36,633 nucleotides of DNA from contig CACPGB010000005.1 of the NCBI GenBank assembly GCA_902633515.1, positions 1-36,633 on the forward strand, in the 5' to 3' direction. Shown here piece by piece: positions 1 to 36,633 of the stretch. Within the stretch, counting starts at the first letter, position 1. Each line of letters opens with the position of its first letter. Both the position numbers and the translations under genes were made by a program. Source of the DNA: an uncultured Pelagibacteraceae bacterium (GTDB lineage Bacteria; Pseudomonadota; Alphaproteobacteria; Pelagibacterales; Pelagibacteraceae). The notes under the pieces were generated by a model. It had not been told where the DNA came from and searched no databases. It saw only the letters and a list, made by a program, of their open reading frames with translations.

Positions 1-943
1 CACTTTTTTCAGCCATTAATGAGTCAAAGTCCATAGTCAAAGTCTCACACTTGTCTTTTGGTATTAACGGCATTGATGATCCACCAGGTATAACAGCTTT
101 TAAATTATCCCAGCCACCTATGACTCCTCCAGCATGTACTTCAATTAGTTCTTTTAATGGAATGTTCATCTCTTCCTCAACATTACAAGGATTATTTACG
201 TTTCCAGATATGCAAAAGATTTTAGTACCCGTATTTTTTTCTCTTCCCAAAGATGCAAACCATTTACCACCTCTTCTTAATATTGTTGGTACAACAGCTA
301 TAGTTTCCACATTATTTATTATTGTTGGGCAACCATAAAGACCGACTAATGCTGGAAAAGGAGGTTTTAATCTTGGTTGACCTTTTTTCCCCTCAATACT
401 TTCAAGTAATGCTGTCTCTTCTCCACAAATATATGCTCCAGCTCCATAGTGAATATGAATATCCAGATCCCACCCTGTGTCTGCAGCATTTTTACCTAAT
501 AGTTTTTTTTCATAAGCCTCATCAATCGCTGCTTGTAATCTTTGTCCATCTAAAAAATATTCACCTCTAATGTAGATATAGCAAACATGTGCTTGAATTG
601 CATAAGATGCAATCAAGCAACCTTCGATTAATTTATGAGGTTCAAATCTTAAAATATCTCTGTCTTTGCAAGTACCTGGCTCCGACTCGTCTCCGTTAAT
701 CACTAAATAATGTGGTCTAGAGCCTACTTCTTTAGGTGCAAAAGACCATTTCAAACCTGTTGGAAAACCTGCACCACCTCTTCCCCTGAGTTGAGAGTCT
801 TTAATTTCATTTATAATCCAGTCTCTGCCCTTGTCTGTTATTTCTTTAGTATTAACCCAATCACCTCTTTTTTGAGATGAAGTTATATCAGGTCCTAAAT
901 CGTTGTATAAATTTTGAAAAATTCTGTCTTGATCCTTAAGCAT
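1..943 (-). CDS. nuoF: NADH-quinone oxidoreductase subunit F (3' part lies outside the window)
   Basis: Minus-strand reading from ATG at 943 ([33 protein letters not shown]...) runs off the left edge; directly downstream of nuoE in nuoA-B-C-D-E-F order. Confidence 0.93.
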
Positions 944-1544
944 TTTTTAAATCTATTAGTGTTTTTCTATTATTTTCTGGTTCATTACTTATTCTCCCTC
1001 TATAAGAACCAGGTGTTGGTTTTTCTCCATTCAGAATTTTATCCAAAATTTTTAAAGTTTTTTCTTTATCAAGATCTTCATAGTAATCATCATTAATTTG
1101 CATCATCGGAGCATTGACACATGCTCCCAGACACTCAACTTCCATCCATGAACAACTTTTATCATTTGAAAGAACTGACTCATCCTCAGAAATTTTTTCT
1201 TTACATGCTTCAACTAATCTGTATGCGCCCCTTATCATACATGGAGTTGTAGTACACACTTGAACAAAATATTTACCTACAGGTGATAAATTATACATGC
1301 TATAGAAAGTAGCAACTTCATATACTTTTATATATGGCATATCTAAAAATTTTGCGATATATTTCATTGCAGCTAAAGGTATCCAATTATCATTTTGCTT
1401 TTGAGCAATATATAATAATGCCATCACGGCACTTTGTTGTTTTCCTTCTGGATATTTGGTTACAATACTTTTTGCAGCCTCTAATGAAGAAGAGTTGAAT
1501 TCAAAATTTTCAGGTTGATTTTTTGCAGGTCTTCTTAAACTCAT
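936..1544 (-). CDS. nuoE: NADH-quinone oxidoreductase subunit E (24 kDa, 2Fe-2S)
   Basis: Typical NuoE features: [39 protein letters not shown]. Confidence 0.97.
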
Positions 1545-2716
1545 CTATCGACCTCCCCAAAAACTATATCCAGTGAACCAAGAACAGCAGGTACATCTGC
1601 TAACATATGACCCTTAATTAAATAGTCCATTGATTGTAAATGCGAAAATCCTGGCGCTCTAATCTTGCACTTGTAAGGTTTATTTGATCCATCTGAGATT
1701 AAATAAACACCAAATTCTCCTTTAGGTGCTTCTACAGCGGTGTAAATTTCATCTTTTGGCACACGATATCCCTCAGTAAATAATTTAAAGTGATGTATCA
1801 ACGCTTCCATAGATTGTTTTATTTCTGCTTTAGATGGTGGAGATATTTTTCCATCAAAAGTTTTGATTGGACCTTTTTCCATCCTCGCTAAACATTGTTT
1901 TATAATTGATACACTTTCCTTCATTTCCTCTATTCTACATAAATATCGATCATAACAATCACCATTTTTACCTATCGGAATTTTAAATTCTAATTGATCA
2001 TAACAATCGTATGGTTGAGATTTTCTTAAATCCCATGGAACCCCTGAGCCTCTAATCATTACACCACTAAAGGAGTAGTCTAATGCATCATCTTTGGTAA
2101 CTAAACCTATATCAACGTTTCTCTGCTTAAATATTCTATTATCGGTTAAAAGATTCTCAAGATCATTTATTATTTTTGGAAAAGTTTCACAAAATTTCGC
2201 TATATCGTTTTCTAAACCAGCGGGTAAATCTTGATGAACTCCACCAGCTCTGAAATAATTTGCGTGTAATCTTGATCCAGATGCTCGTTCGTAAAAAGTC
2301 ATCAATGTCTCCCTTTCCTCAAAACCCCATAATGATGGTGTTAAGGCACCTACATCTAAAGCTTGAGTAGTAACATTTAATATATGGCTTAATATTCTTC
2401 CGATTTCACAAAACATAACTCTTATATATTGCGCTCTTATTGGAACATCGATATCTAGAATTTTCTCTATAGCTAAAGCAAAAGCATGTTCTTGGTTCAT
2501 GGGAGCAACATAATCAAGTCGATCAAAATATGGGACAGCTTGCATATATGTTTTATTTTCAATTAATTTTTCTGTTCCTCGATGTAACAATCCAATATGG
2601 GGGTCTGCTTTTTCTACAACCTCACCATCCAGCTCAAGAATAAGCCTTAATACACCATGGGCAGCAGGATGCTGTGGCCCAAAATTTAAATTTAGATTTT
2701 TAATTTTTTTTGTCAT
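1541..2716 (-). CDS. nuoD: NADH-quinone oxidoreductase subunit D
   Basis: [30 protein letters not shown]-terminal DIVFGEVDR. Confidence 0.98.
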
Positions 2717-3305
2717 TAGTTTCCGATAATTCTTTTATATATTTTGTTCCTTCCCAAGGACTTTCATAATCAAAATTTCTATAATTTTGCTCTAACTTTA
2801 CAGGCTCACTGATAACTTTTTTTTTCTCTTCGCTATACCTAACTTCTGAGTGACCAGTCAAAGGAAAATCTTTTCTTAATGGGTGACCTTCAAAACCATA
2901 ATCAGTCAAGATTCTTCTTAAATCAGGATGATCTTTAAAATTTACACCATACATGTCAAAAACTTCTCTTTCCATCCAATTGGCTGATGGAAATACTGAT
3001 GTTAAAGAAGAGATAAGCTCATTTTCATTGATAAAATAACTTAGGATCATTCTATGATTAAACTCGTGACTTAAGAATAAATACACAATCTTAAATCTTT
3101 GTGTTTCTTCAGGATAATCTACAACAGTAATATCAATAAGTTGTCTAAACTTCATATCTTTGTTTGTTTTCATAAATAAGGCAACTTCAATTAAATCTTC
3201 TTTATCAATTTCAACAAAAATTTGATCATGATTGATAGAAGTCTTATTAATTTTTGTTGTAAGTTCAGAATTTATCTTTTTCTCTAAATCAGTTAAATTA
3301 TTCAT
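2700..3305 (-). CDS. nuoC: NADH-quinone oxidoreductase subunit C
   Basis: [43 protein letters not shown]. Confidence 0.97.
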
Positions 3306-3306
3306 T

Positions 3307-3864
3307 TTATCTATTAAAAGATCCCTTATTTCTAATTTTTTTTTGCAATTGCATTATCCCATATAACAATGCCTCAGCTGAAGGTGGACAACCTGGTACA
3401 TAAATATCAACAGGCACTATACGATCACAACCTCTTACAACAGAATATGAATAATGATAATAACCTCCTCCATTGGCGCAACTCCCCATTGATATAACAT
3501 ACCTTGGTTCTGGCATTTGGTCATAAACTTTTCTTAATGCAGGTGCCATTTTGTTTGTTAAAGTGCCTGCAACGATCATAACATCAGATTGTCTAGGTGA
3601 CCCTCTTGGGGCAGCGCCAAACCTTTCAAGATCATATCTTGGCATAGCTGTTTGCATCATTTCAACAGCACAGCAAGCAAGTCCAAAAGTCATCCAATGC
3701 AAAGACCCAGATCTTGACCAATTTACCAAATTTTCTAGTGATGTCGTAATAAACCCATTCTTGCCAAAATCTTCTGCGAGTTGTTTAAATTCTTCAGGTA
3801 CTTGATCTAATTTATTGTTCATTAAAAAAAATTTTATTCCCAGTCTAATGCACCTTTTTTCCAT
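3307..3864 (-). CDS. nuoB: NADH-quinone oxidoreductase subunit B
   Basis: [110 protein letters not shown]. The true start may be internal (MNNKLDQV...). Confidence 0.98.
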
Positions 3865-4202
3865 TCATAAATAAATCCAATTGTAAGTATGAATAAAAAA
3901 ATCATCATTGACGTAAAACCTAAGACTCCAATATTTCCTAAAGATATTGCCCACGGAAATAAAAACGCAATTTCAAGATCAAAAATAATAAATAATATTG
4001 CAACCAAATAGAACCTTACATCAAATTCCATTCTCGAGTCTTGAAATGGCTCAAATCCACACTCGTAAGCTGATAACTTTTCTGGATCTGGATTTTTTGG
4101 TGATAAGATAAAATTGACTACCACAAATGCACAACTTAGCCCCAATGCTATAATTAAAAATAATATTATAGGTAAGTAATCTTTTAAAAATTCCGCAGTC
4201 AT
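3834..4202 (-). CDS. nuoA: NADH-quinone oxidoreductase subunit A
   Basis: [40 protein letters not shown]. Confidence 0.97.
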
Positions 4203-4308
4203 GATGGAATATATATCATTTTTTGTGGGCAGATGAAGTGGTGTTAGGTCACATTATTCAAAATATACACCTCAATTGATAACAATTATCAGCTGTAAAC
4301 TAAGGAAG

Positions 4309-4385
4309 TGGCGGGAGTGAAGGGACTCGAACCCTCGACCTATCGCGTGACAGGCGATCGCTCTAACCAACTGAGCTACACCCCC
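4309..4385 (-). tRNA. tRNA-Asp (GTC)
   Basis: Reverse complement GGGGGTGTAGCTCAGTTGGTTAGAGCGATCGCCTGTCACGCGATAGGTCGAGGGTTCGAGTCCCTTCACTCCCGCCA folds as a cloverleaf; anticodon GTC in CCTGTCACG; CCA encoded. Confidence 0.96.
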
Positions 4386-4399
4386 ACTTTTAATTCATT

Positions 4400-4475
4400 T
4401 GGTGGGCAGTAAAGGACTCGAACCTTTGACCCCCTCGGTGTAAACGAGATGCTCTACCAACTGAGCTAACCGCCC
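4400..4475 (-). tRNA. tRNA-Val (TAC)
   Basis: Reverse complement GGGCGGTTAGCTCAGTTGGTAGAGCATCTCGTTTACACCGAGGGGGTCAAAGGTTCGAGTCCTTTACTGCCCACCA; anticodon TAC; CCA encoded. Confidence 0.96.
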
Positions 4476-4552
4476 ATAACCAAAATAGTGGTTATATCTT
4501 TTAGTAAAATAACGTCAAGATTTATTACTTGTTATAAATATTAGAAAATCTT

Positions 4553-4672
4553 TTAAAATCCACCTCTCCAATTATTTTTGGAGTTAAAATTCTGTTCCTC
4601 TATTTTAGAAGTGGGTCGTATTAAATAAAAAATTACAAAAACGACACATAGTAAAATTATTAATAATTCCAT
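4553..4672 (-). CDS. small single-TM hypothetical protein (39 aa)
   Basis: Unlisted ORF MELLIILLCVVFVIFYLIRPTSKIEEQNFNSKNNWRGGF; sits 8 nt after the lon stop, same strand; hydrophobic N-terminus and polar tail. Confidence 0.55.
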   Translation of the reverse strand: MELLIILLCVVFVIFYLIRPTSKIEEQNFNSKNNWRGGF

Positions 4673-4680
4673 TGATATTT

Positions 4681-7059
4681 TTATTGAATACTTGCTTGAG
4701 ATTTGTCATCTTTTTTTGACATATCAACCTCAACCCATTCAGTTTTTTTAAGTTCTTTAGTTAAAGCAATTTTTAAAACCTCATCAGCGTTTTCTACAGA
4801 TGTAATTTTTATATCATCAATTATTTTTTTCGGCATATCCACAAGATCTTTTTCATTTTCTTTTGGTATAAGCACTTGTTTGATGCCTGCTCTGTGAGCA
4901 GCTAATAATTTTTCTTTTAGACCGCCTATTTGTAAAACCTGACCTGTTAAAGTTACTTCACCTGTCATTGCTAAATCTTTTCTAACTGGAATATTTGTAA
5001 TTGATGATACAATCGAAGTTACCATTGCTATACCGGCAGAAGGACCATCCTTGGGAGTTGCTCCTTCAGGAACATGTATATGAAAATCCTTCTTTTCAAA
5101 AAGTGGGGGTATAATTCCATATTCTAAACATTTAGATCTTACAAATGATTTAGCGGCTTTAACAGACTCTTGCATTACATCTCCTAGTTTACCAGTAATC
5201 TGCATTCTGCCCTTACCCGGCATAGTGACTGTCTCAATCTTTAATATTTCTCCACCATACTCTGTCCAAGCTAGACCAGTTACAATACCAATCTTATCAT
5301 TTATCTCTAATTCACCAAATTTATGTTTGGGGACTCCAAGAAAATCAGATAAATTTTTTGTATCTACTTTTACTTCTTTCTCTTCACCAGCAACAACTTT
5401 TTTTACTACCTTTCTTGCAACTTTTGATATTTCCCTTTCAAGATTTCTAACGCCAGACTCTCGCGTATATCTTCTTATAATTTCCTTAATTATATCATCA
5501 CCAACTTTCATCTCATTCTCCTTTACACCATTATCTTTGATTTGTTTTGGGAGAAGGAATTTATTAGCAATATTAATTTTTTCATCTTCAGTGTAACCAG
5601 CCAACCTTATTACTTCCATTCTATCTAATAAAGGCGGCAAAATATTTAAAGTATTAGCTGTTGTTACAAACATTACATCAGATAAATCATAGTCAACCTC
5701 AAGATAATGGTCATTGAATGTAGTATTCTGCTCCGGATCCAATGCTTCTAATAAAGCTGATGACGGGTCTCCTCGATAATCATTTCCAATTTTATCAATT
5801 TCATCCAATAAAATTAAAGGATTTTTTGTTCCTGCTTTTTTCATCATTTGAATAATCTTACCAGGTAATGATCCTATATATGTTCTTCTATGGCCTCTAA
5901 TTTCTGCTTCATCTCTCATTCCACCAACTGACATTCTTACAAATTCTCTGTTAGTAGCTTTTGCAATAGATTTACCAAGAGATGTTTTACCAACTCCAGG
6001 AGGGCCAACTAAGCACAAAATAGGTCCTTTAATTTTTTCCATTCTCTTTTGAACAGCTAAGAATTCAATTATTCTCTCTTTTATCTTTTCCAATCCAAAA
6101 TGGTCTTTATCTAGAACATTTAAGGCTTTCGATAGATCTATATCAACTTCACTTTTTTTATGCCATGGTAGTTCTGTCATCCAATCTAAATAATTTCTTA
6201 CGACTGTCGCTTCAGCTGACATTGGGCTCATATTTTTTAATTTCTTAAGTTCTTGCAAACATTTTTTTTCAACATCTTTAGGCATCCTAGACTTAATTAT
6301 TGCTTTATTTAAACTGGTGCTTTCATCTTTTCCATCCTCAATCTCACCTAATTCTTTTTGAATAGCTTTTAATTGTTCATTTAAATAATATTCTCTTTGA
6401 GTTTTCTCCATTTGCGTTTTAACTCTTCCACGTATTCTTTTTTCAACACCAATAATGCTTGTTTCATTTTCCATTATTTTAATTATTGCGTTTAATCTTT
6501 TCTTAACGTCTAAAGTTTCGAAAATTTGCTGTTTTTCTGAAATAGTTGCTGTTATATGGGAGGCAATGTTATCTGCAATTTGAGATGGATCTTTCAATTG
6601 TTTTATAGAATTAATAGTTTCATTAGAAATTTTTTTATTTATAGATGTTAATTTTTCTAACCTTCTAAGAGCTGTTGCCGCAAGAGGATACAAATCTTCA
6701 TCTTTGGTAAGAATGTCGTTATTATGAGTGAATTCGCAACTTATGAATTTATCATTATCCTTAAAATCCAAAATCTTAACTCTTTTATTTCCCTCTACCA
6801 AAACTTTTACAGTCCCATCTGGTAATTTTAGAAGCTGAAGTATACTCCCTTCACAACCATACATAAAAATATCTGTTTTTTTGGGATCATCAATTTCAGA
6901 ATTTTTTTGGGTAACCAAAATTATTTTTTTATCTTTTTTCATTACCTCATTTAGAGCAGTTATAGATTTGTCTCTACCTACAAAAAGTGGAATGACCATA
7001 CTAGGAAAAACCACGATGTCTCTTAGTGGCAGTAAAGGTAATGATATTTTAACATCCAT
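4681..7059 (-). CDS. lon: ATP-dependent protease La
   Basis: LPLLPLRDIVVFPSMVIPLFVGRDKS, Walker A GPPGVGKTSLGKSIA, catalytic PKDGPSAGIAM and K-containing TLTGQVLQIGGLKEKLLAAHRAG. Confidence 0.99.
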   Translation of the reverse strand: MDVKISLPLLPLRDIVVFPSMVIPLFVGRDKSITALNEVMKKDKKIILVTQKNSEIDDPKKTDIFMYGCEGSILQLLKLPDGTVKVLVEGNKRVKILDFKDNDKFISCEFTHNNDILTKDEDLYPLAATALRRLEKLTSINKKISNETINSIKQLKDPSQIADNIASHITATISEKQQIFETLDVKKRLNAIIKIMENETSIIGVEKRIRGRVKTQMEKTQREYYLNEQLKAIQKELGEIEDGKDESTSLNKAIIKSRMPKDVEKKCLQELKKLKNMSPMSAEATVVRNYLDWMTELPWHKKSEVDIDLSKALNVLDKDHFGLEKIKERIIEFLAVQKRMEKIKGPILCLVGPPGVGKTSLGKSIAKATNREFVRMSVGGMRDEAEIRGHRRTYIGSLPGKIIQMMKKAGTKNPLILLDEIDKIGNDYRGDPSSALLEALDPEQNTTFNDHYLEVDYDLSDVMFVTTANTLNILPPLLDRMEVIRLAGYTEDEKINIANKFLLPKQIKDNGVKENEMKVGDDIIKEIIRRYTRESGVRNLEREISKVARKVVKKVVAGEEKEVKVDTKNLSDFLGVPKHKFGELEINDKIGIVTGLAWTEYGGEILKIETVTMPGKGRMQITGKLGDVMQESVKAAKSFVRSKCLEYGIIPPLFEKKDFHIHVPEGATPKDGPSAGIAMVTSIVSSITNIPVRKDLAMTGEVTLTGQVLQIGGLKEKLLAAHRAGIKQVLIPKENEKDLVDMPKKIIDDIKITSVENADEVLKIALTKELKKTEWVEVDMSKKDDKSQASIQ

Positions 7060-7119
7060 AAGAAGAATATGGATATTATAAATTATATTGCAATACCTTT
7101 TTTTTATTTATTAGGGATA

Positions 7120-8388
7120 TTACGCCGCTGAAGTCTTATTTGTTTTAGATTTATCGTCTGATTCTGAATGGACTATTATTGGTTGTGAATGTCCTTTAAC
7201 GGAAGCAGCATCAACTATGACCTCTTTAATATTGTCTTGACTTGGTAAATCATACATCGTCCTAAGCAAAATATTCTCCAAAATTGATCGCAAACCTCGT
7301 GCTCCAGTTTTTTTTCTAATTGCCTTTAGGGCAATTTCCTTCAACGCACTCTCTTTGAAACTTAGTTTAGCACCATCTAGTTTAAATAATTCTTGATATT
7401 GTTTTGTTAAAGAATTTTTTGGTTCTTGTAATATCTTAATTAAAGATTTTTCATCTAAGTCATCTAGAGTAGCAATCATTGGTAATCTACCAATGAATTC
7501 TGGAATAAGCCCATATCGCAATAAATCCTCTGGTTCCAATCCTTTCATCCATTCACCAGTCTTTTTATCTTGAGTATTCTTAACGTCAGCACCAAAACCA
7601 ATTGAAGTTCCCTTATCTCTTTGTGATATAATTTTATCTAATCCTGCAAACGCACCACCACAAATAAATAATATATTTGTTGTATCAACTTGTAAAAATT
7701 CCTGCTGAGGATGTTTTCTTCCACCCTGTGGTGGAACACTTGCTATAGTTCCTTCCATAATTTTTAATAAAGCTTGTTGAACTCCCTCTCCTGAAACATC
7801 TCTAGTAATCGATGGGTTTTCTGATTTCCTACTTATTTTATCAACCTCGTCTATGTAAACTATTCCTCGTTGAGCTTTTTCAACATTATAATCTGCTGCT
7901 TGTAATAACTTTAAAATAATATTCTCAACATCCTCACCCACATATCCTGCCTCGGTTAAAGTTGTTGCATCGGCCATCGTAAATGGAACATCTAAAATTC
8001 TTGCAAGTGTTTGTGCTAATAAAGTTTTTCCACATCCAGTGGGGCCAACTAGAAGGATATTTGATTTCGCAAGTTCTACATTTTTACTTGTTTTATTTTC
8101 ATAATTAAGTCTTTTATAATGATTATGAACTGCGACAGATAAAACTTTTTTTGCATGTGATTGTCCTATTACATAATCATCTAAAACTGAACAAATCTCT
8201 TTTGGTGAAGGTAGGCCATCTTGATGTTTTACAAAAGTATCTTTACTCTCTTCTTTGATGATATCCATACAAAGTTCAACACACTCATCGCAGATAAAAA
8301 CAGTTGGACCAGCTATAAGCTTTCTTACTTCGTGTTGACTCTTTCCGCAGAAAGAACAATATAAAATATTTTTGTTATTTGCATTCAT
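7120..8388 (-). CDS. clpX: ATP-dependent Clp protease ATP-binding subunit ClpX
   Basis: N-terminal Zn finger [11 protein letters not shown]...[38 protein letters not shown]. Confidence 0.99.
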
Positions 8389-8477
8389 ATTATTTATAAC
8401 GAATCAGTAAATTTATCTTATTATAAGAGACTTATATTAATCAAGTTTCTAATAAATTGATGTCAATATCTTGTGTA

Positions 8478-9089
8478 TTAAGATCTTTTTTCTACCACTT
8501 CATCTATTAAACCAAATGACTTAGCTGCATCAGCTGTCATGAAATTATCTCTCTCTAAAGCAGATTTTATTTCATCAACTGACTTACCAGTATGTTTAGA
8601 ATAAATTTCATTTAATCTTTTTTTTAGAGACAAAACTTCATTAGCATGTATCTCTATATCAGTTGCTTGTCCCTGAAAACCTGCTGATGGTTGATGAACC
8701 ATTATCCTTGAATTTGGTAATGAAAATCTTTTACCTTTTTTTCCTGCTGAAAGTAAAAATGATCCCATTGATGCTGCTTGTCCAATGCATAAAGTAGAAA
8801 TATCAGGCTTAACATATTGCATAGTATCGTAAATACCAAGGCCAGCTGTTACAAGGCCTCCTGGGCTGTTTATATATAAATAAATTTCTTTTTTTGGATC
8901 TTCTGCCTCTAAAAATAAAAGTTGAGCAGTAACTAATGAAGCAACATTGTCATTAATTTGGCCTGTTAAAAAAATTATTCTCTCTTTTAACAGTCTTGAG
9001 TAAATATCATAAGCTCTTTCTCCTTTGCTTGATTGTTCAACAACCATAGGAACTAAAGTGTTCATATGTTCTGATATTTTATTTGTCAT
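8478..9089 (-). CDS. clpP: ATP-dependent Clp protease proteolytic subunit
   Basis: [22 protein letters not shown] (catalytic Ser), [22 protein letters not shown]. Confidence 0.99.
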
Positions 9090-9121
9090 AAACTGATTCG
9101 TTTTACTTATACAACTTGAGA

Positions 9122-10555
9122 TTACTTTTTGCTAACTTTTTTTGTTTTTTTGACTGATGACTTTGTTTTGGAGGTTTTTGTTTTAGTTTTGTTCGTTGAA
9201 GGTTTTTTTGTCTCAACCTTATTTTCAGTTTTTTTTTTGGCCTCATTGATATGACTATATTCTTGCATTTGAGATTGTTTCAAAATTTTTTCCGCCTCCT
9301 CTTTTGAAACTTCTTTCTTATTTGGTTTTGCTTTTTCTTTAATTAACTTTAAAATTTTTTCCTCGTAAACAGTGCCTCTTAAGCTAGATAATGCTGAAGG
9401 ATTTTTTTGATAAAAATCCATGACCATTTTCTCTTGTCCTGGCATCATTCTAATTTGTTTTTGGACTTCAGCTTGTAATTCTTGTTCTGTAACCTTTATT
9501 TGATTTTGTTCACCAAATTCATTTAATACTAACCCAACTTTTATTCTTTTTTTAGCAATTTCTTCAAAATTTTTTCTACTTTTTTTTGAGTCTTCTTCGG
9601 ACATACCTTGCGAAAGAATTTTTACCTCTTCATTAATTAAATTATGTGGGATTTCTGTTATTTTAAATTTCTCAATTTCTTTTAATATTTGATTTTTAGA
9701 AAATCGCTCAAGTGAATTTTTGTATTCGTCATTTATTTGCTTCGAGATTAAAGATTTAAGATCTTTTAGATCCTTTGCACCAAAATTTTTTGCAAACTTA
9801 TCATCAATTTTTACTGGTTCAGGATTTTTTAATATAGTTATTTTGCATTTAAATTTTGCTTTTTTATTTACTAATTCTTTTTCGGGAAAATTTTCAGGTA
9901 AAGTAGCCTCAACAGTTTTTTCGTCACCTACTTTAACACCGATCAATTGTTTATCAAAACCTTTTAAAAATAAATCTTTACCTAAAGTTAATTGAGTATT
10001 TTTTCCTTCTCCACCTTTAAATGGCTTATCATCAACGGTGGCATTATAATCAAAAGCTATTAAATCACCTTCTTTTGCAATAGTATCATTTGGAGCTTCT
10101 TTAAAACTCGGCTGATTTTTTGCAATTTCTTTTATTCTTTTATCTGTTTCAGCTTCATCTATTTTAACCGAATACTCATCAAACTTTATGTTTTCTATAG
10201 GCTTTACTTCAACCTTTGGGAGTTCTGTTACCGAAATAATATACTCTAGGTCTTTGTCTTCCCCATATGTTTTGAGATCTAGCTTAGGCTGACCCGCAGG
10301 TTTTATATTATTTTGTTGTAACGCTTTAGCTGAAGTATCTTTTATAACTTTATCTAAGACTTCACCAAAAATTGCTTTTCCAAATTGTCTTTTTAAGATC
10401 TCCTTTGGTACTTTTCCAGGTCTAAAACCCTTAAGGTTTACAGTTTCTTTTATCTCGTCATACCTTTGATCCATATGAGTATTCATAGTTTTTTTATCTA
10501 TAAATACTTTTAAGTCTTTATTTAAACCTTTTTTATTTTCTATTGTTACTTTCAT
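9122..10555 (-). CDS. tig: trigger factor
   Basis: [21 protein letters not shown] signature; PPIase-like middle domain; upstream of clpP; lysine-rich C-terminal tail. Confidence 0.96.
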
Positions 10556-10565
10556 AATTAAATGA

Positions 10566-10650
10566 TGGTAGGGCGAAAAGGACTCGAACCTTCACAGATT
10601 GCTCTATCGGTTCCTAAGACCGACGCGTCTACCAATTCCGCCATCGCCCC
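10566..10650 (-). tRNA. tRNA-Leu (TAG)
   Basis: Class II tRNA; reverse complement GGGGCGATGGCGGAATTGGTAGACGCGTCGGTCTTAGGAACCGATAG...GGTTCGAGTCCTTTTCGCCCTACCA; loop CTTAGGA gives anticodon TAG. Confidence 0.95.
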
Positions 10651-10730
10651 ACAAATCTTGGAGTTTTATATATTATTGAAACTATTTGTCCAACGACATT
10701 TGTTGTAAAATTTATAAATTTTCCACTATA

Positions 10731-10991
10731 ATGATAATTATGATTGTTTCGCCATGTATAAGTATTTGTAAAACAGATCCCAAAACAGGGTATTGTTATG
10801 GCTGTGGCAGAAATAATGAGGAAAAAAAAATTTGGAAACAAGATCATACTTCAGATCAATGGAAAATAGAAAACCTTAAAACAATTAAAGCTAGATTATC
10901 TGGATGGCAATTAGAAAGTTTTGAAGAATCCTATACATATAAAATTGAAAATGGTATTTCTCTTTTTAAAAAAAGTTTAAAGAATGAATAG
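10731..10991 (+). CDS. DUF1289-like Cys-rich small protein
   Basis: SPCISICKTDPKTGYCYGCGRNNEEKKIW matches the DUF1289 CxxxC...CxGCGR pattern. The supplied ORF starts at 10686; an internal ATG near 10731 gives a better N-terminus. Confidence 0.8.
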   Translation: MIIMIVSPCISICKTDPKTGYCYGCGRNNEEKKIWKQDHTSDQWKIENLKTIKARLSGWQLESFEESYTYKIENGISLFKKSLKNE

Positions 10992-11157
10992 AACTACAAT
11001 TGTATTAATTATTTACATAATTGGCCTTATCTTTGGAGCTTTGTTTCTTAAAATATGGAGTGCGGACACCAACGTATACAAGGGTCTTTTAGGATTAGGC
11101 TGGACAGCTATATTTTTAATAAGTTTATTTTTAGCTGACAAACATGAAAAAAGTTAA
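10984..11157 (+). CDS. small two-TM hypothetical protein (57 aa)
   Basis: Unlisted ORF MNRTTIVLIIYIIGLIFGALFLKIWSADTNVYKGLLGLGWTAIFLISLFLADKHEKS; overlaps flanking same-strand ORFs by a few nt, suggesting translational coupling. Confidence 0.7.
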   Translation: MNRTTIVLIIYIIGLIFGALFLKIWSADTNVYKGLLGLGWTAIFLISLFLADKHEKS

Positions 11158-11566
11158 ATATTTTATCATTTTTTTATTGTTCATTTTACCCATCGAAAGT
11201 TTAAAATCTGAGATCATCGTAATGAGTGGTTGTGACGACAAACAAGATGAGTTTTTAAAAAATGAATACATACTTAATTTAAATGAATTAATCATGGTCA
11301 GAAATTATGTATACAAAGAAAAAACTTATCAAAAATATAGATTAACAGACCTAAGTGTAAAAAAATCTAATTCATACGTGAGGAATATCTACCAAGAAAA
11401 TGGAAAAATTTTAACTCACAAACATGGATACCCACAATTTTATACTCAAATACTTTTTGAAAAAGGTAAGCAAGAAATTTTTATGAAAACTGTTTTAAAT
11501 AATGAGGAGGGAATTACTAAAATTTCCACGTGCAAAAAAGTAGAAAAATTTGATGGGGAAAGTTAA
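11144..11566 (+). CDS. hypothetical exported protein
   Basis: N-terminal signal-like MKKVKYFIIFLLFILPIESLKSE; no recognised domain. Confidence 0.7.
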   Translation: MKKVKYFIIFLLFILPIESLKSEIIVMSGCDDKQDEFLKNEYILNLNELIMVRNYVYKEKTYQKYRLTDLSVKKSNSYVRNIYQENGKILTHKHGYPQFYTQILFEKGKQEIFMKTVLNNEEGITKISTCKKVEKFDGES

Positions 11567-11688
11567 TTTTTTTTATTTTTTTTTGTAAAATTTCTTTTTT
11601 TTTGATTAAATCTACTTTGAGTAATGTTACTCCTATGTCTAGCATAAGCTTGCTTTTGCGCTTGTTTCATTGCTCTTTTAGAGGACAT
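11563..11688 (-). CDS. small basic hypothetical protein (41 aa)
   Basis: Unlisted ORF MSSKRAMKQAQKQAYARHRSNITQSRFNQKKRNFTKKNKKN; fills an otherwise empty gap; its stop overlaps the stop of the convergent ORF at a shared TTAA. Confidence 0.5.
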   Translation of the reverse strand: MSSKRAMKQAQKQAYARHRSNITQSRFNQKKRNFTKKNKKN

Positions 11689-11693
11689 AATCT

Positions 11694-12251
11694 TTAATAA
11701 TTTATTTCTAAACTTCCTATAATATTAAAATTTTTATCGGAAACAACTATTTCACCAGAAGATGTACCATAGTTCAAAACTTCGGATATTAATACGTAAT
11801 GTGTTACTAAAATTAAATTTTTGTCACTTTCAAATTTTTTAATATATTCTATTAATGCCTCAATCTGCATATTCTTATTTTTAGCGAATTTTGAACTATA
11901 GAAAGAATTTAAAAAACTATTTGACGAAAAGTTTTTGAAAGCAATTTGTGCTGTTTCTTTGCATCTACACCACTCGCTAGACAATACTTTTTCAATTTTT
12001 ATTTTATTATTTCTAAAAAATTCACCAATATATTCCGCTTGTTTTCTTCCTTCTTTACTCAAATTTCTTTGTGTAGAGCAATCGTCTAAATTGAAATTAT
12101 TTGGATCTCCACTTCCAGGGGCATATGCATGCCTTATGAATATTAATTTTCCACCATCGTCTAATTGATCAATTAATTTTTTATTTAAATCTGCTTTAAT
12201 AGATGTGGTTAAAGATATAAATAAGATTAATAAGAAAATTAAAAATTTCAT
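11694..12251 (-). CDS. histidine phosphatase family protein (secreted)
   Basis: Signal peptide, then LIFIRHAYAPGSGDPNNF (RHG-like), SEWCRCKETA, LILVTHYV. Confidence 0.88.
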   Translation of the reverse strand: MKFLIFLLILFISLTTSIKADLNKKLIDQLDDGGKLIFIRHAYAPGSGDPNNFNLDDCSTQRNLSKEGRKQAEYIGEFFRNNKIKIEKVLSSEWCRCKETAQIAFKNFSSNSFLNSFYSSKFAKNKNMQIEALIEYIKKFESDKNLILVTHYVLISEVLNYGTSSGEIVVSDKNFNIIGSLEINY

Positions 12252-12253
12252 AT

Positions 12254-12934
12254 ATGGATATTAGATTAGAAAATTTAAATAAGACAATTATTAATTGTAA
12301 AAAATGTCCGAGACTAGTTAAGTATATTCACAAAGTAAGCACTCAAAAAAGAAAACAAAATATTAATGAAATATATTGGGGTAAACCTGTTCCAGGTTTT
12401 GGAAATTTAAATTCAAAATTAGCAATTATTGGCCTTGCACCTGCTGCCCATGGTGGCACCAGGACTGGAAGGGCTTTTACTGGAGACAAATCAGGAGATT
12501 TTTTATTTAAGTGTTTATATGAAGCAGGCATTTCAAATGTTCCTTTTTCGAAAAGTTTAAATGATAATTTAAGATTAAGATCTACTTACATTACTAACAT
12601 ACTAAAATGTGTGCCTCCTGAAGATAAACCGCTAAGTAATGAAATCTCTAATTGCTCTAATTTTTTCGATGAGGAAATATTGTCTTTAAAAAAACTAAAA
12701 GTAATTGTTACACTAGGTAAAGTTGCTTTTGATAATTGTATTAAATTATATAAACAAAAATTTAATATTAAAAAAAAATTTATTTTCAAACATGGTAAAT
12801 CTCAACTATTGCCAAATGGTTTAATCATTTTATCGTGTTATCATCCAAGTCCTAGAAATGTTAATACAAAACTTATTTCAAATAAAATGATGGTAGATTT
12901 ATTTAAAAAAGCAAAAAAACTTGCTAAGTTTTAA
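12254..12934 (+). CDS. uracil-DNA glycosylase, family 5 (UDGb)-like
   Basis: CKKCPRLV, GLAPAAHGGTRTGRAFTGDKSGDFLF, ILSCYHPSPRNVNT. Confidence 0.9.
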   Translation: MDIRLENLNKTIINCKKCPRLVKYIHKVSTQKRKQNINEIYWGKPVPGFGNLNSKLAIIGLAPAAHGGTRTGRAFTGDKSGDFLFKCLYEAGISNVPFSKSLNDNLRLRSTYITNILKCVPPEDKPLSNEISNCSNFFDEEILSLKKLKVIVTLGKVAFDNCIKLYKQKFNIKKKFIFKHGKSQLLPNGLIILSCYHPSPRNVNTKLISNKMMVDLFKKAKKLAKF

Positions 12935-13346
12935 TACTATCACAAAAATAGGGACTAAATTTTGAATATATATCCTCAGGAATTTTCACTGGTTTACCAT
13001 CTTTGTTAACAAAAACTAGATGTACTTGTGCTTCAACTATTACTTCCTCAATCTTTGTAATAATTTGATTCATAAAAAAAGATGTTTTAGTTATGGATTT
13101 AACAAAAGATCTAACAGTCAGTTCATCCTCTAAAAAAGCTGATTTTTTATATTCAATGTTACATGACTTAACAATTATTAATAAACCAAATTGATCTTGA
13201 ATTTTTTTATTACTAGACCCAATGGAAAATAATGCCTCTGTTCTTGCTCTTTCTAAATACTTTAGATAATTAGCATAGTAAACAACCCCACCAGAGTCTG
13301 TGTCCTCATAATAAACCTTTAATTTATGAAAAAAATTTTCATGCAT
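12924..13346 (-). CDS. ybgC: YbgC/4-hydroxybenzoyl-CoA-type thioesterase
   Basis: KVYYEDTDSGGVVYYANYLKYLERARTEAL signature. Confidence 0.93.
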   Translation of the reverse strand: MHENFFHKLKVYYEDTDSGGVVYYANYLKYLERARTEALFSIGSSNKKIQDQFGLLIIVKSCNIEYKKSAFLEDELTVRSFVKSITKTSFFMNQIITKIEEVIVEAQVHLVFVNKDGKPVKIPEDIYSKFSPYFCDSIKT

Positions 13347-13403
13347 GATTAAATTATATCAAAAAAATTATCATTTTACATAAACTAAGATATAGTTGTT
13401 GTT

Positions 13404-13544
13404 GTGAATATTTTTATTATATGGTTAGTATTAGTTGTAGCTTGGAACTTTGGCTATCCCCAAGCAAGCCCGTTAGAAGATGTAATTGTTGCAGTAGCTC
13501 TTTCTTTTTTTGGTACAATTTTAAAAAAACATCTTAAAATGTAA
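13404..13544 (+). CDS. small membrane protein (46 aa), GTG start
   Basis: Unlisted ORF (V/M)NIFIIWLVLVVAWNFGYPQASPLEDVIVAVALSFFGTILKKHLKM; fills the gap between flanking genes. Confidence 0.6.
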   Translation: MNIFIIWLVLVVAWNFGYPQASPLEDVIVAVALSFFGTILKKHLKM

Positions 13545-14195
13545 TTAATCTGCAGAAAAATAAACGTTTTGAAAATAAGCCACACTCTTCATTTTAGAAT
13601 TATCTGTATCAGACATTATAGCCAGTCCGTCTAATTCGTTAACATCCAAGTCGTGAAATTTTTTGAAATCCTCTTTAACGTTTGCTTTAACTGTAACCCA
13701 TTCATTTAAATTCTTTTTAGTAGTTGATAAAACATTATCTATTGATTTTTTAGTGTAGGGACTAGGTGAACTGAAGCCAATTTCTCTATTGCTTGAAAAA
13801 ACGTAGTTTATTGCTCTATTAGAAAGTGGTGTTGCGCCAGTTTTTTTTACAACAAATACTCTAGCTGCAAAATCATGACCTTTTTTTGTGTCTTCCTTTA
13901 TGCCAAATAAATCTTTTTCGACCTTCCACGTAATATTTATAAAAGGTGTTTTATTAAGATCTATTTTTACCTCTTTACCTAAACCGGAGGCAGAATTATC
14001 GGCAACAGCTTTTAAATAATTACCATTTTCATTTGATCCTATAGAGTAATTAGTCTTATTATCTGCACCTCTAACCTTCCTGACCTCTAATTGCGAAAGC
14101 TCAACTTCTGTAAACTCAAATGCTTTTATTTCATTAGCAATACCTATCTCAGTCAATAAAAAGACACTAATTAGGAATTTTAAAACTATTTTCAT
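13545..14195 (-). CDS. DUF3047-like exported protein
   Basis: NITWKVEKDLF...HDFAARVFVVKKTGATPLSNRAINYVFSS...LDGLAIMSDTDNSKMKSVAYFQNVYF resembles DUF3047 proteins. Confidence 0.75.
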   Translation of the reverse strand: MKIVLKFLISVFLLTEIGIANEIKAFEFTEVELSQLEVRKVRGADNKTNYSIGSNENGNYLKAVADNSASGLGKEVKIDLNKTPFINITWKVEKDLFGIKEDTKKGHDFAARVFVVKKTGATPLSNRAINYVFSSNREIGFSSPSPYTKKSIDNVLSTTKKNLNEWVTVKANVKEDFKKFHDLDVNELDGLAIMSDTDNSKMKSVAYFQNVYFSAD

Positions 14196-14277
14196 AAATT
14201 TTTAAAAAAATTGTTAATACATTATTTTGACAAAATTTAAACAATCAAAAATCAATTTTTATGTGTATTTATAGATT

Positions 14278-14415
14278 ATGAAGACAATTTCAATTTTTAT
14301 ATTATTAATTTACTGGTCGATAATGATTTTTGCTCCAGTTATGTCAAAAGATATCAAATTTAGCAGAGCTAAATCTAATCAGACTAAAATAGTAGAACTA
14401 AAGCCACAAAGTTAA
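14278..14415 (+). CDS. small hypothetical protein (45 aa)
   Basis: Unlisted ORF MKTISIFILLIYWSIMIFAPVMSKDIKFSRAKSNQTKIVELKPQS; signal/TM-like N-terminus. Confidence 0.5.
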   Translation: MKTISIFILLIYWSIMIFAPVMSKDIKFSRAKSNQTKIVELKPQS

Positions 14416-15164
14416 TACGTTGAACGACCACCACTTATATCAAATACAGCGGCAGTTGAAAAAGTATTTTCCTCTGAAGACAACCAGCAAACTAGTGATG
14501 TAAACTCCTCTACTTCAAGAAACCTTCCTCTTGGTACTTTCGACAACATTCTTTTTACGTGTTCTTTGGTCATTTGGTCTAAAATTCTAGTTTTTGCACC
14601 TGCAGGAGTGACAGCATTTACTGCTATATTCTTATCTGCTAGCTCTTTACCTAATGACTTTGTTAATCCAATTGCCCCTGCTTTACCAACACTATAAGCA
14701 CTAGCATTAGCATTGCCATCTTTGCCTGCTACAGAGGCTACATTGACTATCCTGCCATAATTATTTTTGATCATATTGGGTACAATTGTTCTGCAGCAAT
14801 TAAAAGTTCCCATTAAATTTATGTCTACAACTTTTTTCCACATCTCAATCTCATATTCCCATAAAGTCGCTGTTGGACCAGTTATGCCAGCGTTATTAAT
14901 TAATATATCAATATTTTTTTGCTTGGTAATTTCTCTTACACATTCCTCAACTTTAAAATAATTTGAAATATCAACTATGTTAAAACTTAAATTGGGACTT
15001 TTAATATCTTTAATCGCTTTTTCGATCATTTTTTGATCATTGTCCCAGATAATTACACTCGCATCTGACTTTATTAACCTTTTTGTGATATCCAAACCAA
15101 AGCCTTGTGCGCCTCCAGTAACAATTGCAGTTCTACCTTTAAAGTCAAAAGAAATTTTGTCCAT
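14412..15164 (-). CDS. short-chain dehydrogenase/reductase
   Basis: TGGAQGFGLDI, NNAG, YSVGKAG catalytic motif, ISGGRS C-terminus. Confidence 0.93.
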   Translation of the reverse strand: MDKISFDFKGRTAIVTGGAQGFGLDITKRLIKSDASVIIWDNDQKMIEKAIKDIKSPNLSFNIVDISNYFKVEECVREITKQKNIDILINNAGITGPTATLWEYEIEMWKKVVDINLMGTFNCCRTIVPNMIKNNYGRIVNVASVAGKDGNANASAYSVGKAGAIGLTKSLGKELADKNIAVNAVTPAGAKTRILDQMTKEHVKRMLSKVPRGRFLEVEEFTSLVCWLSSEENTFSTAAVFDISGGRSTY

Positions 15165-15168
15165 AGAA

Positions 15169-16626
15169 CTACTTTCTAGCTAAAAGAAAATAAACGAATG
15201 CTGCAACTAAAGCACCAATAATCCAAGAGTAAGATTGTAAAAACATTAGATTTGTATTCCAAATTGTTGAAGCAGAAAAAATAAATCCTAATATTAACGA
15301 GTAAACTCCTTTAATGTGCCATCCACCCGAATAATAATAAGAACCACCTCTTTCAAGCGAATATATATCTTTATTAACTATTTTCTCTTTTTTAATGATA
15401 TAAAAATCAGCAATCATTAATCCAAATAATGGACCAAAAAAAGCACCAATTGTGTCTATGTATGACAAGACTCCAACTTGACTTAAAAGAGTTAACCAAA
15501 AAACTCCTATAATAAAACCAAAAATTGCAATTACATAACTAGCACTTTTAAAAGAAAAAGATGAGGGGTCAAAATTTATCAAGGTGTATTGAGAGGGAAT
15601 AAAGTTTGCTATCAAATTTGTCGATGCAGAAGCAATAATAATAAAAATTAAGGCTAAAGAAACTAAAAGAATATTGTCTAATTTTCCAATTATATCTGTG
15701 GGATTAGTTAAGATCATCTCTACATTTTGTGAGTTCAGGTTTTGAAATGCGTTCGCACCTGTTACAATAAATAACGCAAAAAATGAAAAGATGATTAAAT
15801 TTAAAATTAAACTTAAATTTCCTTTTTTTAACTCATTTTCATTTTTAACATATCTTGAAAAATCACCAAAAGATAAGATTACAATTGAAAAAAAAGTAAA
15901 AGTTGTACCTGCAACAGTTATAATGGGGCCAATATTATTGGTATTAAATATATTTTGAAGATCTAATACATTAATGAAAGATTTTGTAGTCAATTTTACA
16001 TCAGATAAAAAAACGATTAAAAAAAATATTATCATCGCTGCGTAAATTAATAGAGCAGAAAGCTTAATTAATTTTTTATTAAAATTCATTCCAACACTGA
16101 AAAGGTATGTTTGTAAAATAATAGATATAATGATTGAAAACCAATCAATTACATTTAATCCAACAAAAAAAATTAATAAAATTTCTTTTTGTAAGATTGT
16201 ATTATCGATTGAATATATCAAAACTCTTATAAGAAAACCAATCGCTTTTGATAAAAAATATGTTTGAATACCAAACATAAATATTCCTACAATACCTCTA
16301 AATAATCCAAAAATTTGTGCACCTCTAAATCCTAACGAGGATCTTAGTAAAACAACGAATGGTAATCCAAATTTCTGCGATGGTTTACCAATTAAATTAG
16401 AAAATATATAAACTAAAAAAGTACCTAAAATTGTTCCAAAAAATACTACGAAAGAATTTAAATTATATATCAGGTACAGAGATGCAATTAATGAAAACCC
16501 TATAACACTTTGTATATTTACGCCCCAAAAACAAAATAAGTCTTTCCAGTCCCAAGTTTTGTTATTTGGATTAACAGTTACTAAATCCCAATTAATTAGA
16601 TTTTTTTTCGAATCTTGTTTGCTCAC
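15169..16626 (-). CDS. NCS1-family nucleobase/hydantoin-type transporter
   Basis: About 12 TM segments; FGLPFVVLLRSSLGFRGAQIFGLFRGIVG, GDFSRYVKN, FIPSQYTLINFDPSSFSFKSASYV, FGPLFGLMIADFYIIKK. Confidence 0.88.
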   Translation of the reverse strand: MSKQDSKKNLINWDLVTVNPNNKTWDWKDLFCFWGVNIQSVIGFSLIASLYLIYNLNSFVVFFGTILGTFLVYIFSNLIGKPSQKFGLPFVVLLRSSLGFRGAQIFGLFRGIVGIFMFGIQTYFLSKAIGFLIRVLIYSIDNTILQKEILLIFFVGLNVIDWFSIIISIILQTYLFSVGMNFNKKLIKLSALLIYAAMIIFFLIVFLSDVKLTTKSFINVLDLQNIFNTNNIGPIITVAGTTFTFFSIVILSFGDFSRYVKNENELKKGNLSLILNLIIFSFFALFIVTGANAFQNLNSQNVEMILTNPTDIIGKLDNILLVSLALIFIIIASASTNLIANFIPSQYTLINFDPSSFSFKSASYVIAIFGFIIGVFWLTLLSQVGVLSYIDTIGAFFGPLFGLMIADFYIIKKEKIVNKDIYSLERGGSYYYSGGWHIKGVYSLILGFIFSASTIWNTNLMFLQSYSWIIGALVAAFVYFLLARK

Positions 16627-16651
16627 TTAAACAATATAAAACTTAAATATT

Positions 16652-18004
16652 CTACTGTCCATATAAGAGAGTTGGTAACCAAAGTGCAATTTTTGGAAAT
16701 ATAATAATTAAAACTAATCCTATTACCTGTAGAACCATAAACTGCATCATTCCATAATAGATATCTTTAAGGTCCCATTCAGGTACAACTCCCTTTAAAA
16801 AATAAGCTGAAAGAGCTACAGGTGGTGATAACCAGGCGGTTTGTAAATTGACTGCCACAAGTATTGCAAACCAAGTTAGATTAAATTCTAAGGCTTCAAC
16901 CAAAGGTAAAATTATCGGAACAATAATCATTACAATAGGTACCCATTCTAAAGGCCAACCTAATAGAAATATCATAACCATTATCATTGCTAGAATTAAA
17001 TATCTGTTCATTTCTAAACCTAATAAAAATTCAGTTAATAGAGTTGGTGTTCCTAATCTTGCAAAAACTGCTCCAAAAAAATTTGATGCAGCAACTAGCA
17101 CCATTATTAAAGCTGTGATCTCTAATGTTTTTACTAATGCTTCTTGTAATTTTGGAAGAGTTAATTTTTTATAAGCTAAAGATAGAAGTAAAGCACCCAT
17201 AGCTCCACAACCTGCAGCTTCTGTAGGAGTTGCAAATCCAAATAAAATACTTCCTAGAGCTGCAAATACTAGTGCTGCTGGTGGAACTAATCCAAGGAAA
17301 AACTCTATCCAAACTTCTTTCATACTAGCAGTTCTCATCTCATCAGGTAAAACTGGACCGAGTTTTGGATTTATCATGCATCTAATTGTTGTGTAGCCTG
17401 CATAAAGACTTGCGAGGAGAATTCCTGGTAAAATTGCAGCTGCAAATAAATCAATCACTGGAATTTCCATTATTGGTCCCATTACAACCAACATAATACT
17501 CGGTGGAATTAGAATTCCTAGAGTACCGCCTGCCGTAATAGTACCAGCAGCAAGTCTTACATCATAACCAGACCTATTCATTGACTTAGCAGCCATAATT
17601 CCAAGAATTGTAACTGATGCACCAACGATACCTGTTGCTGCTGCAAATATTACTGAAACAAATAAAACTGCGTAATATAATGACCCCTTTACTTTTGCTA
17701 GCATCAACTGGAATGCTGAAAATAATCTTTCCATCAATCCTGCTTGTTCCATCATAATACCCATAAAAACAAAGAGTGGAACAGCCGCGAGAGTTTGTTC
17801 AGTCATTACCATTGAAAATTGAAGGGTCATTAAATAGAAAACTAATTTTCCAAATCCAAGATAACCAAATACGAAACCTAAAAATATTAAAGTGAATGAA
17901 ATTGGAAACCCGACAAATATTGCAAAAAGCATCACTCCTACTAAAATGAAACCTAAAATAGCTGGATCAATGAATTCTGCTATCATTTTTTTTCTCCTGG
18001 CCAC
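16652..18004 (-). CDS. TRAP transporter large permease (DctM family)
   Basis: AGLMERLF, GILIPPSIMLVVMG, FGFATPTEAAGCGAMGAL, hydrophobic throughout. Confidence 0.96.
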   Translation of the reverse strand: MARRKKMIAEFIDPAILGFILVGVMLFAIFVGFPISFTLIFLGFVFGYLGFGKLVFYLMTLQFSMVMTEQTLAAVPLFVFMGIMMEQAGLMERLFSAFQLMLAKVKGSLYYAVLFVSVIFAAATGIVGASVTILGIMAAKSMNRSGYDVRLAAGTITAGGTLGILIPPSIMLVVMGPIMEIPVIDLFAAAILPGILLASLYAGYTTIRCMINPKLGPVLPDEMRTASMKEVWIEFFLGLVPPAALVFAALGSILFGFATPTEAAGCGAMGALLLSLAYKKLTLPKLQEALVKTLEITALIMVLVAASNFFGAVFARLGTPTLLTEFLLGLEMNRYLILAMIMVMIFLLGWPLEWVPIVMIIVPIILPLVEALEFNLTWFAILVAVNLQTAWLSPPVALSAYFLKGVVPEWDLKDIYYGMMQFMVLQVIGLVLIIIFPKIALWLPTLLYGQ

Positions 18005-18618
18005 TCACCTTTTCTTGCTGCCCAATAGCTTTTTAGTAATTCTGAAAAACCTTGGATTAATAAAAATACAATTCCAAGTAACAAACATGTTTTAATAGGC
18101 CACATATAGGGCATCCAAGTTGTATCCATCCCTCGTTCGCCTCTTCTAATCGACTCTTCAACAAAACCTATAGTCATATAAAGAAAAACAATTAATCCCG
18201 GAAAATAAAACAGGAGATATAACCAAAAATCGATTAGCCCTTGTGTTTTAGTTTTAAAGTTTCTGTATAAAAAATCTGCTCTTATATGTACTCCTTTTGA
18301 AAGGGCATATCCTGCTCCAAGCATAAACAATGCTCCATAAAGAAAACGGCTTATATCGTAAGCCCAAATTGTTGGTGCTAAAAATAGTTTTCTTGCAAGA
18401 ACTTCATATGTCATTGCAAAAATTAGAGGCATTAAAATCCAACAGACTATATTGCCAATCTGTTTACTAAATTTATCAATATTGATAATAGATTTTGCCA
18501 TCCATGATGGCATGTCCTTGGGCATGTTTCCCGAACCACCTCGCCTTTCAGCAATCATTTCATCTGAAATATCTAGTTTTCCTGGTTCGTCTGTCATAAA
18601 AATTTTAGTTAAAAACAA
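17983..18618 (-). CDS. TRAP transporter small permease (DctQ family)
   Basis: Four TM protein, YEVLARKLFLAPTIWAYDISRFLYGALFMLGAGYALSKGVHIRADFLY; start overlaps dctP-proximal spacer, end overlaps dctM. Confidence 0.94.
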   Translation of the reverse strand: MFLTKIFMTDEPGKLDISDEMIAERRGGSGNMPKDMPSWMAKSIINIDKFSKQIGNIVCWILMPLIFAMTYEVLARKLFLAPTIWAYDISRFLYGALFMLGAGYALSKGVHIRADFLYRNFKTKTQGLIDFWLYLLFYFPGLIVFLYMTIGFVEESIRRGERGMDTTWMPYMWPIKTCLLLGIVFLLIQGFSELLKSYWAARKGEWPGEKK

Positions 18619-18648
18619 TTAGAGCGGATTTATAAATCCGCTCTAATT
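18617..18648. promoter_or_regulatory. 32-nt perfect palindrome between dctP-like and dctQ-like genes
   Basis: AATTAGAGCGGATTTATAAATCCGCTCTAATT: 14-nt arms around TATA. Confidence 0.9.
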
Positions 18649-18668
18649 AAATCAAGATTGATTACTGA

Positions 18669-19763
18669 TTACTTTAATGTTGCTGCGTGAGCCATTCCTA
18701 GCTTCGCATTAGACATTTGAGAACCACTCCAGAAAGGAACAGCAACATCAGCAAAATTTTTCATTGAAGTATAAACTTCATTAAAAAATGCATTTTTCTT
18801 CGCATTTTTATTCAATGTAGCTTTTGCAGCTGCCATATATTCTACGAAGTAGTCAGAAGGAGTATCTTCTAGTTTTACACCATGAACTTCGGTAAGCTCT
18901 TTTAGAGCTTTTCCATTTTCATAGATTCTGTAGCTTAAAGATTTTGCTAATGAAGCATTAGCAGCAACTTCAAGAGACTTCTTCTCATGAGCGCTCATAG
19001 CATTGTAAGTTTTTCCAGTAATATAAAAGTCAGCATTTACGACTACTTGGTGTAAACCTTGTAGGTAGTAGTGCTTTAAAACTTTTTGGAAACCAAATGT
19101 TAAGTCTGGTTTTGGACAACACCACTCAGCAGCATCGATAGTTCCCGCCTCAAGAGCTGGTAAAATGTCTCCACCACCCATTGCAACTGATGCTATACCA
19201 ATGTCTTTGTAAGTCTGTCCAGGAATTCCTGGGGGTGTTCTGAATTTATATTTTCTAAAATCAGCCATATCTTTAATTGGTTTTGGAAACCACCCTAAAG
19301 CTTCTGGTCCAACTGGTTGTAACATAAATCCTTTAATATCTCTTCCCATTTCTTTCCAAAGTTGGTCGTATAATTCTTTACCACCACCATATTGGAACCA
19401 TGATAGGAATGCGATATTGTCAATACCTACTCCACCACCAGCTACTGGCGAACCAAATAACATAGCAGCAGGGTGATCACCTGACCAATAGTGTGTCCAT
19501 GCAAATCCACAATCAATTAATCCTTTATCAACTGCGTCTAGAGTTTCTTTTACTCCAACAACTGCACCGGCAGGTAATATCTCAAATTTTAACGATCCAC
19601 TCGTTAATTCAGTTACTGTATCAGTAAAGTCCTTTAACATTTTCACTTCATCAGCTTTAGTGTTAAGAACAGTCTGACATTTAAGTGTCTTTGCAGCGTT
19701 AGCACTAGACGTAAATCCAATTACTAAAATTGATGCAAAAAACATTGAAATGATTTTTTTCAT
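18669..19763 (-). CDS. TRAP transporter substrate-binding protein (DctP family)
   Basis: Signal peptide MKKIISMFFASILVIGFTSSANA; ALEAGTIDAAEWCCPKPDLTFGF; adjacent to DctQ/M. Confidence 0.93.
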   Translation of the reverse strand: MKKIISMFFASILVIGFTSSANAAKTLKCQTVLNTKADEVKMLKDFTDTVTELTSGSLKFEILPAGAVVGVKETLDAVDKGLIDCGFAWTHYWSGDHPAAMLFGSPVAGGGVGIDNIAFLSWFQYGGGKELYDQLWKEMGRDIKGFMLQPVGPEALGWFPKPIKDMADFRKYKFRTPPGIPGQTYKDIGIASVAMGGGDILPALEAGTIDAAEWCCPKPDLTFGFQKVLKHYYLQGLHQVVVNADFYITGKTYNAMSAHEKKSLEVAANASLAKSLSYRIYENGKALKELTEVHGVKLEDTPSDYFVEYMAAAKATLNKNAKKNAFFNEVYTSMKNFADVAVPFWSGSQMSNAKLGMAHAATLK

Positions 19764-19894
19764 TATTTTCCTCTTCTAGTTAAATTTAACAAATTAATTC
19801 AATCAGAAAAACAATCCTGATACAAGTGACAATTGATTAATATAAGTGTAAAGATGATTTAATAATAAAAATTAAAAAAACTATTCAACTTGAG

Positions 19895-21490
19895 ATGGAA
19901 AAATTTGATTTTATAATTGTTGGTGCTGGATCAGCAGGATGTGTGCTTGCCAACAGACTTTCTGAAAATCCCAAACACAAAGTTATGTTAATTGAAGCTG
20001 GAGGAAAAGACAATTATCCATGGATCCACATACCCGTTGGATATTTTAAAACTATGCACAATCCCTCAGTTGACTGGTGTTATAAAACTGAACCAGATGA
20101 GACAATGAATAATCGCTCAATTCGTTATCCAAGAGGAAAAACTTTAGGTGGTAGTTCTGCTATAAATGGTTTGTTGTATATCAGGGGACAAAGTAGGGAT
20201 TATGATGTTTGGCGTCAATTAGGTAATACCGGGTGGGGCTGGGAAGATGTCCTTCCGTATTTTATCAAAGCCGAAAATCAAGAGCGAGGCAAAGATCAAT
20301 TTCATGGTGTTGGTGGACCTTTATCTGTCTCTGACCAAAGAATTCAGCTTCCATTATTAAATGAATTTCAAAATGCTGCTGAAGAGTTTGGAATTCCAAA
20401 AACTAAAGACTTTAACACTGGGGACAATCATGGCTGTGGTTATTTTCAAGTTACTGAAAAAGATGGTTTTAGGTGTAGTACTGCTGTTGGATATTTAAAT
20501 CCAATTAAAAGTAGAAATAATCTTAAGATTGTCACCAATGCTCATGTAAAGAAAATAAACTTTGAAAATAAAACTGCAAAAAGCGTTGAATACTGGCAAG
20601 AAAATGAACTTAAAAAAGTATCAGCAAATAAAGAAATTATACTTTCATCGGGATCGATTGGTTCACCTCAAATTTTACAAACATCTGGGATTGGTAATTC
20701 GGAAAAACTGAAAGATTTGGGTATAGATGTAGTTCGTGATTTAAAGGGTGTTGGAGAAAATCTTCAGGATCATCTCATGTTTAGGCCAATCTACAAAGTT
20801 CATGGACTTAAATCATTAAATAAAAAAATTAATAGTTTATTTGGTAAATTATTGATTGGACTTGAATATGTTTTTAATCGAAGTGGTCCAATGACAATGG
20901 GTGCGAGTCAAATGTGTATGTTTGCTAAAAGTGACTCATCTTTAGAACTTCCAGATCTTCAATGGCATGTACAACCTATGAGTATGGACACTTTAGGTGC
21001 AACAAAAAATCATGACTTTCATGCATTTACTCCTACAGTGTCTAATATAAGACCTACTAGTAGAGGCTATGTAAACATTATAAATAAAGACTCTAGAATT
21101 TATGCTAAAGTTAAACTCAATTATCTATCAACTGATCACGATCGTATGGTTGCTGCAAAAGGTTTAAAACTTACAAGAAAAATTGTAATGGAATCTGAAA
21201 CATTTAAAAAGTTTAAACCAGAAGAATATAGACCTGGTATTAATATTAATGATGATGAAGAACTTGTAAAAGCTGGTTCAGAATTTACTCAAACCATTTT
21301 TCATCCTGTAGGTACTTGTAAAATGGGACAAGATGAAATGGCAGTGGTTGATGAAACGCTTAGAGTTAAGGGTATAAATAATCTAAGAGTAATTGATGCA
21401 TCTATCATGCCAAATATAACTTCAGGTAATACGAATGCTCCTACAATAATGATTGCAGAAAAAGGTGCTGATATGATACTTAGAAATTAA
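19895..21490 (+). CDS. GMC-family FAD-dependent oxidoreductase (choline dehydrogenase-like)
   Basis: DFIIVGAGSAGCVLANRLSENP, YPRGKTLGGSSAINGLLYIRG, GSIGSPQILQTSGIG, HPVGTCKMG, NTNAPTIMIAEKGAD. Confidence 0.96.
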   Translation: MEKFDFIIVGAGSAGCVLANRLSENPKHKVMLIEAGGKDNYPWIHIPVGYFKTMHNPSVDWCYKTEPDETMNNRSIRYPRGKTLGGSSAINGLLYIRGQSRDYDVWRQLGNTGWGWEDVLPYFIKAENQERGKDQFHGVGGPLSVSDQRIQLPLLNEFQNAAEEFGIPKTKDFNTGDNHGCGYFQVTEKDGFRCSTAVGYLNPIKSRNNLKIVTNAHVKKINFENKTAKSVEYWQENELKKVSANKEIILSSGSIGSPQILQTSGIGNSEKLKDLGIDVVRDLKGVGENLQDHLMFRPIYKVHGLKSLNKKINSLFGKLLIGLEYVFNRSGPMTMGASQMCMFAKSDSSLELPDLQWHVQPMSMDTLGATKNHDFHAFTPTVSNIRPTSRGYVNIINKDSRIYAKVKLNYLSTDHDRMVAAKGLKLTRKIVMESETFKKFKPEEYRPGININDDEELVKAGSEFTQTIFHPVGTCKMGQDEMAVVDETLRVKGINNLRVIDASIMPNITSGNTNAPTIMIAEKGADMILRN

Positions 21491-22083
21491 TGTTCACTGA
21501 TTTAATTTCTCCAGAACAAATTACAATTTTAACACAAATTATATTAATTGATCTTGTTTTAGCTGGAGACAATGCAATCATAATTGGGATGGTCGCATCA
21601 AAATTTCCCACTGAACAAAGAAAAAAAATTATTTTTTGGGGCATAGGTGGTGCTGTTGTCTTAAGGATAATTTTAACTTTATTAACTGCTTACTTATTGC
21701 AAATAACTGGTTTAAGATTGATTGGGGGTCTTCTTCTACTCTATATAGTATACAAGCTTTATGTAGATGTTGTGAAGGGATCTAATCACGATAGTGATAT
21801 AAAAGTAGACAATTCAAGTTTCTTAAAAGCTATTTGGACAATTTTATTAGCTGATTTTACAATGAGCTTGGACAATGTTTTGGGTGTTGCTGGAGCAGCT
21901 GGAGATCATTATTATTTACTAATTTTTGGTCTAGTTTTATCAATTGTTTTGATGGCTACTGCCGCAACATTAATTTCTAATTGGATAAAGAAATACAAGT
22001 GGATTGCTTGGGCTGGTTTAATAGCTATTCTAATTGTTGCTATTGAGTTGATTTACACGGATATTAAAATATTATTTTTATAA
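21490..22083 (+). CDS. TerC family membrane protein (YjbE-like)
   Basis: LIDLVLAGDNAIIIGMVASKFP ... LADFTMSLDNVLGVAGAAGDH. Confidence 0.93.
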   Translation: MFTDLISPEQITILTQIILIDLVLAGDNAIIIGMVASKFPTEQRKKIIFWGIGGAVVLRIILTLLTAYLLQITGLRLIGGLLLLYIVYKLYVDVVKGSNHDSDIKVDNSSFLKAIWTILLADFTMSLDNVLGVAGAAGDHYYLLIFGLVLSIVLMATAATLISNWIKKYKWIAWAGLIAILIVAIELIYTDIKILFL

Positions 22084-22850
22084 TGTTCTTAAAAAATTAT
22101 AACTTTAAAAATAAGACAGCAATCGTAACTGGTGCGGGCAAAGGTATTGGTAGAGCTTGCGCTTTAGCTTTGGCAGAAGCAGGAGCAAATTTAATAATTG
22201 TTAGTAGAACCAAAAAAGATTTAGATGAGGTTTCAAAGAAAATAAAAAAGTTTAAAACAAAGTGTAAATCCTATGTTTGTGACATTACGAATTATAATGA
22301 TATTAAAGAAATTATTAACAAACAAGCCAAAATAGATATTCTAATAAACAATGCTGGAAATAATAGACCAGCACATTTCACAAAAGTAAAAACCAAAGAT
22401 ATGGAATATATGGTTAAGATAAATACAATTGCCACTTTCAATCTTGCACATCTATGTGCACTAAAAATGATAAAAGCAAAAAATAGAAAAAAAACAGGTG
22501 GTGCTATTGTTAATATGTCATCACAAATGGGTCATGTAGGTGGGCCAATAAGAAGTGTTTATAACATGAATAAATTTGGTTTAGAGGGTTTAACAAAAGG
22601 AATGTCTATAGATCTTGCAAAATATAATATTAGAGTGAATACTGTTTGCCCAACATTTGTTGTTACTCCTATGACAAAGAAGTTTTTAAAAGACAAAAAA
22701 TTTAAAAGAGAGATGCTGAATAATATTCCTCTTGGAAGATTTGCTGAATTATCTGAAGTAGCGTCTGCTGTGGTATTTCTAGTTTCTGATGCAGCATCAA
22801 TGATAACAGGCACTTCTTTATTGGTTGATGGTGGATGGACTGCAAAATAA
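22083..22850 (+). CDS. short-chain dehydrogenase/reductase
   Basis: TGAGKGIGRACALALAEAGA, NNAGNNRP, YNMNKFGLEGL, SLLVDGGWTAK. Confidence 0.94.
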   Translation: MFLKNYNFKNKTAIVTGAGKGIGRACALALAEAGANLIIVSRTKKDLDEVSKKIKKFKTKCKSYVCDITNYNDIKEIINKQAKIDILINNAGNNRPAHFTKVKTKDMEYMVKINTIATFNLAHLCALKMIKAKNRKKTGGAIVNMSSQMGHVGGPIRSVYNMNKFGLEGLTKGMSIDLAKYNIRVNTVCPTFVVTPMTKKFLKDKKFKREMLNNIPLGRFAELSEVASAVVFLVSDAASMITGTSLLVDGGWTAK

Positions 22851-23638
22851 TATCTAGATTTTTATTTGTAATAATTTTTTTTACTACAACTAAGCTAAAT
22901 GCTGTTGAGTTTAAGGGAAAATTTTTACAAGGACATTTCATAATTGGTTTAACTGACCCATCAGCTAAAATTATTATTGGCAAAAAAGAGGTAAAAGTAT
23001 CAAAAGAAGGTTATTTTGTTTTTGGAATTGATAGAGATAGAAAATTTGATTTAGTTATAACAAAAATTCAGGACGGACAAAAAGATAAAATCACTAAAAA
23101 AATTCTTAAGAGAAAATATAATATCCAAAGAATAGATGGTTTAGAGGAAAGTAAAGTCACCCCACCCGAGTCAGTTTATAAAAGAATTAAAGAAGAAAAT
23201 AACAAGATCGGTGAGGCAAGAGCAATTAACTCAGATTTATCTTTTTTCAAAAATCAATTTATTATGCCTGTTGAAGGTATCATTAGTGGTGTTTATGGAA
23301 GCCAAAGAATTTTAAATGGTAAACCTAAATGGCCTCATTACGGAATCGACATTGCAGCTAAACAAGGAACTATGATAAGATCATCAGGATCTGGTATTGT
23401 TACTATGGCAGAAGATGATCTTTATTATACGGGAGGAACAATTATTATGGATCACGGTCATGGTATCTCAACTATTTATTCACACCTTGAAAATGTGATG
23501 GTGTCTGTTGGTGATAAAATTAATCAAGGAGACATTATTGGAACAGTTGGTTCAACTGGAAGATCAACTGGCCCACATCTGGATTTTAGAGTCAATTGGT
23601 TTCAGACTAGACTGGATCCATTAACAATTATAAATTAA
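22835..23638 (+). CDS. M23 family metallopeptidase (LytM domain)
   Basis: KWPHYGIDIAAKQGTMIRSSGSGIVTMAE...IIMDHGHGISTIYSHL...STGPHLDFRV. Confidence 0.94.
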   Translation: MDCKIISRFLFVIIFFTTTKLNAVEFKGKFLQGHFIIGLTDPSAKIIIGKKEVKVSKEGYFVFGIDRDRKFDLVITKIQDGQKDKITKKILKRKYNIQRIDGLEESKVTPPESVYKRIKEENNKIGEARAINSDLSFFKNQFIMPVEGIISGVYGSQRILNGKPKWPHYGIDIAAKQGTMIRSSGSGIVTMAEDDLYYTGGTIIMDHGHGISTIYSHLENVMVSVGDKINQGDIIGTVGSTGRSTGPHLDFRVNWFQTRLDPLTIIN

Positions 23639-23641
23639 AGA

Positions 23642-24577
23642 ATGAAAAAAATTTTTTTAATTTTTATCCTTAGCTTGAGTTTTACAAATTTTATATTTAT
23701 TAAAGTTTTAGCCAAGTCCTACAAAATTAATGATGTTATTGAAAATAGTTTTTCAGTAAGTAAAAATTTTGGAATAGATTTACCGAAGGGCGAATGGATT
23801 CTTGTAGAAAAATATTATCGTGATTACTATGATCTTAGATTTAAATCATACACATTAGCAAGATTAGAAAAAAATAGATTGGTTGAGTCAATAGAAATAG
23901 GAAGAGTACATACTGCTGCAGTATACGAGTGGGCTGTAAACTCGGCTTTACAAGAAATACTATTTAAAGATAAATATGATGGATGTTATGAAAGACCAGA
24001 ATATTCAATTTTAAGGTTTTATACTAAAGGAAATACTCATAATTGTTTCTGGGTAAGACATATTGATGTTTATTCAGAAATATTTACTCCCGAAGATCCA
24101 GATCAAAAAAATACTTCTAGAAAGGCACGTAGATGGATAAAAGAAAACCAGATTCAGTTACCAGAAATTATGTTATTGAGCGAACATTCCTACTTTTCTA
24201 GATTAAAAGCGGGATATTGGTATACTTTAACATATGGAATTGATCCTAAAATACTCGGTGCTCCTAAAAATAAGTTTAGGACTGAAAAAAGCTCAGAATA
24301 TCACAAATATAACATTGAAAATTATCCAAAGCACAAAAAAATTATGAATACGTGGGCATCTATTTCAGCAAAAAGACATAAAGATTTTGAAAAAATCATT
24401 AATATTATTGATAGACATAAACTAGAATTAGATGATCTGTTTTTAAACGAGAATATTGAAAATGAAAAAAATTCAAATGATATTTCAAGCCAGATACAAA
24501 AATTGTATGACTTATATAAAAATGGTATACTTTCAAAAGATGAATTTGACAAAGCAAAAAAGAAACTCTTAAACTAA
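23642..24577 (+). CDS. hypothetical exported protein with C-terminal SHOCT-like segment
   Basis: Signal peptide; C-terminus SSQIQKLYDLYKNGILSKDEFDKAKKKLL resembles the SHOCT motif. Confidence 0.8.
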   Translation: MKKIFLIFILSLSFTNFIFIKVLAKSYKINDVIENSFSVSKNFGIDLPKGEWILVEKYYRDYYDLRFKSYTLARLEKNRLVESIEIGRVHTAAVYEWAVNSALQEILFKDKYDGCYERPEYSILRFYTKGNTHNCFWVRHIDVYSEIFTPEDPDQKNTSRKARRWIKENQIQLPEIMLLSEHSYFSRLKAGYWYTLTYGIDPKILGAPKNKFRTEKSSEYHKYNIENYPKHKKIMNTWASISAKRHKDFEKIINIIDRHKLELDDLFLNENIENEKNSNDISSQIQKLYDLYKNGILSKDEFDKAKKKLLN

Positions 24578-24580
24578 ATC

Positions 24581-24703
24581 ATGAAAACTTTAATACTATT
24601 AACTTTAGTAATTGTTATTGGTTGGGTATTATTTAGACCCATTACTCAAAAAGAGCTTGATAGATATAATAATAAAAAAAATAGACCAAATTTAGATTTG
24701 TAA
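24581..24703 (+). CDS. small single-TM protein (40 aa)
   Basis: Unlisted ORF MKTLILLTLVIVIGWVLFRPITQKELDRYNNKKNRPNLDL immediately after the SHOCT-like gene. Confidence 0.6.
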   Translation: MKTLILLTLVIVIGWVLFRPITQKELDRYNNKKNRPNLDL

Positions 24704-24746
24704 TAAAATCAATTGCATTACATTCGTTTTAATTATAGATTCTCAC

Positions 24747-24810
24747 TACCATATCTCATGGTGAAAAAGAGGCCGATATCGCATCGGTTAAAAGCGAGTT
24801 TTGGAAAACT
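24747..24810 (+). promoter_or_regulatory. three-hairpin leader upstream of a 63-aa ORF
   Basis: TACCAT-atctc-ATGGTG (24747-24763), CCGAT-atcgc-ATCGG (24773-24787), AGTTT-tgga-AAACT (24797-24810), followed by AAGGAG and ATG. Confidence 0.6.
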
Positions 24811-24824
24811 AACAAGGAGAGTGT

Positions 24825-25016
24825 ATGAAAAGAATGCACAGAATACTAAGTTTGTTTAGCCGAGGCTCAAAAAATGCAAGGCTAAATGAACTTATGTTTC
24901 GAAATGCAAAAACTGTAAATGCTAACGACAATGGCACAAGTGGTTATTTAGTAAAGTCAGGAAAAAATAGCGGAAAAATCCTGGGACATATAAGAAGTCG
25001 GTCTAAAGTTATTTAA
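24825..25016 (+). CDS. small basic hypothetical protein (63 aa)
   Basis: MKRMHRILSLFSRGSKNARLNELMFRNAKTVNANDNGTSGYLVKSGKNSGKILGHIRSRSKVI with good Shine-Dalgarno AAGGAG. Confidence 0.65.
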   Translation: MKRMHRILSLFSRGSKNARLNELMFRNAKTVNANDNGTSGYLVKSGKNSGKILGHIRSRSKVI

Positions 25017-25072
25017 GTTCATTGGGGTATGGGGTAACAACAAAATAGTACTTAAAAAAAAAGGAGTTATTA

Positions 25073-25132
25073 ATGAGTGGATTAGAAATATTAGCAGTAG
25101 TTGCTGTCGTATATTATTTTATGAACAATTAA
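25073..25132 (+). CDS. 19-aa hydrophobic micro-ORF
   Basis: MSGLEILAVVAVVYYFMNN preceded by AAAAAGGAGTTATTA-ATG. Confidence 0.5.
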   Translation: MSGLEILAVVAVVYYFMNN

Positions 25133-25139
25133 AACCTAC

Positions 25140-25171
25140 GGGGTCAGGGGCACCTGGCAACAGAACGCCCC
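25140..25171. repeat. GC-rich stem-loop motif, copy 1 (ends ACAGAACGCCCC)
   Basis: GGGGTCAGGGGCACCTGGCAACAGAACGCCCC: outer GGGG/CCCC, inner CAGG-GGCA-CCTG. Confidence 0.8.
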
Positions 25172-25216
25172 ATATTAAAGGATTCCGTTAACCTAACTAA
25201 TTTTTATAAAATAAAG

Positions 25217-25248
25217 TTCAATGAAGGTTCAATGAAGATTCAATGAAG
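25217..25248. repeat. three tandem TTCAATGAAG repeats (11-nt period)
   Basis: TTCAATGAAGgTTCAATGAAGaTTCAATGAAG; each contains the palindrome TTCA-A/T-TGAA. Confidence 0.9.
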
Positions 25249-25266
25249 TTTGAAAACAATTTCAAA

Positions 25267-26370
25267 CTATTTCACTATTTTTAAATGTCTTTTTTTTATT
25301 CTTTTTTTTGACTTTTTAATTTGCATTTCAATTGCTAACTCAATTTTTTTATCTTTGTTAACCTTCTTTAACTCATTCTCAATTTCTTTTTCCATTTTAT
25401 AAATTAATCTTTGTATTTCTGCTGGCGCCCTAATACTAAATCGGGTCACTATTTTTAGGAAAGTTTCTAGATATAATTTTCGATTTCCTCTTGGGATGGT
25501 AGAGGAAATTGCTTGTAATACATAATCAATATCATGTTTGCCTTGAAATTTATCAATTATCTTTTTTGTTAATTTAAATGATTTTACATCCAAATACTTT
25601 TGTTCAGGTCGTTCCCAATACGCACATCCAACTGGATCTTTTGGGTATTTCTTTATAAGAGATTTATATTTTTTTTCGAACATATTGAATATTTCAATAT
25701 TTACTGCGCTTTCTACATGCAAAATACTTTTTGCCTTAAATTTTTTTCTAATTTTGAAATTATCATCAAAAAATTTTTTGAACTCAGCACCAATATAACC
25801 ATATTGCTGACCATAAAATTTTTCTTTTAGGTGTTTTGTATATTTGTATCTATACTCTTTTAAATCAACTTTATTAATATCTAAGATTTTTGCTTCAATT
25901 GTAATGTTGCCATCTTTATCATGCTTGTCTCCTAAACGATTTATATCTGCTATAGGAATAAAACCTGCGAAATAACCAAATCTAGCATCTTTCAATGTTG
26001 TTTCTGAAAAACTAAAAGTTTCATAAGTATCAAGTTCTTTGTCTATATAATATTCAGATAAATAAAATTTGCTTAAAGACCAAAAATGATGAAGTTTATT
26101 AAATTTATGCTGAAACTTTAAAAAATGTTTATAAATAACATCAAAGTCTAATTTATAACACTCGCTTTTATCAACTCTATAATAGTCAAATTTGTTTTTG
26201 AAAGACCATTCGAGATCTTGATCTAATCCATCAATTTCAGAAAAAAATTTAATTTTTAAACTTGGATTTGATGTTTTATAGGTAGTTAACCTTTTTTTAA
26301 TTCGATCTAATGAGGATGCAACGCCAACTTTATAATAATTTTTAATTTTTGTTGTGCAGTAAAAAAACAT
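25267..26370 (-). CDS. T5orf172/MUG113 (GIY-YIG-like) domain protein
   Basis: N-terminus MFFYCTTKIKNYYKVGVASSLDRIKKRLTTYKTSNPSLKIKFFSEIDGLDQDLEWSFKNKF resembles T5orf172-type GIY-YIG relatives; the remainder is unrecognised. Confidence 0.7.
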   Translation of the reverse strand: MFFYCTTKIKNYYKVGVASSLDRIKKRLTTYKTSNPSLKIKFFSEIDGLDQDLEWSFKNKFDYYRVDKSECYKLDFDVIYKHFLKFQHKFNKLHHFWSLSKFYLSEYYIDKELDTYETFSFSETTLKDARFGYFAGFIPIADINRLGDKHDKDGNITIEAKILDINKVDLKEYRYKYTKHLKEKFYGQQYGYIGAEFKKFFDDNFKIRKKFKAKSILHVESAVNIEIFNMFEKKYKSLIKKYPKDPVGCAYWERPEQKYLDVKSFKLTKKIIDKFQGKHDIDYVLQAISSTIPRGNRKLYLETFLKIVTRFSIRAPAEIQRLIYKMEKEIENELKKVNKDKKIELAIEMQIKKSKKRIKKRHLKIVK

Positions 26371-26429
26371 TCTTAAATTTTACCCTAACTCTTAATGAAG
26401 TTTAAAATTTATCGTATTTACCTTGTTCA

Positions 26430-27035
26430 TTACTCATATTCTCTTCGCAACTCTGACATTGTCTTTCCGTTATAACTCCACCAAATTGGTCCTTGAACTG
26501 CTGCCCAGTCATAACCCATATCTCTTAAAACAATATCTGCAGCATCTGATAATGATGTGATTTTATCTCTAAACTTTACTTTTGTATCATCATGAATTTC
26601 ACAAGTAATTGTCTTGTCTTTTACAAATTCTAAGATTGTACCTGGTTTTAAATTAATCATGTCAAAATTAAATTTTTTTCTAATTTTTCTAGCATTTTCT
26701 AGTGCCTGCTTATCTTGAGGTGTTTCAACAATATCATCAGCAGGAGTAACATTTTTACCTCCCATGACCTCTGCTATTTCTAAAATTGCTTTTGCTTGTT
26801 CGGGTGTTGAATTAAAAAATTCTCTGTTTTGTCTTATTCTTTTATCATCTAAACCCTCATGAATTTTTTTTTCAATAACCTTTGCGTCTTGAACTTCAAC
26901 TGCATAATAACACTCAAATGGAAGTGGTGTAGATGTGTTATCCAACTCCTTCATTCTTCTTTCAAGGTTATCTGTAATGCCAATTTTAATAGTATCAGGC
27001 ATCGATTGATTTGTTAAAATATAAACTATTTTCAT
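26430..27035 (-). CDS. GIY-YIG/T5orf172-like protein with possible DUF4357-like C-terminus
   Basis: KIVYILTNQSMPDTIKIGITDNLERRMKELDNTSTPLPFECYYAVEVQDAKVIEKKIHEGL; C-terminal WAAVQGPIWWSYNGKTMSELRREYE. Confidence 0.82.
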   Translation of the reverse strand: MKIVYILTNQSMPDTIKIGITDNLERRMKELDNTSTPLPFECYYAVEVQDAKVIEKKIHEGLDDKRIRQNREFFNSTPEQAKAILEIAEVMGGKNVTPADDIVETPQDKQALENARKIRKKFNFDMINLKPGTILEFVKDKTITCEIHDDTKVKFRDKITSLSDAADIVLRDMGYDWAAVQGPIWWSYNGKTMSELRREYE

Positions 27036-27056
27036 AAATGTAATTTTACCCCAATT

Positions 27057-27122
27057 CTCAATGAAGTCTAGAAACGGAGTTTTTGAAAAAAGGTCAAACT
27101 TTCAATGAAGTCTTCAATGAAG
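27057..27122. repeat. further TCAATGAAG copies upstream of the second GIY-YIG-like gene
   Basis: CTCAATGAAG at 27057-27066, TTCAATGAAG at 27101-27110 and 27113-27122. Confidence 0.85.
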
Positions 27123-27162
27123 TATTTAAATAACCTAGGTATTTTGGTATGATTTGGTTCTC

Positions 27163-27181
27163 GGGGGACACAGAACGCCCC
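27163..27181. repeat. GC-rich stem-loop motif, copy 2
   Basis: GGGGGACACAGAACGCCCC: GGGG/CCCC stem, same 12-mer ACAGAACGCCCC. Confidence 0.8.
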
Positions 27182-27272
27182 TATAAAAAAAATAATCATT
27201 AAAACTCAATAGTTTTTTAATAATAAAAATAAAAAAAAATTATTTACTGACTATGTACGATGCCTTCAAGAC

Positions 27273-27695
27273 TCAAAATTTACTTTCTTTAAAATATTCT
27301 TTTATGTCTTTTTGAAATAAAAGGTAAATACAAGAAATCTGTAATAAAGTATTTAAAATTAAAATAGATCTTACTGCCAATTCATTAAATCCTATTTCTG
27401 GTATAGGTCCATAAGGAACAGCAAAACTTACATTTATTGCCCCAATTAAATCTAACAAACCAATCACATTCCAAGAAAGCAAAAGACCCCAAAGTATAGT
27501 GCTCGGTTTTTTTATAATGTGGTAAACTAAAAATAAAGCAGTTGTCCCAATAAAAAAGTCGCCCACAAAAGGAGCTATCCATTCGGACGATGCCGAACGC
27601 TCATTTTCAGTAAAGATCCAAAACAAAAACAAACCTGACCCAACTGCTCTGAATGACATCCATCCAGTTACAAAAATAATCCAATTTAATTTCAT
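27273..27695 (-). CDS. hypothetical multi-TM membrane protein
   Basis: 140 aa with about four hydrophobic segments; no family recognised. Confidence 0.7.
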   Translation of the reverse strand: MKLNWIIFVTGWMSFRAVGSGLFLFWIFTENERSASSEWIAPFVGDFFIGTTALFLVYHIIKKPSTILWGLLLSWNVIGLLDLIGAINVSFAVPYGPIPEIGFNELAVRSILILNTLLQISCIYLLFQKDIKEYFKESKF

Positions 27696-27817
27696 TTAAG
27701 AATTATATATCAAAAAAAAATCTCAATTACAAAGTCGTCACAAAGAAATCATAGTTTAACCATGTACACTACTATGTACCTTTCGAGAAACCTATAATTT
27801 CTGATATAAACTCAATT

Positions 27818-27839
27818 GGGTGGAACAACAGAACGCCCC
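27818..27839. repeat. GC-rich stem-loop motif, copy 3
   Basis: GGGTGGAACAACAGAACGCCCC; same 12-mer. Confidence 0.78.
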
Positions 27840-27855
27840 TTACTAAAATTTAATT

Positions 27856-29640
27856 TTAAGAAATTAAAGAAGGTTGCTTTTTCATATCCTCCTTTTTAAT
27901 ACCTGCTACCCTTACTGGTTTCTTCATGGCATCTCTTCTGAAAGGTTCTCCAAGCTCTTGGTTTAAAATTACCTCAATAAATGTAGTAATACCTTTCTTT
28001 TGATCTTCGCAAGATTGTTTAATAGCTGTAGTTGTCTCCTCCATACTCTTGACAATAATACCTTTTAAACCACATGCATCAGCTACTTTTGCAAAACTTA
28101 ATTCTGGATCTAATTCCGTCCCAATAAAATTATTATCAAACCAAAGGGTAGTGTTTCTTTTTTCAGCTCCCCATTGGTAATTTCTAAAAATAACCATTGT
28201 AATTGCTGGCCACTCTTCTCTTGCACAAGAACTCATTTCATTCATGCTAATTCCAAAAGCACCATCTCCAGCAAAACCTATAACTGGAGTATCAGGGCAT
28301 CCAATTTTCGCACCTAAGATTGATGGAAAACCATAACCACAAGGCCCAAATAAACCAGGAGCTAAATACTTTCTAGGTTTCTCAAAAGTTGGGTAAGCAT
28401 TTCCTATCGCACAATTATTTCCAATATCACTTGAAATAATCACATCCTCTGGCATTCCTGCTTGTATCGCTCTCCATGCTTGTCTTGGTGACATTCTATC
28501 TTTATCTCTTTCTCTAGCCTCTTTATTCCAAACTGTGCCCTCATCATCTTCCTCATGGTCTAAACTTGATAATTTTTGTAACCATGCTGATTTTGTTTGA
28601 TGAATAAGATCTTTTCTTTTTTGTCTATCAGCATCACCGGCATTTGAAGATAATTTTTCTAAAATCTGGGTAGCTACTAATTTTGCGTCTCCACTAATTC
28701 CAACTGTTACTTTTTTTGTTAATCCAATTCTGTCTGGATTCATATCAACTTGTATTATACTTGCTTTTTTTGGCCAATAATCAATTCCATAACCTGGTAG
28801 AGTTGAAAAAGGATTCAATCTTGTTCCCAAAGCTAAAACTACATCAGCTTTTGATATTAGCTCCATTGCAGCTTTTGATCCATTATATCCTAATGGACCG
28901 ACTGCTAAAGGATGACTACCTGGAAAACTATCATTATGTTGGTATCCAGAGCAAACCGGTGAATCTAATTTTTCAGCAAGTTTTTTAGTTTCCTCAATTG
29001 CTCCACCTATTACGACACCCGCTCCAGATAATATTACTGGGAACTTTGCTTTTGATAATAAATCTGCTGCTTTTGTAATTGCTTCTGCTCCACCACTTTG
29101 TCTTTCCAATCTCACTATTGGTGGAAGATCAACATCAATAACTTGGCACCAATAGTCTCTTGGAACGTTTATTTGTGCAGGTGCTGAACCTCTAATTGCT
29201 TTTTCGATAACTCTGTTTAAAACTTCTGCCATTCTCGATGGATCTCTAACTTCTTCTTGATAACAAACCATATCTTTAAATAAATTCATTTGCTCAACTT
29301 CTTGAAAACCACCTTGTCCCATAGTTTTATTTGCGGCTTGAGGAGTGACTAATAACAATGGTGTGTGATTCCAAAAAGCTGTTTTAATTGGTGTAACTAG
29401 TCCTGTAATACCTGGTCCATTTTGTGCAATGACCATCGACATTTTTCCAGTTGCTCTTGTATAACCATCGGCAATCAAACCACCATTAGTCTCGTGGGCA
29501 ACATCCCAAAAAGTAATTCCTGCATCTGGAAAAATATCAGATATAGGCATAAACGCAGAACCAATAATTCCAAAAGAATGTTCAATACCATGCATTTGTA
29601 AAACTTTTACAAAAGCTTCCTCTGTTGTCATTTTAGTCAT
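27856..29640 (-). CDS. xsc: sulfoacetaldehyde acetyltransferase (ThDP enzyme)
   Basis: MTTEEAFVKVLQMHGIEHSFGIIGSAFMPISDIFPDAGITFWDVAHETNGGL...GKMSMVIAQNGPGITG...TPLLLVTPQAANKTMGQGGFQEVEQM closely matches remembered Xsc sequences. Confidence 0.94.
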   Translation of the reverse strand: MTKMTTEEAFVKVLQMHGIEHSFGIIGSAFMPISDIFPDAGITFWDVAHETNGGLIADGYTRATGKMSMVIAQNGPGITGLVTPIKTAFWNHTPLLLVTPQAANKTMGQGGFQEVEQMNLFKDMVCYQEEVRDPSRMAEVLNRVIEKAIRGSAPAQINVPRDYWCQVIDVDLPPIVRLERQSGGAEAITKAADLLSKAKFPVILSGAGVVIGGAIEETKKLAEKLDSPVCSGYQHNDSFPGSHPLAVGPLGYNGSKAAMELISKADVVLALGTRLNPFSTLPGYGIDYWPKKASIIQVDMNPDRIGLTKKVTVGISGDAKLVATQILEKLSSNAGDADRQKRKDLIHQTKSAWLQKLSSLDHEEDDEGTVWNKEARERDKDRMSPRQAWRAIQAGMPEDVIISSDIGNNCAIGNAYPTFEKPRKYLAPGLFGPCGYGFPSILGAKIGCPDTPVIGFAGDGAFGISMNEMSSCAREEWPAITMVIFRNYQWGAEKRNTTLWFDNNFIGTELDPELSFAKVADACGLKGIIVKSMEETTTAIKQSCEDQKKGITTFIEVILNQELGEPFRRDAMKKPVRVAGIKKEDMKKQPSLIS

Positions 29641-29753
29641 TCATATAGCCTTTCTAAATTACTTATTTTAACTTTTTAAAAAATAATTGTTAATTTTTTG
29701 GATTAATATATAAGATTTTAGAAAATTCAAATAAACAAATCGACACTATATAA

Positions 29754-30038
29754 ATGTCAACAGATATTATAATCCACGATAAAAAAGATAATGTTGGGGT
29801 GGTAGTAATTGAAAAAATAACTCCAAAACAGGAATGTAAATGTTGGATAATGGAGAATGATAGCTCTACAAATATTCAATCAGCAGATGAAATTCCTTTG
29901 GGTCACAAAATTGCAATGGTTGATTTAAGAGAGGGTGAAACAATTTTAAAATATGGTCATGACATAGGCAAAGTGGTTAAAGCAATTAAAAAAGGTGAAC
30001 ATGTACATGTTCATAATGTAAAAACTAAGAAGTGGTAA
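29754..30038 (+). CDS. suyA: (R)-sulfolactate sulfo-lyase small subunit (SAF/altronate dehydratase N-terminal type)
   Basis: 94 aa SAF-like domain, [48 protein letters not shown]; next to the SuyB-like subunit and xsc. Confidence 0.88.
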
Positions 30039-30042
30039 GTAC

Positions 30043-31209
30043 ATGGAAATTCCAAAAAGTTTTTTAGGTTATAAAAGAGAAAATGGTAGAGCAGGAACTA
30101 GAAATCATGTAATAATTTTACCAGTTGATGATATTTCAAATGCATGTGCAGAGGCAGTTGCTAATAATATTAAAGGAACAATTGCCCTTCCTCATTCTTA
30201 TGGGAGATTACAATTTGGAGCAGATTTAGAACTTCATTTTAGAACAATGATTGGAACAGGAAGTAATCCAAATGTTGCAGCAGTAATTGTAATAGGTATT
30301 GAACCTAAATGGACGAAGAGAATTGTAGATGGAATAGCAAAAACTGGTAAACCGGTTGAAGGTTTTCACATAGAGCGTACTGGAGACATTGGAACTGTAA
30401 TGAAAGCATCCAAAAAAGCACAAGAGCTAGTGATGTGGGCCTCAGAGAAACAAAGAGAAGAGTGTCCAATGAGCGATTTATGGATTTCAGTAAAATGTGG
30501 AGAATCTGACACTACGTCTGGTTTAGCTTCTAACCCAACTGTTGGTAACTTAATGGATAAATTGGAACCACTTGGTGTTCACTTATGTTTTGGTGAAACA
30601 TCAGAGCTCACTGGAGCAGAAAAGGTCTGTGCCACAAGAGGTGCAACTAAAGAGGCATCAGATAAATTTATGAAAACTTGGAGTGCTTATAACGATTTTA
30701 TTCTTAAAGAAGCAACAGATGATCTTTCTGAAAGTCAACCAACTGCTGGTAATATTGCAGGTGGTTTAACGACTATTGAAGAAAAAGCTTTTGGAAATTT
30801 TCAAAAAATTGGAAATTGCAAATTCGTTGATGTTTTAGAACCAGCTGAAGAACCAAAAAAAGGAAAAGGTTTATACTTTATGGATACTTCCTCTGCGGCA
30901 GCAGAGTGTGTAACACTTCAAGCAGCTGCAGGATTTAACATTCACTTATTCCCTACTGGTCAAGGCAACATTGTTGGAAATCCAATTGAACCAGTTATAA
31001 AACTAACTGCAAATCCGTTAACAGTTAAATCTATGGGTGAGCATATTGATTGTGATGTTTCAAAAATTCTTTCCCGAGAAATGAATTTATCTGAAGCTGG
31101 TGATGAATTGATTAAAATAACTTTAAAAGTTGCAAATGGTAGACTTACTTGTGCTGAGGCCTTGGGTCATAAAGAATTTGTAATGACTAAATTATACCGA
31201 AGTGCTTAA
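30043..31209 (+). CDS. suyB: (R)-sulfolactate sulfo-lyase large subunit (UxaA C-terminal family)
   Basis: [82 protein letters not shown]; pairs with SuyA. Confidence 0.88.
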
Positions 31210-31214
31210 AATTA

Positions 31215-32300
31215 TTACTTAGCTGGTTTACTAAAGTGCTTATTTTTAAAATCAGATAAAAATCTTCTAATAAATGCTGCTGCTACACCTAGCGCTACTG
31301 CAAAAAATATAGAGAATAAACTATAAACAATTGGCAGATCTTTGGAAAATTTTTGAACTAAAATTGATAATGGGGTTAAATCTTTTTCACTATAAGGAGA
31401 AATTCCATTCATAGTATGTTCAGCAAAAAAGGTGTCATATGCAATCGCTATACCAACTATTAATAGCAAAACAGCTAACAACACTTTTAATCCTGAACTT
31501 TCTATAGACTGACCAATTTTTTGACCTGTTTGCACACCAATTATTGAACCAAACACCAACATTAAAACTAAAATTAAATCTATAGATCCATAATTAAATG
31601 CATGTAAAAAAGTAACAATGACACTAACAAAAATAGTTACAAATAATGAGGTTCCTGGAACTAACTTTGTTGGCACACCTATAACGTAGATCATTGCTGG
31701 TACTAAAATAAAAGCTCCGCCAATACCCATTATCGCTGCAATAAATCCAACAAATAAACCAATTATGATTGGAGTAAATGCACTCTCATATAATTTAGAT
31801 TTTGGAAATCTCACCCTGAATGGAAGACCATGTATCCAGTAATGAACATGTAATTTACGTTTTACAAAAGTATTTTTTCTGGCTTTATCTATTTCACCAA
31901 GACTTTCAACAAGCATCAGAGTTCCTATGATTGCTAATATATACATGTAAGCTAGGGAAATAACAGTATCAATTTTGCCGATGTCTTTAAAGTAAGTGAA
32001 TGTATAAATTCCAATAATAGTTCCAATTGCACCGCCAATAACAATCATAAATCCCATTTTATAATCCAAAGTATTTTTTAAATAATGTGTTGTAGATCCA
32101 GAGACTGACGTGGCTAGAATATTATTTGCCTCATTTGCAACAGCATAAGCTGGGGGTACACCCAAAAAAATTAAGAATGGTGTCATTAAAAAACCACCAC
32201 CCACTCCAAATAGTCCTGATAAAACTCCAACTAAAGCGCTTAACAAAATGATTTCTATAGCGGTAACGTGTACTTGAGCTATTGGTAGAAAAACATCCAT
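31215..32300 (-). CDS. TauE/SafE-family sulfite/anion exporter
   Basis: LSALVGVLSGLFGVGGGFLMTPFLIFLGVPPAYAVANEANNI and internal repeat AAIMGIGGAFILVPAMIYVIGVPTKLVPGTSLF. Confidence 0.93.
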   Translation of the reverse strand: MDVFLPIAQVHVTAIEIILLSALVGVLSGLFGVGGGFLMTPFLIFLGVPPAYAVANEANNILATSVSGSTTHYLKNTLDYKMGFMIVIGGAIGTIIGIYTFTYFKDIGKIDTVISLAYMYILAIIGTLMLVESLGEIDKARKNTFVKRKLHVHYWIHGLPFRVRFPKSKLYESAFTPIIIGLFVGFIAAIMGIGGAFILVPAMIYVIGVPTKLVPGTSLFVTIFVSVIVTFLHAFNYGSIDLILVLMLVFGSIIGVQTGQKIGQSIESSGLKVLLAVLLLIVGIAIAYDTFFAEHTMNGISPYSEKDLTPLSILVQKFSKDLPIVYSLFSIFFAVALGVAAAFIRRFLSDFKNKHFSKPAK

Positions 32301-32324
32301 TAAAATAAAAAACTTTTAAAAAAT

Positions 32325-32459
32325 TTATTTAAAAGTTAAAAAAGTTCCAAATAATATCACACCCCAACAAGCTACTATTGCTGAAAAAATTCCTGTTTTA
32401 ATTAGTGCTGTTTTATAATTTAAAATTTTTTGAAGAATTTTTATATTTGAAAGGTGCAT
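32325..32459 (-). CDS. small single-TM protein (44 aa)
   Basis: Unlisted ORF MHLSNIKILQKILNYKTALIKTGIFSAIVACWGVILFGTFLTFK between tauE-like and the apr-linked 116-aa gene, same strand. Confidence 0.6.
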   Translation of the reverse strand: MHLSNIKILQKILNYKTALIKTGIFSAIVACWGVILFGTFLTFK

Positions 32460-32502
32460 TTATATCCTCAATAACACCAGTAGAGAAATTGTCAAACTTT
32501 AA

Positions 32503-32853
32503 TTAGTAAATTGTTGCTCCAAAAATTTTTACCTCTCCATCCTCAATACCTAAAACTAATCTACCTAAAAATTCACCGGGTATCTCCTTATTAGTCTGTT
32601 TAATCAATATAGTAATATGATCACCCCTCCTCAAGGTCCCAAAAGGTTCATAGGTCTCTTTTAAATTAGTAATTATTTTATTATTCGCCCATTGTTTTCC
32701 AAGCTCAACTTCATTAGCTCCAAATAACATTTGAGTAGAAAAATCTTTTGTAAAGCCGCCATAATCTTTCATATTAGAAGCTCTAACAAGATTTTCCCAA
32801 AAAGGCTTTGCTATTGCAAATATCTCCTCATCAGATTTTTTTAAAAGGTCCAT
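32503..32853 (-). CDS. apr-linked hypothetical protein (116 aa)
   Basis: Lies 20 nt downstream of the aprA stop on the same strand; composition suggests a small alpha+beta (possibly NTF2-like) fold, unverified. Confidence 0.75.
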   Translation of the reverse strand: MDLLKKSDEEIFAIAKPFWENLVRASNMKDYGGFTKDFSTQMLFGANEVELGKQWANNKIITNLKETYEPFGTLRRGDHITILIKQTNKEIPGEFLGRLVLGIEDGEVKIFGATIY

Positions 32854-32873
32854 AAAGAGATTTTAAATAGTGG

Positions 32874-34733
32874 TTAAGAGGCCTTCTTCTTCTCTTTCTC
32901 ATCAACAATATGGTACACTGGGACCTTTTCCAAAGTGAATTTTCCAGTTTTAGGGTCTCTTCTTGACACTGTTAGGCAATGCCAATTTTCATCATCAAGC
33001 TTCATGTGATCTCCTCTATAATAATAACCCGGCCAACGTGTTTCTTCTCTAAATAATGTATGCTCCGTTACACATTGAGAAGTCAATGTTCTGTGTTTTA
33101 ATTCCCAAGCTCTCATTAACTGGTGGTAATCCTCAGCTCCAACATTTTCTAAATCTTCTTGAAGCCAATTAAGAAGTTCAAGGGCTCTTTTAAGCATATT
33201 GCCATTGGTCATATAATTTGAGGTAATACCTCCAACATATTCATCCATAATTTTTTGAAGTCTTTGCAGTCCTTGAATTGGAGATATATAGCTTGGTGAA
33301 ACAGTCCCACCAGTTATCTCATTTTGAGCAACTGTATAAGTTTCTAGAGGTTTATAAACCGCATTTTTGAAATCATCACATTGTTTATCTGAAACATTAA
33401 TTCCCTCAGCTTTTTTATCCTCGATATATTTTACTGCAGCTTTTGCGGCCAATCTTCCTTCAGTAAAAGATCCAGATGAAAATTTATGAGCACTACCACC
33501 GACTGTGTCCCCCGCACCAAAAAGCCCATCAATAGTTAGCATTCTGTTATAACCCCAGAAATATTCTGGAGGAGAAAGATCTTCTGGGCCACTAACCCAT
33601 GCTCCAGAACATGTGGCATGAGATCCCATTACATAGGGTTCAGAGGTCGTTAGTTCTGGATTTGTATACTTTGGATCAATGTTTTGTGACGCCCAAACTA
33701 CAGCTTGACCAACTGTCATTCCTAAAAAATTTTCCCAACCAACTGTTTCTAAATGAGGATCTTGAAAAGCCTCTGTGGTTACCATGTGTATTGGTCCACC
33801 ACCTGCAGCAACTTCTTGAATAAATGCATGGTTTCTTAAGCAAGTAGGCGTTGGATGATGGTCAATATACTCCCCAACTAATTCTTTAGTTTGCTCATAC
33901 CATTTTTTCTCATAGTTTTCGCCGTTAGCATTTTGTGTATATGTTTTTAAATGTAAAAAATATGCCCCAACTGGTCCATAACCATCTTTAAATCTGCACA
34001 ATACAATTCTATTTTCCATTTGTGTCATCTTTGCACCTGCAGCAATAGGTAATGCGTAAGCAGATCCATTACTCCATGGTGCATACCAAGTTCTTCCCAT
34101 ACCTTCTCCTACAGCTCTAGGTTTAAAAATATGTGATGCTCCACCAGCTGAAACTATGACAGCTTTAGCCCTGAACACATGAAAATCTCCTGTTCTCATA
34201 TTAAAACCCACAGCTCCACCAATTCTATTCTCTTGAGACTCATCCATTAATAAATGAGTAACCATTATTCTATTGTAAATTTTATCTGCAGATTTTTTTG
34301 CCGCCTCAGCAACGATGGGTTTATAACTTTCACCATGAATCATTATTTGCCATTTACCTTCTCTTAGATATCTTCCAGTTTTTTCATTTTTCATCATAGG
34401 AAGACCCCACTCATCAAACATGTGAACTGTTGAATCTACATGACGAGCCATGTCGTAACCTAAATCTTCTCTTACCATTCCCATTAAATCATTTCTGGCA
34501 TACCTGACATGATCCTCAGGCTGATTTTCATTCCATTGCATACCCATGTAACAATTGATTGCATATAAACCTTGTGCTACTGCACCACTTCGGTCAATAT
34601 TTGCTTTTTCAACACAAATAATTTTTAAATCTCTACCCCAATGTCTTGCTTCAAACGTTGCTCCAGTGCCAGCCATTCCACCGCCAACAACTAATACATC
34701 ACATTCTTCGTAGTGTGTTTTGTACTTAGCCAT
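32874..34733 (-). CDS. aprA: adenylylsulfate reductase subunit alpha
   Basis: CDVLVVGGGMAGTGATFEARHWGRDLKIICVEKANIDRSGAVAQGLYAINCYMG; SGSFTEGRLAAKAAVKY; followed by the ferredoxin-type AprB. Confidence 0.97.
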   Translation of the reverse strand: MAKYKTHYEECDVLVVGGGMAGTGATFEARHWGRDLKIICVEKANIDRSGAVAQGLYAINCYMGMQWNENQPEDHVRYARNDLMGMVREDLGYDMARHVDSTVHMFDEWGLPMMKNEKTGRYLREGKWQIMIHGESYKPIVAEAAKKSADKIYNRIMVTHLLMDESQENRIGGAVGFNMRTGDFHVFRAKAVIVSAGGASHIFKPRAVGEGMGRTWYAPWSNGSAYALPIAAGAKMTQMENRIVLCRFKDGYGPVGAYFLHLKTYTQNANGENYEKKWYEQTKELVGEYIDHHPTPTCLRNHAFIQEVAAGGGPIHMVTTEAFQDPHLETVGWENFLGMTVGQAVVWASQNIDPKYTNPELTTSEPYVMGSHATCSGAWVSGPEDLSPPEYFWGYNRMLTIDGLFGAGDTVGGSAHKFSSGSFTEGRLAAKAAVKYIEDKKAEGINVSDKQCDDFKNAVYKPLETYTVAQNEITGGTVSPSYISPIQGLQRLQKIMDEYVGGITSNYMTNGNMLKRALELLNWLQEDLENVGAEDYHQLMRAWELKHRTLTSQCVTEHTLFREETRWPGYYYRGDHMKLDDENWHCLTVSRRDPKTGKFTLEKVPVYHIVDEKEKKKAS

Positions 34734-35203
34734 TAATAATAAACCCCTTTTTTGAAGGACTCTTTAGGGACTGATGGCAATTCTTGATTTGTATTTAAAC
34801 CTTCTGGCTCACTATATAATCTTTGTGAATTAATCTCTCCTTGGTTGGGTGTATCGCCTTCAGCAAGTTTAGGAATAAATTTGCCCCAAGGCTTTGTTGT
34901 TATAGGTGAGACAAAGTTTTTTTCTGTTCCATTTCTAAATTTTATTTTCCAAGAGATGGTTCCTTTTTCCTCTTCTCTTCTAACTCTAACGCTGTGTCCC
35001 ATTGGAGCAAAATCAGCATAACCTCTTACATCGATTGCGTGATTAGGACATGCTTTGACACACGAATAACATTCCCAACAAAAATTTGGTTCAATATTTT
35101 TTGCTCTTCTAATATTTTCATCAATGTGCATGATATCTGAAGGACATATATCTACGCAATGACCGCAGCCATCACATCTTGTCATGTATACAAAAGTTGA
35201 CAT
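34733..35203 (-). CDS. aprB: adenylylsulfate reductase subunit beta
   Basis: MSTFVYMTRCDGCGHCVDICPSDIMHIDENIRRAKNIEPNFCWECYSCVKACPNHAIDVRGYADFAPMGHSVRVRRE: two 4Fe-4S motifs. Confidence 0.97.
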   Translation of the reverse strand: MSTFVYMTRCDGCGHCVDICPSDIMHIDENIRRAKNIEPNFCWECYSCVKACPNHAIDVRGYADFAPMGHSVRVRREEEKGTISWKIKFRNGTEKNFVSPITTKPWGKFIPKLAEGDTPNQGEINSQRLYSEPEGLNTNQELPSVPKESFKKGVYY

Positions 35204-35236
35204 AATTTTTAATTTTCTCCTTTTTCTATTAACATA

Positions 35237-36031
35237 TTAATAATGTTTTGGCTCTTCTCTTTTTATACCCAGGCCAAATTGTTCGGGGGCATCAGCTGGT
35301 GGTGGTAAGTTATCCCTAGATCCATCTGCTACAGCTAAATTTTTTTGTATAGCTGCTCCAGGTTTATAAAACATATGAGCAAATTTTGACCAATAAACAC
35401 CTCCAAATAAAATAAAATTAGATGCAACAAATAAAATTAAAAATAAATAAGACAAACCTATTTGTCCATTAAATTGAGTGAATGACCAAGCTAAACCAAA
35501 TGTTGAACAAGCAAGTAATGCTAAAACAAATAAATCAGCTTTAATAATTCTATACCAAGGATGAGCCTCTGCTGATACATCAACTCTTAAAAAAAACCAA
35601 AACCAGTATCCGCCTAAACATGTTAGTATTGCCCCTGCATGCCAAATCATTGACCAAGTTTGAGAATTTGGTTTGTCAGCACCTGTATAACAAAAAACTA
35701 AAATAGCAGAAGACACCCAAAACAAAATTGTTCCATACATTCCGAGAACATGTGCAAGTCTTCTTTTTCCAAAACCTAATTCAGAGGTAGTTCCAATATC
35801 AACAACTGTTGTTTTAGCAATGACAGAAACCTTTTCTCCTGCACCTAATTTTTTTGTTGCTGCAAGTTTAGCTTTTTTAGCATTATTAAAAAAATATGTA
35901 AGATTTTTATGATGTATCATTTGAATAATTGTCCCAACTGCAATCAATAAAACCATTGCTATAATAAAAGATTGCATTGCAAATGGTGAAATTGTTTCTG
36001 ATAAAATTGAAAATGGATTATTACTTAACAT
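35237..36031 (-). CDS. aprM: membrane anchor of the Apr complex (AprM-like)
   Basis: Multi-TM protein with a respiratory membrane subunit look, GFGKRRLAHVLGMYGTILFWVSSAILVF; directly upstream of aprBA. Confidence 0.82.
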   Translation of the reverse strand: MLSNNPFSILSETISPFAMQSFIIAMVLLIAVGTIIQMIHHKNLTYFFNNAKKAKLAATKKLGAGEKVSVIAKTTVVDIGTTSELGFGKRRLAHVLGMYGTILFWVSSAILVFCYTGADKPNSQTWSMIWHAGAILTCLGGYWFWFFLRVDVSAEAHPWYRIIKADLFVLALLACSTFGLAWSFTQFNGQIGLSYLFLILFVASNFILFGGVYWSKFAHMFYKPGAAIQKNLAVADGSRDNLPPPADAPEQFGLGIKREEPKHY

Positions 36032-36130
36032 TTCCGCCTTTTGTTAAATTTTGAATTAATTTACATTTTTATATATAGTTGAATTTATAGTTCAACCTCA
36101 AACTAGGGTCAATTTGTCTTTTATAACAGG

Positions 36131-36529
36131 CTAATTATTTCTTTTATAATGTTGTTTGTTTGGAATAACAGATCTCACTCCACCCTGAGGATTTTCAACA
36201 TCTCCCTCTCTTCTGGGAATCAAATGAAAATGGCAATGTAAAATAGACTGGCCAGAAACAGTTCCAACGTTTGTGCCTATGTTAAACCCCTTAACTAAAG
36301 GATCTTTTCTTATTATTTCTTTCTTTACAATTTTTATGAGATTATTACATGCAACTAATTCATCATTAGATAAACCAAAATAATCCTTTATGTGTCTTTT
36401 GGGTACGATCAAACAATGATGTTCTGAAACTGGATATGAGTCATAACTTGCATAGGCAAGCTCATTTTCATGTGCAGATCCACTTTTTTTAACATCACAA
36501 AATAAGCATGGATTATTTGGATCTTTCAT
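36131..36529 (-). CDS. HIT family protein
   Basis: CLFCDVKKSGSAHENELAYASYDSYPVSEHHCLIVPKRHIKDYF...GQSILHCHFHLIPRREGD (HxHxH). Confidence 0.95.
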   Translation of the reverse strand: MKDPNNPCLFCDVKKSGSAHENELAYASYDSYPVSEHHCLIVPKRHIKDYFGLSNDELVACNNLIKIVKKEIIRKDPLVKGFNIGTNVGTVSGQSILHCHFHLIPRREGDVENPQGGVRSVIPNKQHYKRNN

Positions 36530-36533
36530 TTAT

Positions 36534-36633
36534 TTAAAGTCTATAAGGATTACAGTTATTTATAACTAAATCATATTGTTTTGATAGATGCTTAAATTTT
36601 TTTAAGTTTTTTCTTTTCCATTTAATCTCATTT
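36534..36633 (-). CDS. C-terminal fragment of an unidentified protein (5' part outside the window)
   Basis: Open frame entering from the right edge, ...NEIKWKRKNLKKFKHLSKQYDLVINNCNPYRL then TAA. Confidence 0.4.
   Translation of the reverse strand, partial: NEIKWKRKNLKKFKHLSKQYDLVINNCNPYRL

What the first reader, a model, noticed from the sequence alone, without database searches (positions are those of the whole stretch)
25140..27839. Three copies of a GC-rich stem-loop with an invariant ACAGAACGCCCC 3' half separate the modules of a small island
The exact 12-mer ACAGAACGCCCC occurs at 25160-25171, 27170-27181 and 27828-27839, all in the same orientation. Each copy has an upstream G-run able to pair with its CCCC: GGGG-tCAGGggcaCCTGgcaacagaacg-CCCC; GGGG-gacacagaacg-CCCC; GGG-tggaacaacagaacgc-CCC. 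The 5' loop side varies in length while the 3' side is invariant. This is conspicuous in a very AT-rich genome. The copies bracket modules: copies 1-2 flank the two GIY-YIG-like genes and copies 2-3 flank a membrane protein gene. They could be ends of a small mobile/cassette element, recombination sites, or a new structured RNA or processing signal. I do not recognise a described family.
Basis: partly seen in the sequence, partly recalled or inferred. Interest (0 to 1): 0.8.

Follow-up and report, generated by a model that had tools for sequence, protein, structure and literature searches.

The report
Tandem gene cassettes at SAR11 tmRNA
The repeated GC-rich motif is the tail end of the tmRNA gene, which SAR11 ocean bacteria use as a docking site for strings of small mobile gene cassettes, many carrying phage-defence genes; most cassettes lack their own recombinase and probably borrow one from rare helper elements.

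Summary
The 12-mer and its three same-strand copies are real (0.4 looser matches expected by chance). ACAGAACGCCCC is the last 12 nt of the coding piece of the permuted alphaproteobacterial tmRNA gene (ssrA, Rfam RF01849). Its hairpin is the tmRNA's own, with compensatory changes across the class, so it is not a new RNA. In Pelagibacteraceae the sequence recurs in tandem, in one orientation, behind ssrA and at secondary sites. It delimits compact 0.2-5.8 kb cassettes of 1-5 genes (restriction-modification, McrB-like, T5orf172, proteases, adhesins, small membrane proteins). Occupied and empty ssrA sites in the same gene context show insertions bounded exactly by the motif. The window holds two cassettes at a secondary site; a relative with the same flanks carries different ones there.
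Many cassettes carry short direct repeats near both ends that match each other and resemble lambda-type integrase arm sites, but no sampled array encodes a recombinase. Two of 399 genomes carry an element with a tyrosine integrase immediately after ssrA; one is a complete 6.2-kb element with a primase, flanked by two motif copies. The other's 20-bp arm is identical to that of an integrase-less cassette. Best reading: non-autonomous attachment-site cassettes, mobilised in trans.

The parts
25138..25171 (+). Attachment-site copy 1 (left boundary of the array): 34 nt matching the 3' tail of SAR11 ssrA
   Evidence: BLAST 94-97% over 34-35 nt to the ssrA tails of many genomes
25172..27181 (+). Cassette 1 (2,010 bp, right-end family E), including attachment-site copy 2
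   Evidence: the same left and right ends flank different genes in L048, L066, L068 and L071
25219..25249 (+). Left arm-type repeats of cassette 1: three 9-bp CAATGAAG[GAT] units at 11-bp pitch
   Evidence: exact CAATGAAGT occurs nowhere else in the 36.6-kb window outside cassette 1
25267..26370 (-). Cargo gene, 367 aa, no Pfam or NCBIfam match
26430..27035 (-). Cargo gene, 201 aa, T5orf172 domain (PF10544, E 8e-20)
27059..27123 (+). Right arm-type repeats of cassette 1: CAATGAAGT at 27059-27067, 27103-27111 and 27115-27123
27170..27181 (+). Attachment-site copy 2 (left-hand part CTCGGGGGAC belongs to cassette 1's right end)
27182..27839 (+). Cassette 2 (658 bp), including attachment-site copy 3; 87-93% identical relatives in L040 (in an ssrA array), L106, L008 and L025
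27250..27259 (+). Left arm-type repeat of cassette 2: ACTATGTACG
27273..27695 (-). Cargo gene, 140-aa predicted membrane protein, no Pfam match
27761..27780 (+). Right arm-type repeats of cassette 2: CATGTACAC / ACTATGTACC
27828..27839 (+). Attachment-site copy 3 (right boundary of the array)

Best explanation
The motif is the attachment site (att core) of elements that integrate at the 3' end of the permuted tmRNA gene ssrA of Pelagibacteraceae. Each integration leaves ssrA intact and puts one more copy of the core at the far end of the insert, so repeated integrations build a one-orientation array of cassettes. Most units are small non-autonomous cassettes: a cargo gene or operon, a core, and in many cases lambda-Int-like arm repeats inside both ends. 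Rare autonomous elements at the same site encode a tyrosine integrase next to ssrA, one of them also a primase. The cassettes are most likely integrated and excised by such an integrase acting in trans on their own core and arm sites. The window holds a two-cassette array at a secondary site beside xsc. Shown: core = ssrA end, precise boundaries, tandem arrays, cassette sharing, absence of a resident recombinase in sampled arrays, existence of ssrA-integrase elements, one exact arm match. Inferred: activity in trans, excision as circles, transfer route, benefit to the host.
For: (a) RF01849 and ARAGORN place the 12-mer at the 3' end of permuted ssrA. (b) 167 of 201 genus genomes, and 29 of 29 at least 90% complete, hold it; many have 3-6 same-strand copies 0.2-5 kb apart starting at ssrA. 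(c) Empty against occupied site: L015 and L031 have ssrA directly followed by a minus-strand gene, while L041, L027 and L068 have 1, 1 and 2 cassettes between the same two sequences. Likewise ssrA-25 bp-tRNA-Leu(gag) is empty in L006, L017, L019, L028, L030, L069 and L102. (d) The window's secondary site in G061 has the same flanks and other cassettes; cassette 2 recurs in an ssrA array. (e) Left and right arm repeats of the same cassette match far better than mispaired ends: summed score 1052 against a maximum of 847 in 5000 permutations. (f) Integrase next to ssrA in G161 and G266, PF00589 and phrog_1. G161's 6,173-bp element lies between two motif copies and shares the right end of integrase-less cassettes. 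G266's arm TTGGCGTCATGGTGGCGTCA is identical over 20/20 to the right arm of cassette L064_2 and occurs elsewhere only in cassette L057_2 with mismatches. (g) An integrase N-terminal fragment lies about 70 bp behind a motif copy in an array (L538).
Against: No circular intermediate, excision or transfer was observed. Helper integrases were found in only 2 of 399 genomes, and only one cassette/helper pair has an exactly matching arm. About half of the cassettes show no convincing left/right arm pair: many A-type cassettes have right repeats only, and the 204-245 bp cassettes have none. The full 34-nt ssrA tail at the left edge of secondary sites is not what a simple one-crossover integration into a foreign site predicts. 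Array copies were found with the 12-mer itself, so its invariance is partly ascertainment.
Confidence: 0.78

Rival explanations
1. Decayed accretion islands: autonomous ssrA elements integrated repeatedly, lost their integrases by deletion, and the remnants are now shuffled only by homologous recombination between the repeated cores and conserved flanks. Cassettes are fossils and not currently mobile units.
For: An integrase fragment lies in an array (L538); helpers are rare; homologous recombination is known to be high in SAR11 (PMC2217521); some copies are mutated.
Against: Many cassettes keep matching arm repeats at both ends, the same cassette sits in different sites and neighbourhoods, and cassettes are compact, with a median coding fraction of 0.81, unlike random deletion remnants.
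Confidence: 0.17
2. Integron-like system run by the host's single core tyrosine recombinase (the 'HVR2 integrase', about 318 aa), which acts on the hairpin core alone; the arms are incidental.
For: This recombinase is the only PF00589 protein in most genomes. The smallest cassettes (204-245 bp) consist of one ORF plus the core without arms.
Against: In the complete genome G012 the gene lies near the GC-skew maximum (about 617 kb) while ssrA is at 956 kb; no motif-like sequence lies within 2 mismatches around it; it looks Xer-like. Arm matching and ssrA-linked integrases would be left unexplained.
Confidence: 0.05
3. A new structured RNA or processing/termination signal that separates transcription units.
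For: The hairpin is real and under selection in ssrA.
Against: It is the tmRNA hairpin of RF01849. Displaced copies keep the 12-mer but often lose the G-run, most cargo genes run antisense to the motif (106 of 141 ORFs), and no U-run follows.
Confidence: 0.02

Closest known systems
tmRNA/tRNA-gene-targeted integrative elements (for example vcr-GEI and the ssrA direct-repeat islands of Dehalococcoides, PMC2764846)
   Same: Integration at the ssrA 3' end, short ssrA direct repeats, tandem accretion (11 repeats in strain VS), streamlined host genome
   Different: Dehalococcoides islands carry an integration gene block next to ssrA. Here most arrays have no recombinase, units are gene-cassette sized, many with paired arm repeats, and the target is the non-tRNA-like 3' end of a permuted ssrA
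Additive flexible genomic island of 'Ca. Methylopumilus' (repeats of the last 20 nt of tRNA-Lys, PMC10872708)
   Same: Variable-size island (330 bp to 42 kb) marked by recurring copies of an RNA-gene 3' end in a streamlined pelagic bacterium
   Different: Different RNA gene and class; no arm repeats or helper/cassette relation described in the passages read
Integrons
   Same: Tandem, same-orientation, mostly one- to three-gene cassettes bounded by a recombination site, recombinase not in the cassettes
   Different: No IntI next to the array, no attC; the core is an ssrA end; many cassettes have arm-type repeats; most genes run antisense to the site. Wilhelm 2007 (PMC2217521) reported no attC in SAR11 variable regions
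Minimal phage satellites such as PICMI (PMC10803314)
   Same: The G161 element: about 6 kb, integrase plus DUF5906-type primase, site-specific; defence cargo is known for PICMIs
   Different: Target is ssrA and not the fis-adjacent site; no AlpA match; packaging not shown; the cassettes here lack even int and primase
Cis-mobilisable elements (CIMEs), from my own knowledge
   Same: attL/attR-flanked units without recombinase that accrete in tandem with an autonomous element
   Different: CIMEs are mobilised in cis with an ICE; here hundreds of bp to a few kb, usually without any resident autonomous element

Membership tests
Permuted alphaproteobacterial tmRNA (RF01849), the 3' end as the source of the motif | Covariance-model match ending at the motif, and a tag reading frame | tested here: met
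   213-243 bits, tag ANESYALAA or ANDKFALAA; motif = last nucleotides of the coding piece
Permuted alphaproteobacterial tmRNA (RF01849), the 3' end as the source of the motif | Compensatory pairing in the terminal hairpin across the class | tested here: met
   6 of 6 pairs with double changes, 99.2% paired, covariation 0.67 against 0.20 shuffled
Permuted alphaproteobacterial tmRNA (RF01849), the 3' end as the source of the motif | The three window copies are themselves tmRNA genes | tested here: not met
   no RF01849 match above the cut-off in the window; only a 3' tail (31.9 bits)
Site-specific integrative elements at ssrA | Insertion bounded by direct repeats of the RNA-gene 3' end, with empty sites in relatives | tested here: met
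Site-specific integrative elements at ssrA | Cognate integrase encoded by the element | tested here: inconclusive
   Met for the elements in G161 and G266; not met for the window or the sampled cassettes, which are therefore at most non-autonomous members
Integron | intI gene adjacent to the array | tested here: not met
   no integrase in the sampled arrays; HVR2-type recombinase elsewhere
Integron | attC sites with R'/R'' boxes | not tested
   Only visual comparison; the core is the ssrA end
Phage satellite (PICMI-like), for the G161 element | Integrase + AlpA + primase (DUF3987/DUF5906) | tested here: inconclusive
   Integrase and DUF5906 primase present, no AlpA match
Phage satellite (PICMI-like), for the G161 element | Packaged by a helper phage | not testable with these tools
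   No close relative in IMG/VR (two distant hits, 26-29% identity)

The most novel reading that the evidence does not exclude
SAR11 has an integron-like gene-cassette system built on the permuted tmRNA gene. Cassettes carry short arm repeats that act as 'addresses' for a diversified set of helper integrases supplied in trans, so that cargo-only cassettes (many for phage defence) circulate separately from the recombinase that moves them.
Probability: 0.5. Interest if true: 0.85.

Novelty: new variant of a known kind. Interest (0 to 1): 0.72.

Why it matters
SAR11 is among the most abundant bacteria in the ocean and has highly streamlined genomes, and how it acquires variable genes is an open question; an earlier search found no integron sites in its variable regions (PMC2217521). 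A defined docking site with precise boundaries makes cassette gain and loss directly countable in single-cell genomes and metagenomes, gives a catalogue of small accessory genes that includes defence and surface functions, and supplies a candidate integrase/att pair that could be tested as a genetic tool for a hard-to-manipulate group.

Tried and rejected
Structured-RNA reading: rejected after the RF01849 match, class-wide covariation in ssrA and stem erosion in displaced copies. Host core recombinase as actor: disfavoured. Serine recombinase: PF00239 absent from 43 genomes. Cassette DNA in phage records: none. A clean empty version of the window's own secondary site beside xsc could not be shown: that junction is variable in relatives, although M23 and xsc are adjacent in G009. 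A first arm statistic required 3 G/C in 7-mers and missed CAATGAAGT; it was replaced by a local-match permutation test. Williams 2003 on tmRNA-gene integration was not held.

Full report
Observation. The 12-mer ACAGAACGCCCC occurs exactly three times in the window, on one strand, at the stated places. Chance gives 0.42 matches even with two mismatches. Rfam at gathering threshold finds only tRNAs in the window. Between the copies lie a 2,010-bp unit (367-aa protein without Pfam match; 201-aa T5orf172 protein) and a 658-bp unit (140-aa predicted membrane protein); the right neighbour is xsc, sulfoacetaldehyde acetyltransferase.

What the motif is. A scan of 201 genomes of the genus found the 12-mer in 167 (29 of 29 at least 90% complete), usually once, sometimes 3-6 times in tandem on one strand (positions for more arrays). 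In most genomes one copy follows ...AACGAAAGTTACGCACTTGCTGCTTAATTAA..., which encodes the end of the tmRNA tag. RF01849 (alpha_tmRNA) and ARAGORN confirm that the motif is the 3' end of the coding piece of the permuted ssrA gene. In 21 distinct sequences from other Alphaproteobacteria the terminal hairpin has compensatory changes in all six pairs. The G-run/CCCC stem is therefore tmRNA structure. In displaced copies it erodes: all 16 distinct ssrA copies have GGGGC, but 17 of 73 other distinct copies have no G-run of three or more.

Arrays of cassettes. From the window and 39 fetched loci, 78 units between successive copies were extracted: 204 to 5,810 bp, median about 1.0 kb, median coding fraction 0.81, 106 of 141 ORFs antisense to ssrA. 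In G157, G114, G034, G042, G095, G025, G091 and others the array starts exactly at ssrA. Cargo includes two type I restriction systems, N4/N6 DNA methylases, McrB-like N-terminal domains, T5orf172 proteins, trypsin-like proteases, polysaccharide-lyase, adhesin and inverse-autotransporter domains, and several PADLOC matches. In a second set of 45 ssrA loci with at least 2.5 kb downstream, 17 had a further copy within 2.5 kb; 12 of 76 ssrA loci had tRNA-Leu(gag) directly behind ssrA. Hits in the public species genomes are nearly all Pelagibacteraceae, mostly single-cell genomes. Complete or near-complete genomes also have closely spaced pairs, for example G322 and G504, and outside the genus the sequence was found in four other genera of the family but in none of 30 genomes of the other family of the order.

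Precise boundaries. L015 and L031 have ssrA directly followed by a minus-strand gene. L041 (1,086 bp), L027 (1,193 bp) and L068 (1,504 + 1,123 bp) have cassettes between ssrA and that same sequence, ending at a motif copy; L027's right copy has one mismatch. L006, L017, L019, L028, L030, L069 and L102 have only about 25 bp between ssrA and tRNA-Leu(gag).

The window. No ssrA is detected in this partial genome (59% complete); the only RF01849 match is the tail at copy 1. The array therefore sits at a secondary site. G061 (L066) has the same left flank (89% identity, 24582-25034) and the same right neighbour xsc (85%), but other cassettes in between. The window's cassette 2 recurs at 92% identity in the ssrA array of G025 (L040) and in L106, L008 and L025. 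The left copy at such sites carries the full 34-nt ssrA tail, which I cannot explain by simple integration.

Arm sites. Many cassettes have short direct repeats 40-100 nt inside both ends. Their sequence differs between cassettes but matches within a cassette: CAATGAAGT in window cassette 1 (25219-25249 and 27059-27123, nowhere else exactly in the window), TACGGGAT in L053_1, TGGCACA in L041_1, ACTCGTC in L043_1, CACGAAGT in L063. Over 70 cassettes the summed left/right match is 1052 against at most 847 in 5000 re-pairings; 24 of 70 own pairs rank in the top three. This is the layout of the arm sites of lambda-type integrases (my knowledge of that family). Many cassettes, A-type ones and the 204-245 bp ones in particular, lack a convincing pair.

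The recombinase. PF00589 finds one Xer-like core recombinase per genome, away from the arrays, plus occasional prophage integrases; PF00239 finds nothing; a profile search over 2,340 ORFs found no integrase in the array loci. A search of 399 genomes with phage-type integrases found two with the integrase right behind ssrA. G161 (L494) has a complete 6,173-bp element between two motif copies: integrase (343-aa ORF) starting 66 bp behind ssrA, several small ORFs, and a 733-aa primase-like protein (DUF5906, phrog_1156). Its right end shares GAAACAAAGTTCGGGGCACCTGGCA with integrase-less cassettes L036_1, L042_1, L044_1 and L058_1, and its left end resembles that of L042_1. G266 (L495) has a 52% identical integrase, preceded by TTGGCGTCATGGTGGCGTCA, identical over 20 bases to the right arm of cassette L064_2; the only other match among the loci searched is in cassette L057_2. 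A second search with these two integrases found no further full ssrA-linked copy, but an N-terminal fragment about 70 bp behind a motif copy in an array of G263 (L538). These searches give a lower bound on helpers.

Mechanism. Shown: the core is the ssrA 3' end; units are inserted precisely there and at secondary sites; units are shared between sites; integrase elements use the same core. Inferred: the integrase excises and inserts cargo-only cassettes in trans by recognising core and arms; diversity of arms reflects diversity of helper integrases; transfer between cells is by satellite packaging, transformation or other means (untested).

Comparison with what is known. ssrA-targeted islands with tandem direct repeats are known in Dehalococcoides (PMC2764846), and an additive island marked by tRNA-Lys ends is known in 'Ca. 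Methylopumilus' (PMC10872708). Wilhelm et al. 2007 reported no attC in SAR11 variable regions and an integrase gene in HVR2 (PMC2217521). PICMIs are minimal satellites with integrase and DUF5906-type primase and defence cargo (PMC10803314). I found no paper in the held library describing ssrA cassette arrays in SAR11; subscription papers are mostly not held, so novelty is provisional.

Caveats. Copies were found with the 12-mer, so its invariance is partly by ascertainment. Genomes are mostly incomplete single-cell assemblies without names. Counts are from samples. No experiment shows movement.

Noticed in passing
L076, L077, L078, L079, L082, L083, L085, L088 (IMG/VR contigs): Phage contigs carry a permuted-tmRNA 3' end with the same GGGGCACCTGGCAACAGAACGCCCC tail; phage-borne two-piece tmRNA is already reported for SAR11/OM43 myophages (PMC9004378).
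   Followed up: partly
L089-L091, L096-L098; G012:C1:616685: SAR11 genomes usually hold one 305-318 aa Xer-like tyrosine recombinase beside sugar-biosynthesis genes, near the GC-skew maximum in G012; it may be a single-recombinase Xer system.
   Followed up: partly
L092, L093, L094, L467, L468: Integrated elements with 424-443 aa integrases close to tRNA-Leu(tag), three of them beside the trigger-factor gene, resembling known pelagiphage integration.
   Followed up: no
L507, L510, L511, L470-L474: A second integrase group (about 326 aa) sits directly beside tRNA-Met(cat) in several SAR11 genomes.
   Followed up: no
L004:781-792 (G000:C26): A one-mismatch motif copy (ACAGAACGCTCC) directly follows the stop codon of a superoxide-dismutase-like gene in the window's own genome; possibly a decayed or secondary site.
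   Followed up: no
L047, L048, L050, L059, L063 (110-aa ORF MQQ[QL]ELFDFRRD...): A conserved 110-aa protein of unknown family recurs in cassettes with different right ends, in some next to restriction-modification genes; a similar 111-aa ORF is in L045.
   Followed up: partly
L035_4, L055_1, L059_1, L061_1, L062_3, L070_1: Mini-cassettes of 204-245 bp; five of the six are one short ORF (56-68 aa) on the ssrA strand plus the core, without arm repeats, and could be read through from ssrA.
   Followed up: partly
window 25035-25137 against L066:3396-3398: The window has about 103 bp (with a tiny ORF MSGLEILAVVAVVYYFMNN) between a half-site 'TGGGGTATGGGG' and copy 1 that G061 lacks; the left edge of the secondary site was rearranged.
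   Followed up: partly
L067 (G028:C12): A separate array away from ssrA whose copies share a distinct right end 'agcacggtctggggcaccgggtaACAG'; the same family flanks an integrase fragment in L538.
   Followed up: partly
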